The notes below the pieces were generated by a model. The model ran no database searches and was not told the origin of the DNA. It was given only the letters and a program-made list of their open reading frames with translations. A DNA stretch of 64,000 nucleotides from Dictyobacter kobayashii. GTDB lineage: Bacteria; Chloroflexota; Ktedonobacteria; Ktedonobacterales; Ktedonobacteraceae. The stretch is taken from positions 4,402,001 to 4,466,000 of the forward strand of contig NZ_BIFS01000001.1 in the NCBI RefSeq assembly GCF_003967555.1, in the 5' to 3' direction. The position numbers and the translations under genes were made by a program. This document shows positions 1 through 64,000 of the stretch, one piece after another; positions within the stretch are counted from its first letter, which is position 1, and the number at the start of each line of letters is the position of its first letter.

Positions 1-47
1 CGTAAAACAGTACGGTTGTCTGACTTGATCGAACTTGATGGCTCAAT

Positions 48-647
48 TTAAGCTTTAAGAGCCTGCCAGACGAGACGATGGATGACGGCACGGAAGCGTC
101 CCCAGTATGCCCAGCGTCCCGCTATATTTTCACTATATTGATCTCCAAGGTGTTCTAGATGTTCAGCCAGTGGTAGCAGTTCCTCTGGCGCTATCTCGCG
201 AAACTCTGCCACCTGCTCATCTTCATCTTCAACGCTGAGGGTGCCACCCAATTCGTCCAGTAAGAAGGCAAAAGTATAAAAGACAGGGGTCTGATCGGTG
301 TTTTCCAGATGGTAAGTGGCTACGGCCAGAAATTGTTTGACCTCGACCTGCAGGCCAGTCTCTTCCTGCGTCTCGCGCAACAGCGCGTCAAAAACATGTT
401 CGCCATGATTGATACCACCGGTCAGCAGACGATAGGCACCCTGTGGATAGAAGGTTTTAATCATAGTGAGTAAGCGACCATTTTTACGCCGGATGACCAT
501 ACATACTTCGCCATAGCGATCGGTTTTACTTAAGGGATCAAAACTTTCATGAATATGTAGAGTGTCAGATTGTACAATGGGTTGACCATAGCGTTGAACA
601 AGTTGCGCCAATTCGTCCTGAATGGCTTGTGGCAATGTAGAAAACAT
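48..647 (-). CDS. Nudix hydrolase
   Basis: Hydrolase of nucleoside-diphosphate-linked compounds, probably cytosolic; the substrate cannot be told from sequence. A complete Nudix box lies at residues 77-99 (GX5E, then X7, then RETQEETGL), with the metal-binding REXXEE core intact; the hydrophobic residue after RE is replaced by Thr. Length 199 aa. The start is supported by a GGAG motif about 8 nt upstream. It lies 28 bp downstream of the FAD protein on the same strand and is the last gene of a minus-strand run from cca. Family assignment is firm, specificity unknown. Confidence 0.9.
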   Translation of the reverse strand: MFSTLPQAIQDELAQLVQRYGQPIVQSDTLHIHESFDPLSKTDRYGEVCMVIRRKNGRLLTMIKTFYPQGAYRLLTGGINHGEHVFDALLRETQEETGLQVEVKQFLAVATYHLENTDQTPVFYTFAFLLDELGGTLSVEDEDEQVAEFREIAPEELLPLAEHLEHLGDQYSENIAGRWAYWGRFRAVIHRLVWQALKA

Positions 648-675
648 AGTAGAACTCCACTATTTTTTAGGAAAG

Positions 676-1710
676 TTATTGTTGGCTGATGAGTTGCTGG
701 GCCACCATTATACCATGTTCCATCGCGAGATGTAGCCGTCCACCCACAAAGGCATCTCCACTGAAGGCCAGTCGCTGTGGCAGCGTTTTAGCATTCAGCG
801 CATCACCATCCACTTTCTGTGCCGGTAACGCATAGCGCCAGCGCTGAATATCCGTAAATATTGGAGAAAGCAGCTCTTCCTGCAGCAGTTGCGCTATCAT
901 CTGTGCTACCTGCTGAATACACTCTGTATCGGAGGTCTCCATATGAGCTGCACTATACTCTGGCCCCATCTGCGCAATCAACATACCAGACTCTGGTGGG
1001 ACGCGCTCAGGAGCTTTCTCATGTTCCCAGGCAAGCCATGAAATGGGATGTTTTTTGTCGCTATTAACCAGCGCGTAATAAGGGCGTGTGCGCGGTTGGG
1101 GATGATAGCCCAGTATGATCGAGAGCAGTGGATTGTAGCTGGCGGGCGTCAACCGCTGTATTATCTCTTGCTGTAGCGCTGTTTCTATCTGGCTGGCCTG
1201 TATTAATTTTCTGGCTTGAGGAGCAGGCAATGTAATAAAGAGAAAATCAAAGCCAGCATAGTTATAGCCTGCGCTGTCATATAGCCGCCAGCCGCTTGCT
1301 TCTTGTTGCACGTTTATAATGCGCGTTTCAAATTGGATTGAGAGCCCTGTGGCCATTTTTTTGGGGAGGGTAGTCAGGCCGTTGCGGTAGTTCAGTTTCT
1401 GTTCAGCGTTTTGCTTCTCATCGCCAGCTTGAATATGGCCCTGTCCATCAAAGATCCAGACAGGTTTTTTGATATCGATCAGGTCGGGAGTCCGGAAACG
1501 TTCTGTGATAAGTGCCAGGCTGGCTGGTGTCCCTTCTTTGACATATTGGGCACCATGATCGTAAATAAAGCCCTCGCGTTTGCGGGTCGCTGCACGCCCA
1601 CCGACACCACGGCTCTTCTCAAACAACGTGACCGTATATCCGGCATCCTGGAATGAGTGGGCTGCAGCCAGTCCACTCATTCCAGCGCCCAGAATGGCTA
1701 CTGATGGCAT
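676..1710 (-). CDS. FAD-dependent amine oxidase-like oxidoreductase
   Basis: Flavoprotein of the NAD(P)/FAD amine-oxidase superfamily, closest in layout to the renalase-like bacterial group (344 aa). The N-terminus has the dinucleotide-binding GAGMSGLAAA motif at residues 8-17, followed by FEKSRGVGGRAATR, the second FAD-contacting signature. The C-terminus holds the conserved segment with SGDAFVGGRLH that closes over the flavin. The start codon follows a GAGGAT motif. No partner reveals its substrate. It is downstream of recN and upstream of the Nudix gene, probably co-transcribed. Broad family sure, reaction not. Confidence 0.85.
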   Translation of the reverse strand: MPSVAILGAGMSGLAAAHSFQDAGYTVTLFEKSRGVGGRAATRKREGFIYDHGAQYVKEGTPASLALITERFRTPDLIDIKKPVWIFDGQGHIQAGDEKQNAEQKLNYRNGLTTLPKKMATGLSIQFETRIINVQQEASGWRLYDSAGYNYAGFDFLFITLPAPQARKLIQASQIETALQQEIIQRLTPASYNPLLSIILGYHPQPRTRPYYALVNSDKKHPISWLAWEHEKAPERVPPESGMLIAQMGPEYSAAHMETSDTECIQQVAQMIAQLLQEELLSPIFTDIQRWRYALPAQKVDGDALNAKTLPQRLAFSGDAFVGGRLHLAMEHGIMVAQQLISQQ

Positions 1711-1752
1711 AATGGATCCTCTATCATTGCTAGCAATCGACTCCCACCCCCA

Positions 1753-3690
1753 CTAGCGCTCTATTGGTTCGATGGCTTTCTCAGGGACGGTTTTTTGTCG
1801 CCGCCAGTTGTCTTTCCACATGTTGGAACGTCCCAGCATCTCTTCGGCGCTCTTCATTGCAATATCGGTGACATTGCCGCCCATAATATGTGCAATCTCG
1901 CGTACACGTTGTTCTGGGCGCAATTCATTCACGATAGTCATCGTTCGATTATCGAAGATTTGCTTATTCACATTGTAATGGGTATCCGCAAACGCCGCAA
2001 TCTGTGGCAGGTGAGTGACACAGATAATCTGGTGATTGCTCGTCAATTGCCAGAGCTTTTCACCAACCACCTGGCCGCTACGCCCACTGATACCGGCGTC
2101 AATCTCGTCAAAGATCAAGGTCGGAGTCGCATCGGCATCTGCCAGAATCGTTTTTAGTGCCAGCATCAAGCGGGATGTCTCACCACCAGAGGCGATTTTT
2201 GTCAGTGGCTTAAAGGGTTCTCCAGGATTGGGGGCAATCAAGAATTGGACTCGATCTACACCGCTCATATCACAAGCATAGTATTCTTCGTCCTGACCAT
2301 TGAGGCTGACCGGGACCCCTTGTTCGTCTGCTAGTTGGACAATTTCTACCTGGAAGCGAGCACGGCGCATGTTCAGATCATTGAGCTGTTCTTCCATCGC
2401 GGTAGCCAGCGTCTGGGCTGCGGCAGAGCGTTGTTCTGAAAGTGACTGTGCCAGTACACCGATCTCTTTGCGGAACTGACCATCCTGCCGTTTGAGCTTT
2501 ATTATGAGCTCATCGCGATTATCGATTGTCTCAAGCTCGGCCTGATCGTTAGCCATATGCTGCAAGATCTCTTCGACCGTTGCCCCATATTTGCGTTTCA
2601 GCTTGGTAATCAGGTCCAGGCGCTCTTCAACCTCAGACAGCCGATTAGGATCATCCTCAATATCTGATTCATAGCTACTGATCGACGTTGCTACATCCTC
2701 AAGCTGATAGATCGCTCCCGCCAGCGTCTCCTCATATTCTTCCATAGATTTATCCAGGCGCACCAACTCACTTAGCGAGCGTTGGGCCTGGCGAATCTGG
2801 TCCAGTGCTGCCTGGAAGCCATCTCCTCCCAGGTCTGAACCTTGAATGGAGCCATAAATATGTGTGCAGAGTTCGCGTAAGCGCTCGGCATTACTGAGAA
2901 TCTTACGCTCCTCCTCCAGTTCCTCCACTTCTCCAGGACGCAAGTTTGCTTTCTCAATCTCCTCAATCTCGAAGCGCAGAAATTCAGCTCGCCGTTCCTG
3001 TTCACGGATATTTTGTTGTAGCGAGAGGAGCTTCTTGCGTGCATTGCGCCACTCGGTGACTTTCTCTCCCAGCTGTTCACGCATGGAGAGTGTCTCGGCG
3101 TAGCGGTCCAGGAAATTGATGTGTTGATCTGGTCGTAGCAGGCTGATATTTTCGCTTTGCCCATGGATATCCACTAACCAGCTAGCCACTTGCTGTAAGA
3201 TATGTAATGAGAGTGCACGCCCGTTTATACGGGCAACAGTACGTCCGGAACGGAAAATATCGCGGGTCAGAATCAGTTGTCCATCTTCGGGAACGAGATC
3301 ATATTCGCGCAAAAGCGCGGCCAGTGCTACGAGAGCATCGGCACTCTGAGAGGCCCCTGAAGAAGTTGTCCCCTGTTCGACCTGCTCAATTAAAGCTAGC
3401 AGAGGCGAACCATCGGAATCGTTGGCCTCTGAGCCTTCTTCGAATGGTAGCCAATCGGTAGGAAGTTGTGGGAGTGCCTCAACTGAGAAAACCCCCTCGA
3501 CTGTAGCGCGTTCGCAACCAGCACGGACGAACTCGGCCCCTATTTTCCCACCAAGTAACGCATTAACTGCGTCAATGATGATTGACTTACCCGCGCCTGT
3601 CTCGCCTGTGAACACATTAAAATTACGGTTCAGGCGGATCTGCAGGCGGTCAATAATAGCGAAATCTTTAATCGTTAACTCAATTAGCAT
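1753..3690 (-). CDS. recN: DNA repair protein RecN
   Basis: SMC-like ATPase acting in recombinational repair of double-strand breaks. It has Walker A GETGAGKS at residues 29-36, a long central coiled coil (about residues 200-430), an ABC-type signature around KIASGGETSR and Walker B LIFDEIDAGISG near residue 525, then the H-loop region ICVTHLPQIAAFAD. At 645 aa it is slightly longer than the usual 550-580, through an insertion of acidic and Ser-rich sequence after residue 75. The ATG lies inside the last codons of nadK (11-bp overlap) and has no strong Shine-Dalgarno of its own, which points to translational coupling. The nadK-recN pairing is known in Gram-positive bacteria. Confidence 0.97.
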   Translation of the reverse strand: MLIELTIKDFAIIDRLQIRLNRNFNVFTGETGAGKSIIIDAVNALLGGKIGAEFVRAGCERATVEGVFSVEALPQLPTDWLPFEEGSEANDSDGSPLLALIEQVEQGTTSSGASQSADALVALAALLREYDLVPEDGQLILTRDIFRSGRTVARINGRALSLHILQQVASWLVDIHGQSENISLLRPDQHINFLDRYAETLSMREQLGEKVTEWRNARKKLLSLQQNIREQERRAEFLRFEIEEIEKANLRPGEVEELEEERKILSNAERLRELCTHIYGSIQGSDLGGDGFQAALDQIRQAQRSLSELVRLDKSMEEYEETLAGAIYQLEDVATSISSYESDIEDDPNRLSEVEERLDLITKLKRKYGATVEEILQHMANDQAELETIDNRDELIIKLKRQDGQFRKEIGVLAQSLSEQRSAAAQTLATAMEEQLNDLNMRRARFQVEIVQLADEQGVPVSLNGQDEEYYACDMSGVDRVQFLIAPNPGEPFKPLTKIASGGETSRLMLALKTILADADATPTLIFDEIDAGISGRSGQVVGEKLWQLTSNHQIICVTHLPQIAAFADTHYNVNKQIFDNRTMTIVNELRPEQRVREIAHIMGGNVTDIAMKSAEEMLGRSNMWKDNWRRQKTVPEKAIEPIER

Positions 3691-4564
3691 GATTTGTTTC
3701 GTTAGCAGTCAGGTTATCGTTTCTTAACTTCGCGTTGATAATTTGATAAAAGTAAGTTGGCGGCCGGCGCCTGAGAAACCTGGTCGTATACTGACTCTTG
3801 CGGACAGTGATGATCGCGCCGTCTTTTACCTCCCGGTTCAGTTGGCCATCGGCAGAGAAAACACCATTCTGAGAGCCAGTAAAAATTTGTAGCTTGATGG
3901 TTGCTTCTGGCTGGATAATGAGCGACCGATCAGAGGCGAGATGGGCTGCGATCGGCGTCAGGACCATACTTTGGACCTGGGGATGCAACAATGGACCTCC
4001 AACCGCCATATTATAAGCAGTGGAACCTGTGGCGGTAGAAATAATGATGCCGTCAGCATAGCTCGTGTTATAGTAGTAATCATCCACCCAGACGCAGACT
4101 TGTACGACCCGAGGCCAGGTGCCACGGGCGATTACAATATCGTTCAGCGCCAGAAATTCTTCACGCTGACCATCTTGCTCAAGTACTGCGTGAAGCATTG
4201 CGCGCTCATCTACCCAGACGGAGCTATCGCCGTTAAGATAATAGCCCAGATCTTTTGCTATATCGTCTGGTTCCATCTCTGTAAGAAAGCCAACGCGTCC
4301 AAAGTTCACGCCAACGATTGGTACTCCTGTACTGGCGCACATACGAGCAGCATGTACAATCGTGCCATCACCACCCAAAACCAGTACCAGGTCGCAATCT
4401 TGAAACGAACTCTGGTCATAGGCAGGATCTGACTCCAGTCCTTCCTGGTGGATATCAATAGCACGGACAGTATGACCTTGCTTCTGCAGGGTCTGTACAA
4501 GTTGGGCTGCGAATTTGGACGAAGCTTGCTTGCGTCCCTGGTAGAAAATCGCAATCGTCTTCAC
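3680..4564 (-). CDS. nadK: NAD kinase
   Basis: ATP-dependent phosphorylation of NAD to NADP in the cytosol. The GGDGT motif is at residues 64-68 of the chosen product, followed by the conserved LNDIVIARG and GSTAYNMAVGGPLLHP segments that bind NAD. Length 294 aa, normal for the family. The GTG start at 4564 is preferred because GGAG lies 8 nt upstream; the reading frame is open to an ATG at 4660 and has an ATG at 4570 that directly abuts the GGAG, so those are less likely. The gene follows cca by about 120 bp and overlaps recN. Confidence 0.95.
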   Translation of the reverse strand: MKTIAIFYQGRKQASSKFAAQLVQTLQKQGHTVRAIDIHQEGLESDPAYDQSSFQDCDLVLVLGGDGTIVHAARMCASTGVPIVGVNFGRVGFLTEMEPDDIAKDLGYYLNGDSSVWVDERAMLHAVLEQDGQREEFLALNDIVIARGTWPRVVQVCVWVDDYYYNTSYADGIIISTATGSTAYNMAVGGPLLHPQVQSMVLTPIAAHLASDRSLIIQPEATIKLQIFTGSQNGVFSADGQLNREVKDGAIITVRKSQYTTRFLRRRPPTYFYQIINAKLRNDNLTANETNHAN

Positions 4565-4683
4565 TAACATCTCTCCAATTGGCAAGCGAGGGCGAACACG
4601 ACGTGCCGCCCTTACATGTTTAGCCTCAGTAATGGTACGCCATAGGGCGTGTATTGTCAACTATGTTTGTAGTATGAATGTTC

Positions 4684-6243
4684 TTATTTTTCACTGTCAG
4701 CCCGTATTTGTTGGAGCTTTTCTTCGGCGAACCAGAGCACATCCTCTTTAGAATGAATCTCTCCTTCTGCCTGAGCTTCTGCAATGGACTCCAGAAGTTG
4801 ACCAATCAAGGGGCCGGGCTGTAGATGGAAGCGACGGATGAGCTCTTCAGACTGGATCAGTCGCGGCGGTAAAATCTGTTCCCGCTCACGAATATAGTTG
4901 GTCAGAAGAGTCCGTACCGTGGCCAGGTGGCGCTGCCAATGGACCGTCAAAGGATCAGGTCCGCGCATTGACAGATGATCTGCCAGTGAGATCAAGGTTA
5001 CATAGATCCCGTTGGGTCCCATGTCTACGAAGTAGCGCCGGATGGCCCTGGGGGTAAGCATGGCATGGCTTAGCTGTCCTGGCCGCATGTGGTGCGCGAC
5101 CACCTGTTGAATCAGACGGCTGTCATGCGTGTTTACACTCAGGCGACGATTAATGTTTTGTGCCACTGGCACACCAGCCTGCGGATGATGATAAAACGTA
5201 ATATTGCCCTCTTCATCCACCGCGCGTGTGATGGGTTTCCCTATATCGTGTAAAAGAGCGGCCAATTTTAAGGGCGGTGACAGCAACCTGGCATATGAGA
5301 AAATATGTTGCTGTTCCGCTTCTCGCAAAAGCTCTTGTAGCGCCTGGAAATGACCCTCTCCCTCAATATCGAGTCCCGAATGTTGTAACTCATCAGAGTC
5401 CTGTTGCAAGATCCGCGCCAGTTTCTCCAGCATCGCGACCGCTTCAAGCGAGTGCTCAAAGACATCATAATGATGCAGGCTGGGTTGGGTCATGCCGCGT
5501 GCCGGTTCTAATTCTGGGATCAATACAGTGAGCAGGTGGTGATGATCTAAAAAGCGTAGCTGTTCACAGGCACCTGATGGACGCAAGAGTGCATATAGTT
5601 CTTCATGGATACGTTCATTGGCTACCTGCGGAAGTAGGTAGGCATCGCGCGCAATTAATTGCTGTGTAGCCGGCTCAATTGTTAGCTGATATTGACGGGT
5701 AAAGCGCATTGCTCGCAGCAGGCGTAGCGGGTCCTTCTGAAAGGTTGTATCGGATGTGACGCGTAACGTACGTGTATTGAGATCCGGTAGGCCACCTAAC
5801 GGATCTATGACCCTGGCTGCCAGCATCGATTGAGTCTCATTCAGTGATGTACACTGTGAGAAAGCGGCAACTACCTCATTAAAAGGAACTGCGAGCGCAT
5901 TGATAGTAAAATCGCGTTCATATAGGTCCTCTGCAATATCGTTCCCCTGGAGTGGTGAAATATCCAGAATCAGTTCCTGTTGCTCCTGCTTGACAATAAC
6001 GCGACTGGCCCTTTCATGCATAGGAGCATAGAAGCCGCCCAGATGATCCGCCAGGCGGCGTGCCAGATGATGTGTATTACCAGCTGTGGCGATGTCCCAA
6101 TCCGCGCAGGGTTTTTGCAGGAGTAGATTGCGTATCGAGCCTCCCACAAGATAGACTGGTTGCTTGTGCTCTTCAAACAACTGGCTGCTTCGTTGTAACG
6201 CATGCAAGACCCAGGAAGAGTGTATCAGTTCTTGTTTCGTCAT
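4684..6243 (-). CDS. cca: CCA tRNA nucleotidyltransferase with HD domain
   Basis: Class II nucleotidyltransferase that adds or repairs the 3'-CCA of tRNA. The head domain shows GGSIR at residues 34-38 and the catalytic DWD at 48-50, then the RDFTINALA and DPLRLLRAMRF motifs of the neck. A metal-dependent HD phosphohydrolase domain follows (LLHDIGKP near residue 333, with FYHHPQ and HHMRPGQL further on). Length 519 aa fits HD-containing CCA enzymes. It is the first gene of a minus-strand run with nadK, recN and two enzymes. Whether it does CC-, A- or full CCA-addition cannot be read from motifs alone. Confidence 0.95.
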   Translation of the reverse strand: MTKQELIHSSWVLHALQRSSQLFEEHKQPVYLVGGSIRNLLLQKPCADWDIATAGNTHHLARRLADHLGGFYAPMHERASRVIVKQEQQELILDISPLQGNDIAEDLYERDFTINALAVPFNEVVAAFSQCTSLNETQSMLAARVIDPLGGLPDLNTRTLRVTSDTTFQKDPLRLLRAMRFTRQYQLTIEPATQQLIARDAYLLPQVANERIHEELYALLRPSGACEQLRFLDHHHLLTVLIPELEPARGMTQPSLHHYDVFEHSLEAVAMLEKLARILQQDSDELQHSGLDIEGEGHFQALQELLREAEQQHIFSYARLLSPPLKLAALLHDIGKPITRAVDEEGNITFYHHPQAGVPVAQNINRRLSVNTHDSRLIQQVVAHHMRPGQLSHAMLTPRAIRRYFVDMGPNGIYVTLISLADHLSMRGPDPLTVHWQRHLATVRTLLTNYIREREQILPPRLIQSEELIRRFHLQPGPLIGQLLESIAEAQAEGEIHSKEDVLWFAEEKLQQIRADSEK

Positions 6244-6353
6244 ATCTGCTCACATAATATAGGTACAGATAATAGGTTTCTATCTGCGATCTCTGCCTTA
6301 TAGTATCATCTCTGTCTACCTATGCCAGCGTCTTGCTACAGACTGGCTATATC

Positions 6354-6598
6354 AGGGCTTTTTTATGTTCGTCCAGAGAGCGCAAGGAGATCACGAGCAA
6401 GCGATAGGATGTCTATTCTTTCAGGCGTGGAGTTGTGGTGGGTGGCCGCAGCCTCCTCCCATCTGCAAACATGGAGAATTACGAGCAAGCGATACAAGGC
6501 CCATTCTTTCAGGCGTGGAGAGTGTGTGGTGGGCGGCCGCCCACCACACACTCCCAACCCGGCGCCGCAGGCGCCAAAGAGGAACATGAAAAAGCCCT
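6354..6598. repeat. MITE-like palindromic element, copy A
   Basis: Fills most of the 507-bp gap between divergent cca and the FHA gene. Terminal inverted repeats of 17 bp (6354-6370 and 6582-6598, one mismatch) have the form AGGGCTTTTTCATGTTC. The centre is a perfect 34-bp palindrome at 6520-6553. Copy A is longer than copies B (19224-19381) and C (28460-28630) because about 95 bp of the left half, including ACGAGCAAGCGAT and CATTCTTTCAGGCGTGGAG-like sequence, is present twice. Flanks carry CTGGCTATAT on the left and CTGACTATAT on the right, a possible target duplication. No open frame of note. Confidence 0.85.
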
Positions 6599-6750
6599 GC
6601 TGACTATATATAGGTAACTTGTCATTCCCTACAGTCCCATGTATATTAAGGATATACTCATCAGAGCATGCTATTGTATGAAGGTAGGATGATTACGAGA
6701 AAGAGGGTAACAACAAGTGCTGCTCAGTACTTGTTCGTTGGGTACGTTAC

Positions 6751-7494
6751 ATGAGTGGAAGCCAAAACTATGGGGTGCTGCGTGTTGTGCGTGTGCGTTT
6801 TCCAGCGGACACTCCAAAGCACCTGGACAAATATCCCGCAGGTTTGTTTCCTGAAGAACGTCTGGTGTACGTATTGAAGGAGCGCGAGACCACTATTGGG
6901 CGTGCATTGAGCAATGATTTGATTTTAATGGACCCAAGTGTATCACGTGAGCATGCGCGCCTGATTTTTAATGGAGATAGCTGGTCTATTCATAATGTAA
7001 CGGAACAAAATCTGTTGCATGTCAATGGTAAGGCGGTTTCTGCTGGTGCAGAATACCCTCTCCAATCTCAGGATTTCCTGGTTATGGGCAATACTATGTT
7101 ACAGCTTATTGCTCCCAGGAGTGATCAGGGTATGTCTATCCTTGATGGCCATGAAGATGAGATTATCGAACAAATTCTCTCCTCCCAGATCCACCCAAAG
7201 GACGTCGCCAAAGATCCTAATGCCAATTCTACACGCTATGCGAGCGCCCTGGAGAGTTTACCTCATATCTCACCGACGAAAAAAACACCGGCAATCAACG
7301 GGAAGAATCATAATGCGCATACCCTTTCGCCAGAAACCTCTACCTGGTTATCTGACCAGCGAACTGCGATGGAGATGGATGCTCGTGCCTGGGCCGAGGA
7401 AGGGAAGTTCCTGGGGGGAGTATTACCCTGGAATTTGCCTTTCCTAAAGTCTGGAAAAGGACATTACGCTGGACGATCGGAGGGGTTATACTGA
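6751..7494 (+). CDS. FHA-domain protein (probably N-terminal part of a split FHA-PrsW gene)
   Basis: Forkhead-associated domain, a phosphothreonine-binding module. Residues about 45-125 show TTIGRALSNDLILMDPSVSREHARL, broken here as the TIGR, SNDL, SREHARL and VNG signatures typical of FHA. After residue 145 the chain becomes polar and low in structure. A run of six G at 7413-7418 is suspicious: one extra G would carry this frame on as SITLEFAFPKVWKRTLRW and straight into the downstream protease. In the present frame it ends after 25 unrelated residues. The kinase genes at 42 and 46.6 kb show that Ser/Thr phosphorylation partners exist nearby. Confidence 0.8.
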   Translation: MSGSQNYGVLRVVRVRFPADTPKHLDKYPAGLFPEERLVYVLKERETTIGRALSNDLILMDPSVSREHARLIFNGDSWSIHNVTEQNLLHVNGKAVSAGAEYPLQSQDFLVMGNTMLQLIAPRSDQGMSILDGHEDEIIEQILSSQIHPKDVAKDPNANSTRYASALESLPHISPTKKTPAINGKNHNAHTLSPETSTWLSDQRTAMEMDARAWAEEGKFLGGVLPWNLPFLKSGKGHYAGRSEGLY

Positions 7495-7499
7495 TCACC

Positions 7500-8618
7500 T
7501 TGCTGATCAGCGCCCTTACCGCCATTATTTTAAATAATCTATTGGGGATCGTCTCACTGGTGCAGGAAAGCCCTTTAAATATCTTATCTGTGTTGACCAT
7601 TCCCATTGTGGCCGCTCTTGGTATCAATCTACTCGTCAACTTCATTGATCGTTATGAACGTGAGCCCTGGTTTTTGCGCCTGGCTGCCTTTCTCTGGGGA
7701 GCCATTATCGCCATTCCTCCCACCACATTTATTGAAGGAAGTATCGATTCCTGGCGCAGCACCATTCTGGGTCCTCAGGCTGGCAAAGCCTTGCATGCGC
7801 TGTTCTCAGCCCTCAATGCCGGCATCACTGAAGAAACCGTCAAAGGCCTTGGTCTCTTGCTGCTCTTTATCGTCTTGCGCGATGAATTTGATAATGTCAC
7901 TGATGGCATTGTCTACGGCGCCCTGATTGGGGCTGGCTTTGCCATGGTCGAAAATATCTTTTATTTTGCCGGCAATCCCAAAGCCTTTCTTTTCTTGTTA
8001 ATCGGACGCATCGTATTGGGATGGCTGAGTCACTCAACCTTTACGATCTGTCTGGGCATTGCCCTGGGTTATATGCGGCATACGAGGGTGCGCTGGAAAC
8101 ATATCGTGATACCCATCATCGGCTATCTTATCGCTGTTGGCTTGCATACCGCCTTTGATTTCATCAACTTTTTTGCTAACTCGCTGGTACTGGCTTCACC
8201 GGACAATTCAAATATTGTTATGTTTTCGCTCTTTGCCAGCATCGGTGATTATATCTTACCTTTTATCGCTCAGATGGTGATCATTTACTGCCTGATTAAA
8301 TCACTGGCCCACGAAGCCGCTATCATTCGCGAGTTCCTGGCCTCCGAAGTCAGTGCTGGTATCGTGACGGTAGATGAATATGCCATGCTGCAGCATTCGT
8401 TTTTACGGGCCAAAATTGAACGCCGAGTCCTCTGGCAGCAAGGTTTTAAACAGTGGATACGTGTAAAGGCCCTCTATCAAACAGAGATCGGACTGGCCTT
8501 CCGCAAATGGCATGTCAGCATGGGCGATAAGCCCAAACTTGGCTATGTTCAACCCGAAGACGCCTATCGGCAACGCATCCAACACTTGCGCCAGAATATC
8601 CTCCTGGCCGAGAAATAA
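7500..8618 (+). CDS. PrsW-family intramembrane metalloprotease
   Basis: Multi-pass membrane protease of the CAAX/PrsW superfamily; PrsW cleaves the anti-sigma factor RsiW in Bacillus. All four core motifs are visible: EETVKG, MVENIFYF, LSHSTF and LHTAFDF, between about eight hydrophobic segments. The listed TTG start has a GGAGGGG 14 nt upstream, which is far. The same frame is open and protein-like upstream to the G run at 7413, so the product may really begin in the FHA gene. The cytosolic C-terminal tail of about 100 residues is basic and not typical of the family. Confidence 0.85.
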   Translation: MLISALTAIILNNLLGIVSLVQESPLNILSVLTIPIVAALGINLLVNFIDRYEREPWFLRLAAFLWGAIIAIPPTTFIEGSIDSWRSTILGPQAGKALHALFSALNAGITEETVKGLGLLLLFIVLRDEFDNVTDGIVYGALIGAGFAMVENIFYFAGNPKAFLFLLIGRIVLGWLSHSTFTICLGIALGYMRHTRVRWKHIVIPIIGYLIAVGLHTAFDFINFFANSLVLASPDNSNIVMFSLFASIGDYILPFIAQMVIIYCLIKSLAHEAAIIREFLASEVSAGIVTVDEYAMLQHSFLRAKIERRVLWQQGFKQWIRVKALYQTEIGLAFRKWHVSMGDKPKLGYVQPEDAYRQRIQHLRQNILLAEK

Positions 8619-8812
8619 ATAGTAGAATTGAAAAGTCCTGGATGCCGATAGTACATATATAAGGAAACCTTATCATGTGGTAGAGTATAGAAGAGAGTAA
8701 AAAAAATAGTTCAAGGTGTGACTGCGTCGAGGAAGAGCAGCCTTGACACCTCTTCTTATCACATGTTAGCATGAGCGCAAATGCACCTTAAGACAGAAAA
8801 GGATGGGTGATT

Positions 8813-9901
8813 ATGGAACTGGAGCGGGCCAACCTGCTACAGATCTATCGTTTTATGCGCCTCACCCGTGCTATGGAAGACCGCATTCGTACGTTGTTTT
8901 TACAAGGACGTATCGTAGGCGGCGTTTACACAGCACAGGGGCACGAGGCGACAACCGTCGGAGCAGCAATGACGCTTCACGATGGGGACTGCATTGTTCC
9001 GCAGCACAGAGATCTAGGTATGCACATTGTACGACGAGTCTCACCTCGCAGTATTATGTGTCAGTGGCTAGCTCGCGGCAACTCCCCCACCTTAGGTCGT
9101 GATGGTCAGATGCATATTGGTGATATGCACCAGGGTATTGTCCCTATGATTAGCATGCTGGGAGAATCTCTTCCCGTGGCATGTGGTGTTGCATTGACCA
9201 TGAAAATGCGAAAACGTTCAACGATAGTCTTAGCCTCTTGCGGCGATGGCGCAACCAACACGGGATCATTTCACGAAGCATTAAACTTTGCCGCAGTGCA
9301 AAAGTTGCCGCTTGTCTTTGTGATCGAAAATAATGGTTATGCCTATTCAACGCCAACCTCTAAACAGTTTGCTATTCAGAACCTTTCAGACCGAGCACTG
9401 GCTTATGGTATGCCCGGTAGAAGTGTCGATGGCAATGATATATTTGCTGTCATGGAGGCGGTCGAGCAGGCCGTTGACCATGCCCGCAGTGGTCAGGGAC
9501 CCGCACTCGTGGAGTGTAAAACCTTTCGAGTACGTGGTCATTCAGAGGCCGACAAAGCCGATTATGTTCCTGAGGATGTGCGTGCGGAGTGGCTGAAAAA
9601 AGATCCTATTCAGCGCTTTGAAAACTATTTATTCCAGGAAGATATTTTGACGGAAGCCGCGCGTGGCGAGATCGATGCGCAGATCAAAGCCACTGTGGAT
9701 GATGCAGTACACTTTGCCGAACAAAGCCCTGCACCAGATGAGACAACGGTAGCGCAGTATGTTTTTGCCCCGGATGGACCGATAGCAATTGTTGGCGAAC
9801 CAGGTGCGGAAAATGCTCAGCATATCAATGCATATGATAGTCGCACAGGCCAACCGTTTCACATCGTGTACAAGGCAGAGGAGGCCGCTGGACGACGATG
9901 A
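8813..9901 (+). CDS. 2-oxoacid dehydrogenase E1 component, alpha subunit
   Basis: Thiamine-diphosphate-dependent decarboxylating subunit of a pyruvate or branched-chain 2-oxoacid dehydrogenase complex. The ThDP motif GDGATNTGSFHEALNFA and ending IENNGYAYSTP is intact, and the family's H-R-D-L and GRDGQMHIGD segments precede it. The ATG at 8813 is preferred over an in-frame GTG at 8807 because AGGA lies 9 nt upstream of the ATG. The stop overlaps the next start (ATGA), so E1 alpha and beta are translationally coupled. Substrate (pyruvate, acetoin or branched-chain acids) cannot be decided here. Confidence 0.93.
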   Translation: MELERANLLQIYRFMRLTRAMEDRIRTLFLQGRIVGGVYTAQGHEATTVGAAMTLHDGDCIVPQHRDLGMHIVRRVSPRSIMCQWLARGNSPTLGRDGQMHIGDMHQGIVPMISMLGESLPVACGVALTMKMRKRSTIVLASCGDGATNTGSFHEALNFAAVQKLPLVFVIENNGYAYSTPTSKQFAIQNLSDRALAYGMPGRSVDGNDIFAVMEAVEQAVDHARSGQGPALVECKTFRVRGHSEADKADYVPEDVRAEWLKKDPIQRFENYLFQEDILTEAARGEIDAQIKATVDDAVHFAEQSPAPDETTVAQYVFAPDGPIAIVGEPGAENAQHINAYDSRTGQPFHIVYKAEEAAGRR

Positions 9902-10887
9902 ATGATAGAAAAGTAACCTACTTAGAGGCGATTAGCCAGGCTATCCGCGAAGAGATGGCGCGTGATGAGGCCGTCTTTCTCCTGGGAGAAGATGTCGGCT
10001 CATATGGTGGTGCCTTTAAAGTAAGCGCGGGTCTGCTCGCCGAGTTCGGAGCGGACCGCGTGATTGATACCCCCATGTCTGAGGCCGCCATTATCGGTTC
10101 TGCCGTTGGCTCTGCATTGATGGGTATGCGACCTATCGCGGAGATGCAGTTTATCGACTTTATCACCTGTGGCTTTGATCAGATTATCAATATGGCGTCC
10201 AAGATGTATTGGCGTGTGGGCATGCCGGTTCCGATTGTGGTGCGGGGACCCTCGGGTGGAGGAACAAAAGGTGGCCCATTCCATTCTTCAAGTCCCGAGG
10301 CCTGGTTTTTTCATTCGCCTGGTATGAAAGTCGTTGTGCCTTCCACCACGTATGATGCCAAAGGGATGCTGAAAGCCGCCATTCGTGACAATAATCCAGT
10401 CCTCTATCTAGAGCATAAGCTGCTCTACCGTCTACCTGAACTGCGCGAAGAATTACCCACCGACGATTATATTGTGCCCCTGGGTAAAGCTATTGTGCGC
10501 CGCGAAGGCGAGGACATGACGATATTGACGTATGGTGCGATGGTTCATCAGTGCTTGAAAGCCGCCCAGACCCTGGAAGAGGATGATGATCTGGAGGTCG
10601 AGGTCCTGGATCTACGGAGCCTGGCACCATTGGACTATGAGGCAATTACGGCCTCGGTGAAGCGCACCAATAAGGTCTTGATTGTTCATGAAGATACCCT
10701 TACAGGGGGGATCGGTGCGGAGCTCTCGGCCATCCTGGCACAGGATCTGTTCGAATATCTAGACGGTCCCATTACACGGGTTGCGGCCCCTGATGTGCCT
10801 TTCCCATACGCACCAGCATTAGAAGCTGCCTACCTGCCGAATGCAGCGAAAATACTTTCGGCGGCCAGAGCATTGGCTGCTTACTAG
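9898..10887 (+). CDS. 2-oxoacid dehydrogenase E1 component, beta subunit
   Basis: Forms the alpha2beta2 E1 heterotetramer with the preceding product. It shows the transketolase pyrimidine-binding region (LLGEDVGSYGGAFKVS, DTPMSEAAIIG, AEMQFIDFI) and the C-terminal transketolase domain (TYGAMVHQCLKAA, VLDLRSLAPLD, HEDTLTGGIGAEL). Length 329 aa is normal. Start ATG overlaps the E1 alpha stop by 4 bp. Confidence 0.95.
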   Translation: MNDRKVTYLEAISQAIREEMARDEAVFLLGEDVGSYGGAFKVSAGLLAEFGADRVIDTPMSEAAIIGSAVGSALMGMRPIAEMQFIDFITCGFDQIINMASKMYWRVGMPVPIVVRGPSGGGTKGGPFHSSSPEAWFFHSPGMKVVVPSTTYDAKGMLKAAIRDNNPVLYLEHKLLYRLPELREELPTDDYIVPLGKAIVRREGEDMTILTYGAMVHQCLKAAQTLEEDDDLEVEVLDLRSLAPLDYEAITASVKRTNKVLIVHEDTLTGGIGAELSAILAQDLFEYLDGPITRVAAPDVPFPYAPALEAAYLPNAAKILSAARALAAY

Positions 10888-10972
10888 ATAGAGGTAATAT
10901 TTTATTTATGATCCGCTATTCTATAGAGATAAACACTATCTATTGCAATAGAAGGGATGAAAGGGTGTACTT

Positions 10973-12334
10973 ATGCCAACTCCAGTAACAATGCCGCGCC
11001 TGGGTGAATCAGTAGCGGAAGGAACTATTGGCGCCTGGTTAAAACAAGAGGGCGATCTGATTGAGCGTGATGAATCTATCGCTGAGGTGATTACCGATAA
11101 AATCAATGCTGAACTCCCTTCGCCTGTAGCTGGCCGTCTGGTGAAGATTCTGGTGAAGGTCGATGAGACGGTGCCTGTGGGCGCTGAGATCGCTATCATT
11201 GAAGAGAGTGCCGATGTGGCTGCTGCCACTACCAGCAGTACACCGGGCCCTGATGCCGCACCTGTCAAAAGTGTTAGCGAGGCCGCGACTCCGCTGCCAG
11301 ATTCCCAGCCTACCGCTACTACCCAGGTTGCTCGTTCCAATGGTATTAATGAGCGGGTACAGGGTGAAGATGAGGAGCGCCAGCGTATCTCTCCGTTAGC
11401 ACGGCGCCTGGCCCGCGAGCATGGCATTGATCTCAATGATATTGCTGGTACTGGCTCTGGTGGTCGGGTACGCAAAGAAGATATTCTGGCCTATGTCGCT
11501 CAGCAGCAAAATGTCGCCACGCCAGCTGCCACCTATACCCCGGCGGCCACTGCACCCGCTCCGGTCGCGCAACAGGCCGCGCCAGCTCGCCAGGAGATGC
11601 CAACCACTACCGCGGCTGAATTGACTGAGGCCGGTGACGAGGTTGTTGTACCCAGCCGTATGCGCCTGGCTATTGCAGAGCACATGGTACGCAGTAAGCG
11701 CACCTCGCCCCATGCCACTACCGTGGTCGAAATCGATATGACCAATATCGCTAAGTGGCTGGCCAAAAATAAAGAGGAGTTTAAACGCCGCGAAGGCTAT
11801 GGCATTAGCTTCGTGCCTTTTGTAATGAAGGCGGTCTGCGAGGGTATTCGCAAGTTCCCCATCATCAACTCAACCTGGACACCCGACAATAAAATCATTA
11901 TCAAGCGGCACATTAATCTCGGTATGGCTGTCTCGACCGATACCGGACTGGTTGTTCCGACAATCTACGACGCTGACCAGTATACCCTGGCTGCCCTGGC
12001 GAAACAAGTCAATTCCCTGGCCCAGCGCGCTCGTACCAATAAATTGACTATCCAGGATATGCAGAATAGCACCTTTGTAGTGAATAATCCTGGCGTATTT
12101 GGTACAATTATATCTATGCCCATTATTAATCAACCCCATGCGGCTATTCTCAGTATGGATGCTGTCGTGAAACGGCCAGTGGTGATTGAAGATGACGCGA
12201 TCGCAGTTCGTTCGATGATGTTTATGTCTATGTCATTTGACCATCGTATTCTCGATGGCGCGGGTGCTGGCGGCTTCTTGCAAGCCGTACGCACGAAACT
12301 GCAAAGCTATGGACGAGACATCGATGTATATTAG
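10973..12334 (+). CDS. Dihydrolipoamide acyltransferase (E2) of 2-oxoacid dehydrogenase complex
   Basis: Core acyltransferase of the complex. It has one N-terminal lipoyl domain with the lipoylated Lys at about residue 43 (in ITDKINAE), an Ala/Pro/Thr-rich linker, a peripheral subunit-binding domain at about 140-176 ([20 protein letters not shown]), a second Ala/Pro-rich linker and the catalytic domain with [14 protein letters not shown] carrying the catalytic His and Asp. Length 453 aa. It follows E1 beta by 85 bp and precedes lipA, which makes its lipoyl cofactor. No E3 gene lies in this cluster, so lipoamide dehydrogenase must be encoded elsewhere. Confidence 0.95.
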
Positions 12335-12444
12335 TACGCCCAGCGGGACGTACCTACAATAGAGTGAACGGCATCTTATCTGCTTATTTTCATAAGTTGG
12401 ATAAGATGCCAGACAGTTGCAGAACTAGAGCAAGGGAAATTTCC

Positions 12445-13320
12445 ATGACGACCATTATCCCAGAGCGCCGCCCTGAATGGCTACGCGTACGAGCTCCCAA
12501 GGGAGAAAATTACCAACAACTGAAGCAACTAATGCGCGGCCAGTCGCTGCATACAGTCTGTGAGGAGGCTCGCTGCCCAAACATCGGTGAGTGCTGGGGA
12601 CATAAGACAGCAACCTTTATGATTCTGGGCCGTGTCTGTACTCGTAGCTGTGGTTTTTGCGCGGTTGAGACTGGACGCCCAATGGGACTGGACTGGGAAG
12701 AGCCAAAACGTGTGGCTGAAGCGGTACAGGAGATGGGATTGCGCCATGCGGTGGTGACCTCGGTCAATCGTGATGAGCTAAAAGATGGGGGGGCCGCGGT
12801 CTTTGCATCGACCATTCGCTGGATTCGCCGTTTGAATCCCGAGTGTAAAGTAGAGGTTTTGACCCCTGATTTTAAGGGTTCGGCCGATGCGCTACGTGTT
12901 GTAATGGATGCGAAACCCGATATTTTCAATCATAACGTTGAGACTATCCCCAGGTTGTATAAACGTGTGCGCCCTCAGGCCGTCTACCTGCGTTCATTGC
13001 AGGTGCTCAAAATGGCTAAAGAAATGTATCCTGGCACGCGTACCAAGTCTGGTTTTATGCTTGGCCTCGGTGAGACCTGGGACGAGATCCTTGAGGTTAT
13101 GCACGATATGCGTGAGCATGATATCGATATCCTTACTATTGGTCAGTATTTGCGCCCGTCTTTCCAGCACCTTCCTATTCAGCGCTATGTACCACTGGAA
13201 GAGTTCGCTGAACTGAAGGCTGAAGGCAAAAAGATGGGCTTCCGCCACGTGGAGTCTGGCCCTTTTGTGCGTAGCTCATACCATGCGCACGAGCAGGCCG
13301 ACGGCGCAACGAAGGAGTAA
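12445..13320 (+). CDS. lipA: Lipoyl synthase
   Basis: Radical SAM enzyme inserting two sulfurs into protein-bound octanoyl groups. The auxiliary cluster cysteines are C39, C44 and C50 ([12 protein letters not shown]), the radical SAM cluster is C65-x3-C69-x2-C72 (CTRSCGFC), and the C-terminal RSSYHA supplies the conserved Ser ligand. The frame is open to 12364, but the ATG at 12445 is chosen because the conserved region begins just after it and GGGAA lies 6 nt upstream; the product is then 291 aa. Its place right behind the E2 gene fits a shared need for lipoylation. Confidence 0.96.
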
Positions 13321-13326
13321 TACGGC

Positions 13327-14130
13327 ATGGGGTCGAAAGCAAGCATAAATTCTGTGGAGCTGGCTTACGAGGACCACGGTATCGGGATTCCATTATTCTT
13401 TCTACATGCCTTTCCTCTCAACCGGGGCATGTGGGAGCGGCAGATTTCCGCCTTATTGGATGAACAACGTTATCGTGTGGTCGCGCCAGACTGGCGTGGC
13501 TTCGGGGAGAGTAGCCTGTATGGCAACCTCTCCACTATGGAAACTTTCGCTGATGATCTGGCTGGTTTGATGGACCACCTGGGTATGCAGCAGGCCGTAC
13601 TTTGCGGCCTCTCTATGGGTGGTTATGCTGTTTTCGCTTTCCTTCGCAAATACCCCCACCGTGTTGGCGGCCTGATCCTGGCCGACACGCGTCCAGGCGC
13701 GGATACAGAAGAGGCGCGGGCTAACCGCGAGAATGTGGCCCGTATTGCTGAGCAACAGGGCACGGATGCAATCGCTGATTTGCAGTTGCCGCGCCTCATC
13801 TCTGATTACACGCGCACACACTCTCCAGAAGTAGAAATACAGGTGCGACAACTGATCGGGGCTGCCAATCCCTTGGGGATCGCCGCCGCCTCGCGTGGGA
13901 TGGCTTTGCGGGCCGATTCCACCGACTTGCTGTCTGGCATTAGCTGCCCTACCCTTGTGATAGTAGGAGAGCATGACGCGCTGACACCCCCGGATGTGGC
14001 GCGTGCATATGCCGAGCAGATTCCGGGCGCTCGTTTCGCTGTCATCCCACAGGCAGGTCACCTCTCAAATCTGGAACATCCCCAGGCATTCTTAGAGGTT
14101 GTGCAGAACTTCTTGCGAACTGCTTTTTAA
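13327..14130 (+). CDS. Alpha/beta-fold hydrolase
   Basis: Cytosolic alpha/beta hydrolase of 267 aa. The nucleophile elbow is GLSMGGY (Ser near residue 98), the acid is in GEHDALTP and the catalytic His in AGHLSNLEHP. The oxyanion region is HAFPLNRGMW near the N-terminus. It starts 6 bp after the lipA stop, with the ribosome-binding GGAG inside the end of lipA, so the two are probably coupled. Substrate unknown; similar proteins include 3-oxoadipate enol-lactonase-like and pimeloyl-ester esterase-like enzymes. Confidence 0.88.
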   Translation: MGSKASINSVELAYEDHGIGIPLFFLHAFPLNRGMWERQISALLDEQRYRVVAPDWRGFGESSLYGNLSTMETFADDLAGLMDHLGMQQAVLCGLSMGGYAVFAFLRKYPHRVGGLILADTRPGADTEEARANRENVARIAEQQGTDAIADLQLPRLISDYTRTHSPEVEIQVRQLIGAANPLGIAAASRGMALRADSTDLLSGISCPTLVIVGEHDALTPPDVARAYAEQIPGARFAVIPQAGHLSNLEHPQAFLEVVQNFLRTAF

Positions 14131-14175
14131 GCATCGATAAACAGCCAGGCCCGGCGTGCAAATAGAGGGGGAAGC

Positions 14176-14601
14176 ATGTTTCAGCCAGCGTTTCAACCAC
14201 AAGTACCTTTACCAGTTGTGCTTGTGGTTGATGATAATCCTGCTATTCGGGATATGGTCTCCTGGGCCCTTGAATTAGATGGCTATGAACCTGCAGAGGC
14301 CGCTGATGGACAGGAGGCTCTGGATTGGATGTATAATGCGGCCCGTGAAGGTCGCTATCCCGCTGTAATCTTATTGGACCTGGCCATGCCAGGTATGGAT
14401 GGCACGACATTTTTAGCTCGCCTGAAAGAATACAGGGAGCTCCATGCTGCTACCTTTCCTCGTCCAACTGTGGTGTTAATTACCGCCAACCCTGGTGCTG
14501 ATAGCGCGTCAATGGGAGTAGAGCAGGTTATTATCAAGCCATTCCATGTCCGTGATTTGCTGGATACCGTGCGCCTGTTCTTGCTCCCAACTTCTTTTTA
14601 A
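14176..14601 (+). CDS. Single-domain response regulator
   Basis: Stand-alone receiver domain of 141 aa. Acidic pocket VVDDN at the N-terminus, phospho-acceptor Asp in ILLDLAMPGMDG, conserved Thr in LITANP and Lys in IIKPFH. There is no output domain, so it acts as a phosphorelay or protein-interaction switch. A GGGGGAAG motif precedes the ATG. No kinase is adjacent. Confidence 0.92.
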   Translation: MFQPAFQPQVPLPVVLVVDDNPAIRDMVSWALELDGYEPAEAADGQEALDWMYNAAREGRYPAVILLDLAMPGMDGTTFLARLKEYRELHAATFPRPTVVLITANPGADSASMGVEQVIIKPFHVRDLLDTVRLFLLPTSF

Positions 14602-14610
14602 CTTCTTACT

Positions 14611-15678
14611 TTAATTTTGCAAGGCCGCTGGGATACGTTTCTCCACGATCATCTGTTGATATTGCTCTTGAAAGCTTTCACCCTGCACACTCAAGTTTGC
14701 GCTAGCTGTAATCAATGGAACTGCCGTGTTTGTGCAGGAATACTGCATGGCGGCAAAGATACGATTGGCCGCCAATGTTTGCAGCGCAAGCTTTGTCCAG
14801 TTCTGTATAAAGGTGGGATTGTTGTTTTTCCCATCACTAGAAGTAGCATTCGGTGAATAATTCCATTCGGTAATCATAATTGGTAAACTGTGACCGATAG
14901 CCTGCTGCATCATGGCGCGGGCCCTGGCGATATGGATGTTCCAGTGCGCTATATTCGCTATACACGTTGTTGGTGGCGCATTAACATCGCAGGTGTATTC
15001 ATGCCAGCTAATTTCATCCGGTGCAGGCCGGGCCTGCTGCAGGAACGTTTTGAGATACGCCTCATTGTATTGAAAGTTCACCGGACCAATAAAGTGGGCC
15101 TGGGGAGCCAGCCGTTGTAACTGTGGAACGATACGATTCCAGGAGGCCGCATAGCGTTCAGCCGTCACTCCTTGCAAATCTTCTTCATTGCCATATTCAT
15201 AATAGACGCTGCTATTGTTAAAGACCTGCTGGACGTCCTGAATGATACGCGCATCATCAGCCAGCACATTGGCATCCACCTCACCGCGTAAATTGACCAA
15301 TGGAAGCGCTCCCAACTCTTTAATTGTGCGGGCCGCGCGCATTTCTGTCTCCTCGGCCAGACTGGCCCGAACCGGCATACGAATAATCCCCGGATGTAAT
15401 CCCTGTAAACGCACACGAGCCCCTTCAGATGTCAGCAAGAGATCATGTGTATCGAACAGAGCCATATTAGTACCAAAGAGCAACGGCGATATTGTTGTAT
15501 TTGAATGTGAAGATGGAAAAAATGTAATGGCTGTCGGTTTACCGCTAATGGGATTGGTCAACGGACCATCTTGGAAGACCCAGATACCGATGGAGACCAG
15601 GGCAACGATAATGGTGATACTAATGAACAAAAAAACTGGCAGCAACCATTTTTTGCGCCCCGATGTAAGCTGTGGCAT
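14611..15678 (-). CDS. Membrane-anchored glycoside hydrolase-like protein
   Basis: Starts with a basic patch and one hydrophobic segment (residues about 9-30), giving a signal anchor, so the body is probably extracellular. The body resembles clan GH-A barrels: a candidate acid/base in YEYGNEED and a candidate nucleophile in MITEWNY, spaced about 120 residues apart. This suggests a retaining glycosidase such as GH39 or GH79-like, but the family is not certain. The start at 15678 has GAGGGG upstream; the frame is open to 15726. The gene converges with the response regulator, only 9 bp apart. Confidence 0.6.
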   Translation of the reverse strand: MPQLTSGRKKWLLPVFLFISITIIVALVSIGIWVFQDGPLTNPISGKPTAITFFPSSHSNTTISPLLFGTNMALFDTHDLLLTSEGARVRLQGLHPGIIRMPVRASLAEETEMRAARTIKELGALPLVNLRGEVDANVLADDARIIQDVQQVFNNSSVYYEYGNEEDLQGVTAERYAASWNRIVPQLQRLAPQAHFIGPVNFQYNEAYLKTFLQQARPAPDEISWHEYTCDVNAPPTTCIANIAHWNIHIARARAMMQQAIGHSLPIMITEWNYSPNATSSDGKNNNPTFIQNWTKLALQTLAANRIFAAMQYSCTNTAVPLITASANLSVQGESFQEQYQQMIVEKRIPAALQN

Positions 15679-15811
15679 ATCTTTTACCCCTCTTCTATCC
15701 ACACAATGTTGCCCTATATGCAACATCCTCTATCCTATTAAACTCTTTATCCGCCCAAAAGTATCACTACAAACACAAACAGCCCGAAATCCCGCTTCAA
15801 TCCGCCTGCCC

Positions 15812-15958
15812 CAAAAAACACGTCCGAGTTACTGATTGCTCCAAAAAACATTCATGTGTTGTAGTTGGTTCAAAAAACACGTCCGAGTTACTGATTGCTC
15901 CAAAAAACATTCATGTGTTGTCGAAAGTGTGCGCAGAACACTTTCGACAACACATGAA
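15812..15958. repeat. 51-bp direct repeat plus 21-bp inverted repeat
   Basis: Within the 503-bp gap between divergent genes (15679-16181). A 51-bp sequence beginning CAAAAAACACGTCCGAG occurs at 15812-15862 and again, identical, at 15871-15921 (period 59 bp). The end of the second copy forms the left arm of a perfect 21-bp inverted repeat, 15910-15930 with 15938-15958, around a 7-nt spacer. A GC-rich, nearly pure C/G stretch follows at 15966-15990. The rest of the gap shows no gene; a GAGGAGG before 16182 is the next ribosome-binding site. Confidence 0.9.
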
Positions 15959-16181
15959 TAAAAAAAGCCGGGCGCGCCCGCGCCCGCCCCCAACCACCAA
16001 AAAGAAACAAAAAAAGAGCAAATTATTATTTTCTCTTGAGAATTCCTTGACCTCTTGCTGTTACAATTTCTGCAGATACTACTGAAGAACATGCAGATAA
16101 GCATACTTATAAATAGTAAGAAATTTTCTATGATGATATCGATAGTAAATTGCTCGCAAACGCATAGAGGAGGCGTTGAAC

Positions 16182-17810
16182 ATGGACATGCACGAACAGC
16201 CCACAGAATCATGGAGGGGGGCTGATCCAGGCCAGGGTGGGATCGGGTCAGTGCCGCAACCAGCACCACCCGCATCTCAGCCAGAAGCGATGGCGACGGA
16301 GTCGCCGAAACGCCTCTCGCGCCGCGCCTTATTCGCAGGATTGGCTGGAGCTGGAGCCGCCGTTGCCATTGGAGGTGTGGCACTGGCAGAGTGGCAGCAA
16401 TCTCAGCAGAACCAGGTAGCCTCTTCCTGGAACACAACTGGCACCTCAGGAGCAAACGCAAAGCTTGGCCATTTATTGCGTCGAACCGGTTTTGGGGTTA
16501 CCTCAGCTGACCTTGCTCTATACACCCCTCTGGGATTCCAGGGCGCGGTAGATCGCCTGCTGAACTATCAGCAAGTCTCTGACCAGCCGTTAGAGCAGCA
16601 ACTTGCTGCAGCAAATATTGATTTGACCAAACCGCAGAATCAACAGCGCTGGTGGTTGCTACGTATGGCCGGTAGCCAGCGACCTTTGTTGGAGAAAATG
16701 ACCCTCTTCTGGCATGGAGTGTTGACCAGTAGCTATCAGAAGGTTGGTGGGCCAAAGGCTTATATGCGTATGATTGTCCAGAACAACTTTTTGCGTGCTC
16801 ATGCCTTTGATACCTTTGACAATATCCTGCTCGGCATTACCAGTGATCCAGCAATGCTTTTCTATCTGGACTTAACTAAAAGCCGTAAGAATGCGCCGAA
16901 TGAGAACTTCGCGCGTGAACTGATGGAGTTGTTCACGCTGGGGCTTGGCAATTATACCCAGCAAGATGTGTTTGAGGGCGCCGCCGCCCTGACTGGATGG
17001 CATGTGCGCGGTACCTCATTGCAGGCACAATATTATCCCGGGGATCATACAGATAATGAACTATCCTTTTTGGGTCAAAAAGGGAACCTTGATTATAAAG
17101 ATGTTATTCACACATTGACCAATCATCCAGCGGCTCCCTGGTTCCTCTGCCGGAAACTCTTTACCTTTTTTGTCTATGAAAATCCCAGTAATGATGATCT
17201 GAAGCCACTGGTAGATACCTATGTAAAAAGCAATCACAGTATTCAGGCAGTAATGAAGACCCTTTTGCTCTCGCCACAATTTAGCTCGGCGAAAGCATAT
17301 CGTGCGCGTGTGAAATCGCCGACCGAATTTGTGATTGGTTCGTACCGGGCACTGGAAGCTAAAACAAGTGGTGCCGAGCTACCAACCCAGACCTATCTAT
17401 TGGGTCAGACCCTCTTTAATCCACCTAATGTAGCAGGCTGGCCCGCTGATAAGATCAGTTCCCTCTGGCTCAATGGGGGAACCTGGATGTCGCGCCTCAA
17501 CTATATTAATCTGTTGATCGCTGGCGCACGTAGTCGCACCAGTGTCTATAAGCCGCTCGATTTTCAATCTATTGTAGATACCAACAATATCGATACACCC
17601 GAGAAGTTTGTTGATCATTTTTCAAGCTTCTTGTTGGATGGCGCATTGGAAAACGAGCGCAAAGACCAGCTGGTTTCTTACTTTAACACGCCCGATCCAC
17701 TTTCACGTCAGGGACATATCACGCTGAGTGGTGGGAAGAGTTATCCGCTTAGTAAGGTACGAGGCACGCTGTATCTGATGATGGCATCGCCTGAATATCA
17801 ACTGAACTAA
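16182..17810 (+). CDS. DUF1800 family protein, Tat-exported
   Basis: Member of the DUF1800 family, proteins of unknown activity that typically sit beside DUF1501. Residues about 42-75 hold a twin-arginine signal (RLSRRALFAG followed by an Ala/Gly-rich hydrophobic stretch), so it is exported folded. Conserved family segments seen are LLRRTGFGVT, FWHGVLTS, NENFARELMELFTLG and NVAGWPADK. The ATG at 16182 is preferred over TTG at 16176 because AGAGGAGG lies 8 nt upstream of it. It is followed by the DUF1501 gene at 79 bp. Confidence 0.9.
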   Translation: MDMHEQPTESWRGADPGQGGIGSVPQPAPPASQPEAMATESPKRLSRRALFAGLAGAGAAVAIGGVALAEWQQSQQNQVASSWNTTGTSGANAKLGHLLRRTGFGVTSADLALYTPLGFQGAVDRLLNYQQVSDQPLEQQLAAANIDLTKPQNQQRWWLLRMAGSQRPLLEKMTLFWHGVLTSSYQKVGGPKAYMRMIVQNNFLRAHAFDTFDNILLGITSDPAMLFYLDLTKSRKNAPNENFARELMELFTLGLGNYTQQDVFEGAAALTGWHVRGTSLQAQYYPGDHTDNELSFLGQKGNLDYKDVIHTLTNHPAAPWFLCRKLFTFFVYENPSNDDLKPLVDTYVKSNHSIQAVMKTLLLSPQFSSAKAYRARVKSPTEFVIGSYRALEAKTSGAELPTQTYLLGQTLFNPPNVAGWPADKISSLWLNGGTWMSRLNYINLLIAGARSRTSVYKPLDFQSIVDTNNIDTPEKFVDHFSSFLLDGALENERKDQLVSYFNTPDPLSRQGHITLSGGKSYPLSKVRGTLYLMMASPEYQLN

Positions 17811-17889
17811 TGTGAGCGCTATAGATAAAGAATGATAGCCTGGCGGCGCTCATACAGGAGATATGCCGGGGCCAGGAAGGAAGAAGAAT

Positions 17890-19158
17890 ATGAAACTTTC
17901 GCGTCGCGCTATGATCAAAGATGGAATGCTGGTAGTTTCAGCTGGTATGGTAATGCCCGCGATTTTTAGCCGTGGAGTCGCCTCGGCTAAAGCGCTCCAA
18001 CTGGATCATGCCCATACTGCAATGGCCAGCAACGATCATACGCTGATCGTTGTACAGATGGCTGGTGGCAATGATGGTTTAAATACCGTTGTGCCCTATA
18101 CCGATGCAACCTATCATAAGATGCGCCCCACTCTGGGTCTTGCAGAAGATAAGGTTTTACACCTGGATGATCGCCTGGGCCTGCATCCCAATCTTGCACC
18201 CCTCAAAAATCTCTGGGATCAAGGTCATCTCGCCATTGTAGAAGGCGTAGGCTATCCCAACCAGAGCCTCTCTCACTTTCAGGCGATGGACATCTGGCAG
18301 ACATTGGATATGACCGGTAACGGGAGTGAAGGCTGGCTGGGAAAACTGGTGGCTGGCCTGGTAGATAAAGATGGACACCCTTTTAAAGCGATGGATATTG
18401 GTACCCAGACGGCGCAGGCACTTTCTTCAATCACGACACCGGTACCCACGCTGGCCAGCACCCAGAGCTATCGCCTCAGTACTGATCCGACCGAGCCTGA
18501 TGGCGGCAACGCACGTCTACAGGCCCTCTTGAAACTATATAATACCTATCCGCGCTCTTCCCCTTATGCCGCCCTGCTGGATACTACGGCGCTCAATGCC
18601 CATGAAGGAGGCCGCCAGTTGTTGCAGGCTGAAGCCACTTATCAGCCTGCCGTAACCTATCCTCAAGGTCCTTTTGCGACCGGCCTGAAAACGCTGGCAG
18701 AAGCTATTGTGCAGGGGCTTGGCTTACGGGTAGGCTATGTAACCCTGGGCGGTTTTGATACCCATGCCAATCAGACCGCGACCCATGAGACCTTGTTAAA
18801 AACCTTAGCCGATGGACTGGCGGCATTCTACACTGATCTGGAAAAGCATGGCAAAGCTGACAACGTGGTGGTCATGACCTGGTCAGAGTTTGGACGGCGT
18901 GTCGAAGAGAATGGCAGCCTTGGTACTGACCATGGTACAGCTGCACCTCTTTTTGTCATGGGCAATGCTATACACAAAGGCATTTATGGAGAACCTCCTG
19001 ATCTCAAAAATCTGGATCAGGTTGGGAACTTAAAATACACTGTCGACTTTCGTTCTATCTACGCAACTGTCCTGGATCGTTGGATGGGGGCCTCTTCCAA
19101 GGCTGTCCTGGGAGGATCCTATGATACTAATGCGCAAAACTTTTTGCCTCAGCTCTAA
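17890..19158 (+). CDS. DUF1501 family protein, Tat-exported
   Basis: Sulfatase/alkaline-phosphatase-fold protein of the DUF1501 family, presumed partner of the preceding DUF1800 product. It begins with a Tat signal (KLSRRAMIKDG and a hydrophobic stretch ending near AS-A). Motifs include QMAGGNDGLNTVVPY, SHFQAMDIWQT, GGFDTHANQ and EFGRRVEENGS...DHG, which carry the likely metal-binding residues. ATG 17890 follows AGGAAGG and places the RR motif at the N-terminus; the frame is open to 17863. A strong terminator follows. Confidence 0.9.
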   Translation: MKLSRRAMIKDGMLVVSAGMVMPAIFSRGVASAKALQLDHAHTAMASNDHTLIVVQMAGGNDGLNTVVPYTDATYHKMRPTLGLAEDKVLHLDDRLGLHPNLAPLKNLWDQGHLAIVEGVGYPNQSLSHFQAMDIWQTLDMTGNGSEGWLGKLVAGLVDKDGHPFKAMDIGTQTAQALSSITTPVPTLASTQSYRLSTDPTEPDGGNARLQALLKLYNTYPRSSPYAALLDTTALNAHEGGRQLLQAEATYQPAVTYPQGPFATGLKTLAEAIVQGLGLRVGYVTLGGFDTHANQTATHETLLKTLADGLAAFYTDLEKHGKADNVVVMTWSEFGRRVEENGSLGTDHGTAAPLFVMGNAIHKGIYGEPPDLKNLDQVGNLKYTVDFRSIYATVLDRWMGASSKAVLGGSYDTNAQNFLPQL

Positions 19159-19168
19159 ATAAACTGAG

Positions 19169-19224
19169 CAGCAAAAAACGTCAGGCTTCGCGCCCGTGGA
19201 CGCGAAGCCTGACGTTTTTTGCTG
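19169..19224 (+). terminator. Strong hairpin terminator after DUF1501 gene
   Basis: Perfect 24-bp stem, 19169-19192 with 19201-19224, loop of 8 nt, with an internal run of six T in the right arm. Element copy B begins at its last base, and a second copy of the right-arm end (CTGACGTTTTTGCTG) occurs beyond that element at 19381-19395. Confidence 0.85.
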
Positions 19225-19381
19225 GGCTTTTTCATGCTTGTCCAGAGACTGCTAGCAAGCGATAAGATGGCATTCTTTCATGTGTGGAGTGTGTGAAGTG
19301 GGCGGCCGCGGCCGCCCACCTCACACACTCCACACTCCCAACTCGGCGCCGCAGGCGCCAAAGAGGAACATGAAAAAGCCC
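19224..19381. repeat. MITE-like palindromic element, copy B
   Basis: 158 bp between the DUF1501 terminator and the phytochrome gene. Ends are GGGCTTTTTCATG and its inverse CATGAAAAAGCCC. The centre is a near-perfect palindrome around GGCGGCCGCGGCCGCC with arms GAGTGTGTGAAGTGGG / CCCACCTCACACACTC (one mismatch). The sequence GGCGCCGCAGGCGCC near the right end is shared with copies A and C. Flanking direct repeats CTGACGTTTTTTGCTG (left) and CTGACGTTTTTGCTG (right) look like a target duplication of unusual length. The remaining 170 bp before 19551 show no gene. Confidence 0.85.
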
Positions 19382-19550
19382 TGACGTTTTTGCTGCTCAG
19401 ATAGACTAATTACTTGAGATTTATTATAATTTGTGATAAATAGAATGGATGTACACGCCAGCAATTTTATCGCTTTCTATGTTTGTGCTGTAACGGGCCT
19501 TTGTGCTGAGGATATAGCTATAATTTTTGTGAATTAAAAGGTAAAGATGG

Positions 19551-21866
19551 ATGAACACGAGTCAGTCTAGCAAGGAATATGCGGCGCAACTGAATGCGCC
19601 AGCTGAAAATGTAGATCTTACCAATTGTGATCGCGAACCAATCCATATTCCGGGTTCTATTCAGCCTCATGGCATCCTGATGGTTTTAAGTATACCTGAT
19701 CTGCACATTACGCAAGTCAGTAATAATACAGACACACATTTAGGGACAGAGCCAGCGAGACTGTTAGGGCAGCATATCGCACAGCTTCTCCCTGCTGATC
19801 AAGTAGAGCAACTCACACAGAGCTTACGGCTAGAGGCGATTGAAACCGTGAATCCGCTAGTGATCACAATACAAGATAGTAAGGGCCAGGAGAAGACCTT
19901 TGATGGCGTGGTTCATCGCGTGGATGGCCACGAGAAAGAATTGCTCTTGCTTGAATTAGAGCCAACTCTGGATACGAATAATATATACATTCCCAATTTT
20001 TACCAGGTCATGCGTACCTCGGCCACAGTTTTGCAAGGGGCATCAAATCTATTGGATATGTGTCAGGCTTCTGCTGAAGCTGTGCGTCGCTTGACCGGTT
20101 TTGATCGTGTATTGATTTACCGTTTCCACGAAGATTGGCATGGCGAGGTTATTGCTGAAGCCCGGAATGAAGATCAGGAAGCGTATCTGGGTCTGCATTA
20201 TCCAGCCTCAGATATTCCCGCCCAGGCACGTGAATTGTATCGTCACAACTGGTTACGCCTGATCTCCGATGTCGCCTATCAACCAGCTCCGATCATACCG
20301 ACAGATAATCCGTTAACCCAGACTCCTCTTAATTTGAGTTCCTCTGTTCTGCGTAGCGTTTCGCCCATGCATATTATGTACCTGAAAAATATGGGTGTTG
20401 CCGCCTCCATGTCTATTTCGATCATTAAAAATAATATGCTCTGGGGACTGATTTCTTGCCATCATAATGCACCCAGGCTTGTTCCCTATACAGTACGTGC
20501 CGCCTGTGAGTTTCTGGGACAGTTGCTTTCCTTGCAGATTGCGGCACGCGAAGATGTAGATGATTATGCCTACGAAATGCAGGTGAAGAATATCCAGGCT
20601 TCCCTGTTAGAGCGCATACGCGGTGACCAGAATCCTTTTGAACAGATAGTGGAACATGCGACGGAACTTATGAGCCTGGTTAATGCCCAGGGGGCCGCGG
20701 TCTATTTTAATGATCGCTATGTGCCTCTGGGTATGGCACCGGCCGCTACCGATGGGATGCGCATCGTTGGCTGGCTTAAAGAAAATATGCAAAATGATGT
20801 GTTTGTGACCGATAACTTTTCCAATTATTGGAAAGATGCCCAACAATGGCAGGATACAGCCAGTGGCTTGCTCGCTATTTCGATTTCGCCTTCGCAGGGT
20901 AGCTATGTGCTCTGGTTTCGGCCCGAGGTTGTGCGTGAAGTCACCTGGAGTGGTGATCCGCATAAACCGGTGCAGATGCAAGATGGATCTGCCATGTTAC
21001 TTCCACGCACCTCTTTTGCCGCCTGGAGCGAAACGGTTCGCTTCAGATCACAAGCCTGGAAAGCTTGTGAGCTAGAGGCAGCGCGTGGCCTTAGAAGTGC
21101 CATCGTTGATAATGTGTTGCGTGACCTGGTGGTACAGCGCGCAGATGAGTTGGCCGATCTGAACAAGATGCTGGAAGAGAGCAATCAAGAACTGGATTCT
21201 TTTGCTTATATTGTCTCCCATGATTTGAAGGAGCCTTTACGTGGCATTAATAACTATGTGCATATTCTCAAAGAAGATTATTCACAGAGTTTAAACGAAG
21301 AGGGGCTGAGTCGCTTGGCAACCCTCCTGCGTTTAACGCAGCGCCTCGATACATTGATCGATTCTCTACTGCATTATTCGCGCGTAGGACGTGTTGATCT
21401 TGCCTTTGCCGAAACAGATCTCAATGAAGTTCTGGACAGCGTCCTTGAATTGCTACGGGCGAGAATAGAAGAGCATCAGATTGAGATACGCGTGCCGCGC
21501 CCTCTGCCAACGATCTGGTGCGACCGGGCCCGTATCGGCGAAATTTTTACCAACCTGATCACTAATGCTATGAAATATAATGATAAAGCAGATAAGTGGA
21601 TTGAGATAGGATACCAGCAACCTGAAGATTCACAGCAGCCGTTGGTTTTTTATGTGCGCGACAATGGTATTGGCATTCGCGACAAGTATTTTGATTCAAT
21701 CTTCCGCATTTTTAAGCGACTACATGGTCGAGATAAATTTGGTGGCGGAACTGGCGCGGGGCTAACAATTGTCAAACGTATTGTAGAACGTCATAAAGGA
21801 ACCATCTGGCCTGAGTCTACCTTTGGCGAGGGGACGACGTTCTATTTCACCTTGCAGGAGGGCTAG
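19551..21866 (+). CDS. Bacteriophytochrome sensor histidine kinase
   Basis: Red/far-red photoreceptor kinase, 771 aa, with the canonical order PAS (about 25-130), GAF (about 155-325), PHY (about 335-500), HisKA and HATPase. Cys26 before the PAS domain (LTNCDREPIHIPG) is where bacteriophytochromes bind biliverdin. The GAF domain has PASDIP at 218-223 and CHH at 303-305, and the PHY tongue shows WFRPEVVREVTWSG. The phospho-acceptor is His557 in VSHDLKEPLRG, and N, G1 and G2 boxes of the ATPase follow. No heme oxygenase gene is in the window. The next gene, 6 bp on, is its likely response regulator. Confidence 0.95.
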   Translation: MNTSQSSKEYAAQLNAPAENVDLTNCDREPIHIPGSIQPHGILMVLSIPDLHITQVSNNTDTHLGTEPARLLGQHIAQLLPADQVEQLTQSLRLEAIETVNPLVITIQDSKGQEKTFDGVVHRVDGHEKELLLLELEPTLDTNNIYIPNFYQVMRTSATVLQGASNLLDMCQASAEAVRRLTGFDRVLIYRFHEDWHGEVIAEARNEDQEAYLGLHYPASDIPAQARELYRHNWLRLISDVAYQPAPIIPTDNPLTQTPLNLSSSVLRSVSPMHIMYLKNMGVAASMSISIIKNNMLWGLISCHHNAPRLVPYTVRAACEFLGQLLSLQIAAREDVDDYAYEMQVKNIQASLLERIRGDQNPFEQIVEHATELMSLVNAQGAAVYFNDRYVPLGMAPAATDGMRIVGWLKENMQNDVFVTDNFSNYWKDAQQWQDTASGLLAISISPSQGSYVLWFRPEVVREVTWSGDPHKPVQMQDGSAMLLPRTSFAAWSETVRFRSQAWKACELEAARGLRSAIVDNVLRDLVVQRADELADLNKMLEESNQELDSFAYIVSHDLKEPLRGINNYVHILKEDYSQSLNEEGLSRLATLLRLTQRLDTLIDSLLHYSRVGRVDLAFAETDLNEVLDSVLELLRARIEEHQIEIRVPRPLPTIWCDRARIGEIFTNLITNAMKYNDKADKWIEIGYQQPEDSQQPLVFYVRDNGIGIRDKYFDSIFRIFKRLHGRDKFGGGTGAGLTIVKRIVERHKGTIWPESTFGEGTTFYFTLQEG

Positions 21867-21872
21867 ACAAGC

Positions 21873-22328
21873 ATGATCGATCGTTCAGACTATCCAATAC
21901 TGATTGTAGAAGATAGTGATGAAGACTTTGAAGTTATTCAATGGGCATTACAAAAGTTATCGATTACAACTCCCATTTATCGCTGTGATGATGGGGATGA
22001 TGTGCTGGATTTCCTGCATCATCGTGGCAAATATGCAGAAAAAGGGACTTCGCCGCGCCCTTCACTCGTCTTGTTAGATTTGAATCTGACATTGATGAAT
22101 GGGCAGGAAGTTTTGACCCAGATCAAGCAAGATGAAACACTAAAGATGATTCCTGTAATTATCTGGACCACCTCGGCAGATCCTAAGGACATTGAGATTT
22201 GTTTTAAACAGGGCGCCAATAGCTATATCCTCAAACCAATGACCTTCGAAAAATTACTAGAAGCCGTCGATTTGTTAAATCAGTATTGGTTTGGCGTGGT
22301 TATGCTTCCTGATACAGCAGAGATGTGA
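21873..22328 (+). CDS. Rcp1-like response regulator
   Basis: Single receiver domain of 151 aa of the type usually coupled to phytochromes. Acidic residues are in VEDSDEDFE, the phospho-acceptor Asp is in LVLLDLNLTLMNG, and Lys is in YILKPMTFE. The expanded YRCDDGDDVLDFLHHRGKY segment is typical of the Rcp1 group. It starts 6 bp after the phytochrome stop and its own stop overlaps the next gene's first possible start, so the three genes form an operon. Confidence 0.93.
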   Translation: MIDRSDYPILIVEDSDEDFEVIQWALQKLSITTPIYRCDDGDDVLDFLHHRGKYAEKGTSPRPSLVLLDLNLTLMNGQEVLTQIKQDETLKMIPVIIWTTSADPKDIEICFKQGANSYILKPMTFEKLLEAVDLLNQYWFGVVMLPDTAEM

Positions 22329-22330
22329 GT

Positions 22331-23449
22331 ATGGCGGAGAAGAATCCTACAATCTGTATTATTGATGATAACCCGGAGGACCGGGAAATTTTCCGGCGTT
22401 ATCTTTTGCAAGATACTCGCTACCATTATCAATGTTATGAGGAGGAAACCGGCGAAGAGGGGCTTGCACTCTGCAAACGGATTCAGCCTGACTGCATTTT
22501 ACTTGATTATAAATTGCCTGATATTGATGGCATTGAATTTTTGGCTGGACTGGTGGATGCCTCGGGCTCTGTGCCTTTTGCTGTGATTATGCTGGCAGGA
22601 CTGGGTGATGAGGGGATCGCGCTCCAGGCTATGAAAAGTGGCGCGCAGGACTACCTGGTTAAAGATGAGATGACGCCGGGAAATCTGTTTCGGGCTATTC
22701 ACAATGCCATTGAACGTACGGCTATGAGGCGCTCGCTGGAAAAGCACCAGCAAGATTTAGAACAGAAAAATCAAGAGATTCAGGCTTTTGCTTATGCCCT
22801 GGCCCATGATCTGCGTGCACCTTTACGGGCGATCACTGGCTTTTCACAAATTGTCGAGCAAGATTATCAGGCTGTATTGGATGCCGATGGCCGCCATTAT
22901 ATGGAAAATATTGTTCATGCCTGTGCCCAGATGGATCGTTTGATCGATGATCTCTTGAACTATACCCGCATTGAACATCGAGCGATTCGTTTTAAGCCTG
23001 TGGCCCTTGGTTATCTAATGCAACAGATAGTTAAAGGGATGGCCACTCGTATCAATGAGAACCAGGCTACGATCAATATCGCAGAGGATCTTCCCACTGT
23101 CTATGGTGATGCGACCCTGATCAACCAGATCTTTGTCAATTTATTGGAGAATGCCCTGGTATACCATAAGCCCGGTGAAAATGCGCAGGTGACGATTAGC
23201 TGGTGGGAGGAGGATGAATCTGCCGTAATCTGCCTGGCTGATAATGGTATTGGTATTTCACCCAAAAATCATGAAAAGATTTTTAATCTCTTCCAACGCT
23301 TGCATAGCGATGACATTTACCCTGGCACCGGGATTGGACTGGCCATCGTAAAGAAGGCAGTTGATCTATTAGATGGTTTTGTGTGGGTTGAGTCTACTTT
23401 AGGTGTGGAGAGCAAGTTTTTTGTGAAGCTGCCTAAATATGTTTTGTAG
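22331..23449 (+). CDS. Response regulator-histidine kinase (REC-HisKA-HATPase)
   Basis: Soluble kinase with an N-terminal receiver (phospho-Asp in CILLDYKLPDIDG), a short coiled coil, a HisKA domain with ALAHDLRAPLRA and an ATPase domain with NLLENALVYH, ADNGIGIS and GTGIGLAIVKK. The receiver probably takes phosphate in the phytochrome pathway and gates the kinase. A GTG at 22325 overlaps the preceding stop; ATG 22331 is listed as start but the choice is not certain. No transmembrane segment. Confidence 0.92.
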   Translation: MAEKNPTICIIDDNPEDREIFRRYLLQDTRYHYQCYEEETGEEGLALCKRIQPDCILLDYKLPDIDGIEFLAGLVDASGSVPFAVIMLAGLGDEGIALQAMKSGAQDYLVKDEMTPGNLFRAIHNAIERTAMRRSLEKHQQDLEQKNQEIQAFAYALAHDLRAPLRAITGFSQIVEQDYQAVLDADGRHYMENIVHACAQMDRLIDDLLNYTRIEHRAIRFKPVALGYLMQQIVKGMATRINENQATINIAEDLPTVYGDATLINQIFVNLLENALVYHKPGENAQVTISWWEEDESAVICLADNGIGISPKNHEKIFNLFQRLHSDDIYPGTGIGLAIVKKAVDLLDGFVWVESTLGVESKFFVKLPKYVL

Positions 23450-23606
23450 ACCTGCATATTTTATTTGTCTGTGGTCGATAAGGGTGTTGCTGAAACGGAT
23501 TGAGGTATGGAGGAGTATACCGTTATATATAAATGAGTAGAGTTGTGGCTGATCAGCAGCGGTTGCGCGTGGCACGCGTGAGCAATGCCAGTCTTTCGAT
23601 TGTATG

Positions 23607-23637
23607 AGCCCGGCCGCCCGGGCTAAGGTGTTTTTTT
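23607..23637 (+). terminator. Candidate intrinsic terminator
   Basis: Seven-bp GC stem AGCCCGG / CCGGGCT with a 4-nt loop, then six bases and a run of seven T. It lies about 160 bp after the phytochrome operon and ahead of the next kinase gene. Confidence 0.6.
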
Positions 23638-23735
23638 GATGCTGCGGCGCAACAAAGATTGAGCTGTGGTGACGCAGCTAGTCGTGAGTGAGCGGCGTTT
23701 ACGATTGCCTTTTTATAGCATGTTGGAGTTAGCCT

Positions 23736-25655
23736 GTGAGGTTCTTAATTATTGATGATAGTATGAGCGATCGCGAATTAGTTGTGAGGCGATTAAATAA
23801 AGAATTTCCAGATGCTGAATATGTGGAAGTGGCGCAGGTAGAAGATCTGGAACAAGCGATGGCATATGATGATTTTGATATAGTTCTTACCGATTACCAA
23901 TTGAATTGGACCAACGGTTTACATATTTTAAATAGGGTAAAGCAGCAATACCCGGACGTGCCGGTCCTGATGGTAACGGGTACAGGTAGTGAAGAGATCG
24001 CGGTAGAGGGCCTGCGTTCGGGCCTGAGTAACTATATCCTGAAGAGCCACCTTGAGCGACTCCCGCAGGCTGTGCATGAGAGCTTAGAGAAGGCTCGTTT
24101 GCAGAAGCAGTACGATGACGCTATTCTGCAGTTGCGCCATTCCGAAGAGCGCTATCGTGAAATTTTTGAACAGGGACTCACTGGCATTTTTGTGTACACC
24201 CCACAGGGCACACTTCTGACTTGCAACCCGGCTTTCGCCCATATTTTTGGTTTTGCTTCTGAAAAGGAGGCGCTGCAGGCCGACGTTCGCACCCTCTATC
24301 CCGCCCCTGCCGACTACCAGGCTTTTCTGAGGATATTAGAAAAAGAGAAGCGTTTAGAGTATCATGAAGTTCAGATGGTGAGGCACGACGGAACTCCCAT
24401 TTATATCGTCGAAAATGTGCAGGGAAGCTTTGATGAGCAGGGTAACCTGATTGAAGTCAAGGGTTATATTTTTGATACTACCGAACGACGCAAGCTGGCG
24501 GACCAGCTCCAGCAGGCACAACGCCTGGAGAGTGTAGGTTTACTGGTAAGCGGCATCGCCCATGATTTCAATAATATGCTAGGTGGCATTCTCGGCTATG
24601 CCAGCCGGGGCCTTAGCCGCATTACACAGAGCCATCCTCTTTACGATAATCTCAACCATATCCATGAAATTGGCACCCGGGCCGCGAATATGACCCATCA
24701 ACTCCTGGCCTTTTCGCGCCGGCAGGTATTAGAGCCAACGGATGTCAATTTAAATACCGTAGTGGAAAATATTTTAAACCTCTTTGGTAAAATACTCGCC
24801 GACCACATTGAAATTGAATTCATTCCCGACCCGGATTTAAAAACGGTGCATGTCGATTACGCGCAGATCGAGCAAGTTTTGATGAATCTCTGCGTAAATG
24901 CCCATGATGCCATGCCAAATGGTGGAAAATTGACTATCAAGACTGCGAATGTGTCATATGAAGATGCTTACCAGGGGAGCCGGGGGCAGCTGGCGGCGGC
25001 TCAATATGTGTTACTCTCGGTTCAGGATACCGGGATTGGCATGGATGAGCAGACAAAATCACATATCTTCGAGCCATTCTTTACCACCAAAGAGATCGGT
25101 AAAGGGACCGGCTTAGGGTTGTCGATGGTTCATGGGATTATTGGACAGCATAATGGTTATATTGGGGTTGACAGCACTCTGGGACAGGGCACATTGTTCT
25201 CCATATATCTACCCACTGTTGAGCTTTCCCTGGTTGATTTTGATATGGCCAATGATAACAAATTCAGCCAGGCCCCGGTGCGTGGGGGAGATGAGATGAT
25301 CCTGGTGGTTGAAGATGATCCTGATCTGCGTTGTTTGATGGAAGAAGCACTGACCGAATATGGCTATACTGTAGTTAGCGCAGCTGATGGGGCCGAAGGA
25401 TTAAAGCTCTTTGAAACCCATAGCGCAACCATCCCACTGGTCGTCTCAGATCTCGTTACGCCGAAAATGAGAGGTAAAGAGCTCTACGATCATATCCACG
25501 AGCAGAGCGAGCAGACGAAATTTCTCTTTGTCAGCGGCTACCAGGCCAATCAGATCAGCCAGAATTTTGTCCTGGATAAAGGCTTTACATTCTTGCAGAA
25601 GCCATTCGACCTGGATGAACTGGCCGCCAAAGTTCGTGAGATCCTGGACAGATAG
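23736..25655 (+). CDS. Hybrid histidine kinase REC-PAS-HisKA-HATPase-REC
   Basis: Soluble phosphorelay protein, 639 aa. The N-terminal receiver ([10 protein letters not shown], Asp in [10 protein letters not shown]) is followed by a PAS domain (about 145-260), HisKA with [12 protein letters not shown], HATPase ([29 protein letters not shown]) and a C-terminal receiver (VVEDDPDLR, Asp in [13 protein letters not shown]). The HDFNN type His box is that of the NtrB/CckA-like group. GTG start with TTGGAG about 8 nt upstream. Same strand as the phytochrome operon but separated by 286 bp, so likely its own unit. Confidence 0.93.
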
Positions 25656-25656
25656 G

Positions 25657-25709
25657 ATAAAGGGAGTAGGATGGGAAATAAGCTTACATCCCTTTTCTAC
25701 TCCCTTTAT
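25657..25709. terminator. Bidirectional terminator between convergent genes
   Basis: Perfect 13-bp stem, 25657-25669 with 25697-25709, plus a partly paired inner GATGGGA/TCCC segment. It separates the hybrid kinase from the minus-strand gene at 25733, with T runs on both strands. Confidence 0.8.
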
Positions 25710-25732
25710 TTCTTCCCTGAGCGCGTTTGCAG

Positions 25733-26245
25733 CTAATCTTCTTCGTAGGTTGCTCCAACGCGCTCAATGCGACTCTGGACATCCAGGAGTGCCTCAATGC
25801 GTGGCGTTTGTGCTTGATTGTTCTCTTGTAGACTGGTTTGTATCAGCTCATCGATCTGCAGATAATATTCTACCAGCAGGCGCTCTCCTACTGTAGTATG
25901 ATTGACACAATCCTCTAGCATTTCTTCCGCCTCTTCATAGGTGGCCAGGTATTCCTGCGTGCGCTGAAAGGCATTTTGAGCGCTCTGTAGCCGTTCCATC
26001 TGTTCTTGATAGGCGCGCCTCCGTAAGGGGGCTGTTCCAGCGCTTAATTGCAATTCTTGCAGTGTTAAAGCCGCGTTTCCCATATCAATATGGGTTTCAG
26101 TCTCGCGACGTTTCAGCCAGGCACGTACAGCATGCAAGCGGACTAATGGATTAGCCTCTTCTGGTAAACGCAAATTATCATCCGAAAGTAGCTCATCGCT
26201 TCCTACTTCTTCTGATTGATGAGAAAGTTCTTCGTCAAAATCCAT
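25733..26245 (-). CDS. Acidic helical protein of unknown function
   Basis: 170 aa, not recognised. Strongly acidic N-terminus (FDEELSHQSEEVGSDELLSDD), then Leu/Glu/Gln-rich sequence predicted by eye to be almost all helical, with heptad-like stretches (RMQEQ-, ERLQSAQNAFQRTQEYLATYEEAEEML). No Cys, no signal peptide, no membrane segment. The ATG at 26245 removes a hydrophobic, unlikely N-terminus present if the frame is read from 26323. It sits alone between a hybrid kinase and a symporter gene. Could be a scaffold or coiled-coil cytosolic protein. Confidence 0.6.
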   Translation of the reverse strand: MDFDEELSHQSEEVGSDELLSDDNLRLPEEANPLVRLHAVRAWLKRRETETHIDMGNAALTLQELQLSAGTAPLRRRAYQEQMERLQSAQNAFQRTQEYLATYEEAEEMLEDCVNHTTVGERLLVEYYLQIDELIQTSLQENNQAQTPRIEALLDVQSRIERVGATYEED

Positions 26246-26362
26246 CCTGATGCATCTTCCTTTTTCGCTATAACTGTTTTTTGTTATGGTAGCATAGCTT
26301 TGCAAGCAAAAAAACAGGGACACCTTACGTGAAGATATCCCTGTGCTTTGGAGAAAGGGGAA

Positions 26363-27940
26363 TTAGCTCAAAGCTTCTTGTCCCAACTCACTTGCTTCTA
26401 CTGGAGCTTGTTCCTCATCGTAATCAGCTGCCTGCGTGCTATCCTGCCCTCTCCCCAGGCCAACAGCCTCGAAGATAGGTGTCAGAACAACTGCTAATAG
26501 CAGGTTAAGTAAGAGGACCGCGACGGCAATATAAATGGGAATACCAAGAATAGGCATTGTTGGTTTGTTGCCTGCCAGGATAAACATTGTGGTGCCCGCG
26601 ATCATGGCTGCCGCCCAACCGATCAGCAGGGCCCAACGGTTAAACCATCTGGTATAGAGTCCCAGGAAGACCGAGGGTAACGTTTGTAAGATCCAGATGC
26701 CTCCCAACAACTGGAAATAGACAACCTGGGCTGGATTGATGGCTACAATGAAGAGCAAGGCACCAAATTTTAGGACGAATGAAGCAATTTTAGCGGCCTG
26801 TGTTTCTTCGCGATCGGTTGCATTGGGGCGGAAGTATTCTTTGTAGATATTACGGGTGAATAGATTCGCTGCCGCAATAGACATGACCGCGGCCGGTACA
26901 AGCGCGCCAATTGAGAGGGCGGCGAACGTGAAACCGGCGAACCATGAAGGGAATACGGCGTTAATCAGGGCTGGTACCGCGCTGTTATTACCAAAGCCAC
27001 CGAACGGTTTGACCTTTGCCGCGATTGCCATGTATCCCAGTATGGCTAGAAATCCCAGCATTAATGAGTAGATTGGCAGTAAGGCGGCATTGCGCTTTAC
27101 CACTTTGGTGCTGCTACTGCTGAGTACGCCAGTTAACGAGTGAGGATACAGGAAAAGTGCCAATGCCGAGCCCAGCGCCAGGGTTGAATAAGCAATGGCC
27201 TGATTGGCAGGAATAATGTCGGAGAAGGTCTTTGGATTGGCCAGTGCCTTTTGATGTGCTGCATCGAAGATCGGACCAAAGCCATGGAAATGGGTTGGGA
27301 TGATTGCGATGACCGCGAAGAGGACGATAAAAATCATCACATCTTTGACTAGTGCGATCATGGCGGGTGCGCGCAGCCCACTGGTGTACGTATAGGCGGC
27401 CAGAATGATAAAAGCAATGAGCAAAGGAATATCCACCTGGAAACCCAGGATTGGCAATGTGATTGGGATGCCCATCGCGGCCAGAGAGATCTGAATGCCA
27501 TACATTTGTAAGGCAATGTAAGGCATGGTCGCCAGGATACCGGTAAAGGCAATGGCCAGTGCCAGCCCTTTACTCCCAAAGCGATCCTTCACAAAATCTG
27601 ACGCCGTAACGTAGCCACGCTGCTTACAGATAGTCCAGAATCTGGGCATAAGTATAAATACCAGAGGATAAATAAGGACTGTGTAAGGAATAGCGAAAAA
27701 GCCTGAAACCGCGCCAGCGCCGAACATGGCGGCTGGAATAGCAATAAAAGTGTAGGCGGTGTACAGATCTCCACCTAGCAAAAACCAGGTAATGACTGTG
27801 CCGAAACGCCGACCCGCTAATCCCCATTCGTGTAATAGGTCTAGATCTCCACGCCGCCAGCGTGCAGCGATAAAGCCCAGAACCGTAACGGCAACGAAGA
27901 AGAAGACAAAAACGGCAACGGCTGTTGCGTCGAATTTCAT
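26363..27940 (-). CDS. Sodium:solute symporter (SSS family)
   Basis: Membrane transporter of 525 aa with about 13 hydrophobic segments. The SSS fold is supported by WRRGDLDLLHEWGLAGR, GDLYTAYTF near the first helices and by the conserved pattern around ALSIGALVPAAVMSIAAANLFTRNIYKEY. It is preceded at 61 bp by a DUF3311 gene, an arrangement seen with monocarboxylate (MctP-type) permeases, so acetate, pyruvate or lactate are likely substrates. The C-terminus ends in an acidic Glu/Gln-rich tail. Start ATG follows GGAAGGGAG. Confidence 0.88.
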   Translation of the reverse strand: MKFDATAVAVFVFFFVAVTVLGFIAARWRRGDLDLLHEWGLAGRRFGTVITWFLLGGDLYTAYTFIAIPAAMFGAGAVSGFFAIPYTVLIYPLVFILMPRFWTICKQRGYVTASDFVKDRFGSKGLALAIAFTGILATMPYIALQMYGIQISLAAMGIPITLPILGFQVDIPLLIAFIILAAYTYTSGLRAPAMIALVKDVMIFIVLFAVIAIIPTHFHGFGPIFDAAHQKALANPKTFSDIIPANQAIAYSTLALGSALALFLYPHSLTGVLSSSSTKVVKRNAALLPIYSLMLGFLAILGYMAIAAKVKPFGGFGNNSAVPALINAVFPSWFAGFTFAALSIGALVPAAVMSIAAANLFTRNIYKEYFRPNATDREETQAAKIASFVLKFGALLFIVAINPAQVVYFQLLGGIWILQTLPSVFLGLYTRWFNRWALLIGWAAAMIAGTTMFILAGNKPTMPILGIPIYIAVAVLLLNLLLAVVLTPIFEAVGLGRGQDSTQAADYDEEQAPVEASELGQEALS

Positions 27941-28001
27941 AGACGCATGCTCCCTTCCTTGCAGGCGTTAAATAGAACGCATCTTCAGCGTCTTTCTATC
28001 T

Positions 28002-28202
28002 TCAGGCACCAATAAAATAGACAATGGCCGTAATGATAGAAGTGATAATAATCCAGAGCATCTGATACCAGTAGAAAAAGGGCATGCCCAGTAAGGGGGG
28101 CTGAAGCGAATTGTAAAAGGGTGGGATGAGCAAGAAAATATAGGGGATGATCAGTAAAAGCAGAGGCCAGCGACGCTTTTTTCTGGCGGGGCGAGTTACC
28201 AT
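28002..28202 (-). CDS. DUF3311 small membrane protein
   Basis: 66 aa, two transmembrane helices (about residues 12-30 and 42-63) separated by YNSLQPPLLGMPFFYWYQ, the DUF3311 signature. The basic N-terminus (RPARKKRRW) suggests it faces the cytosol. Members almost always lie just upstream of an SSS symporter, as here, and are presumed to be accessory subunits. ATG 28202 follows AAGGAG by 8 nt; the frame is open to 28274. Confidence 0.85.
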   Translation of the reverse strand: MVTRPARKKRRWPLLLLIIPYIFLLIPPFYNSLQPPLLGMPFFYWYQMLWIIITSIITAIVYFIGA

Positions 28203-28459
28203 AGATATGCTCCTTTGCGGTGTTTCATGGAAAACCAGCCAGTACGGTGCATTCCTGTCGAGCCTTTGAGTCAATACACAACATTGTGTGAGTAGAAAGA
28301 GTGACAGGATAGAATCCTTTTCTACTCGTTTCCATATATGAGGTGATGAAGTAATAATTCAGATCTAAAACGATCCCCAATGGCACCTCAAGTACCTCTA
28401 CGGCTTATGTTAATCCTACGGTATTTAACACAAATTGTCAATTGAGATTCTGAGCAGCC

Positions 28460-28630
28460 AGGGCTTTTTCATGTTTCTCTTTGGCGCCTGCGGCGCCGTG
28501 TTGGGGGTGTGGAGTGTATTTGGTGGGCGGCGGCGGCCGCCCACCAAATACACTCCACACCTGAAAGATGTACATTGTATCGCTTGCTCATGATCTCCCT
28601 GCGATCTCTGGACGAACATGAAAAAGGCCC
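28460..28630. repeat. MITE-like palindromic element, copy C (inverted)
   Basis: 171 bp in the 477-bp gap 28203-28679, in the opposite orientation to copies A and B. Ends AGGGCTTTTTCATG and CATGAAAAAGGCCC. Central hairpin: 24-bp perfect arms 28507-28530 and 28537-28560 around CGGCGG. The right half carries the reverse of the GTCCAGAGA...GAGCAAGCGAT segment found at the left of copy A. Exact 9-bp direct repeats CTGAGCAGC flank it at 28450-28458 and 28632-28640, one base outside each end. The rest of the gap shows no gene. Confidence 0.87.
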
Positions 28631-28679
28631 GCTGAGCAGCGATAGCGTGGCTATCATACATGCCACTATGCTTTTTTCG

Positions 28680-29639
28680 TTAGCTGCTACACAGTAAGCC
28701 GAGTCCATGTTGGGCCGCCTGGTGGATGATAGTGAGCAGATTTTCTGCATGGCTGGGAAGGATCTCATCAATCATCTTAAATGACTGCGCTTGGTGGAAG
28801 ACAGCATAGTCTGCCTCTACCTTATGCGCATCAGGAGCCTGTGTAAGGCGCAAGCAGCGTGAGAACTGCCAGACTTCATCTGGCGTAAGATATCCTACGA
28901 AATCTTCATAAGGTTCACCCGCTCGATAGCCGAAAGGCAGACAGCGCCGACCACAGGCGAGCAATTCAAAGAGGGCCATGGCCCGCACAGAAATAGTGGC
29001 GAGCCAGCCGCGCAAATGTAAGGTCGCAGGATGGCGCCCAAGTTCTATGCCATGCATAGCCAGTGCCGCTTCTTCTTCCTCATCCTCTTGTTCGTCGGCT
29101 GACCAGTCCTCATCTAATGATTGATCCTGTATTTCCCGAGCCAGTTCATGTAGTCCTGCAGACTCTAACAAAGAAATTATTTCGCTACGGCTTGCCTCTG
29201 TCTCTTCCAGTTTATTCTGTGGTGACGAAATTTCTATTTGCGCATCAGTATGTGGAATTAGAAAACAGGATAGACAATATTCTGCGACAATCGCCCCCCA
29301 GACGGCGCGCAGGGCATCGATATTTTGATACAACTGGGGTGGATGTTTATGCACATAGCTGTCGCTGAGATCTGTGAATGTCTCTGCGCTACAAAGTAGT
29401 GCATATTCGCGTTGGGTTTGCGGTCCCTGTGGTAATTGCTGGACAAAGGTTTGTGCTCGCGACCAGGTGCGCAGTGGCTGCATAGCTGGTGGGAGGAAAT
29501 GTTCTTCGCGAAAACAACGTGTTTGTGTGTAGAGTGTATATATCTGGGATTCGTCTTTCTGAGTTAGCCAGAGCTTAAAGGCAGGCATTACACGTTGGGT
29601 ATATGTTTCCCAGTTGAAACCATAGATGCGCACTGTCAT
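28680..29639 (-). CDS. Hypothetical protein
   Basis: 319 aa, family not recognised. Soluble: no signal peptide or membrane helix. It begins VRIYGFNWETY and contains several Trp and Tyr residues, a Glu/Asp-rich linker (about 160-190) containing DEDWSADEQEDEEEE, and a C-terminal region with LRGWLATISVRAMALFELLACGRRCLPFG. The two folded halves divided by an acidic linker suggest two domains. ATG 29639 has AGAGGA 6 nt upstream; the frame is open to 29654. No informative neighbour. Confidence 0.6.
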   Translation of the reverse strand: MTVRIYGFNWETYTQRVMPAFKLWLTQKDESQIYTLYTQTRCFREEHFLPPAMQPLRTWSRAQTFVQQLPQGPQTQREYALLCSAETFTDLSDSYVHKHPPQLYQNIDALRAVWGAIVAEYCLSCFLIPHTDAQIEISSPQNKLEETEASRSEIISLLESAGLHELAREIQDQSLDEDWSADEQEDEEEEAALAMHGIELGRHPATLHLRGWLATISVRAMALFELLACGRRCLPFGYRAGEPYEDFVGYLTPDEVWQFSRCLRLTQAPDAHKVEADYAVFHQAQSFKMIDEILPSHAENLLTIIHQAAQHGLGLLCSS

Positions 29640-29800
29640 AACATCCTCTTCCACCTAACGATATTGTCACTTCTGTGTTTCTTCTTCTTATCGTACTCAT
29701 ATTTTCTGGAAACTCCAAATGTGGTAGTCCGAGAGTACTTTTTTTCTTTTTTCTATTCTCAATAGTGGTTGTTTCCCAATCATGGGAAGTGTGTCTTACC

Positions 29801-29931
29801 CTTTATGAGTCATCCCGGATTTTTCAAAAATCCGAAAAACGGGTTTCGCGCTCCCAATGCTGGGGGTGCAGAGAAGACCCTGCACCCCCAGCATTGGGAA
29901 CTTTTTCAAAAGTTAGGGATGACTCATAAAG
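29801..29931. repeat. Nested palindrome, 131 bp
   Basis: In the 337-bp gap 29640-29976. Outer perfect inverted repeat of 16 bp (CTTTATGAGTCATCCC at 29801-29816 with 29916-29931), then CGGATTTTT/AAAAATCCG (9-bp arms, 29816-29834), then an inner perfect 20-bp inverted repeat at 29852-29871 and 29880-29899 with an 8-nt loop. The sequence does not resemble the A/B/C element family. No coding potential seen in the gap. Confidence 0.85.
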
Positions 29932-29964
29932 AGCGCCACAAGATCCTAGAGATAATGAGAAGCA

Positions 29965-29997
29965 GAAGACTCTTTCCTAGGAAAGGAAAGAGTCTTC
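29965..29997 (-). terminator. Hairpin at the 3' end of the Thr-Pro-rich gene
   Basis: Perfect 14-bp stem 29965-29978 / 29984-29997 with a 5-nt loop, overlapping the last codons of the minus-strand gene that ends at 29977. Confidence 0.65.
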
Positions 29998-31290
29998 ATC
30001 CGCATTATTTGTAGCAGAGGGTTCTGGATTGGGGAGCGCATACAGCCCCATTTGCGCCTGGCGCATAATCGTTTCTAGCACCGGATCATCCTGAATATTA
30101 GGAGCAATGAGAGGCGAAAATGCCAGAGCGCCCGGGCTCGCCGCTGGCGTTTGCCAGAACATACCCTTGCCCTCATCATCTTTTGGCAATACCTGTGATA
30201 GATCAAGGTTATCCAGTGGAAGGGGGCTCATATCACTTGTACTGATAGGGTTTTTCTGCGTCGACCCGGCGATTTGTTCAGGAAGTGAAGTGGTAATTGG
30301 TTTCAAGTCGCTGGGCATATATATATTATTGATATTCTCAGCTGGCTGTGCAATAGCCTGTTGTGGACCAGTGAATAGCGGGGGCGTTGGCGGAATAGCT
30401 TTCTGCGGGCCGCTGGCCATCCCGATAGCTCGTTGTGGGCCAGTGAAAGATGGTGGTGTTGGTGTGACAGCTCTATGAGAACCTGTCGGCATCGGAATCG
30501 CTGGCCCGGCAGGCTGAACTGGCAAACCACTGGCAAAGGCCACTTGTTGCTCCATTCTTGGAATGGCAAATGTGGCATCTGGATCTCTCTGATTGAGCCA
30601 GGGAGCTGGTTGCGCCGTTTGCATTGGTACGCGTGCATATGCGGGCTGTTTTGATTTCTGTTTGCGTAAAAATATAAAGCATGTCAGCCCACCGATAAGC
30701 AACAGAAAAACGGAACCAATGGCTACTGGTACAATAGTGGTGCCAACAGCGCTGCCTTCTTTCTGCCCTTGATTTCCTGCTCCTGTAGCTGTACTGGCTA
30801 CTGCTGTGGCAGTCGGCGTGACCGCCCCTGGCGTGGAGATTACAGCCGTTGGTGTAGCTTTGGGTTTGGCCGTTTTTGTTGGTGTTGTGGGTGGAAGAGC
30901 ACCTCCATTATTTACAGGCGGCTGATTCTGCGCTGGTATCGTTGGAACAGCCGTTGCGACTGGCTTCTGTGTCGGTTGGGGGGTGGGTATGGCTGTAGGA
31001 ACTGGTGTTGGTGTAGGAGGAGTGGGCGTATCGGTTGGTGTAGGAGTAGGCGTATCGGTTGGCGTAGGAGTGGGTGTATCAGTTGCTACGGGAGTGGATG
31101 TATCTGCTGGTGTTAGCGTATCTCCAGCGGTAGTGGAAGTTGATGTGAGTGCATATATCTGATCAACTTGAGCCGCATGTGCGTGTACCGCGACAATAAT
31201 CATATTTAAGCCTATAAAAATGCCAAAGATACCATAAATTATCGCCGCTTTGTATTTGGTTGGAGCTTTTTTCTTCATATTTTTGTTCAC
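29977..31290 (-). CDS. Thr-Pro-rich membrane protein
   Basis: Single-pass surface protein, not assigned to a family. A basic start (KKKAPTKYK) and hydrophobic stretch form a signal peptide ending near AHAAQ. A long Thr/Pro/Ala region (about residues 45-165) has tandem TDTPTPTP units, as in cell-wall-spanning stalks. A second hydrophobic segment at about 190-215 (VPVAIGSVFLLLIGGLTCFIF) is followed by KQKSKQ, so the C-terminal 220 residues, Pro/Gln-rich with repeated GPQ(K/R)AI motifs, are probably cytosolic. The GTG at 31290 is preferred (GGGAG 9 nt upstream); ATG 31278 is the alternative. Confidence 0.7.
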   Translation of the reverse strand: MNKNMKKKAPTKYKAAIIYGIFGIFIGLNMIIVAVHAHAAQVDQIYALTSTSTTAGDTLTPADTSTPVATDTPTPTPTDTPTPTPTDTPTPPTPTPVPTAIPTPQPTQKPVATAVPTIPAQNQPPVNNGGALPPTTPTKTAKPKATPTAVISTPGAVTPTATAVASTATGAGNQGQKEGSAVGTTIVPVAIGSVFLLLIGGLTCFIFLRKQKSKQPAYARVPMQTAQPAPWLNQRDPDATFAIPRMEQQVAFASGLPVQPAGPAIPMPTGSHRAVTPTPPSFTGPQRAIGMASGPQKAIPPTPPLFTGPQQAIAQPAENINNIYMPSDLKPITTSLPEQIAGSTQKNPISTSDMSPLPLDNLDLSQVLPKDDEGKGMFWQTPAASPGALAFSPLIAPNIQDDPVLETIMRQAQMGLYALPNPEPSATNNADEDSFLS

Positions 31291-31661
31291 TTCATCAATC
31301 TCCCAGCAGATTTGTTTCTGTCTATTGAGCTTACCTCTCCTCTCTAACATCCTTGTGAAGGAGTGGAGTAATAGGGAGCTTTTTTATTGATAAACCTTAC
31401 AGGTCGAGTCAAGTGTAGATGGCCGCCGTCTATATCGTCAAGCGGTCAGAAAAATGTACTATTTATATGTCAATTCGTGAGAGGCTAATCCGCGACTTCC
31501 ATACCTGCTGCGCTTGAAAAAAGCGTTCTTCACCACAGGTAACTTGCCCTATATCTTTTGTTTCTTGCTGCTTTATTGTGTAACAAGCGGATATTTTTAA
31601 CGTAGTATTAAATGAGATATTACTGCACGTTTAGCTGCCTACCTGTAGAAGGAGTACCATT
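31291..31661. other. Divergent intergenic region, no gene seen
   Basis: Separates the Thr-Pro-rich gene from the HD-GYP gene. AT-rich with no convincing promoter, hairpin or RNA gene; GAAGGAG just before 31662 is the ribosome-binding site of the HD-GYP gene. Confidence 0.5.
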
Positions 31662-32483
31662 ATGCTCATCAATGGCACGGCTACTTTGCGCTGCAAGGAC
31701 TTTCTGCGCCAGGAAATCGCGCACACACTGGAATGTTATGGGCATCTTCCCATCCCTAGAATCTTTGAAGTTACCTCAATGGAGAATCTTGCTTATCGAC
31801 TGTATGCTATTGAAGTCGCGATTGCCGATACGCTCTCTCAGTGGTGTGATCAAGAGACCTGTATGCATACCCTCCGCCTGGTTAATCTGGCCGAGGCTGT
31901 TGGCAGGCAGCTACAACTTTCAGATCATGCTCTCATTATCTTGCGACTCTCAGCGTTGTTGCACGATATTGGGAAGGTAGCGATTCCAGCAGAGATATTG
32001 CAAAAGCGAGGCCCACTCAATGATGCTGAACGAACCCTGATACGCTTGCATCCTCAGATGGGGTGGGTGATATTAGAAGGAACTGGTGAGCTCTTCGATC
32101 ATGTCGCTCCGATTATAGTTGCGCACCATGAAGCATGGGATGGCAGCGGCTATCCGTTTGGCCTGATCGGTACTGCTATCCCTTATTTAGCCCGTATTCT
32201 CGCTGTGGTTGACTCTTATGACGCGATGGTTTCATATAGAGTATACGGAGAGCCGCTGCCTATATTGAGTGCATGTCTAGAGCTAATAGATTGTGCTGGC
32301 CGTCAATATGATCCTCAAATTGTAGTTGCTTTTCTTAAAGTGTTGATTGGTGAAAGAGGAATACAACTGCATTCGTGTTTTGCTTCTAGGCGAAATCTCG
32401 CAATAAATGGACTTGAACCGGTTGACGAAGGGTGCGCAAAGCCTTTACTTCAATCTGTCGAATACGCTCGCGAGTTAGCTTGA
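31662..32483 (+). CDS. HD-GYP domain protein
   Basis: Probable cyclic-di-GMP phosphodiesterase or related HD-GYP hydrolase, 273 aa. The HD motif [11 protein letters not shown], the following HPQMGW and the GYP motif [11 protein letters not shown] are present, as is the closing [11 protein letters not shown]. No receiver or membrane sensor is attached; the first 60 residues are not assigned. ATG has GAAGGAG 8 nt upstream. The last 98 bp overlap the end of the convergent sigma gene, and the C-terminal 30 residues look unlike the family, so the true stop might lie earlier if a base is missing. Confidence 0.88.
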
Positions 32484-33567
32484 AGTAGGTGCTGAGTTCT
32501 TCCAGGGTATGGCAATAGCCATCCTGTAATCCATAACGTAATTCAATAACCTGTCTTTCTCTCTGGCTCAGGGTCTCCAGGGCACGTGAGATGTGATCAC
32601 GTAGTACCTGGTGTGTAACGACATCCGCGGGAGCTGCCGCGTGCGTATCTTCGATAATATCGGCCAGGTGATACTGCTCATCATCGCTTAAGGGTGCATC
32701 CAATGATATAGGGGCTTCGGCCATACTTTGAAGTTCAACAATTCTTTCCTTAGAAAGATGAATCGCATTGGCTATTTCTTCTGGGAATGGATCTCGTCCA
32801 AGATCCTGGTAGAGTTGACGTGTTATTCTCTTCATCTTATAAATGAGCTCAACAACATGTACTGGAATATGGATGGTGCGTGTATGTTCTGCGACTGCAC
32901 GGCTGATGGCCTGGCGAATCCACCAGGTTGCATAGGTGCTAAAGCGAAAGCCACGCACAGGATCAAATTTTTGAGCTGCTCGAATCAGGCCGAGATTGCC
33001 TTCCTGGATCAAATCAAGCAATGAAACGCCATGATTATTGTAGCGTTTAGCAATACTTACCACGAGGCGGAGATTGGCTTCTACCAGGTGTTGTTGGGCT
33101 TTGATATCGCCGGTAATGATACGCTGTGCCAGCTGCATTTCTTGCTCTGCTGAAAGCAGCGGATAACGACCAATCTCAGCCAGGTATTGCCTAATAGCGT
33201 TTTCCGCCTCTAGATCGCCACCTTCTACCTCCTCTTCCTCTTCTTCATTCAGGTACTCGTCTGCATCTTCATAGCGTAACTCTACATATGTCGAAGAATT
33301 TTTTCCTTTTTTGGGGGCGTTTTCTTGTTTACTTGATACTGATGTAGATTGTTTTCCCTCATTCCGTGTCGGTGTATAATATACTGTATCATCACTTTGT
33401 ATATCTGCGATACTTCTTCTTTTTTTGTGGGCAATTGTGCCTGGATGAGCCGTTGCTATCCTCTCCCTATCATTTGCTGAAATGTCAGCTCTTCCAGTTT
33501 TTATATACTGTTGGATCTCTACCGGAACTATCTCAATTGTTTGCATTGGATTGGTCATGGCTACCAT
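32386..33567 (-). CDS. Sigma-70 family RNA polymerase sigma factor (RpoD/SigA type)
   Basis: 393 aa. It has an acidic N-terminal extension ([13 protein letters not shown]), region 1.2 ([16 protein letters not shown]), region 2 with [26 protein letters not shown] and [14 protein letters not shown], region 3, and region 4.2 [18 protein letters not shown]. The lack of a full region 1.1 and the divergent region 4 ([11 protein letters not shown]) suggest a SigA-like paralogue rather than the housekeeping factor itself, but this is not certain. AGGAGGAG precedes the start. Tail-to-tail overlap of 98 bp with the HD-GYP gene. Confidence 0.93.
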
Positions 33568-34105
33568 ATACCTACTCCTCCTTATACCTCAAATCCCATT
33601 CCACAATTTGGTAACCGGAGATCTGTGATGTTTTGAATACCACTGCATCACAGGTCCGTAGAAATTTGTAAGCTTTGTAAACTTTGTAAAATTTTTACGG
33701 ATATATCCCCCCTGTATATTACTTGTGCAAGATATGTGCCAATATAGAGGTGTAGGGATGTATCTGCTCTCTATCTGGTTTTAGAAGGTGAGAATGAAGC
33801 CAGATCTGATTGTGCCTCTTCCTTTTCTCGCTCTCGATTGGAAAAAATTTCCAATTGCTGCGTATTTTTCCTCACTCAATAGATAGCAGAAATATTGGGA
33901 GTTGCTAGCTGATGATGGTCACCATCTGGTAGAGCGCAATACAGGCGAAAAATGATGCGGTGACCGTTTATTTGCATGAAGCAGTGGATAAGGTAGGTCA
34001 AGTACCCCTTGCCTGAAGTCAGGGGGTATCTGTGCGATTGAAAATCATGAAGAAGCTATAACTCGGCCTTAAGTGTATGTTCTCCTCTGATCTGAATAGG
34101 AAGCA
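33568..34105. other. Divergent intergenic region, 538 bp
   Basis: Lies between the sigma gene and the gene at 34106. It shows CTTTGTAAA twice near 33670-33690, a small GTAAAATTTTTAC hairpin and a CCCCCC run near 33708. No gene, RNA or clear promoter could be assigned. Confidence 0.5.
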
Positions 34106-34747
34106 ATGGATATGGTGAAGTCAGTTTATCCAGCGAATAAAGAATTACATGCGTATGGTGGTCATTTTTTAGTTGGAGGATATAGTCCGGCTCGCCGATC
34201 TCCGTCGTTGCCTGCGATTCCTGCGCGGGCCTCAGCGCATCCTGCCGACGTGATTAAGGTTCGTCCACGTTATCCACGTCTGTCTGCTGAGTTGGAACAG
34301 GAAGATGTTACACGTATTCCGACGATGCCCCAATCGAGAGCTATCTGGCAATTTGAAACGCCCCGCTTTGCTGCTGAGAGTAGCCTTGCCTCTTTGACAC
34401 TGGCTATTACTGATGCAACTTTAATGGCTATCCCGGCTATCCCAGGACATACTGTGGTCCAGCGGCAAAAAAGCACCGAGCCATTGCAAGAGCAGAAAAA
34501 TTCTATTATTGTGCGCCTGCAGGAACATGATATTGCGGATGTTGATACTGTTCCTCCTTTGATCTCCTATCCCTTAGAAAAGCATGCAGCCAGGGTTCAT
34601 CCTATTGAGAGTATACGCTGGTGGTTGATCCAGCCGGGACGTTTAGAATTTTTGCTCTGGCTGCTGGGAACAACGCTCCTGGTCGGGCTGACTGTATTGT
34701 TTGTGTTATTTGTCCTTTCAAGTCTGGGCTATATCGCTATTCACTAA
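34106..34747 (+). CDS. Tail-anchored membrane protein, unknown
   Basis: 213 aa. Residues 1-175 are polar, Pro/Ala/Arg-rich and probably disordered; a single strong hydrophobic segment (about 178-208, LEFLLWLLGTT...) ends 5 residues before the C-terminus. No family recognised. The start has AGGA upstream; a second ATG lies at 34112. A very strong terminator follows, so it is a single-gene unit. Confidence 0.65.
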   Translation: MDMVKSVYPANKELHAYGGHFLVGGYSPARRSPSLPAIPARASAHPADVIKVRPRYPRLSAELEQEDVTRIPTMPQSRAIWQFETPRFAAESSLASLTLAITDATLMAIPAIPGHTVVQRQKSTEPLQEQKNSIIVRLQEHDIADVDTVPPLISYPLEKHAARVHPIESIRWWLIQPGRLEFLLWLLGTTLLVGLTVLFVLFVLSSLGYIAIH

Positions 34748-34760
34748 ATCCTTAGCCATG

Positions 34761-34810
34761 TAGAAAAGGACCTGGCATGTCTATGTCAAAACATGCCAGG
34801 TCCTTTTCTA
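34761..34810 (+). terminator. Strong hairpin terminator
   Basis: Perfect 20-bp stem, 34761-34780 with 34791-34800 and 34801-34810, 10-nt loop, with T-rich end. It closes the unit at 34106. Confidence 0.85.
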
Positions 34811-34985
34811 TGCTTTTGTATCATAACATTGATACGTCCGGATCTTGTGGCGTAAACCTCTGGCATTGATAATTACATACAGATATATCCCTTGCAAAGT
34901 ATATTGATTTTGCTGGATACCAGTTATGGGACATTATGCTTTATTGCAAGTTATACATTGATTTGTGTGGGTAGAGAGGTGAAAA

Positions 34986-36830
34986 ATGGGACGCCGAAAA
35001 ATATGGGTATACGGACTTATATCGTTTGTGATAGCGTTGATGAGTGCTATGTTGACGATTGGTGCGTATATCTTGCCTGTAGAGGCAGCAACCCCCGCTG
35101 CGACTGATTTTTCCGTGCAAGCAGGTACAGATCCCTGGGGAACGGCTTTTGATCAAACTGGACATATATGGGTGGCACTACCAGGTTGTGATCCAACACC
35201 AACCTGTAGTACGGCAACCCCGCCAGGAAAGATTAATGTATATGATACAAAGACAGATGCGCTATTGCATTCATATACCCTTCCTGCAAATTATGCGCAG
35301 GCTTTATTCCTGGCCGTAGATGCGCAGGGGAATGTCTGGTTTCCGATGCCACTGGCTAATGCTATAGGCGTACTGCATCCACAGACAGGTTTATATCAGC
35401 AATGGCAGGTTCCTACGGCGGGTGCGGGGCCATGGGATGTGGCTATTGATACGCAGGGCAAAGTCTGGTTTACCGAGCACTATAGCAATAAAATTGGCTC
35501 TTTTGATCCGAAGACTCAGAAATTTACTGAGGTTGCCACGCCGGCTGTAAACAGTGTGCCCTATGGTATTACCGTAGATGCTGCCAATAATATCTGGTTT
35601 ACAGAAAATAATGATGCAGTCGGTTTGATCGGGGAATATACCGCGCATGGTCAGCTGCTAGAATACAAAGTTCGCGCGACACCCGCCAGTGGCCTGACGC
35701 CCCATTTGATCGCGGTTGATCCGGCTGGCAACATCTGGTGGTCTGAAGGTTTTGCGGGCATGATTGGGCGCTTACGGGTCAGTGTAGCTCAGCCTGGGAC
35801 AAATAATGGCATAACTGAATATGTATATCCGCGCACCTGCCAGGTTTGTGGTGTCCATACCTCCGGCATCAGTGTTGATCATAACGGTGTGGTCTGGTTT
35901 GCCGATTCATTGCAAAACACGATTGGCTCATTTCCGAGTACCGGTACAGGCTCTTTTACCCTTTATAATTCGCCAACGGCAAATAGCCATGTCCATGATG
36001 GCGTGAATGTGGATCCACAGGATACCATCTGGTTTACAGAAGAGTTTGGTAATAACCTGGGGTATATCTCCCAGACGGTGCCTCAGCCGCCCGTGCCAGT
36101 GAATGATCCTGTGCCAACAAAGACACCTCCTGTTACAAATCCTGGTGAACCACCAGCCAGCCCCACCCCAACTGGTGGTCATATTCATCCTACACCTGTC
36201 CCTCCAACAGGGCCTTCCGGATCGGGATCAGGATCGAAAGATCATGTACCACCGATCCCTACCCGTATCATTGCTGAGGATACGTTTCAGCATCACAACC
36301 AACTGTTCTGGGGCCGTGCTTCTGATGGGCATGCCTGGGCCGGTGATGCGAATACCTCAAATACATTTTCTATGTTTGCTCAACGTGGCATAGTTTCACA
36401 TGGTGGCACCAACTATTCCGCTGTTCTGGGTCCGCGTCTCGCAGATGCCGAGGTGGTTTTTTCAGGTAGCATCAGCAACTTTAAGGATACCAACCTGGGA
36501 GCTGTGTTACGCTGGTCGGATGGCAATGATTGGTATAAGGCGTATATCGATGGTAATAACCTGGTTGTGCAAAAGAAAGTACATGGTGTCGCGACAATTT
36601 TAGGCCGTTATATGTTCATCGCCAGCGCCCACCATACATATACGCTGCGTTTTCGTATCGATGGCAATATATTGCAGGCTCGAGTGTGGTCCACGGGTAG
36701 CCCTGAACCATTCCACTGGTTTGTGACTACCACTGATAACACCTTCCATAGTGGCTTTTGCGGCCTGCGGATGTTGATCCAAAATGGCGCTGTGGCAAAT
36801 ATTACCTCATTTAAGGCCCTGGCTGAATAA
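34986..36830 (+). CDS. Secreted Vgb-like beta-propeller with C-terminal lectin-like domain
   Basis: 614 aa, exported: signal peptide with hydrophobic core at about 8-27 ending near VEA. Residues 45-370 form a propeller of the virginiamycin B lyase/SMP-30 type, with repeated blades such as DPWGTAFDQTGHIWVA, GPWDVAIDTQGKVWFTE and DGVNVDPQDTIWFTE. A Pro/Thr/Gly/Ser linker (about 375-425) leads to a C-terminal beta-sandwich domain (EDTFQHHNQLFWGRAS, RFRIDGNILQARVW) resembling concanavalin-like folds. Streptogramin lyase activity should not be assumed: such propellers are often of unknown function. AGAGGTG precedes the ATG. Confidence 0.8.
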   Translation: MGRRKIWVYGLISFVIALMSAMLTIGAYILPVEAATPAATDFSVQAGTDPWGTAFDQTGHIWVALPGCDPTPTCSTATPPGKINVYDTKTDALLHSYTLPANYAQALFLAVDAQGNVWFPMPLANAIGVLHPQTGLYQQWQVPTAGAGPWDVAIDTQGKVWFTEHYSNKIGSFDPKTQKFTEVATPAVNSVPYGITVDAANNIWFTENNDAVGLIGEYTAHGQLLEYKVRATPASGLTPHLIAVDPAGNIWWSEGFAGMIGRLRVSVAQPGTNNGITEYVYPRTCQVCGVHTSGISVDHNGVVWFADSLQNTIGSFPSTGTGSFTLYNSPTANSHVHDGVNVDPQDTIWFTEEFGNNLGYISQTVPQPPVPVNDPVPTKTPPVTNPGEPPASPTPTGGHIHPTPVPPTGPSGSGSGSKDHVPPIPTRIIAEDTFQHHNQLFWGRASDGHAWAGDANTSNTFSMFAQRGIVSHGGTNYSAVLGPRLADAEVVFSGSISNFKDTNLGAVLRWSDGNDWYKAYIDGNNLVVQKKVHGVATILGRYMFIASAHHTYTLRFRIDGNILQARVWSTGSPEPFHWFVTTTDNTFHSGFCGLRMLIQNGAVANITSFKALAE

Positions 36831-36865
36831 TAAGACTGACCGGATAGATAGTAAAGTTTAGTCCC

Positions 36866-36903
36866 TTTACCAGGTATATCTCACGAGTAATATACCTGGT
36901 AAA
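36866..36903 (+). terminator. Hairpin terminator after propeller gene
   Basis: Perfect 14-bp stem TTTACCAGGTATAT / ATATACCTGGTAAA, 36866-36879 with 36890-36903, 10-nt loop. Confidence 0.75.
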
Positions 36904-37253
36904 GCCATATTTAGTTAGTGTTGCCGACCGCTTAATTATTACGGGCAGGATAGGATATTTTCTATGGCGTATATCGGCGCCAGCTAGTTTTGCTAGATCA
37001 TACACAGTCTCTTTATACATGAGTGGTTTTTAAATTCCTGAAGCGAGTAGGATGTTTAAAGCGTTCTTTGTCATAGGGTATAGAGCAGACCTGCCTGAGA
37101 ATTACTGTTGAGTAAGCAGATACGTTACATGAGCGCTGTGCATATCTGGGGAGTGATCTCGACGCCTCTAGTCCAACGTGGTACAATTTCTTGCATTGGT
37201 GCTCGCCCAGGAAGGGTGTGCTTATTACTCCCATAAAAGGAGAGCGAACGCTT
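36904..37253. other. Intergenic region, no gene seen
   Basis: 350 bp between the propeller terminator and the HEAT-like gene. Nothing recognisable except AAGGAGAG before 37254. Confidence 0.45.
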
Positions 37254-38909
37254 ATGCCAAGAGGACGCAAGGGGTCTCCTCAAGAGAGTGTGGATAGTAT
37301 TTTACTGGCGATAAGTCGGCGTGAGGATATCGATCCCGATACCATGTCCCATTACCTTGATCGCCTGGATGAAGAATGGGCTGAAGGGGCACGGGAAAAA
37401 GTGTTGCATCTGCTGAGAAGCAACGATGCTATGGCACAGGCCGCGGCCTTGCGCATCCTATCAGAATTAGCAACCGACTTTGACCTGGAGGGACTTGAGG
37501 ATTTTGTGACTGATCCTACTGTAAGTGATCTGGCAAAGCTTTCTCTTTCTCCCATCCTGAAAGAATTAGGATCAGAGATGGCCGATGATGGCATTATTGA
37601 GTACCTGAATGATCCAGCCGGGGCGATTCGGCAGATGCAGATGAGGCTGCTTGAGTTGGTGGGGCAGAATGAAATGGGTGTAGAGACTATCCTTGAGGAT
37701 GTGGTTTCTATGCCAGTTGAACGTCGGTTTGCCTTTATCAACTGGTTGGGAAATAGTAACGATCCCCGTGCGGCCAATTTGTTGATTCCATTACTTGAGA
37801 ATCAAACCGGTAAGGTTGTGATGGCTGTCATTGAGGCGCTGGAGCAACTTGGTCCGATTGCTATTAACCAGACGATACCAGCTCTGAATCATCTAATTGC
37901 AACCAGTTCCAATCGGCAATTGAAGCAGCAAGCTCGGGCTGTGCTTGGACGTTTGACCATGCAGTCCATGCTAGGATCAGAAGATGCTGCTATGATGGAG
38001 GCTCGTCAGCAACAATATACCGCTTACCAGGCACGGGTTAGTTCAATTGATGGCTCTGGCACCCAGCTCATTATGCTGTCCTGGCTCCGTCCAGATGGCT
38101 TGATTAAAGGTGTCAATGTCTTATACCAGGATCAAAAGGGGATCAAGGACTGCTATGGGGTGGATGAAATGGATGTGGAGCAGTGGGAAGCCCTGGTGGG
38201 GGATCTGGATGAGCAGGGTTTTAGTAGCTTTGGCGTTTCATTCGAATATGCTCGTGCAGTGATAATGGAAGCCAGGGCCCTCAACAGGCGTACGCGTACG
38301 AAATTACCTATTGCTTATTCTATCTGGCGTCCCTTAACGGAGGCGGGTCTGCGGGACAAAAAAGCACTGGCAAAACTTCCTGCCACGGCCTTGGAGCCTT
38401 TGCCGTTAAATTCAGAGACTATTGCTCTGGCACGACGCGCTGATGATCTCTATCATTTGAAAGAATTTTCATCCTGGTTATATGAGCCTATTGAGCGCAT
38501 CGAGCCATTTATTAGTCGCTACTGGACGGCCCAGAATGTTTTTTCATCTTCTACCAATGGTCGGCGTAAGAATAAATTAAAGTTGCAAGAGCAGCAGAGT
38601 CTGCTTGAAGAATTAGTAATGGATGCCCTCGAACAGTTGATTGATGATAAGTGGCGTACTACCTATGTTATGCGCTTACTGCGGCAGGCGGCATTATTGC
38701 AACAGGTCGGACAAAGCGAGTATGTGCCTGTCTTGCGTGCGACGGCGGCCCTGCTAGACCCTAAATCACAGATTGCTTTGCAAGAGCAGGTGTTTCCAAG
38801 GACCTTATTGCATGTATCCATTGAACAGGGCCCTCTGCGCTTGATGGTAGAGTCATTGCGTAGTGGTAGCCTTAGCTCTTTCCCGGTTGAATTTTTTCAG
38901 CAGGACTAA
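37254..38909 (+). CDS. HEAT-repeat-like protein
   Basis: 551 aa, soluble. Residues 20-220 are a run of paired helices with spacing and motifs of HEAT repeats (DAMAQAAALRILSELA, DPRAANLLIPLLENQTG, VVMAVIEALEQLGP), a protein-binding superhelix. The second half is mixed alpha/beta with LSWLRPDGLIKGVNVLYQDQKGIKDCYGVDEMD and no recognised family. The ATG at 37254 has AAGGAGAG about 10 nt upstream; the frame opens at 37191. It ends against a shared terminator with the convergent FAD gene. Confidence 0.7.
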   Translation: MPRGRKGSPQESVDSILLAISRREDIDPDTMSHYLDRLDEEWAEGAREKVLHLLRSNDAMAQAAALRILSELATDFDLEGLEDFVTDPTVSDLAKLSLSPILKELGSEMADDGIIEYLNDPAGAIRQMQMRLLELVGQNEMGVETILEDVVSMPVERRFAFINWLGNSNDPRAANLLIPLLENQTGKVVMAVIEALEQLGPIAINQTIPALNHLIATSSNRQLKQQARAVLGRLTMQSMLGSEDAAMMEARQQQYTAYQARVSSIDGSGTQLIMLSWLRPDGLIKGVNVLYQDQKGIKDCYGVDEMDVEQWEALVGDLDEQGFSSFGVSFEYARAVIMEARALNRRTRTKLPIAYSIWRPLTEAGLRDKKALAKLPATALEPLPLNSETIALARRADDLYHLKEFSSWLYEPIERIEPFISRYWTAQNVFSSSTNGRRKNKLKLQEQQSLLEELVMDALEQLIDDKWRTTYVMRLLRQAALLQQVGQSEYVPVLRATAALLDPKSQIALQEQVFPRTLLHVSIEQGPLRLMVESLRSGSLSSFPVEFFQQD

Positions 38910-38911
38910 CA

Positions 38912-38951
38912 AGGGCCCAGACTTCCTCAATAATGGGAAAGTTTGAGCCCT
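38912..38951. terminator. Imperfect hairpin between convergent genes
   Basis: AGGGC...GCCCT arms with partly paired CAGACTTCC / GGAAAGTTTG between them; placed between genes that end at 38909 and 38983. Confidence 0.6.
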
Positions 38952-38982
38952 GTCTGGCTAGCAGTCTTTTTCTTGCTACTTT

Positions 38983-40275
38983 TTATGATTGGCTTGGTAC
39001 CAATTGTTTTATCTTTAGCAATTCTCTAGCTGCGCATTCACCGCTGTGCATTGCCCCTTGAATACTACTCGACTGTGTATATTCCCCCGCGAGATAAAGA
39101 CCATTAACATCTGTGCGATTGCCCGGAAGTGTATCATAAACACCCGGCGCCTGTAGAAATTGGGCAAAGGGAATACGATATACTGCCAGCAATTGCCAGT
39201 GTTTCAGATCATGATTGGGGAACCAACCCGCTATTTCCGCCTTGCTACGCTCAGCAATGCCCTCATCATCCTCTTTAGGATTTCCGAGAACTGTGACTGA
39301 GAGTAGATGTTTACGTGGTGGGGCATAGGTTGGAGCGATATTGCTAACCAGTACCGCATTATTCACATAGGCATGTGGATCTGCATTGAGCAGAATTTTG
39401 CGTTGATTGTACAGGCGCTCATCGCCAGCGAAATAGAGGCAGACCGCGCTGACAGGTTTGTCAGGCAATGTTTGGTGAACGAATTTTTCCGCAATTGGGC
39501 TGGAGGTCGCTACCACAATGGTCTCAGCCTTGATCTCTTCGCCGTTAATCAGCCGTACACCGCGTGCCTGCCCGTTACTGATCAGGACCTCCGCAACGCG
39601 TGCATTGCAGCGTACAGATCCTCTGGGTAAGCTGGCTGCCAGTTGTTCAGGAATACGTTGGATACCTTCAGCCGGGAGAATAATGTCGCCTGTGGCCAGC
39701 ATTTTAAAAGTGAATTGAAACATACGCGCGCTGGTCTGTAGTGAACGATCCAGGAAGATGCCGCCATAGAAGGGCCGGAAAAAATTATCGATAATCTTAT
39801 CCGAAAACCCTTGTCGACGGAGATAGGCCTCTGTTGACTCGTCTTGCCCATCTTTTTGTTGTGTGCCCGCAAAGATATCGGCATTTGAGATGCGCTGCAA
39901 TTGTAAGCGCAATTTGACAATACGTAGCTTATCGGCTGTGGAAATGAGCGGATTGATCAAGCTTGAGAAGGTATGGGTTGGTTCGCGTAAAGGATCAGTA
40001 ATCTCATGCTGCTTACCATTTTTGAGTAGAATGGCGCCAGGATTAAATTTACGCTGTTTTAGCGTATTATAATTGAGATGATGCGCAGCGGCCTCATACG
40101 AGGTAAATAGAACCTGGAAGCCACGATCCAGACGATATCCGTCTTCATGATAATCAGTTCTTACACGGCCTCCAACCTGGTCTGCGGCCTCCAAAACGAG
40201 TACTTCTTGCCCGGCTTCGGCTAGCAATTTTGCGCAGGTCAAGCCTGCTAGACCTGCGCCGACGATGATAATCAT
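38983..40275 (-). CDS. FAD-dependent oxidoreductase (phytoene-desaturase/protoporphyrinogen-oxidase-like)
   Basis: Flavoprotein of 430 aa. The dinucleotide-binding motif GAGLAGLTCAKLL is at residues 6-18, followed by LEAADQVGGRVRTD; the C-terminal flavin-contacting segment is GLYLAGEYTQSSSIQGAMHSGECAA. This layout fits amine oxidases, protoporphyrinogen oxidase-like and carotenoid desaturase-like proteins; substrate unknown. ATG 40275 has GGAG 10 nt upstream and leaves 14 bp to the DUF1015 gene, so the two are probably co-transcribed. Confidence 0.87.
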   Translation of the reverse strand: MIIIVGAGLAGLTCAKLLAEAGQEVLVLEAADQVGGRVRTDYHEDGYRLDRGFQVLFTSYEAAAHHLNYNTLKQRKFNPGAILLKNGKQHEITDPLREPTHTFSSLINPLISTADKLRIVKLRLQLQRISNADIFAGTQQKDGQDESTEAYLRRQGFSDKIIDNFFRPFYGGIFLDRSLQTSARMFQFTFKMLATGDIILPAEGIQRIPEQLAASLPRGSVRCNARVAEVLISNGQARGVRLINGEEIKAETIVVATSSPIAEKFVHQTLPDKPVSAVCLYFAGDERLYNQRKILLNADPHAYVNNAVLVSNIAPTYAPPRKHLLSVTVLGNPKEDDEGIAERSKAEIAGWFPNHDLKHWQLLAVYRIPFAQFLQAPGVYDTLPGNRTDVNGLYLAGEYTQSSSIQGAMHSGECAARELLKIKQLVPSQS

Positions 40276-40289
40276 GCTGTATCTGCTCC

Positions 40290-41594
40290 TTACCATAAAG
40301 GATTTATCACCAGACCGGTGATGAGCTTTGGATAGAGGTACGTAGATTTCTGTGGCATGCGATCATCTGCCAGCGCCACATCACGTACCTGGCGAAAGGG
40401 AATACCATTAAGTAAAATGATTGCCTGTGCTTCTTGCGTATGAAGCGATTGAAGAGCTTGCTGGGTATCGTGCATATAGCGAATATATTTGCCTGCGGCA
40501 ACGTCGTCCGCAGTGATGTGGAGTAGCGTCTCAAGTATCAAATGTTGGACCAGCGCTACATCCAGGGCGTTCCAGGCTTCGGAATGCCCACTCTCTTTCA
40601 TCAACTGTTCCCCTTGCGCATTGATTGTGAGTAGTAGTGCTTGCTCAGCTGTTTTAATGATCAATGCAGGTTGCTGACTGCCCACCCGGGCTAATTCTTC
40701 CAGCATAACTTCATCGGTAGCTGCTGCTACTTTTTTTACGGAGAAGTAGCGTGCAAGTTGCTGTTCTGTGAGTTTGTGTAGTTGCTCTTCAGTAAGATCG
40801 AACAATACCCGGTGAGTGGGTAATACTAGCATACCTGGATCATCGACATCGATCAGTGCCATCAACATAAAGTTCGCTCCATCCTGAGCATCCAGGCCGC
40901 GCCTCTGCTTTTGCAGTTCGTCCCTGTAATTCAAGGCGGTTGTGTAGCGATGATGTCCATCCGCGATATAGAGTTGACGTTGCGCGAAGAAATCCTGGAT
41001 CAAGGCAGTATGCTGGGGATCGGAAATGGGTTGTAAAAGATGCTCTTCCCCGTTCTCATCTACGAATTGGATCTCGGGCTGTTCGGCATACGTTGAAATC
41101 AGCCGGCGCACACGACCCTGTGGATCATCGTACATGCACATAATGGGACTGAAGTTAGTCGCGCAAGCGCGGAGCAACTGCAGGCGATCTTCTTTGTCTT
41201 TCGTGCGTGTATGTTCGTGTGGCAGAATCACCCGGGCATCCCAGGGTTCCAGTCGGACCCGTGCTAGCAGGCTGGTACGCGTATAGGCTTGTCCGTTATG
41301 GCTAAAGCGTTGTTGATAAAGATAATAGCAGGCATCTGTCTCTTGCTGCAGGATGCCATCCAGGCGCCATTCTGCCAGTGTTCTGGCAGCTCGTGTATAG
41401 ACATTGTTCAGCCCATTATCCGTTGGATTGCTTTGCCCTAATTCCAGGCGAATGATGTTATAAGGATTGCGCTGATAATAGCGCATCTGGGCGTCAGGAC
41501 TGATAACATCAAATGGTGGTGTAATTGTTTGTGCCGGATCGCCGACTTTCTCTTTTGCATATCGAAATCCACGTAGTGGTTGGACATCTGCCAT
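40290..41594 (-). CDS. DUF1015 family protein
   Basis: 434 aa, a soluble conserved protein whose biochemical role is not known; it may be a HPr-like or chromosome-linked regulatory protein in annotations, but none is proven. Family signatures: PPFDVISPDAQ near residue 26, HEHTRTKDKEDRLQLLRA, FSPIMCMYDD and ADGHHRYTTALNYRDE. Transcribed with the FAD enzyme downstream. GGAG lies 10 nt before the ATG. Confidence 0.9.
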   Translation of the reverse strand: MADVQPLRGFRYAKEKVGDPAQTITPPFDVISPDAQMRYYQRNPYNIIRLELGQSNPTDNGLNNVYTRAARTLAEWRLDGILQQETDACYYLYQQRFSHNGQAYTRTSLLARVRLEPWDARVILPHEHTRTKDKEDRLQLLRACATNFSPIMCMYDDPQGRVRRLISTYAEQPEIQFVDENGEEHLLQPISDPQHTALIQDFFAQRQLYIADGHHRYTTALNYRDELQKQRRGLDAQDGANFMLMALIDVDDPGMLVLPTHRVLFDLTEEQLHKLTEQQLARYFSVKKVAAATDEVMLEELARVGSQQPALIIKTAEQALLLTINAQGEQLMKESGHSEAWNALDVALVQHLILETLLHITADDVAAGKYIRYMHDTQQALQSLHTQEAQAIILLNGIPFRQVRDVALADDRMPQKSTYLYPKLITGLVINPLW

Positions 41595-42076
41595 ACAACA
41601 ATTCTCCGATCCTTTTCCCCAACATCTATGTGGCTCTGGGCTGCCAATGCTGGCGGAATGAATTCTATCGCCAGGCCTGCTCTGTTTCAGGCCTTCGTTT
41701 TTCTTTTTGAAAGTTAATCTGCGCTCATTGTATCATTTTTGCATAGGGTGAGTTAAAATGGTGGGACCAACCGGGCTGGTTGAGATTATGCGATTTTTTT
41801 TAATCCACAAGTCCTACTTTGTGCTCGTCAAATTGACTCAATTTGATACAACGTGTAAATTCATCTGTGTAGACAAGGAAAAACCGGCTTTTATCGCATC
41901 ATTGCTTCTGGATCTCGGTTAGCTATTCTGGCATGAGAGAGCCGTAATTATGTAGAAGAATTGGTCGCTATAGTGTAACAACATAAGTTATCTTCATCTG
42001 GTCAACAGAATAGCCAGGATAATGGATGAAACATATGTCGTTTACTGTATGTAGTTCGTACATTGGAGAGAGTTGG
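41595..42076. other. Divergent intergenic region
   Basis: 482 bp between DUF1015 and the pseudokinase gene. A short AACC/GGTT hairpin occurs near 41770. A frame open from 42026 precedes the chosen kinase start at 42077 but has no ribosome-binding site. No other feature recognised. Confidence 0.45.
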
Positions 42077-43381
42077 ATGCAAACATTATCAGAGGATCAA
42101 CTGGTTGGCCATGTTCTCGGGCAATATCGCATAGAGAGATTGGTCGGTAAGGGACGTTTAAATATTGTATATCTGGCGCGGCATCAGGTAGCGCAACGTG
42201 TTGATGCTCTTGCACTCTATCCTATGCCGACGCATTTTTCAAACGAGGCTCGTACTTTTTTTCTGCAGCGTTTCCATAAGGAAGCAGCCTTAATTACCTC
42301 GTTACATCACCCACATATTTTGCCTGTGTATGAGCATGGCGAGATACTTGGCTATCCCTATTTGATTACACCCTATACAACGAATGGCTCTCTGGCAGAT
42401 ATCGTTAAGCATCAAGGACGCTGCGATCATACATTTGTAACTACTATTTTACATCAAATAGTAGATGGCCTGGCTTATGCCCATGGTAAAGGTTTTATCC
42501 ATGGTACATTGAAGCCTTCAAACATTGTGATTTATGATGATGAGAATGTACAGGTAGCTGGCTTTGGTCTGATGCATATTTTACAGCGTGCAGGCGTTGA
42601 TCAAACTCCCATGCCTAATGCTCACCTATTCAGCATTGCCGATACTTTTCTTGCCTCTCCCGAGTATGTCGCACCTGAGATTGTGCAGGGCCAATCGGTG
42701 GACCAGCGTTCAGATATATATGCTCTGGGTTGTATTTTGTATGAGTTACTGAGTGGAAAACCTCCATTTACAGGCAATAATCCACTTGAAGTGGCTCAGA
42801 TGCATGTCAACCAGAACTTTACACCTTTACGCAAGCTCTGCCCGGAAATCCCTGTTGCTCTAGGTTCGGTTATTAGTCAGGCGCTGACCCGTGATCCAGA
42901 TGGCCGTTTCCAGAGTGTACGTGAGTTAGGTGAGGCTTTTACCCAGGCCTCTATCGGCGCGACCCAGACCTTGCCAGCAGTACATATGAGCCAGGTGTCT
43001 AAAGCTCCGGCCGCGCCAGCCGTACCTTTTCAAGCTGCTCCACGTATTAGTACTGCTACTGGTAGCTGGCAATTAGTACCGCCTATTGTTACTGGCCATC
43101 TGCCTGCAATAAAGACAACTAAAACGGGATTGGTTGTGCCTGCGGACCGCAACACCGCATCGACTCCTCGCGCCTCTCAACCTGCAACAGGTTTGACCCA
43201 GGCCGCCTCACTGGGCAGAAAGAGCCAGGCGCTCGGCAGCAGTCCTGTCCAGCCAACGCTACCGCCTATAGCGCCGCAGCAGCCGCCTGTAATGCCGCAG
43301 CAGAAAGCCGCTCCTGCTCCTGCTCCTACGAAACGCCAGCTGGCTGATGAAGATATTGTACAGTTACCACCTCCGGGGTAA
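42077..43381 (+). CDS. Ser/Thr pseudokinase (probably N-terminal part of a pseudokinase-Rieske protein)
   Basis: Residues 18-285 have the Hanks-type kinase fold, with LVGKGRLNIVYLAR, the alpha-C Glu (HKEA), RSDIYALGCILYELLSGKPPF and a C-lobe arginine. All three catalytic residues are missing: the VAIK Lys region reads DALALY (43-48), HRD reads HGT (142-144) and DFG reads GFG (162-164). It is therefore a pseudokinase by motif. A Pro/Ala/Gln-rich linker follows. The stop at 43379 comes right after a GGGG; one extra G would read through as VTLAGTHASDADLVK into the Rieske frame. ATG 42077 has GGAG 8 nt upstream. Confidence 0.85.
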   Translation: MQTLSEDQLVGHVLGQYRIERLVGKGRLNIVYLARHQVAQRVDALALYPMPTHFSNEARTFFLQRFHKEAALITSLHHPHILPVYEHGEILGYPYLITPYTTNGSLADIVKHQGRCDHTFVTTILHQIVDGLAYAHGKGFIHGTLKPSNIVIYDDENVQVAGFGLMHILQRAGVDQTPMPNAHLFSIADTFLASPEYVAPEIVQGQSVDQRSDIYALGCILYELLSGKPPFTGNNPLEVAQMHVNQNFTPLRKLCPEIPVALGSVISQALTRDPDGRFQSVRELGEAFTQASIGATQTLPAVHMSQVSKAPAAPAVPFQAAPRISTATGSWQLVPPIVTGHLPAIKTTKTGLVVPADRNTASTPRASQPATGLTQAASLGRKSQALGSSPVQPTLPPIAPQQPPVMPQQKAAPAPAPTKRQLADEDIVQLPPPG

Positions 43382-43416
43382 CGCTCGCGGGAACTCATGC
43401 ATCAGATGCTGATCTG

Positions 43417-44244
43417 GTGAAAGCTTATGAATGGTGGTCACCAGCAGAGCCATTGCAGGCCGCCCCACAGACGTTCTCTAAGCAGGCTCAAAATAATAAC
43501 GCACCCACTGTGGCAGAACCAGTGGTGGGCGGCAGAATGGATGCCCTGGATTGGGGATTGGATGCCTCGGCGTCCTCCTCTAAGCCGCTGCAAAAGAAAA
43601 AGCGTAGCTCTACCTCTTCTCTGGGGCAGCCGGGCCGTAAGGTGACGCGACGCAATGTGATCGCCGTGCTGGCTACAGGTGCCGTCGCTGCCGCGGGTGT
43701 GGGTATCGCTTTTAACCTTGGCAAGCTAGGAGCAGCGCCTGCCCCGCAACAGGCTTTACAACAAACCGCCCCTACCACTAAGCCTGCAGCTAATAAGACG
43801 ACACAAACGAAGCAGCAACCAGCAAAGAATACTGGCCAGACGCAGAAGCAACCACCTAAGACCAATGGTGGCACGACCAATCAACCACCTGCTAATAATC
43901 CGAAGCCAACACAGGCTCCTCAACAGCCTGCGCACATGGGAACGGTGATTGGATCACAAACTCAGGCGGTTAATTCGGCCATTAAATTTAATAATCCTGC
44001 CGATAATCAGGCAAGCTTGCTGGTTCATTTATCCAGTGGCATGTTTGCAGCCTATGAGCAAGCCTGTACCCATGAAGGAGTCAAAGTCAACTATGACCCG
44101 GGTACCGGCAAGCTAGTCTGCCCTGCGCATGGGGCGATCTTCGATCCTGCTAATGGTGGACAGGTGTTACAGGGGCCCGCTGATACCCCCTTGCCACCCG
44201 TTAAGATCAATGTGAATGGTGATGGTACAATCACTGCTGTGTAG
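43417..44244 (+). CDS. Rieske [2Fe-2S] domain protein with membrane anchor
   Basis: Listed as 275 aa from a GTG that lacks any Shine-Dalgarno; open protein-like sequence continues upstream to the end of the pseudokinase, so it is probably the C-terminal half of that protein. A basic KKKR-rich stretch is followed by VTRRNVIAVLATGAVAAAGVGIAF (given here in part), a single membrane segment or Tat-like signal near residues 73-100. After a Thr/Gln/Pro linker comes the Rieske fold with ligands C217-x-H219 (CTHEG) and C235-x2-H238 (CPAHG). No partner cytochrome is nearby. Confidence 0.85.
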   Translation: MKAYEWWSPAEPLQAAPQTFSKQAQNNNAPTVAEPVVGGRMDALDWGLDASASSSKPLQKKKRSSTSSLGQPGRKVTRRNVIAVLATGAVAAAGVGIAFNLGKLGAAPAPQQALQQTAPTTKPAANKTTQTKQQPAKNTGQTQKQPPKTNGGTTNQPPANNPKPTQAPQQPAHMGTVIGSQTQAVNSAIKFNNPADNQASLLVHLSSGMFAAYEQACTHEGVKVNYDPGTGKLVCPAHGAIFDPANGGQVLQGPADTPLPPVKINVNGDGTITAV

Positions 44245-44251
44245 AATTAGT

Positions 44252-44309
44252 ATAAAAGAAGAGCGGCGGCCTGGTGAAAAATTTCGCCAGGCCACCGCTC
44301 TTCTTTTAT
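44252..44309. terminator. Strong bidirectional terminator
   Basis: 25-bp stem with two mismatches, 44252-44276 with 44285-44309, GAAAA-type loop, A/T-rich ends on both sides. It separates the Rieske gene from the convergent YbjN-like gene. Confidence 0.85.
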
Positions 44310-44317
44310 CTTTAGAG

Positions 44318-44953
44318 CTATTCCTGATGTTTTCCCAGCAGGCGTGCAACCTCTTCCAGTACTTCGTTTACGTCAAGCTCAGATTCTTCCATCTGTAGCA
44401 TTTCATTGTTAGTTGATGTCTCGACTACTTGTGTCTGTATAGCTGGCAGGCTAAAATCGGTTTCATCATGGGTCTGGGCAAAGAACTCATTTTCACAATC
44501 TTGCAACGCATCCTTTGCGGATTGATGGCCATAGATAATTCTAGGCAATAAGTCATGATAGATTGAAACGGTCTGCATGATAGCGCTAAAAGCCAGGCGA
44601 AACTGCTCAAATGGAATGCTTTTATCAGCCAGAGGAATACATTCTTCTAGCCGCACCTCTCCATCAGCGAGATCCAGGCCAAATTTTCCAAGAGCAATGC
44701 GATAATTGACAGCAAGTAATGCTTCGAGACACTCCAGACGTTTTTGCTCGGTGACCGTGCCGATGTGCGGCACAATGAGCATCAGCTTACTGGCATTTCC
44801 ACTGTGGTGAATACCTACAATCATCTGCCACTGCCCATGTTCATCATGGAAGGCCAGCTCGATTGTATTCTGAGAGCGATCAACCTGTGAAATCTTTAAC
44901 CCCAGTCGCTTCAGATATTCAGCCACCTGGAGGATGCTAAAGCTATTTGTCAT
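44318..44953 (-). CDS. YbjN/type III chaperone-like protein
   Basis: 211 aa soluble acidic protein. The pattern of a short helix (VAEYLKRLG), beta strands and the stretch LLAVNYRIALGKFGLDLADGEVRLE followed by a helical IPFEQFRLAFSAIMQTV matches YbjN-like proteins with a secretion-chaperone fold. The last 65 residues are Glu-rich and unassigned. AAGGAGAG precedes the ATG. Function unknown; in other bacteria YbjN affects stress responses, which cannot be assumed here. Confidence 0.65.
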   Translation of the reverse strand: MTNSFSILQVAEYLKRLGLKISQVDRSQNTIELAFHDEHGQWQMIVGIHHSGNASKLMLIVPHIGTVTEQKRLECLEALLAVNYRIALGKFGLDLADGEVRLEECIPLADKSIPFEQFRLAFSAIMQTVSIYHDLLPRIIYGHQSAKDALQDCENEFFAQTHDETDFSLPAIQTQVVETSTNNEMLQMEESELDVNEVLEEVARLLGKHQE

Positions 44954-45319
44954 GAAGCTCTCCTTGCTAGTGAAGGTGATTAAGCGTTATTGGGCCGTAG
45001 CCCATCTATAAAATATTGTTCAAGTATAACATATGATATAGAATTAATGGGTATAGGTGAAGTTATCTCCAATTAATCCCCAGGATGTACTAGCCCGGGT
45101 ACTGACCAAAAGTATTACTCGGCTCGATCAATGTTACTCCTGCTGTATAAGGCTCGTATATGCGATTGTATTTATGAAGAATACCTGGATTTTGAGGGGA
45201 TTGGTGTTATGTAGAGTGGGCGTTTCTTCGTGCGTATAGATATCCTGCTTCTATATACTACCTGTACTTATACTGGTAACAGTGATGGCATTATATAAAT
45301 AAAGGAGCAAATACATCCT
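44954..45319. other. Divergent intergenic region
   Basis: 366 bp, AT-rich. AAGGAGC at 45303 is the ribosome-binding site of the next gene. No RNA gene or strong promoter recognised. Confidence 0.45.
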
Positions 45320-46366
45320 ATGACAGATGTAACACACCAATCAGATAAACAAGATCTTCAATCCCTGACTTTTGATGAGCGCATGCATTTGGGCGCCGAG
45401 AATGCTCTGCTGTGTATGGGCGTAACAGCCCAGGATCGTGTGTTTATTCTGACGGATTTTGCGCGCCAGCATATTGCTCAGCGTGTGGCTTCCGCTGCTC
45501 TGGCACGCCACGCCGATGTTACTGTGCGTTTCCTGGAACACTACGGTGAGCGTCCATTGACTGTCTTCCCTGATACGTTGCGCAACGATTTTCTGACTGC
45601 TCGCCCGACTGTCTCATACTATATCGCGACCGCCCAGCCAGGCGAGATTGCTTTTCGTATTCCCTTGTTGCCTTTCCTCGTCAATGAGCTCAAGGTTCGC
45701 CACGGCCATATGATCGGTATTGATGATACCTTGATGACGGATGGTATGTGTGCGGATTATGATGAAGTCTACACTATCACCAATCGTGTGTATGAGATTG
45801 TCAAACATGCGCGCACGATTCACGTCACGTCTGAAAAAGGGAGCGATGTAACGGCTACCTTCCATCCTGAGTGGAAATGGGTGCCCTGTCATGGCCGCTA
45901 TAACAAACAGGGGGCGTGGGGCAATCTTCCTGAGGGCGAGGTTTATACCGCCCCTGCCACCGTTGATGGCGTACTGGTCTGCGAGGTATTGGGTGACTTC
46001 TTCTCCGAGAAATATGGAGTATTGGAGCAGCCACTGGTAATCACTGTCAAAGATGGCTATATCACCGAGATCAACAGCGAAAATGCCGCGCTGGCTCAGG
46101 AAGTACACGATTATCTCTTCTCCGTGCCCAATGGAAATCGTGCCGGCGAATTTGCGATTGGTACTTTGACCAGTCTTAAGCGCCTGGTTGGTAATTTGTT
46201 GCAAGATGAAAAGTTGCCGGGCCTGCATGTCGCCTTTGGTAATCCTTATCCTGAGTTCACTGGCGCAGACTGGGATTCACGCGTGCATGTGGATGTTATC
46301 CCAACTAACTGTACAATTGAGGTGGATGGTCGCATTATTATGCGCGATGGACAATTTGTTCTTTAA
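45320..46366 (+). CDS. M29-like aminopeptidase
   Basis: 348 aa metallopeptidase-like protein related to aminopeptidase T/AmpS. Family-like segments are WGNLPEGEVYTAP, which carries a metal-binding Glu, and GEFAIGTLTSL...DEKLPGLHVAFGNPYPEF plus DSRVHVDVIP, containing further Glu, His and Asp ligands. Length is a little below the usual 370-410. The conserved GTN motif is GTL here. Monocistronic, with AAGGAGC 12 nt before the ATG. Confidence 0.78.
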   Translation: MTDVTHQSDKQDLQSLTFDERMHLGAENALLCMGVTAQDRVFILTDFARQHIAQRVASAALARHADVTVRFLEHYGERPLTVFPDTLRNDFLTARPTVSYYIATAQPGEIAFRIPLLPFLVNELKVRHGHMIGIDDTLMTDGMCADYDEVYTITNRVYEIVKHARTIHVTSEKGSDVTATFHPEWKWVPCHGRYNKQGAWGNLPEGEVYTAPATVDGVLVCEVLGDFFSEKYGVLEQPLVITVKDGYITEINSENAALAQEVHDYLFSVPNGNRAGEFAIGTLTSLKRLVGNLLQDEKLPGLHVAFGNPYPEFTGADWDSRVHVDVIPTNCTIEVDGRIIMRDGQFVL

Positions 46367-46512
46367 CTGAGGTATGATGTGTTGCTGGCATATGTGCGTA
46401 GTATATTCGTATGCCAGTAATTGCATTAGATGAGAATTATACCCGCCTGACCTGCGAATTTACATGTGCCAGGGATGATTTGGGATAATTTATGGATATC
46501 ATGGTTTGAAAG

Positions 46513-46542
46513 TTGACAGTGGAGATAGCGCGCGATTAAAAT
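46513..46542 (+). promoter_or_regulatory. Candidate sigma-70 promoter for the kinase gene
   Basis: TTGACA at 46513-46518, 18-bp spacer, TAAAAT at 46537-46542, about 115 bp upstream of the kinase start. Confidence 0.55.
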
Positions 46543-46594
46543 TGGTTATAGTTCCTACACGTACCATGGAAAATCAATGCATTCCACTTATTGC

Positions 46595-46642
46595 ACATCA
46601 TCTCTAAGGGAGCTAGAACATCACATCTCTAAGGGAGCTAGA
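46595..46642 (+). repeat. Tandem duplication with a ribosome-binding-like motif
   Basis: ATCTCTAAGGGAGCTAGA occurs at 46600-46617 and again at 46625-46642 (25-bp period). Each copy contains AAGGGAG. The real ribosome-binding site of the kinase gene, GAGGAG, follows directly. Confidence 0.85.
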
Positions 46643-46655
46643 GAGGAGCTTCAAC

Positions 46656-48377
46656 GTGGCTGCAAGTAGGGGACAGCATCTTATCGGGAAGGTGCTCGGT
46701 TCGTGTGTGTTGGAAAGAGTACTTGGCTATGGTGGCTCAAGTGCAGTTTTTCTTGCTCAGCAGCAAAATCCTGCGCGGAAGGTAGCTGTGAAGGTGTTTC
46801 TACCGCGATCAGGTATGGATATACGGATGCAGCGAGATTTCTATCGCCGTTTCTTACGAGAAGCAGAAGCGGTCAGTAAATTGGAGCATGCAAATATCCT
46901 ACCAATTTTTTCGTATGGTGAGCAGGATGGTTTGCCATATATTGTGATGCCCTATATGCCAGGTGGAACTCTGGCGGAATATATGGCTAAGCGTGGCCCA
47001 CTCTCTTTAAAGGAAGCTCAGTGGTACCTTGAACAACTGGCGGCGGCCCTGGATTTTGCCCATATGCATGGTTGTGTCCACTGTGATGTTAAACCTGCTA
47101 ATATTCTATTGGATAGTGATGGCCATGTCATCTTATCCGATTTTGGTATTGCTCGGGTTGCGCAATCTGAAATAGAACCAGAGCAAAGCGAGGCTAAACA
47201 TGCTGAGGCGGTTATGGGGACTCCAGATTACATCTCGCCTGAGCAGGCCCTGGGACGTGTCTTAGATGGTCGTTCCGATGTCTATTCGCTGGGGGTTACC
47301 CTCTTTTTTGTTCTGGCTAAGCGCTTACCATTTCGAGCCGATTCAACGATTGCGCTGGCATTGTTGCATGTGCATGAGCCCCCTCCATCCCTGGCGTTGA
47401 TTCGAGCTGATATTACGCCTCTGTTGGATCGAGTGGTACGCAAAGCCCTGGCTAAAGAGCCTGAAGACCGTTTTCAAACGGCACAGGAATTAAGTCGAGC
47501 TTTTTCAGCGGCGGTAGTTGCCAGTGAGACTCGCTCAGCCACCCTGAGCCCCTCTGCGCTTGCCCTTTTTGATGAAAAAGAGGATCACACCAATCCACCG
47601 CCTATTATTGCTAGTCCTCGTCCTATTGTACGTGTCAAACCTATGTGGGCCAGCACATGGCCTGGCTTCCAGCTAAGACGATTGCTTTACATTCTGGCTG
47701 CTTTGATCATTATCGTGGTTACCACAGGTTTTACCGTATCCTTTATGAATCGGCATCCTGAAGCACCCCAGACGGTGGTGGTAATACCCACAGCCACTCC
47801 GACGCAGGCCCCTATGCCCACGAATCCTTTCACGATCATTGGAAATTGGCCGCATGGAGCAAATGCTTTTTTTGATCAGAACCACCAGTATCATATTATT
47901 AATAACCAGCTTAACAATGCCATGCCAGCGCCTTTTCAGGATTACCAGGTACAGGATTTCAAGTTATCTGTAACGATGCTTGAGACGTCCAGCAAAAAAG
48001 ATAGTCCTGATTATCATGGAGTGATTTTTCGGGTTGCTCCAGATCAATCGTTTTACTATCTCTTTGAGATTTCACCACGGGACAATCAACAGTACGCCTT
48101 TTTGCGTTTCTCCAGTACGGATAAGCAGCAACCCTGGCGAACGATCAAAAGTAATAGAAGTTCAGCTATTATCAGTGAGGATGGAAAAAGCAATACGATC
48201 ACGATAGAATCTCGTGGCAACACTTTTCTCTTCACAGTTAACGGCGTACCTTTGCTAGATAAGCCCATTACTGATCCTTTTACAACTGAGGTGAAGTCCG
48301 GCCAGATCGGGCTCTACGTGGAAAATCAGGGTGAGGAAGTTACCTTCTCCAGGCTCTACGTTGAAACCCTCAAATAA
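46656..48377 (+). CDS. Receptor-like Ser/Thr protein kinase (PASTA-less, lectin-like ectodomain)
   Basis: 573 aa, active Hanks-type kinase by motif: GYGGSSAVF glycine loop, Lys46 in VAVKV, HCDVKPAN (Asp144), SDFGIAR (Asp162), GTPDYISPEQ activation loop. A membrane segment at about 345-368 follows the kinase domain, then a Pro/Thr linker and an extracellular beta-sandwich domain (FKLSVTMLETSS, YHGVIFRVAP, TITIESRGNTFLFTVNG) of the concanavalin-like type, similar in style to the end of the propeller protein at 34986. It may sense a surface ligand. GTG start with GGAG 7 nt upstream. Confidence 0.92.
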   Translation: MAASRGQHLIGKVLGSCVLERVLGYGGSSAVFLAQQQNPARKVAVKVFLPRSGMDIRMQRDFYRRFLREAEAVSKLEHANILPIFSYGEQDGLPYIVMPYMPGGTLAEYMAKRGPLSLKEAQWYLEQLAAALDFAHMHGCVHCDVKPANILLDSDGHVILSDFGIARVAQSEIEPEQSEAKHAEAVMGTPDYISPEQALGRVLDGRSDVYSLGVTLFFVLAKRLPFRADSTIALALLHVHEPPPSLALIRADITPLLDRVVRKALAKEPEDRFQTAQELSRAFSAAVVASETRSATLSPSALALFDEKEDHTNPPPIIASPRPIVRVKPMWASTWPGFQLRRLLYILAALIIIVVTTGFTVSFMNRHPEAPQTVVVIPTATPTQAPMPTNPFTIIGNWPHGANAFFDQNHQYHIINNQLNNAMPAPFQDYQVQDFKLSVTMLETSSKKDSPDYHGVIFRVAPDQSFYYLFEISPRDNQQYAFLRFSSTDKQQPWRTIKSNRSSAIISEDGKSNTITIESRGNTFLFTVNGVPLLDKPITDPFTTEVKSGQIGLYVENQGEEVTFSRLYVETLK

Positions 48378-48437
48378 CGCTTGTTGAGAAAGCGCATCCC
48401 ATTGTTAAATCAGAGCAGAAGCGGGATTGTAAGGCAT

Positions 48438-48466
48438 TTGACATCATCTGTACAACCCTCTATACT
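48438..48466 (+). promoter_or_regulatory. Sigma-70 promoter for ferredoxin gene
   Basis: TTGACA at 48438-48443, 17-bp spacer, TATACT at 48461-48466; about 80 bp before the ferredoxin start. Confidence 0.7.
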
Positions 48467-48544
48467 GAAGTTGGTCTAAAACAGAACTTTGCTTCTATGT
48501 GCCTGTGTGGGGCATAGTGTGCCAAGAGGAGGATGTCTAGAACA

Positions 48545-48808
48545 ATGACCTATGTGATTACCCAGCCATGTATTGGCGTTAAAGATGCATCCTGCGTAGA
48601 TGTTTGCCCTGTGGATTGCATCCACCCATCGTCAAATGAGCCTGGCTTCGAAGAGGCCGAGCAACTCTATATTAATCCCGATGAGTGTATCGATTGTGGG
48701 GCGTGTGAGCCTGCCTGTCCAGTAACGGCGATCTTTGAAGAGTCAGCAGTGCCTGGAGAGTGGAAAAGCTATATCAAAGTCAACGCTGATTTCTTCACGG
48801 GCCAGTAA
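48545..48808 (+). CDS. fdxA: 7Fe ferredoxin (3Fe-4S/4Fe-4S)
   Basis: 87-aa electron carrier. The first motif CIGVKDASCVDVCPVDC lacks the Cys of a regular C-x2-C, as in FdxA-type proteins with a 3Fe-4S cluster, and the second is CIDCGACEPACPV, a 4Fe-4S site. The ATG at 48545 begins at the conserved TYVIT; the upstream ATG at 48533 abuts GAGGAGG directly and is less likely, though the 12-nt spacing to 48545 is long. Own promoter, single gene. Confidence 0.93.
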   Translation: MTYVITQPCIGVKDASCVDVCPVDCIHPSSNEPGFEEAEQLYINPDECIDCGACEPACPVTAIFEESAVPGEWKSYIKVNADFFTGQ

Positions 48809-49142
48809 TCCAGGTGCCACTATTCAATGCCACTCAACTATAGAGAGAGAGCAGGTCCATCAGGAGAAGGTAGTGCTTTTTGTGCTCGATTTTTTTGAGC
48901 GATGAAGTCATTGCTGGCTGAGGATGAGTGGCGTTTCTGGTTGATTTTATCGCTTGTTCGGGATCGCGCTGAAATAGATCTCGAAGGGTTTTTACAGAGG
49001 GTAAGTCTTCACTCGTTCCAGGTTTGAAATGAAGACTTACCTCGGTATTTTTTTCTTTTTTCTTCACGATGTGATATAATACATGTGCTGCGCTTTACTT
49101 AGCATGCACATATAACTTCTTTTCTTATGGAGTAAACCTCTT
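48809..49142. other. Intergenic region with a 12-bp hairpin
   Basis: 334 bp. A perfect inverted repeat GGTAAGTCTTCA / TGAAGACTTACC (49000-49011 and 49030-49041, 18-nt loop) lies 30 bp before the extended -10 at 49072. It could be an operator or a terminator. No gene seen. Confidence 0.6.
49072..49080 (+). promoter_or_regulatory. Extended -10 promoter
   Basis: TGATATAAT, a perfect TGn-TATAAT extended -10, about 60 bp before the ATG at 49143; the -35 region is a weak T-rich stretch. Confidence 0.6.
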
Positions 49143-49889
49143 ATGCCAATTACCCGACGAAGACGCGCTAATCCACCTGAGCAACCAGAACAGACGAATG
49201 TTGTTGCTGAGCAAACAGAACAAGTTGCTGACAATGCGGCTCCTACGCGCGCACCAGAGTCCTTACCGGAAGTAGAAGGACAGCCATCATCTGGTCCAGC
49301 GGCACCTGCACCTGCTCGCCCAGAAAACGCACTTGCACCTGCTTACCCACCATCTTTTGCGGCGGCTCAGCCTCCTATCACACCAGTTTTGAATGGTGAG
49401 CAGCGCCAGGAAAGTAATGATGTGCCACCCACGCCTCAATCTCAGCGTTCCGAGCGTGTTTCACGTATGGATCGTGCTGAGCGTCAGGATCGGCATGAGC
49501 GCCATGATTATACGCCTTCCATCGAAGGCGGTCGGCGTACTTCACGTGGCGAATTGTTCCGTCGCCCACCGCAGGTTCCGGCAAGCACACCAGCACAGCC
49601 AACAGCACCCGCTGCCGCCGCTCCGTTGCAGGCACCATCTCATGAAATCAGCTTGCCTCTGGGCAATTTGCTGCATCTTGCCTATAATCCAGGCTATACG
49701 GGATCAGATGAGGCTCGTAGTGCCCTGTTACAAAAACTTGCTAATGAGAGTAAAGCTGGCGGTCGTGCTCGTTGCTGGAGCTGTGGCTCCCTGGCAATTG
49801 TGTATGATCGTTGGAATACCCGTAGCAAAACTTTCGGTGAAGTTGGGATTGCGTTCTGCGAGATTTGTGGTGTATGGAGCGTCATGTAG
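49143..49889 (+). CDS. Low-complexity protein with C-terminal zinc-ribbon-like motif
   Basis: 248 aa, not a recognised family. Residues 1-165 are Pro/Ala/Gln/Glu/Arg-rich and likely disordered, starting ITRRRRANPPEQPEQ. The last 80 residues look folded: LPLGNLLHLAYNPGYTGSDEARSALLQKLANE, given in part, then CWSCGS and, 30 residues later, CEICGVW, two CxxC pairs that could bind one zinc. Possibly a nucleic-acid- or protein-binding module. Extended -10 promoter upstream and hairpin terminator downstream mark a single-gene unit. Confidence 0.7.
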   Translation: MPITRRRRANPPEQPEQTNVVAEQTEQVADNAAPTRAPESLPEVEGQPSSGPAAPAPARPENALAPAYPPSFAAAQPPITPVLNGEQRQESNDVPPTPQSQRSERVSRMDRAERQDRHERHDYTPSIEGGRRTSRGELFRRPPQVPASTPAQPTAPAAAAPLQAPSHEISLPLGNLLHLAYNPGYTGSDEARSALLQKLANESKAGGRARCWSCGSLAIVYDRWNTRSKTFGEVGIAFCEICGVWSVM

Positions 49890-49914
49890 TCATTTCTGAT
49901 GACTGCATGACGCT
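49878..49914 (+). terminator. Hairpin terminator overlapping the stop codon
   Basis: 16-bp stem with one mismatch, AGCGTCATGTAGTCAT with ATGACTGCATGACGCT, 5-nt loop, overlapping the last codons of the preceding gene. Confidence 0.7.
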
Positions 49915-50398
49915 TGCTTCCTGCACATTGCTAGTATGCACGTGCATTAATGTGCATCTGGCCTGAAGGATGAAGCTGCGCAAAGTTATTGTGCCTCCAG
50001 GGTAGGAGAGAAGCGATATGCTCTCTCTTTGCTGTGCCCTTTAATTTGTATTATGCCATCCATTTGGATGGGCGTAGCCACCTGAAAAGCCATGATTGTT
50101 CCTGGAAACTGATCCATGCTACCAGATGAGCCAGTGGTGGCGCAGCTGGCCGTATCCAGGCAGCGTTTCCAAATGCTGTGAAGATGGTTCACGAAGGCCG
50201 ATTGATGAGGATGATAGGGAGTGGATGTAACCACAGGTATTGTTTCATCTTACCAGGGGGTCAAATGTTGCTTGTGTCACCTGCAACCATGACTTGAGGT
50301 AGCGCGTATATACGTCAAGAAAGAGGGTCTTGCCAGAAACGGTACCTCTCGAAATTTGCACCTGGTCAATTGACTCGTGTTTTAAGCTGAGGTTTGCT
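49915..50398. other. Intergenic region, no supported gene
   Basis: 484 bp. A GTG-started minus-strand frame (49986-50234, 82 aa) exists but has no ribosome-binding site or recognisable product. GAGG before 50399 is the next ribosome-binding site. Confidence 0.45.
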
Positions 50399-51166
50399 AT
50401 GTTTAATCCTAATCCGCGCAATAATTATCCCTACGGGAATAATCCCTATAATAACCGTTCCCAGGGCGATAGTCCGTTTGGCTCTCGCTACCAGTATCAA
50501 ACGCTGCCTTATGGCTATCAGGGCGCTGGCGTTTCGCCCAGCGGTTTGATCAGTAAGGTGATGGGGTTGCTGGCCTTTTCGTTCGTCTTCGCGACCCTGG
50601 GGACTGTGGTCGGTCTTTCAATAGGCCTCTCTTATGGGACCTACTGGATCGTTGCGATTGCTGGCCTGGTTGTGTTGATCGCATTGAACATGTTAATTCA
50701 AAAACCAGGACTGAACCTTTTCTTGCTCTATCTCTTTACTTTCTTAGAGGGTCTGGCACTGGGACCGCTGGTGGGGGCTTACTTGAGTGCTGGTCTTGGA
50801 AATATTCTTGGCCAGGCGTTTGTGATTACGGCCTTGACTTCTCTCGGCCTGGGATTGTATTCCTGGACCACAAAGCGCGACTTCTCGCATTTAGGCGACT
50901 ACCTCTTTTTTGGGGTGATTCTTTTGCTGGTAACAGGGCTGATAGGCATTTTTTTCCATAGTACCCTGTTTGCACTTGTGATATCCTTCTTTGGTGTCGC
51001 AATCTTTTCAGGGTATGTGCTGTTCTATGTCCAGCGCGCCAAATATATGGCCGATACCCTGCCGAATGCGATTGGTTTGACCGTCTCGATTTTTATCACC
51101 GTGTTAAACCTGTTTCTTTACATCTTACAGATTCTCTCAATTATGAGTGGCAATCGGCGGCGCTAA
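50399..51166 (+). CDS. Bax inhibitor-1/YccA family membrane protein
   Basis: 255 aa. A polar Asn/Tyr/Gly-rich N-terminal tail (about 45 residues) is followed by seven hydrophobic segments with the family arrangement, including FLEGLALGPLVGAYL, ITALTSLGLGLYSWTTKRDFSHLGDYLFFG and the acidic final stretch. BI-1 proteins are pH-sensitive Ca2+ leak channels in some bacteria. The ATG at 50399 has GAGG 6 nt upstream; the frame is open to 50330. Confidence 0.9.
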   Translation: MFNPNPRNNYPYGNNPYNNRSQGDSPFGSRYQYQTLPYGYQGAGVSPSGLISKVMGLLAFSFVFATLGTVVGLSIGLSYGTYWIVAIAGLVVLIALNMLIQKPGLNLFLLYLFTFLEGLALGPLVGAYLSAGLGNILGQAFVITALTSLGLGLYSWTTKRDFSHLGDYLFFGVILLLVTGLIGIFFHSTLFALVISFFGVAIFSGYVLFYVQRAKYMADTLPNAIGLTVSIFITVLNLFLYILQILSIMSGNRRR

Positions 51167-51325
51167 TACCGCAGCACAAAAGACTGTGAAATGGAAGGGG
51201 ACGGAACGGAATAAACCTATTTCCGTTTGTGTTCTCTTCTATAGTAAGGTAAAGATAACAAGAGTTACTTGTACTTGATGTTAGACATCAGGATAGATTT
51301 GTTTGGAAAGTGAGTGAGAAGTACT

Positions 51326-51675
51326 ATGGAGAATGCTAATCTGTTTCACGTTGGCGATCAGGATTTTGATACCAAGGTTTTGAAGTCTTCAACCCCTGTT
51401 ATTGTTGATTTCTGGGCTGCCTGGTGTGGTCCTTGCCGCAACATCGCCCCTGTGTTTGAGCGCTTGAGCACTGAGTATCAGGGCAAGCTGCAATTCGCTA
51501 AAATGGATATCGATGAGCACGGTTTGACCCATCACGCCTTGGAATTCAGGCTATTCCAACCTTGTTGATCTTCAAAGATGGTCAGGCTATTGGTCGTCTT
51601 GTTGGTCCACAGCCCAGTCGCTTGAAAAGTGAAATTGATCGCGTTCTGGCCGAAAATGGCATTCAAGTCGCCTAA
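51326..51675 (+). pseudogene. trxA: Thioredoxin, interrupted by one missing base
   Basis: Thiol-disulfide oxidoreductase with an intact WCGPC active site ([16 protein letters not shown]). The frame runs from 51326 to a stop at 51566-51568 after [12 protein letters not shown]. Adding one base near 51540 (GCCTTGGAATTC) restores [14 protein letters not shown], the conserved cis-Pro region, and the normal C-terminus ending at 51675, with exactly the residue spacing of E. coli thioredoxin. Either a real -1 frameshift or a base dropped in sequencing. The frame is open to a GTG at 51314. Confidence 0.88.
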
Positions 51676-51681
51676 AATTTA

Positions 51682-51723
51682 AAATATGACCTGGTATATT
51701 CTCGAATTTACCAGGTCATATTT
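51682..51723 (+). terminator. Hairpin terminator after thioredoxin gene
   Basis: Perfect 15-bp stem AAATATGACCTGGTA / TACCAGGTCATATTT, 51682-51696 with 51709-51723. Its place right after the restored thioredoxin stop supports the full-length gene model. Confidence 0.8.
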
Positions 51724-51840
51724 CGTGTTTATTCAAATTTATTCTATTACCCCCTCGACTCTCTTCTCTTTTTGTGATATATTCTTCCCATAATGTTACA
51801 TATCCAAAAATTTGTTGTATGGACATAAGGGGAACCGTAT

Positions 51841-52583
51841 ATGCCAATATTAGAGCGCTCAAATCCTCTACCGCTTTACTATCAATTAAAAGAAGTGCTG
51901 AAGCAGCAGATTCGTGCGGGCACCTTGCACCTCATACCGCCATACCCTCTGAACCAGAACTGGTAACGCAGTATCATGTAAGCCGTGCAACCGTGCGTCA
52001 GGCTCTTACCGAGCTTGTCCATGAAGGCCTTCTATATCGCCAGCATGGACGTGGCACGTTCGTCTGTGAGCCGCGTGTACAGCAACAAACCATTAGTGAA
52101 CTAACAAGCCTTTCTGAAGAATTACGTCGTCGTGGGAAACGTCCGGGTGGAATGCTATTTGTAAGTGAATTGGTTCGTGGATCACAAACGGTTCGTGAAC
52201 AGCTGCGTTTGACCGACGAGGAACAGGTAATTCGTTTAGAGCGTTTGCGCACTGCTGATGATCAGCCGGTCGCCTATGAAGTGGATTACCTGCCATATCC
52301 ACGTGCAGCTGGTGTCTATCAGCGGGCGAAAGAAACAGCAGATGGATCTCTCTACAACTTGATGGCCTCGGAAGGATTGCAACCTTATATTGCTGAACAG
52401 TCGATTAAGGCCGATAGCGCATCTGCCCGTGAAGCCGAGTTGTTGCGTGTTTCTGAGAAAGAGTCTGGCCTACGCCTGTTTTGCACCGCCTTTGATGAGA
52501 CAGGGGCACCTATAGAGTACACGGAGTCTTTTTTCCCAGCGAGTTTGTATGAATTCCGTTTAACCTTGCGTGTTACAAAATAG
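51841..52583 (+). pseudogene. GntR-family (HutC/UTRA) regulator, interrupted by one missing base
   Basis: Transcription regulator with N-terminal winged helix and C-terminal UTRA effector domain. From ATG 51841 the frame reads PILERSNPLPLYYQLKEVL and stops after about 41 residues at 51966. One base added near 51930 (CACCTCAT) gives HPHTAIPSEPELVTQYHVSRATVRQAL, shown in part, the correct spacing for the GntR wing, and the rest of the protein with UTRA (IRLERLRTAD, YEVDYLP, YTESFFPAS). No stable start exists for the second part alone. It lies immediately left of the integrative element. Confidence 0.85.
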
Positions 52584-52632
52584 AAACGCGAGATGTTGCG
52601 CGTCACTAATACCACTTTATGGTTAAAAAATG

Positions 52633-52758
52633 AGCCATTGAGGAATAAAAACCTTGATGGCTATTCTTGTTGGATCGTTTTCAGTCCTTATTTCGTGAGT
52701 AGTTTTATAGAGTGCTTGTTATGAGGGTGAATCCAGCCATATGTGCTATACTACGCAA
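52633..52758 (+). repeat. Left end (attL-like) repeat region
   Basis: From AGCCA at 52633 to CGCAA at 52758, similar throughout to 60283-60407. Holds the 22-bp core, then GTTGGATCGTTT (52669-52680), GTCCTT, TCGTG and TATGTGCTATACTACGCAA (52740-52758). The last contains an extended -10 (TGCTATACT). AGCCA (52633-52637) can pair with TGGCT (52658-52662). Confidence 0.8.
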
Positions 52759-52820
52759 CTATTGGGTAGCGTGGATTGGCTCTACAGGCTGGTTCACGCT
52801 CTTTCTTTGCTTCCCAGGTG

Positions 52821-53630
52821 CTATACTTCCTGCTTTAGACGTTTGTTTTTCAATGATGGAACAAGAGGTTCTTCTTCTTGCTCCATTTGTTTTATAAATG
52901 CTTGTATGGGTCTGGTCGCGCTTTTGAGATCTGTTAGTATGTATGCATCCCTCTTTCCCTCAAGCTTTTTGAATCCCAGGTGTTCAACCAGTTTTTTGCC
53001 CTCTGGGGTTGCAGCGATCGCATACCATTTCTTGATGTCATAGTGTTTGTCGAGTGAGATAGCCCATCTTAAGGCATTCCTGATGATGTAGAGTCCTCTG
53101 TCCTTGTCCTTCTGCTTGTCACCTGTGTGGTGTATCGATATACTCGGTATATAGGCCGCCAGGTCTTTGTCTGACCATTTTCTTATGGACCAGGGTTCTA
53201 TATCTTGCTCCTTGATTCTGTCATCTATCAGCGATTTGATGACATCTTCTGCCAATGGCATGATTGTTACACCTCCAACTCTCTTCCCGTTCTCCCTGGC
53301 CGACATGAATATATCTTTGTTGGCATCCTTCCACTCTAAGAGCCGATCGTATGTAACAATGTCTTCAGGTTCGTACAGGTTGAAGTGGTTTTGATAGCTG
53401 GCCCATAGCTCGCTGTTGGTTGTTGGACCGAATGTGAGTTTGGGTTGATCCTTGCGTTTTTGTAGCTTTACGTGCGCGTTGATGGCTTCTTTTGGGTATT
53501 TCCTGCCTCTCTTCTTTCCTGGTTCTAACTCACTTGGTATTGTTCCGTCTTCCGCTCTCCTGTTTAACGTTGCTTTGGATATGCCAAGCAGCTTCATAAC
53601 CTCTTCAGGCGAATAGTATCGCTCCTCCAT
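52821..53630 (-). CDS. HTH regulator with GNAT-like C-terminal domain
   Basis: 269 aa. The N-terminus is a MerR/excisionase-type helix-turn-helix (YYSPEEVMKLLGISKATLNRR, in part) with the wing KKRGRKYPKEAI. The C-terminal 110 residues resemble an acetyltransferase fold (RGLYIIRNALRW, WYAIAATPEGKKLVEHLGFKKL, then a terminal beta strand), though the acetyl-CoA P-loop is not obvious. Probably the element's control gene, transcribed leftward away from the others. AAGGAGG lies 5 nt before ATG 53630. Three GTGATTTTTG repeats upstream are likely binding sites. Confidence 0.7.
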   Translation of the reverse strand: MEERYYSPEEVMKLLGISKATLNRRAEDGTIPSELEPGKKRGRKYPKEAINAHVKLQKRKDQPKLTFGPTTNSELWASYQNHFNLYEPEDIVTYDRLLEWKDANKDIFMSARENGKRVGGVTIMPLAEDVIKSLIDDRIKEQDIEPWSIRKWSDKDLAAYIPSISIHHTGDKQKDKDRGLYIIRNALRWAISLDKHYDIKKWYAIAATPEGKKLVEHLGFKKLEGKRDAYILTDLKSATRPIQAFIKQMEQEEEPLVPSLKNKRLKQEV

Positions 53631-53647
53631 TGCCGCCTCCTTTTCTA

Positions 53648-53746
53648 GTGATTTTTGATTTTTGCGACTAGAGTTATTGATATTGTAAGTCTTTTGGCTC
53701 AATTTGTCTAGTGATTTTTGAGTCTTAAACTCATATGTGATTTTTG
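53648..53746. promoter_or_regulatory. Three GTGATTTTTG direct repeats (candidate operator)
   Basis: Copies at 53648-53657, 53711-53720 and 53737-53746; the first two extend to CTAGTGATTTTTGA. The third abuts the -35 box of the rightward promoter, so a bound protein would compete with RNA polymerase. Confidence 0.65.
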
Positions 53747-53775
53747 TTGACAATATGATTTTAATGGTACATAAT
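53747..53775 (+). promoter_or_regulatory. Rightward sigma-70 promoter of the element
   Basis: TTGACA at 53747-53752, 17-bp spacer, CATAAT at 53770-53775. It would drive the small genes from 53830 on. Confidence 0.75.
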
Positions 53776-53829
53776 AGTTACATGAGTGTTGAGTATTGAG
53801 TCTTGAGAAGATTTGAGGAGAAAGATTTC

Positions 53830-53994
53830 TTGCAAAGTAGACATGCACTTAGTTTCACATTTTTACTGGTGTTACTGATCTTTGGTGTAGGGGCTTTCTA
53901 CTGTTTCTCTGTAGGAAATATTATTGGAGGTGCTATTAACGCTGCTGGTTTTCTGGCAATTGTAGGAGTGCTGGCTAGTGGTTGCCGCCACTAG
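53830..53994 (+). CDS. Small membrane protein 1 of the element
   Basis: 54 aa, two hydrophobic helices (SFTFLLVLLIFGVGAFYCF and GAINAAGFLAIVGVLA). TTG start with GAGGAG 9 nt upstream; the frame opens at another TTG at 53803 that has no ribosome-binding site. First gene after the rightward promoter. Function unknown; small two-helix proteins are common in plasmid and phage early regions. Confidence 0.55.
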   Translation: MQSRHALSFTFLLVLLIFGVGAFYCFSVGNIIGGAINAAGFLAIVGVLASGCRH

Positions 53995-54093
53995 CTCAGC
54001 GTATGAGATTAGTTTGTGTGTGTACAGTGACCAGTTCTCATGTTCGTAAGTATGCGGGCTGAGGCTGGATACGTCAAGAGAGGAGCTTTTCCT

Positions 54094-54285
54094 ATGACAA
54101 CATTCATTTTGTCACCTATGCAAGTTCTTCTAGTGCTCGGTGCCCTGGTACTTGCGTCTTTGATCTTTCGGGCGATGAAGCTGCGTTCCTTGCTGGTGGT
54201 GGCCGTTGTCGCCCTGGCTGTTCTGTTCTTGGTGAAATTTCAAGTCCCTGTAGTTCAGTTCTTTACCGTGTTCGCGCATCGCTAG
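54094..54285 (+). CDS. Small membrane protein 2 of the element
   Basis: 63 aa with two hydrophobic stretches (MQVLLVLGALVLASLIF and SLLVVAVVALAVLFLV) joined by RAMKLR, a positive-inside loop. AGAGGAG precedes ATG 54094; the frame is open to 54040. Not recognised. Confidence 0.62.
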   Translation: MTTFILSPMQVLLVLGALVLASLIFRAMKLRSLLVVAVVALAVLFLVKFQVPVVQFFTVFAHR

Positions 54286-54308
54286 GAGAGAAACTACTGG
54301 AGGTAACA

Positions 54309-54587
54309 ATGTCGTACAGCAATGAACGTGCTCGTAACCTGGTTCGTGCTCCTATGCCGGTTGCTCCTCGCACACCATTGAAGACGGTTCGCGATATTAA
54401 CAAAGCGATCGATCGCAATGTGAATGGTGGCAACTATGGGGTTTATTGCTCTCTCAATGGTGAAAAAAATTGCTCGTATGTACATCTGGTGCATCGTGTT
54501 TTTCATGCGCGAACGGTGCGCGGTGTGCTCCAAGTCAAATGTCAAAGTGGGTGGTTGGTTCCATCTCACGTTTGGGTTGAAGGTTAG
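54309..54587 (+). CDS. Unknown small protein of the element
   Basis: 92 aa, basic, soluble, GGAGG 6 nt before the ATG. It has a polar start (SNERARNLVRAPMPVAP) and a compact second half rich in Val, His and Cys (YCSLNGEKNCSYVHLVHRVFHAR). Three cysteines do not form a recognised metal motif. Follows the preceding gene by 23 bp, so same operon. Confidence 0.6.
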   Translation: MSYSNERARNLVRAPMPVAPRTPLKTVRDINKAIDRNVNGGNYGVYCSLNGEKNCSYVHLVHRVFHARTVRGVLQVKCQSGWLVPSHVWVEG

Positions 54588-54596
54588 GAGCATCAC

Positions 54597-54788
54597 ATGG
54601 GTTACTCAATCTTTAGCAGTAAACAAACGTGGTCCAGCCCTCGCTCGAAAGAGCTGGTACGCACCGATGTCGAGAATGAGCACCAGGCTCGGCAAGAAAT
54701 GGATCGGCTGCTCCGGCAAGGCCACAAGATCAACGGCGTGCTTCCAAATGATTCAGACCGTCCAGATGCTCGGCGTCGCCGCTCATAA
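54597..54788 (+). CDS. Unknown small protein of the element
   Basis: 63 aa, highly charged, ending DRPDARRRRS. A central helix (NEHQARQEMDRLLRQGHK) suggests a short coiled or DNA-associated protein. TAGGAG 6 nt upstream; 9 bp after the previous stop. Confidence 0.6.
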   Translation: MGYSIFSSKQTWSSPRSKELVRTDVENEHQARQEMDRLLRQGHKINGVLPNDSDRPDARRRRS

Positions 54789-54809
54789 CTGAGAAAAGAG
54801 GGAAACATT

Positions 54810-55010
54810 ATGGCACGAGGACGGAAAGAGGCAATTGCAGTGAGCGTGCTTCGAGAGATTTTGCTTGATCGGATTGCGATTGAACGCAAATTGAAACGCT
54901 TGATTCGGGATCAATTGGTGGAAGCGTCTCTCTTATCCATTGTGTTCAGTCGGCTGCAATTCTTTGAGGATGACATTCGCAATGCTCTTGATGAGCTGGA
55001 ACACGAATAA
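54810..55010 (+). CDS. Unknown small helical protein of the element
   Basis: 66 aa, begins ARGRKEAIAVSVLREILLDRIAIE and is helical throughout, basic then acidic. No family recognised. GAGGGA before the ATG. Could be a ribbon or helix DNA-binding or partner protein. Confidence 0.6.
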   Translation: MARGRKEAIAVSVLREILLDRIAIERKLKRLIRDQLVEASLLSIVFSRLQFFEDDIRNALDELEHE

Positions 55011-55108
55011 GGCTTGTGATTTTTCGATATGTTCAACCACTTGTTTTGATGTTCGTTTGTTCGCCCTGGGCACAGTGCTCCAGGCTAAAGAAAAAAGAGA
55101 GGTGTCTT

Positions 55109-55441
55109 ATGGCTTTTGAATTAACTGGTACTGTTAAATACGCTCGTCGCATGAAAGGCGAGGCTAAAGGCTCTGGTAAACCGTACGATTTCTTTTCCCT
55201 GATTGTCCTCGATCCTGACGAGGGTGAGCGTATTCCTTTACAGATGAGTTCGGATAGCCCTCAGTTTAAAGAGCTTTGCGATCGCGATCAAACCTTGATC
55301 GATCAGCCCATTAAGGTCATCATTCGCCGCTGCCTCCCTGGCACGAAAAAAGACAAAAACACCGGCCAGGAAACACCAACGGTGCGCTTCTTCATCAAGA
55401 AAGTCTTGTTCTCTACGGCTGCGCAACCTGCGTCCCGTTAG
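55109..55441 (+). CDS. Putative OB-fold-like small protein of the element
   Basis: 110 aa. Strand-rich start (FELTGTVKYARRMKGEAKGSGKPYDFFSLIVLD, in part) with a central helix (SPQFKELCDRDQTLI) and closing strands (IKVIIRRCLPG, VRFFIKKVLF) resembles short OB-fold single-strand DNA-binding proteins seen in phages and plasmids; this is inference from pattern only. AGAGAGG lies ahead of ATG 55109. Its place before the primase gene would suit an SSB role. Confidence 0.55.
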   Translation: MAFELTGTVKYARRMKGEAKGSGKPYDFFSLIVLDPDEGERIPLQMSSDSPQFKELCDRDQTLIDQPIKVIIRRCLPGTKKDKNTGQETPTVRFFIKKVLFSTAAQPASR

Positions 55442-55461
55442 TTCTGGAAAGGATACCGACT

Positions 55462-56241
55462 ATGCGCATAGCAATTGCTTTACATCTGCTCTGGAAGCGT
55501 TTTGAAATTGCCCTCTGTGCGCTCGTGGTGCCTGGACTCATTCTTGAGTCCAGCATCGCGAATGGGTGGGTGTACGGTGGGAACTTCGTGGGCTTCCTGC
55601 GTGGGTTGTTTCTTGATCTGGTCATTTACATTTGTGCTCGTCAGGCGTTTCTGCTGTACCGCAAGGGAAACAAAACAGGCTCCTTCATTATGGCTATGGT
55701 TTCCCTGAGCATCACCTATGTCAGTGCGGTCAATAACCTGGGGTGGGTGCTCTCTGGGCATGAAATGGCTGGTGTGCTTGGCTCTCTGAGTCAAATGATG
55801 GGCGCTGGTAGTCCACTCTACCGAGCGTATGAGTTTTCTCTTGCTGTGTGTCTCCCACTTTCCCTGCTCGCTATTGCCCTGGTCGACCTGGATCACTTCT
55901 TTGAGCACAGTATTAATCAAGATCACCTGGATAACCAGGCGATGCTTTCCGATGAACGGCGTATGCATCGGACCGCTTTCCTCAAAGCACAACGGGTCCA
56001 GAAGGGGACTATTCAAGAACAGTATCAAGAGATTGCGGAAGATCGTGCTCAAACCTTTGTCGACAAAGCGCGTGATGGTGATTTGACCTTTGGTGCTCAC
56101 ACGGCTGCGCATGACACCGACAAACTTGCTCAAGCGGCTTCCGTCAGGCAAATTGAACCTCCCGTTCAAGAGGTTCCTGGGACCGTGTGGCCGGCTGATG
56201 AACCTCGGCCAGCACAACAAGATTGGGCCGATTGGCGGTAG
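55462..56241 (+). CDS. Membrane protein of the element
   Basis: 259 aa with four hydrophobic helices in the first 150 residues (ALCALVVPGLILES, LFLDLVIYICARQAFLLY, SFIMAMVSLSITYVSAV, LAVCLPLSLLAIALV). The C-terminal 100 residues are soluble, Gln/His/Asp-rich, and end with WPADEPRPAQQDWADWR. No transfer-protein motif (no Walker box) is present. Similar architectures occur in plasmid-encoded proteins of unknown role. Confidence 0.65.
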   Translation: MRIAIALHLLWKRFEIALCALVVPGLILESSIANGWVYGGNFVGFLRGLFLDLVIYICARQAFLLYRKGNKTGSFIMAMVSLSITYVSAVNNLGWVLSGHEMAGVLGSLSQMMGAGSPLYRAYEFSLAVCLPLSLLAIALVDLDHFFEHSINQDHLDNQAMLSDERRMHRTAFLKAQRVQKGTIQEQYQEIAEDRAQTFVDKARDGDLTFGAHTAAHDTDKLAQAASVRQIEPPVQEVPGTVWPADEPRPAQQDWADWR

Positions 56242-56266
56242 GTGCCTGGTCGATGGTCTAAGAATG

Positions 56267-56300
56267 ACGCCAACCGTAGAACGCCAACCGTAGAACGCCA
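56267..56300. repeat. 14-bp tandem repeat
   Basis: ACGCCAACCGTAGA repeated 2.4 times at 56267-56300, between the membrane protein and primase genes. Possible iteron-like sequence near replication genes. Confidence 0.8.
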
Positions 56301-56353
56301 CTTGCCGGACGCCTGGGGACAGGCTCCGGCTTTCAGTGAAAGGAGCACATAGT

Positions 56354-57322
56354 ATGATTTCTCCTTCTCTTTACACTCGGTTTGCTGCCTTGTTTGTCGG
56401 TCGCTCTGATGATTATGCGCTTCAATGCCCCAACGGCTTATATCGGCGTGCAGGTCGCCCTCTTACCTCTGAAGTGCTTCATGCGCATTTGCAAGGGGAT
56501 TGCACTATTGGGACCTATGTCATCAATACACATGGGTCATGCTCGTTCGCGGTGATGGATGCCGATAAACCGGGCGGCTTGCGGCTGCTGGCCCAGGCGC
56601 AACAGGCGCTTGCTGCTGACGATATTCCTTCGTATCTGGAGCAGTCGCATCGTGAGGGGCATCTCTGGATCTTCCTCCGACAGCCAGCTCCCGCCGCGAC
56701 AGTCCGGTGGTGGCTGCGCCCCTATTGCCCTGAGGACATGGAATTTTTCCCAAAACAGGATCAGACGGACGGGTATGGATCGCTGATCCGGGTGCCCCTG
56801 GGTATCCATCTGCTGACAGGTCGCCGCTATCCCTTCATCACCCTGGACGGTGATCGGACGGTGCCGGTGGCTCCAACGTTTCATGACATGTTGCGCTGGC
56901 TCTGGCATGTGCGCCAGGTCGACGCGCCCACGTTCGATATCACTACTGTTCGCTCACAACGATCCACGCACGGAGCCGTCAACAAAAAAAAATCGATGAC
57001 CCAACCTGCTGCCCTACGATCCCGCTCGCCGTACGCCAACATTGCCGACTGGTGTGCGCGTCAAGATCCGTTCGCGCTCATCGGACACTATGTTGAGCTG
57101 AACCGGCAGGGCATGGGGCATTGTCCATTTGAGGATCATCATGCTGATGGCGAGGATCGGCGTTGTTCCTTCAAAGTGTTTCAGCCCTCCACGCCCGGCG
57201 GTATGTGTTGGTACTGCTACGCCTGGGGAAAAGGCGGCAGCGTGTTTGACTTTCTGCGCCTGTACTACCAGTTGGATGCTCGTGAGTTGTGGCATCGGCT
57301 TCAGGCCGGGGCGCATGTGTAA
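56354..57322 (+). CDS. Archaeo-eukaryotic-type primase with CHC2-like zinc finger
   Basis: 322 aa. Residues 55-160 match the AEP primase pattern seen in mobile elements and TOTE-type systems: metal-binding FAVMDAD (Asp69, Asp71), SHREGHLWIF (99-107), FFPKQD (131-136) and LIRVPLG (144-150). The C-terminal part has a DnaG-like zinc finger with Cys257, a His near 262, Cys285 and Cys288 (CPFEDHH and CWYCYAWGKGGSVFDFL). It probably makes replication primers for the element. ATG 56354 follows AAGGAGC. Confidence 0.8.
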   Translation: MISPSLYTRFAALFVGRSDDYALQCPNGLYRRAGRPLTSEVLHAHLQGDCTIGTYVINTHGSCSFAVMDADKPGGLRLLAQAQQALAADDIPSYLEQSHREGHLWIFLRQPAPAATVRWWLRPYCPEDMEFFPKQDQTDGYGSLIRVPLGIHLLTGRRYPFITLDGDRTVPVAPTFHDMLRWLWHVRQVDAPTFDITTVRSQRSTHGAVNKKKSMTQPAALRSRSPYANIADWCARQDPFALIGHYVELNRQGMGHCPFEDHHADGEDRRCSFKVFQPSTPGGMCWYCYAWGKGGSVFDFLRLYYQLDARELWHRLQAGAHV

Positions 57323-57331
57323 GGGGGATGT

Positions 57332-57658
57332 ATGCCGAATTATGGACAACCATTGCGGGACTGTGGCCCTGAAGATGGTGAAAGCATGGCAGGCTGGTTT
57401 GATGTGGCGCTCTGGTCGTATGGGCTGGCAGAGAACCGTTTTCCGCTCCATATGGGGTATATGCAGGCGTTGACAGCTTACCAGGCAATAGAAGACGCCA
57501 TGCGGTACTATGGGCTTCCTCGTGTGGGCTATGCGTGTGCGCGTGCGTTGGATGGGTCGATCTGCTATCGAGCCTATAAGGTGTTCGTGGTCATGGATGC
57601 GGTTCAGGACGATTGGGATTCTGAGTTTGATGCCCTGCTGCGCTCGGTGCAGTGGTAG
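57332..57658 (+). CDS. Unknown protein of the element
   Basis: 108 aa, 9 bp after the primase stop, with GGGGG before the ATG. Rich in Tyr and Trp (GWFDVALWSYGLAENRFPLH, AIEDAMRYYGLPRVGYACARA). Mixed alpha/beta appearance; not recognised. Probably works with the primase or Rep. Confidence 0.6.
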   Translation: MPNYGQPLRDCGPEDGESMAGWFDVALWSYGLAENRFPLHMGYMQALTAYQAIEDAMRYYGLPRVGYACARALDGSICYRAYKVFVVMDAVQDDWDSEFDALLRSVQW

Positions 57659-57670
57659 CGTGCTGGCTCT

Positions 57671-57700
57671 GAGCGGTCCCGTAAGTAAACCGGACCGCTC
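57671..57700 (+). terminator. Hairpin inside the element
   Basis: Perfect 9-bp stem GAGCGGTCC / GGACCGCTC with 12-nt loop followed by AAAA, between the 108-aa gene and rep. May end the primase operon. Confidence 0.6.
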
Positions 57701-57738
57701 AAAATACATCACTGGTTGCTTGGTGAAAGGATGGGCCT

Positions 57739-59228
57739 ATGAATGAGAGTATTGTGCGGATTTTAGGAGCTTTTTTAGATACGCTCTATCTGAATGTGTA
57801 TCAAACGGATACCAATTTTCAGGTGGTCAAGAAAAAACTGTCGGATGAGCTGAAGCTTGAGTTGCAGCAGTTAAAAGAGCAGGCGCAAGAGGATGAGGAA
57901 AATATTCCGACACGCTTTTCTTTTGATGGCAAACCATTGCTTATGATGATGAAGGGGAGTGAGGGTTTTAACTGGATCTTAAAGAATGAGAGTATCAATT
58001 TCTGCGTCAACCGTGGCTCGAAGATGAATCTGTGTGCCCAGGTGCGTTGTTCGTCGGAATACCTCTGGAAAAGGCGGGATATTAGCGCGATCGTTAATGA
58101 AGTATTTTTCTTTGCTACTCAGGTCTTTGGACAACAGATTTGTCTTCAGGTGTCGGCGCTTGACCTGGCTGTAGATGTCATCAATTTTCAACTGCCTTCT
58201 GCGGAAGATATTAAAGAGTGCTTTATCTCGCGTGCGCAATTGTCGGAAGAAGCCCCGGCCAACCTGGCTGATTGTTTTGTTGATGGCCCTGACCGCATTA
58301 AGCGTCGGTGGGGCGGATTACTGGCTTGCCGTTTGGTGCTCGTGGAGCTGCTATCTCTGGCATTATCTATGATAAAACGCACGAGATTAAATATCATTCT
58401 CCTGAAAAGTCCTGGCTCTTTGATCTCTGGGGTGAGTCTGCGCGTATTCAAGGTTTTGAGTATAGCGAAGATATGCAGGTCATGCGTCATGAAATGCGCT
58501 TCCGGCGTCCGGCTCTGCGGGAAATGAAGCAGGTCGCCCAGGTCGTCAAGGATGGCGAAGAGCATGAAGAAGTCTTGTTTCATGGGATTGAAGATGCGTT
58601 TCTGCTTGAAACCTACATTGCTGGTCTATGGGGGTATGCGGTCGGTCATGTCGATGGCGGTGCGGATGGCCTTCCTGATGGCTGGCTCCGCTATGTGATT
58701 CCTAGTGAGACAGATGTCAACCGCTCTCGCTGGGAAGTGCATCCAGATTGGCAGGTCATTCAATCGGCCTTTGCGGTTCCTGAGCTGGAAGAGTCTGAGT
58801 ATGAGTGTGAGGAACGGGAAAAAGAAGAGTTGCTATCTGAGGTTGATGCCTACCTGGAAGAGCATCCCTGGCAAGATGTTACTCCTCCTGTCAGGAAGAG
58901 AAAAAAGTCTGTGGTGAAACGACCTGATTATGTTGCTCCTGTAGTTGATCCGCTCCATTTTAACCTGGCTCCTTACATTCGGGAACGGAAACGGCATGTG
59001 CATATGGAACGGATGGTGGCCCAGCTGACCGGGTGCATGTCGACCTTTGAAGCCTGGCGGGCGCATTCCGACGATCGCTTACCTGGTGGTGTGCATGCTG
59101 ATCTCTCGGATACCTTGTCGGTCTACTACCGATTAGCAGAAACCTACATGTTGCAGCGACAGAAAGATTTTGCTGAAACTGTCCGTAAAAAACGGGTGCT
59201 CTATCACATTGTTGAATCTATAGCATAG
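57739..59228 (+). pseudogene. Rep-like replication initiator, interrupted by one missing base
   Basis: The first frame (57739-58527) holds VSALDLAVDV and ends abnormally; from about 58308 a second frame continues with RITGLPFGARGAAISGIIYDKTHEI, shown in part, KSWLFDLWG and RHEMRFRRPALREM. Together these are the usual order of plasmid and phage replication initiation proteins (LDLaVD, fG..g..sriYdKt.Ei, W..DlWg, R.E.rfr). One extra G in GGTGGGGCGG at about 58311 would join RRWG to RITG. The joined product would be 496 aa with an acidic C-terminal region. AAAGGA precedes the ATG. Confidence 0.72.
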
Positions 59229-59238
59229 GGGGTGTTCT

Positions 59239-60219
59239 ATGAGACTTGATGAGACTGTTGAGCATTACTTACGTAGCCTGATAACCCGGCGTCTTTCTAT
59301 TCATACTCAGCTGGCATATCGCCACGCTCTTGCGCTCCTAGTCCGATTGTTGGCGGATATATGCGGTGTGACCGATCTGGAGCGGGTTACAGTGCTTCAC
59401 CTTCGTCAGTGTGTGCAGCACCTTCTGACTGAATCTGTTGAGGTCCAGAAGTCGCGTCGGCCTCCTGGGAATGGCTCTACTCTGTCAGCTGGTAGCGTGT
59501 GCGATTATATCCGCCGTTGGAAGACCTTCTTTAATTGGTGTCAGCGCGAGGATCTCATAGAGAAAAATCCCGGTACTCGCCTGGAATATCCGAAGACTGA
59601 TGAGAGGATGATTGATGCATTTACTGTGAACCAGATTGAGCATATGATCAGCATTTTTGATCTCTCCACCCCTGAGGGTTTCCGTGATTATGTTATCTTG
59701 CTGCTGATGTTGGATACTGGTATTCGCCGCTCTGAGGTGGCTACCCTCCGGGTAGAGGATGTGCATGATACGTATATCGGGGTCTTTGGCAAGGGCCGTA
59801 AAGAGCGCCAGGTCGGCATTCATCCCGAAATAAGTAACCTGTTGTGGAAGTACATCCATAAGTATCGCCGTCCAGCTGATGGGGATGAGCCTATTCTTTT
59901 CCTCTCTGTTGGCCGTGGCCGGGTTGGTATGCCGTTTGGCCGTGGTGGCATGAATGCTTTAATCAGGCGGTTAAAGGCTGCGACTGGTATTGATGACGTG
60001 CGCTTGTCGGCTCACACATTCCGGCATACGTTTGCCTGTATGTATTTGGATGCGGGTGGTGATGTTTTCAGTCTTTCTCGTGAAATGGGTCATACAGATA
60101 TAAAAACAACTGAACGCTATCTGAGAAGTTTCACAAGTAAAAGGGCGCGTCTGCAACATGACTCGCATTCACCTATTAATAGCATAAAATTGCGTTCTCA
60201 CAAGAAACCGAAAAAGTGA
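59239..60219 (+). CDS. Tyrosine recombinase (integrase)
   Basis: 326 aa. The N-terminal SAM-like DNA-binding domain (HTQLAYRHAL, YIRRWKTFFNWCQRE) precedes a complete catalytic domain: Arg163 (TGIRRSE), Lys185 (GKGRKERQ), His259-x2-Arg262 (HTFRHTFA), His285 (MGHTDI) and Tyr294 (TTERYL). It lies 75 bp from the right-end core repeat, as expected for an integrase acting on attP. GGGGGTG before the ATG; the start follows the rep stop by 10 bp. Confidence 0.95.
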   Translation: MRLDETVEHYLRSLITRRLSIHTQLAYRHALALLVRLLADICGVTDLERVTVLHLRQCVQHLLTESVEVQKSRRPPGNGSTLSAGSVCDYIRRWKTFFNWCQREDLIEKNPGTRLEYPKTDERMIDAFTVNQIEHMISIFDLSTPEGFRDYVILLLMLDTGIRRSEVATLRVEDVHDTYIGVFGKGRKERQVGIHPEISNLLWKYIHKYRRPADGDEPILFLSVGRGRVGMPFGRGGMNALIRRLKAATGIDDVRLSAHTFRHTFACMYLDAGGDVFSLSREMGHTDIKTTERYLRSFTSKRARLQHDSHSPINSIKLRSHKKPKK

Positions 60220-60282
60220 AGTATAGCACCTGTGAGGGCGTTTTGAGGTGATATACTAATCCCCGTTTTAGGGGCAAAAACA

Positions 60283-60407
60283 AGCCACTGGGGGATAAAA
60301 ACCTTGATGGCTATTCGCGTTGGATCGTTTCGTGTCCTTGGTTCGTGGGTATGTGTATGAGGCGGTTTTCGTGAGTGAAAAAGGTGTATATGTGCTATAC
60401 TACGCAA
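60283..60407 (+). repeat. Right end (attR-like) repeat region and TPR promoter
   Basis: Counterpart of 52633-52758. Contains the 22-bp core (60295-60316), GTTGGATCGTTT (60319-60330) and TATGTGCTATACTACGCAA (60389-60407) with an extended -10 TGCTATACT that probably serves the TPR gene at 60469. AGCCA (60283-60287) can pair with TGGCT (60308-60312), and CCCC/GGGG (60261-60264, 60271-60274) form a hairpin just before it. Confidence 0.8.
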
Positions 60408-60468
60408 GGATTTACCGTGTATTCCTGCGAACAGTACAATGTGAAGTATAGAGGAAAGTAGGCCATGT

Positions 60469-61914
60469 ATGAGTAACATGCAAGATGAACCTAATGCAAA
60501 TACGAATAATAGTAGTAGCGTACCCATGCATTTTGTGAAGCGTAGCGATATGGCTCGTGATGAGCAGTCATGGACCGATCGGGGTAATACAGCCGCTCAG
60601 GAAGGGGATTACGAAACCGCAGCAGAGGCTTTTGCGCAGGCGGTTGAAGTTAGTCCCAACAATGCTCGTGCCCGCTATAATCTGGCACTGGCCCAACAAT
60701 ATCTGGGGGATGTCGAGACCGCGATTGCTGGCTATCGCCGTGCTATCGATCTAGATCCACAGTTGATCGATGCCTATATCAACCTGGGAAATCTTTACGG
60801 GGAACTTGGTTTGTATGAGGAGTCCCTGGAAACCTTCCAGCAGGCGATTGAATTGGATCCTGAAAATGATGAGCTCTATTTGAGCGTCGGCGATGCATAT
60901 CGTACGCAGAACTTGTATCAAGATGCTATTCAAGCATATCGCCAGACGCTGATGCTCAATTCTGATAATGCATCAGCTAGCAATAATCTGCTTGATGTTC
61001 GTGAGAGGGTCAATGATCAGTGGCGCCGTGTGATGGAGCAAGAGCATAAGATCGATGAGGACCCGACCGATCCCGCTCGCTATTCCGAACTGTCGAGCAT
61101 CTATCTGGATATGCGCCGCTATGATGATGCTCTGTCGACTGCTAATCAAATTCTGACACTGGATCCAGAGGGACGCATTGGCTATGATGCGCTGGCATCT
61201 ATCTATGAGCAGATGGGCGAGCGCGATCAGGCGGCTGAGATCTATAGTCAGATCGTAGCGATTGATCCTGAAGATGCTGAGGCCTGGGAGCACCTGGGAA
61301 CCTGGCGTTCTATTCAGGGCAATAATGATGAGGCTATTGAGGCCTATAATCGTTCCATCCAGATTGATCCTCAACGCGCCACAACACGCTTTAGCCTGGC
61401 CGAGACCTATTTAGAGAGCGAGCGCTACGATGAAGCCCTGGCGATCTATCAGGGATTGGTTGAGAGCGCTGATCGTAGCGAACTGCAGTTAGATGATCTG
61501 GCGGCGGCCTATGCTGGCCTGGCTGAGACCTATAACTCTCTGGGGCGCTATGAAGAGGCTATACAAACGGCTGAGAAGCTGCTAGAACGCTCTGAGGATG
61601 ATCCAGAGGGGTATTACCAGCTGGCAACTGCATATGACGCTCTAGGACGCTATCCTGAGGCTATTGAGAATTATCAAAACGCCATCGAGAGCGATCCTTT
61701 GAACGCTGATTATTACAATGATCTGGCCGATACATTGCGTGAAGTCAAGCGCTATGATGAGGCTTTGGATACTGTACAGCAGGCAATTTCAATGGACCCC
61801 TCGATGATTCTGGCTTATGAAACGATGGCACAAATCTATGAGGCGACTGGACGTGCCGATGAGGCTGCTGAGGCAATGAGCCAGGCCAATGCTTTACGCT
61901 CAGTTTCAGAGTAA
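60469..61914 (+). CDS. Tetratricopeptide-repeat protein
   Basis: 481 aa, soluble, made of about 12 TPR units of 34 residues from residue 35 to the end, for example RARYNLALAQQYLGDVETAI and DAYINLGNLYGELGLYEESL. TPR arrays bind other proteins; no enzymatic domain is attached. The start has GAGGAAAG about 10 nt upstream. It is the first host gene right of the element and its promoter lies within the right-end repeat. A textbook terminator follows. Confidence 0.93.
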   Translation: MSNMQDEPNANTNNSSSVPMHFVKRSDMARDEQSWTDRGNTAAQEGDYETAAEAFAQAVEVSPNNARARYNLALAQQYLGDVETAIAGYRRAIDLDPQLIDAYINLGNLYGELGLYEESLETFQQAIELDPENDELYLSVGDAYRTQNLYQDAIQAYRQTLMLNSDNASASNNLLDVRERVNDQWRRVMEQEHKIDEDPTDPARYSELSSIYLDMRRYDDALSTANQILTLDPEGRIGYDALASIYEQMGERDQAAEIYSQIVAIDPEDAEAWEHLGTWRSIQGNNDEAIEAYNRSIQIDPQRATTRFSLAETYLESERYDEALAIYQGLVESADRSELQLDDLAAAYAGLAETYNSLGRYEEAIQTAEKLLERSEDDPEGYYQLATAYDALGRYPEAIENYQNAIESDPLNADYYNDLADTLREVKRYDEALDTVQQAISMDPSMILAYETMAQIYEATGRADEAAEAMSQANALRSVSE

Positions 61915-61940
61915 TCAATGGCGGACGCATTTCGTTGTGT

Positions 61941-61976
61941 AACTGGTATCTTTTGACAAGATACCAGTTTTTTTTT
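61941..61976 (+). terminator. Intrinsic terminator after TPR gene
   Basis: Perfect 12-bp stem AACTGGTATCTT / AAGATACCAGTT with a 5-nt loop followed by a run of T. Confidence 0.93.
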
Positions 61977-62010
61977 ATGCTACCATCCGCTTTTATGATT
62001 TGCTTGCCCA

Positions 62011-62847
62011 CTAGGATTGTTTGTGCTCAATGGTATCGGCGAACTCTAATAGATCGGTCAGGTTGTGTTGGAGATAGTCATAGAGCAGGTCACGGTTAAG
62101 CGCGGCCGGTTCATGTACCAGGTCATCACGTAGGTTGGTCAACACTTCTAAACGATACGCTAGTGCACGTGGGATGATGTTCTGGGCCGCAATGTTACTG
62201 AGGAGCTCATGATAGTTTTCCGCCCGCTTTAACCCAAAGGCGGCTATCAGCGTGCCACAAGTGGCAAGACAGGCTTCAATAGCCAGCTGGAGGTAGCGTT
62301 CCCCCAATGCGTAAAGATGATAATCAGCGGTGAACTCTGCGCGGGGATGTTGCCCGAGCTCCTGTAGAATCGCTACGGCCGCGCGCAACTGCTGCAAAGG
62401 ATTCTGTACTAAATCTTTATCGATTGGCAACATATGCCCATACAGGCGCCGGCCCAGGGCCTGGTTCTGGATCTCATCAAACTTTTTAAAGTCGAGATAA
62501 TCCATCACGGCCCGTGTTTCAAAGGTCACACGCCGTTTTTCGTTACGGCTGAAAAGAATCTGACCATACTTGATGACCTGTAATTTTAGCAGTAGGGAGG
62601 CTTGATTTAAGATCACCACGTCGATCGTATCTGATTCCAGGCGTTTAGTCAGTTCGCTGAGGAAGTAGAGCTGATAATCGAGAAACTGGTCGGCTTTGAT
62701 TTGATCCATCAAGAGGACCGCGATATCGACATCGCTGAGCTGACCAAAAGTGGCTCGATTAGAGAGCGAGCCAGCCAGATAAGCGGCATTAACCGGGCTT
62801 TGTGCAAAAAACTGATTCAGGCGGGATTGCTTTTCGAATAAGTTCAT
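62011..62847 (-). CDS. Fused MNT nucleotidyltransferase-HEPN protein
   Basis: 278 aa. The N-terminal domain is a minimal nucleotidyltransferase: AGSLSNRATFGQLSDVDIAV with Gly26-Ser27 and the Asp39/Asp41 pair. The C-terminal helical domain is HEPN-like with Arg240-x4-His245 (LRDDLVHEP). In two-gene MntA/HepT systems the MNT protein AMPylates a Tyr just after the HEPN His; here that position is Pro (HEP), so such control seems absent. Related fusions include antibiotic nucleotidyltransferases. GGAGG 6 nt upstream of ATG 62847; the frame is open to 62910. Confidence 0.78.
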   Translation of the reverse strand: MNLFEKQSRLNQFFAQSPVNAAYLAGSLSNRATFGQLSDVDIAVLLMDQIKADQFLDYQLYFLSELTKRLESDTIDVVILNQASLLLKLQVIKYGQILFSRNEKRRVTFETRAVMDYLDFKKFDEIQNQALGRRLYGHMLPIDKDLVQNPLQQLRAAVAILQELGQHPRAEFTADYHLYALGERYLQLAIEACLATCGTLIAAFGLKRAENYHELLSNIAAQNIIPRALAYRLEVLTNLRDDLVHEPAALNRDLLYDYLQHNLTDLLEFADTIEHKQS

Positions 62848-63008
62848 CAACGACCTCCGAGAAAACCCTGGATCTGCCCAGATCGTTGGTTGATACATGC
62901 AAGGAAACACACTTATTGGGAACTATACTTGCTTATTCGCAAGTATACCATAAAAAGTGTGGAAGCTATAGCTTGAAAAAGAACTCATTTTCAGAAGGGC
63001 GGGAAATG

Positions 63009-63041
63009 TGGGTAGAAAAAGCACATTTAGCCTTCTACCCA
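63009..63041 (-). terminator. Hairpin terminator after moaE
   Basis: 9-bp stem TGGGTAGAA / TTCTACCCA (63009-63017 and 63033-63041) overlapping the last codons of moaE, with a U-rich segment on the minus strand. Confidence 0.55.
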
Positions 63042-63446
63042 TTCTTCTCCATTCGTGGCTACTTCTTTTTTCCAGATGGGGACGGTGCTTTTCAGGGTAT
63101 CAATTAGATAGCGGCAGGCTTCAAAGGCTTCGCCACGATGGGGAGTGGCGACAACAATGATGACGCTGGCCTCACCAATTTCCAGGCGTCCGAAGCGATG
63201 GGCGATGGCGACACGCTCGATGGGCCAGTGTTGCCGGGCCTCGGCGATGATCGTCGCGATTTGTTGTTGCGCCATCTCTTCGTACACGTCATATTCCAGA
63301 TAGCGTACCTGTTTTCCACGGGCATTATCACGGACGACGCCTTCAAAAATGACGATGCCACCAATGCTGGGATGGCTGACAGCTGCTATCAGCGCATCTC
63401 GATTGAGCGGTTCACGTGTTAATTGAATGATAGGTTCCACTAGCAT
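63027..63446 (-). CDS. moaE: Molybdopterin synthase catalytic subunit MoaE
   Basis: 139 aa large subunit of molybdopterin synthase, which converts precursor Z to molybdopterin. Conserved features: FEGVVRDNARGKQVRYLEYDVYEEMA, in part, HRFGRLEIGEASV, HRGEAFEACRYLID and LKSTVPIWKKE with the active-site lysines. Its ATG overlaps the moaD stop, so the two subunits are coupled. Other Moco genes are not in the window. Confidence 0.96.
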   Translation of the reverse strand: MLVEPIIQLTREPLNRDALIAAVSHPSIGGIVIFEGVVRDNARGKQVRYLEYDVYEEMAQQQIATIIAEARQHWPIERVAIAHRFGRLEIGEASVIIVVATPHRGEAFEACRYLIDTLKSTVPIWKKEVATNGEEWVEG

Positions 63447-63688
63447 CCTCCTCCTGTGGGTGGGATAAAGACGAGTTCATCTCCTTCATGGAGAAGTGTC
63501 TCGGCGGATACATAGCGATGGTTGAGCGCATTAAGCGAGCGATCCATGATTGGCTGTAAGCGTGGATCGCGTTCTTGTAGGAGTGTGCGTACATCGGCCA
63601 CGCGCGCGTTATCTGCTAACGTCAGCCACTCTTCGCCCTGCCCTACAATCTCACGTAATGAAGCAAAATAGCGAACTCTAATTTTCAT
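63440..63688 (-). CDS. moaD: Molybdopterin synthase sulfur carrier subunit MoaD
   Basis: 82-aa ubiquitin-like sulfur carrier (KIRVRYFASLREIVG, LLHEGDELVFIPPTGG). MoaD works through a C-terminal Gly-Gly that is adenylated and thiocarboxylated. Here the product ends GGGC: a Cys follows the glycines, so the reactive end is not terminal unless trimmed. The last codons overlap moaE. ATG 63688 is the start that matches family length; the frame extends upstream to 63934 without similarity. Confidence 0.9.
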   Translation of the reverse strand: MKIRVRYFASLREIVGQGEEWLTLADNARVADVRTLLQERDPRLQPIMDRSLNALNHRYVSAETLLHEGDELVFIPPTGGGC

Positions 63689-63845
63689 GACTTGAGTATA
63701 GCACAAACAATGAGTGTTTTGTACCCACCACCGCGGGCGGCAACCTCTCTCACAAACATTGGCGATCCACCAGCATAGGAACGTATATAAAGCAAGGACT
63801 AACTCACTGAAGAGTAGAAATACAAAAGGTTGAGGATCAACAAAT

Positions 63846-64000
63846 ATGAATATTTGCTCGGCATCCGGCCTCACCACACTGACCACTACCACGCTCGGGA
63901 CCGCGCTGGGGCTGGCCGGGATATCCGGAATCAATGCCTATATGCCGCTGCTCATCCTGGCGTGCGCGCATCGCTGGTTCCATCTCTGTACGATCAATCC
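63846..64000 (+). CDS. DUF4126 family membrane protein, partial
   Basis: First 51 codons of a gene cut by the window end. GAGG lies 10 nt before the ATG. LGTALGLAGISGINAYMPLLILACAHR, in part, matches the first helix and the SGxNAYxPLL signature of DUF4126 proteins. Divergent from moaD with 157 bp between. Function unknown. Confidence 0.6.
   Translation, partial: MNICSASGLTTLTTTTLGTALGLAGISGINAYMPLLILACAHRWFHLCTIN

Follow-up and report, generated by a model that had tools for sequence, protein, structure and literature searches.

We found that a pseudokinase domain, a membrane segment and a Rieske domain are joined in one gene in Ktedonobacteria, and on sequence evidence this is a genuine fusion and a conserved family, because its orthologues are continuous in one frame. 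The gene analysed here lies on contig 1 of the two-contig, 8.85-Mb genome of Dictyobacter kobayashii, in a window of 64,000 nucleotides (contig 1:4402001-4466000). The anatomy of the family, a single gene with a dead kinase and a Rieske domain, appears nearly certain. The explanation that we favour, in which the window gene is one member of this conserved single-gene membrane-protein family and encodes an envelope redox-sensing receptor with a scaffolding or steering pseudokinase, has about an even chance of being right.

The locus is read as two open frames in the present assembly (Table 1). ORF1 runs from ATG 42077, with GGAGAGAG upstream, to TAA 43379-43381 and encodes 434 amino acids. ORF2 contains a linker, a Tat-like RR and hydrophobic segment, a Pro/Gln/Thr-rich linker and a Rieske [2Fe-2S] domain, in that order, and its earliest in-frame start is GTG 43417, before which no Shine-Dalgarno-like sequence was visible when the sequence was inspected by eye. 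A preliminary description had placed a membrane segment and an intact Rieske site in the -1 frame without a ribosome-binding site, which our analysis bore out, and had proposed that one extra G in the GGGG before the stop would give a single protein of 720 residues. The single protein was supported, but its length is 722 residues (434 + 288), and alignment with two relatives allowed the indel to lie anywhere in about 43368-43378, with no requirement for the GGGG. Between the Rieske gene and the convergent minus-strand neighbour, self-matching revealed a palindromic stretch (44253-44309), perhaps a two-way terminator; a promoter and terminator scan of 43300-44400 gave no signal above chance and lists no terminator there.

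Table 1 Features of the pseudokinase-Rieske locus, with positions in the window unless a contig is named
Feature	Position	Strand	Remark
ORF1: PknB-like pseudokinase domain (aa 1-300) and Pro/Gln-rich linker	42077..43381	+	Stops at apparent frameshift
Apparent break into the -1 frame, most likely through an indel in the assembly	43368..43381	+	D. aurantiacus orthologue continuous here
ORF2: same gene continued, -1 frame	43378..44244 (coding to 44241)	+	288 residues
RRNVIAVLATGAVAAAGVGIAFNL: invariant Arg-Arg and sole strong hydrophobic stretch	43648..43719	+	Predicted N-in/C-out, Tat-type signal anchor
Rieske domain, ligands CTH...CPAH	43936..44241	+	PF00355; model pLDDT about 85-98
Neighbour: intact Ser/Thr kinase with C-terminal 3-keto-disaccharide-hydrolase-like domain	46656..48377	+	Candidate partner (inferred)
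Second pseudokinase-Rieske copy (L065)	contig 2:925701-927467		Out-of-frame patch in N-lobe

A continuous gene in related genomes, which the preliminary description had advised seeking, was found. Single frames were observed in the closest named relative, Dictyobacter aurantiacus S27 (Chloroflexota, Ktedonobacteria; 695 aa), in D. arantiisoli (753 aa) and in Tengunoibacter (696 aa), and the other single-frame orthologues and paralogues were mostly of 536-784 aa. A profile search of 47 Ktedonobacteria genomes, with a match threshold of E 1e-150 or better, gave matches in 24 of them: 24 of the 29 genomes of one family and 0 of the 18 from other families. Among the 35 class matches listed, 31 run to the end of the profile and four, including the window gene, stop early. 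Thirty of the 31 full-length matches are free of stops, and the exception is this genome's other copy, located on contig 2, whose N-lobe contains a brief out-of-frame patch that holds two TGA. In a scan of 84,980 species with one genome per species, for which 80 of 107 confirmed loci were compared, all the kinase-plus-Rieske loci came from Ktedonobacteria, and in the 49 remaining loci of these 80 (L144-L192) no kinase match was accompanied by a Rieske-like motif in the same frame.

The kinase half has the features of a bacterial Ser/Thr pseudokinase, namely a kinase fold with loss of the VAIK Lys, the HRD Asp and the DFG Asp. ORF1 matched Pkinase (PF00069) with 138.2 bits, its AlphaFold2 model had a mean pLDDT of 88.5, and the top Foldseek match of this model was M. 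tuberculosis PknB (2e-22); the score against NF033483 (PASTA kinase PknB/Stk1) was 217.1 bits, far below the curated cut-off of 450. The three missing residues had been reported in the preliminary description, and we confirmed their replacement in the window gene by Ala, Thr and Gly, respectively. In the assessable rows of the family, the VAIK Lys was present in 0 of 33 and the HRD Asp and DFG Asp each in 0 of 34, and the usual motifs were VALT, HG[TA]LKPxN and GFG. The HRD His, the APE Glu and the F-helix Asp were each retained in 34/34, and the catalytic Asn (30/34) and the Lys of KPxN (26/34) were mostly kept. This residue table has gaps for L063, whose kinase part is off the contig, and omits L034 and L069-L072; L061, for which the Rieske motif applied gave no match, was at no point part of it. 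All three catalytic residues were present in the control kinases, both in 14/14 neighbour kinases and in the 17/17 alignable kinases of D. aurantiacus (30 loci fetched, L193-L222, 13 of them without an alignable domain), in a control alignment in which four genes occur as pairs, one sequence from each of two sources.

A tree of 65 kinase domains united the 34 pseudokinase rows in one group with support of 100/100, which was recovered in 100% of 200 bootstrap trees (midpoint rooting served for drawing only), and in this tree the pseudokinase-Rieske family is of single origin. Between the window gene and its D. aurantiacus orthologue, dN/dS was 0.055 for the kinase domain and 0.19 for the part of ORF2 before the Rieske domain; for the Rieske domain dS was saturated, and pN/pS was 0.21. 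The kinase domain is probably catalytically dead family-wide and should not transfer phosphate. The retained fold and the constraint point to a non-catalytic role of the pseudokinase, but it may still bind nucleotide or have some non-canonical activity, because the catalytic Asn and the KPxN Lys are mostly retained.

Each of the 29 members considered has exactly one clear hydrophobic segment, and the positive side precedes it. In the RRNVIAVLATGAVAAAGVGIAFNL segment, R11 and R12 are invariant in 25/25 members and the mean Kyte-Doolittle value is 2.27, so that a twin arginine is followed by a moderately hydrophobic stretch, as in Tat-type sequences. In Tat-exported Rieske proteins, an RR-hydrophobic segment precedes the Rieske domain. 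We infer an N-in, C-out Tat-type anchor, with the kinase predicted to be cytosolic and the Rieske domain extracytoplasmic.

The Rieske domain was recognized in ORF2 with 37.9 bits against PF00355 (cut-off 20.3). The CxH...CxxH ligands lie within a Rieske fold, as expected of a Rieske protein; they are intact as CTH..CPAH in the window gene, and the cluster ligands are invariant in 25/25 members. By sequence the domain is closest to QcrA/AioB and by fold to AioB and PetC3, with Foldseek matches of its model to arsenite oxidase AioB (1.7e-7) and to PetC3, the Rieske protein of the Synechocystis plasma membrane (TMt 0.83). The disulfide Cys pair is absent in 30/30 members, the H-bonding Tyr is replaced by Phe in 30/30 and the Ser by Ala in 27/30, and the domain thus falls outside the high-potential Rieske proteins of the bc1/b6f type, which combine disulfide Cys with Ser/Tyr hydrogen bonds. 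The absence of the disulfide cysteines and of the H-bonding Tyr suggests a putative [2Fe-2S] cluster of a non-bc1 kind. High potentials in bc1 proteins have been ascribed to the disulfide and the Ser/Tyr bonds, and arsenite oxidase is reported to follow these rules only partly (PMC3758308). A redox potential lower than that of bc1 Rieske proteins would be expected here, as an expectation only, since arsenite oxidase obeys the rules only in part.

Comparisons with known systems placed the two halves near different relatives. PknB-type PASTA receptor kinases share with the family a kinase fold inside, one membrane pass and an extracytoplasmic sensor domain, but the family lacks the catalytic residues and a C-terminal Rieske domain takes the place of PASTA. 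MviN of M. tuberculosis (ActPs3) is likewise a transmembrane protein with a cytosolic pseudokinase, and it is comparable in having VALT for VAIK, with Thr for Lys in most members here; its membrane part is different and it has no Rieske domain. In PMC12599244, the MviN pseudokinase is a scaffold that recruits FhaA once phosphorylated by PknB, and ActPs3 is characterized by a degraded HRD motif and deletion of part of the activation loop. The family departs from ActPs3 in this respect, as it keeps the HRD His and the APE Glu throughout its 34 rows and KPxN largely. By analogy, MviN is the nearest functional model for the pseudokinase-Rieske protein. The same review describes DLHK pseudokinases, of which a P. 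aeruginosa entry with AVLT and GFG resembles the family, as retaining the HRD Asp and lacking transmembrane regions (PMC12599244); with the HRD Asp in 0/34 members, the family is not of this type.

For the Rieske half, AioB, QcrA and PetC3 have the same fold and CTH..CPxH ligands, but the family differs from them by the lack of disulfide cysteines, by Phe at the Tyr position and by the pseudokinase in front. Four fusions from the same order, Ktedonobacterales (L069-L072), whose membrane part we take to be DoxX, combine an RR-hydrophobic segment with a related Rieske domain; unlike the family, they have a DoxX-like membrane part and no kinase, and their Rieske domains have CTHxGC..CPCH ligands and the disulfide cysteines in 4/4. 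It is possible that such a DoxX-Rieske fusion was the donor of the Rieske half. The combination of a DoxX-like part, RR and a disulfide-type Rieske domain was observed in several families of the order, and also in this genome at contig 1:4363724-4364128.

The neighbour kinase lies about 4.5 kb downstream of the start of the pseudokinase-Rieske gene, is kept beside it in several genera and retains its catalytic residues in all 14 of the loci with an aligned full-length copy; no copy was found next to the diverged pseudokinase-Rieske paralogues (L132-L138, L142, L143). It belongs to a broader conserved syntenic block, whose members are presumably a HEAT-like protein, an FAD oxidase, a DUF1015-like protein, a YbjN-like protein and an M29-like peptidase. 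Because the whole block is syntenic, adjacency is weak evidence of partnership, and the neighbour kinase as a partner of the pseudokinase is a lead. The neighbours were also considered as a clue to a pathway, and the block, while conserved, gives no clear function. Directly after the pseudokinase-Rieske gene, a small protein of 91-97 aa with a hydrophobic segment was found in nine loci (L116, L117, L118, L126, L128, L129, L131, L139 and L140), and no comparable small ORF of at least 90 aa in this position was clustered from Dictyobacter.

The strongest rival to the receptor treats the Rieske domain as a functional carrier of electrons outside the cytoplasm, like that of arsenite oxidase or the bc1-type complexes, and reduces the pseudokinase to an anchor or a handle for assembly or regulation. 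The structural proximity to AioB and PetC3, the sequence proximity to QcrA/AioB, the retention of all cluster ligands and the occurrence of respiratory-looking DoxX-Rieske fusions in the same order would agree with this. The lack of the disulfide pair and the Tyr and Ser substitutions do not, and neither does the strong purifying selection on the kinase fold; moreover, inspection of the conserved neighbours by eye revealed neither a cytochrome b nor a molybdopterin partner gene. We give this explanation roughly one chance in four.

The frame break itself is most likely an assembly indel and not biology, because the same assembly splits other conserved genes, thrB and thrC among them. When 400 kb of this genome (contig 1:4346001-4746000) were compared with 400 kb around the D. 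aurantiacus orthologue, clean frame splits were found in 30 of the 209 conserved genes here (at least 70% identity, 80% covered), with 33 split junctions, that of the pseudokinase-Rieske gene included; in the reverse comparison 8/231 D. aurantiacus genes were split, and these include gene pairs already counted in the first direction. Genes split here and whole in D. aurantiacus included those for homoserine kinase (thrB) and threonine synthase (thrC), both assignments exceeding curated cut-offs, and for a CDC48-type ATPase. The out-of-frame patch in the second pseudokinase-Rieske copy likewise favours errors in this assembly. A run of at least four identical bases occurred in 18 of the 33 junction contexts, a raw figure from a hand count without a control. 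Given this proportion of split genes, other split genes in the window and the assembly are best regarded as potential errors of assembly and not as biology.

A true frameshift mutation, making the gene a pseudogene in this strain within a family functional elsewhere, would account for the break in the assembly, and the D. vulcani orthologue is broken too, at two other places; but the frequent breaks in the same assembly, even in thrB and thrC, and the otherwise open and constrained state of both halves make it improbable. Programmed -1 frameshifting at the GGGG before the TAA, yielding both the pseudokinase alone and the fusion, was rejected as more improbable still: the four-G run immediately 5' of the stop permits a P-site slip, but inspection of the sequence found no canonical in-frame slippery heptamer, the downstream RNA fold is unremarkable rather than stable (z = +0.33), and the site is not conserved, the D. 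aurantiacus orthologue having neither a stop nor a G run there. That the two open frames of the window are independent genes, for which the preliminary description expected separate orthologues with their own starts, was dismissed as having next to no chance, since orthologues are single frames, none was seen as two genes with own starts (the D. vulcani split lying elsewhere) and ORF2 lacks a start bearing a visible ribosome-binding site.

Returning to the redox-sensing receptor, the function that we ascribe to the pseudokinase-Rieske protein has at best an even chance and perhaps slightly less. The Rieske domain would acquire its cluster in the cytosol, and the internal RR signal would direct the folded domain into Tat export, with the pseudokinase staying inside. 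The redox state or the occupancy of the cluster may then alter the conformation or dimerisation of the receptor, and the pseudokinase may serve active Ser/Thr kinases, of which the neighbour kinase is one candidate, as a scaffold or an allosteric partner. More speculative, and rather unlikely as a whole, is a class of pseudokinase receptors gated by an iron-sulfur cluster, which would have arisen once in Ktedonobacteria before being duplicated and whose extracytoplasmic Rieske domain would report envelope redox to many active Ser/Thr kinases.

Bacterial transmembrane pseudokinases are known as a kind, and the frameshift contributes nothing new. No published description of a pseudokinase-Rieske family was found in our literature searches, and a word search of the main text of a 2025 review of bacterial pseudokinases revealed no Rieske, Chloroflexi or Ktedonobacter case (PMC12599244). 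Within the literature searched, the joining of a transmembrane pseudokinase to a Rieske domain is apparently a previously unreported pairing. That review characterizes bacterial pseudokinases as for the most part unexplored by experiment (PMC12599244). Here, a conserved family of single origin has lost all three catalytic motifs in organisms whose genomes each give about 100 kinase-domain matches (100 in D. aurantiacus), and its dead kinase is linked to a cofactor, the putative [2Fe-2S] cluster, whose state is readable by EPR. If the signalling function is true, a single protein would make it possible to measure redox input as well as what a dead kinase contributes.

Follow-up and report, generated by a model that had tools for sequence, protein, structure and literature searches.

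A probable integrative, plasmid-like replicon in the promoter region of a TPR gene of Dictyobacter kobayashii

Results

Gene content of the element

The window analyzed here, a stretch of 64,000 nucleotides from the genome of the soil bacterium Dictyobacter kobayashii, harbors a chromosomal element of ~7.65 kb (about 7,649 bp), and its features are collected in Table 1. A first-pass annotation made from the sequence alone had listed a divergent HTH regulator, operator-like repeats, small proteins, an AEP primase with a zinc finger, a Rep-like protein and a terminal tyrosine integrase, and all of these were recovered, the regulator as HTH_17 and the zinc finger as CHC2. Two of the five small ORFs apparently encode single-span membrane proteins. 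As that annotation had also stated, no transfer genes were found in the element; the Pfam search of 10 window proteins gave no FtsK/SpoIIIE-type Tra protein, and the Walker A P-loop pattern was absent from the ORFs of 15 elements (this one and its relatives). Spread of the element would therefore need outside help. No convincing defence genes were found, and no Rfam families in the window.

Table 1. Features of the element and its borders, in window coordinates
Feature	Position	Strand	Evidence
Probable scar of a former element, now lost: terminator and integrase arm	52605..52738	+	72-74% identical to 60255-60387; missing from empty sites G001, G002, G004
Left att core (attL) ATATGTGCTATACTACGCAA	52739..52758	+	exact 20-bp repeat with 60388-60407; core kept in relatives' empty sites
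Left (P') arm, with a TGGCTCTACAGG-type motif and a core-like one (GGTGCTATACTTC)	52775..52829	+	motif order shared with the left arms of sister elements
Divergent regulator, HTH_17/excisionase-like N-terminus, 270 aa	52821..53633	-	Pfam HTH_17 3.5e-8; weak excisionase match; PHROG excisionase/regulator 7e-6
Operator-like repeats (CTAGTGATTTTTGA twice: 53641-53663 / 53704-53726)	53641..53775	+	sequence
Promoter-like TTGACA-17-CATAAT	53747-53775	+	sequence
Five small ORFs	53803..55010	+	D. vulcani element L025 has o53803, o54091 and o54597 at 78-85% identity
Single-stranded DNA-binding protein (SSB), OB fold	55109..55441	+	AlphaFold pLDDT 85.7; top Foldseek matches bacterial SSBs, E 6e-5
Membrane protein of family F10, multi-span, with a cytoplasmic tail	55462..56241	+	ORF and family comparison
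AEP primase (PrimPol-like) with CHC2 zinc finger	56354..57322	+	AEP-TOTE 4e-21; Zn_ribbon_DnaG 4e-6; PDB 7nqf/7nqd 2e-26
Small conserved protein, family F7	57332..57658	+	conservation in relatives
Candidate rolling-circle origin: hairpin TGAGCGGTCC-CGTAAGTAAACC-GGACCGCTCA, then AAATAC	57670..57701	+	conserved loop, covarying stems, constant position upstream of rep
rep, Rep_trans-type rolling-circle initiator (by fold), one-base frameshift near 58305	57739..59228	+	intact D. aurantiacus homologue 87%/82%; fold 4CIJ
Tyrosine integrase (int), 326 aa	59239..60219	+	Phage_integrase 6.5e-26; relatives in other family genomes
Right (P) arm: inverted core-like pair AGTATAGCACC / GGTGATATACTAA	60220..60259	+	sequence
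Terminator-like hairpin 3' of int	60282..60316	+	counterpart in L034/L071: perfect hairpin plus T-run
Right att core (attR)	60388..60407	+	right-flank homology to empty sites starts at 60392

Rep initiator and candidate origin

In Foldseek, the D. aurantiacus homologue of Rep matched 4CIJ (E 8.5e-10) and 4CWE (E 1.6e-6), which have the RepSTK1/RepDE fold, with moderate TM-scores (0.34/0.58). Across 11 sequences D15, D147, Y212-x-K214-xx-E217 and E253 were invariant, the acids being assigned by motif order, and these residues agree with the three metal-binding acids and the Y-x-K-x-x-E motif of the MOBT/Rep_trans catalytic set (PMC6499999). Sequence similarity is very weak: PF02486 was not found above its cut-off in Rep (L079 reached E 0.013, below the gathering score, and the close homologue had no match), and searching PDB sequences with an alignment of Rep gave no match. 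Rep thus folds like the Rep_trans rolling-circle initiators and retains their catalytic set. The first-pass annotation did not mention that a one-base frameshift splits rep in the window. The neighboring host GntR-family and thioredoxin genes carry one-base shifts too, so an assembly error is the likely cause.

A hairpin with a conserved AGTAA loop and covarying stems sits immediately upstream of rep. Across 13 distinct arm pairs, 88 of 91 arm positions were paired, and none of 5000 re-pairings scored as high, a score inflated by the selection of hairpins partly by their stems. The Reps of pT181/pSTK1-type plasmids nick the loop of an origin hairpin, and the hairpin found here is a candidate replication origin. 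What looked like a conserved ORF family, F5, proved to be a spurious translation of the conserved DNA that carries it.

MOBT relaxases and Rep_trans initiators are alike in fold and catalytic residues (PMC6499999), all of which are present in Rep, and some relatives of the element encode an SLT transglycosylase and membrane proteins. Rep might thus be a MOBT-type relaxase/initiator and the hairpin an oriT, with the pore provided by a co-resident conjugative element. We consider such a mobilizable element (IME) possible but doubtful, since no coupling protein was found and the hairpin, upstream of rep and beside the primase, has the position expected of a replication origin. This reading is compatible with an integrative, self-replicating element, to which it would add a transfer role.

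Small size, a Rep_trans-type initiator, an SSB and small membrane proteins also recall filamentous phages, and the divergent regulator with a primase recalls phage satellites. A phage satellite or inovirus-like prophage is nevertheless very improbable, as neither a morphogenesis ATPase nor a capsid or packaging gene was found. For a Zot-like ATPase of inoviruses the element showed neither the P-loop pattern nor a Pfam match; as for the packaging or capsid-remodelling genes of PICIs, the main window proteins, scanned against PHROG, matched only integrase, excisionase-like and primase entries. Moreover, relatives of the primase were absent from phage genomes and those of Rep from viral contigs; beyond weak primase-domain matches, plasmids, phages and viral contigs gave no relatives.

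Attachment cores and the scar

The first-pass annotation had placed the element between exact 22-bp direct repeats (ATAAAAACCTTGATGGCTATTC, 52645-52666 / 60295-60316) at a constant offset, and this pair was confirmed (offset 7650; about 1e-4 such pairs would be expected by chance in 64 kb, an arithmetic estimate). With up to 3 mismatches, the genome itself had no further copy, and 24 relatives gave a single one, in G003 at the same locus; the repeat is thus not widespread without the element. A second exact pair, of 20 bp at offset 7649, had gone unrecorded, as had a ~155-bp direct repeat (52605-52763 / 60255-60412, ~72-74% identical) that contains both pairs. We take this 20-bp pair, ATATGTGCTATACTACGCAA, to be the true attachment core.

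In sister species this host locus is present but unoccupied. In the GntR-TPR intergenic region of G001, G002 and G004, GTGCTATACTACGC, a part of ATATGTGCTATACTACGCAA, is present and the 22-bp repeat is absent; in element-free relatives GTGCTATACTACGC is the conserved, promoter-like box belonging to the TPR gene downstream (at 60469 in the window), and attR overlaps this box. The reading of the 22-bp sequence as the core of an element spanning 52645-60316 has in its favor that no exact repeat of the pair is longer and that this sequence is very rare in relatives. It is nevertheless improbable, and we reject it on these empty sites: they lack the 22-bp sequence, and 60317-60391, which would then be host DNA, was not found in them. 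Furthermore, the repeat makes up the 3' half of the terminator hairpin that follows int; sister elements have a counterpart of this hairpin, and their cores lie beyond the terminator. The circle junction and empty site proposed at the 22-mer are likewise unsupported, and the limits of the element shift to ~52739..60387/60407.

The stretch left of attL, which includes the left 22-bp copy, is probably the scar of an earlier element, as its resemblance to the right end suggests; comparable scars were seen in G003 and, at another site, in G002. Such scars, as signs of repeated decay, together with the frameshifted rep would also suit a degenerate, immobile remnant retained by chance. We regard this as unlikely, since int, primase, SSB and regulator are all open, the core repeat is still exact, and the shifts in adjacent host genes point to assembly error.

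No tRNA gene was found in the window, at the integration site or elsewhere. As a genome-wide promoter motif TGCTATACTA was not enriched over a reversed control (23 vs 20, G000), and the promoter reading therefore rests on individual sites.

Relatives in Ktedonobacteria

Comparison with other Ktedonobacteria, which the first-pass annotation had proposed, revealed relatives in many genomes. Divergent HTH, SSB, membrane protein, AEP primase, Rep and integrase make up the layout they have in common, and they occupy other sites, each with direct repeats of its own. Relatives of the primase were found in Ktedonobacteria only. Insertion sites were tRNA genes, with repeats of 38-61 bp, or promoter-like sites; in the other members outside tRNA genes, the cores are short and exact and the flanking DNA is unrelated. 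Rfam searches of eight related loci returned tRNA and tmRNA only. The integrase of L071 (G004) is 70% identical to that of the D. kobayashii element, and L071 likewise occupies TGCTATACTA, though at another gene, where empty sites carry TGCTATACTA too; the 75-bp extension of its repeat was considered as a copy of the host promoter, a proposal dropped because the empty-site comparison was ambiguous and a scar was seen in G002. L039, at the rplI site of the genome that holds the 7.65-kb element, has the core CATTATAGGTGAGAA, identical in the G014 empty site and with 1-2 mismatches in G001-G004. Some members, of 4.2 kb, are Rep-less and carry the same hairpin as their Rep-bearing siblings, which suggests that they are satellites or parasites of larger elements. 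No published account of this element family was found in the literature searched.

Discussion

Element-free sister loci, relatives elsewhere with direct repeats of their own and the initiator fold of Rep bear out the earlier proposal of an integrative, plasmid-like element. Very probably it is self-replicating and integrates by its tyrosine integrase, with its core in the promoter region of the TPR gene. The integrase would recombine a circular attP through a 13-20 bp core in that region, and the integrated state of the element would alternate with a circular one. The HTH protein is probably a repressor of the operon or an excisionase. Excision would yield the circle junction GGTGT-ATATGTGCTATACTACGCAA-CTATTGGG (also written GGTGT-ATATGTGCTATACTACGCAA-CTATTGGGTAGC), in which 52739 follows directly on 60387. 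The empty site would read CCAGCC-ATATGTGCTATACTACGCAA-GGATTTACC, with 60388 directly after 52738. The circle would then replicate by rolling circle, with Rep nicking the hairpin and the displaced strand being covered and primed by SSB and primase. The terminator behind int may shield the host gene, and an earlier element at the same site probably left its terminator arm as the scar, creating the 22-bp repeat.

The element is an AICE-like integrative replicon without Tra. AICEs (e.g., pSAM2 and SLP1), which a survey found in Actinomycetales only, share with it chromosomal integration by a tyrosine recombinase, a rolling-circle Rep, a PrimPol-type primase and filamentous soil hosts (PMC3218068). 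They differ in carrying an FtsK/SpoIIIE Tra and in host, Dictyobacter belonging to Chloroflexota; the element has an integrase, as AICEs do, and its Rep and primase belong to other families, Rep being Rep_trans-type by fold and not RepSA/RepAM, and the primase being of AEP-TOTE/CRISPR-PrimPol type (PF22548) and not Prim-Pol PF09250. MOBT/Rep_trans IMEs likewise combine an initiator having the same catalytic residues with an integrase, without a transfer pore of their own (PMC7563843, PMC6499999), and site-specific integration by its own integrase places the element beside them; it differs by its AEP primase and SSB and by a hairpin directly upstream of rep, for which an oriT role is putative. 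The pT181/pSTK1 rolling-circle plasmids (RepC, RepD, RepSTK1) share the Rep fold (4CIJ, 4CWE), whereas the element is integrative, has primase, SSB and integrase, and its Rep, at ~500-650 aa, has an extra C-terminal region. TnGBS ICEs use a DDE transposase and have no att core, unlike the Dictyobacter element. They are alike in targeting promoter regions (PMC3942029).

Ktedonobacteria are large-genomed, metabolite-rich soil bacteria whose mobile elements are little described. We tentatively propose that they harbor self-contained integrative replicons that are non-conjugative and comprise an integrase, a Rep_trans initiator, an AEP primase, an SSB and a hairpin origin, some targeting promoter -10 boxes by tyrosine integrase, along with 4.2-kb Rep-less satellites that would use the same hairpin and be copied by the Rep of larger elements in the same cell. 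In this family an AICE-like layout brings together an initiator of Firmicutes-plasmid type and an AEP primase. Its Rep-less members offer a testable case of one integrative element parasitising the replication of another, and the corrected att cores provide usable integration sites for genetics in Ktedonobacteria hosts.

Delimitation of the element ends

The first-pass annotation had taken an exact 22-bp direct repeat as the ends of the element. The pair is indeed present, at an offset of 7650, but it represents terminator sequence: some 60 bases downstream of the integrase gene lies a terminator-like hairpin, whose 3′ half is the 22-mer, and at the matching position the sister element of G004 shows a perfect hairpin with a T-run. 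In all same-genus genomes checked, the TPR gene is the right-hand neighbour of the GntR-family gene, and the space between the two is empty, with no trace of the 22-mer, in the sister genomes G001, G002 and G004. Nor is the 22-mer widespread without the element, its sole other occurrence among 25 genomes (up to 3 mismatches) being at the corresponding locus of G003.

An imperfect direct repeat of ~155 bp encloses the 22-bp pair together with a second exact pair, the 20-bp ATATGTGCTATACTACGCAA, at an offset of 7649. The box GTGCTATACTACGC lies upstream of the TPR gene in G001, G002, G004, G005 and G008, and slightly varied in G003 and G007. Since homology of the right flank to the empty sites begins inside this box, and the left-hand host homology ends at the limit listed below, the crossover is most likely located in the 20-bp core.

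Coordinates of features in the window
Feature	Left or only position	Right copy	Strand
Host thioredoxin gene	51314-51700		
Host GntR-family gene	51774-52583		
End of left-side host homology	~52604-52612		
~155-bp imperfect direct repeat	52605-52763	60255-60412	
Putative scar	52605-52738		
22-bp repeat	52645-52666	60295-60316	
20-bp core	52739-52758	60388-60407	
Candidate origin hairpin	57670-57701		+
rep	57739-59228		+
int	59239-60219		+
Start of right-flank homology		60392	
Exact direct and inverted repeats outside the element	6520-6582, 15812-15905, 19298-19366		

Probable repeated use of the insertion site

The DNA preceding the left core is similar to the right arm of the element itself (terminator and arm) and unlike host DNA, and is most simply read as the right end left behind by a previous element after loss of its body; such a scar would explain why the 22-bp repeat is so conspicuous. 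At the same locus in G003 (C1 ~3340865-3342222, L085), an integrase-end remnant with terminator and core lies beside the TPR gene and a further terminator arm beside the GntR-family gene, and the pair between these two scars looks, on a reading of its sequence, like a hicAB toxin-antitoxin. The "empty" G002 site at the target of the related element L071 also retains a terminator-arm-like scar. Together, these scars suggest that one site has likely been repeatedly invaded and vacated.

Attachment cores in the family

Integrase relatives (E < 1e-50) were found in 9 of 29 family genomes, at most four per genome, and for each a repeat was sought behind int and at the opposite end. Members at tRNA genes have repeats of 38-61 bp, and most others have cores of 13-17 bp with unrelated DNA around. 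At empty rplI sites the core CATTATAGGTGAGAA is identical in G014 and has 1-2 mismatches in G001-G004; at clpB, ATTATATCAC occurs in G000, G001 and G004, with a near-match in G003; at the L071 locus, TGCTATACTA occurs in 7/7 relatives examined. TGCTATACTA, which showed no genome-wide enrichment, is common to L071 and the window's element, at two different genes, and their integrases are 70% identical. One strand of the core carries a −10-like box at these four sites (TATACT at two, TATAAT at two), for which chance may be partly responsible given the AT-rich cores. On the predicted circle, the int stop would be followed by an inverted core-like motif pair, then the terminator, an arm, the core, a second arm and a further core-like motif; L071, L072 and L073 are arranged comparably, each with its own motif, as expected of putative integrase binding sites.

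Gene content and mosaicism

The genes of the element specify an HTH_17 regulator, an OB-fold SSB, a membrane protein, a CHC2-finger AEP primase, Rep and the integrase. As the first-pass annotation had proposed to check across Ktedonobacteria, this order, with variable parts, is common to 15 elements, at other sites too. No FtsK, relaxase besides Rep or P-loop pattern was seen, in agreement with the lack of transfer genes reported in that annotation. L075, L137, L139 and other relatives encode, close to the membrane protein, a family F8 SLT transglycosylase, which could hint at DNA passage across the cell envelope. The 18-kb L071 (G004:C1:3550500-3570000) carries apparent cargo, namely a large protein resembling restriction methylases (Type_ISP_C) and an FAD oxidoreductase. 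Primase relatives were confined to Ktedonobacteria in a non-exhaustive pattern scan of 84,980 species.

The element is a mosaic. The regulator is 95% like one in D. vulcani and the middle genes are 72-85% like those of the D. vulcani element L025, whose Rep and integrase differ from the window's (~27%); the window's Rep is 82-87% like that of D. aurantiacus, and its integrase 70% like that of L071.

Rep, candidate origin and Rep-less relatives

The window rep contains a one-base shift within a G-run. Because the host thioredoxin and GntR-family genes, less than 7 kb away, are shifted by one base as well (judged against sister genomes or their own continuing frame), assembly indels are the likelier cause. 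The D. aurantiacus Rep, which shares 87% and 82% identity with the halves of the window Rep, gave a model (pLDDT 76.7) with RepSTK1 (4CIJ, E 8.5e-10) and RepDE (4CWE) as top structural matches. Invariant Rep residues correspond to the acidic residues and Y-x-K-x-x-E motif whose importance has been demonstrated in RelSt3, a MOBT relaxase (PMC6499999).

Nearly all Rep-bearing members inspected have a hairpin directly upstream of rep; its loop, of 9-13 nt, includes AGTAA, and mostly there is a TAC-containing tail. The stems vary between members, with 88/91 positions still paired and 7 positions showing 2-4 pair types each; as stems were partly used to find the hairpins, it is the conservation of loop, tail and position that counts as independent evidence. 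Three such hairpins, one at rep, were seen in the window versus 0.5 per 64 kb expected (simple shuffle).

L074 and L080 (G002) and L081 (G004), of 4.2-4.3 kb, have a regulator and an integrase, and a profile search with E values allowed up to 10 found no Rep in them. Their hairpin, with a 10-bp stem (GCACCCCACG-AAACCAGTAACA-CGTGGGGTGC), is base-for-base equal to that of the Rep-bearing L076 (G002) and L075 (G004). They are thus candidate satellites, and from this match the natural inference is that they would be replicated in trans by a sibling element's Rep.

The window's element is real, with ends better defined than first reported. The literature searches made for this analysis found no description of the family, and the passages searched of a paper covering D. 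kobayashii Uno11 (PMC13289182) handle integrases only as mobility-gene counts. Having no Tra, the element is not a member of the actinomycete integrative and conjugative elements, although it is like them in mode of integration and predicted replication.
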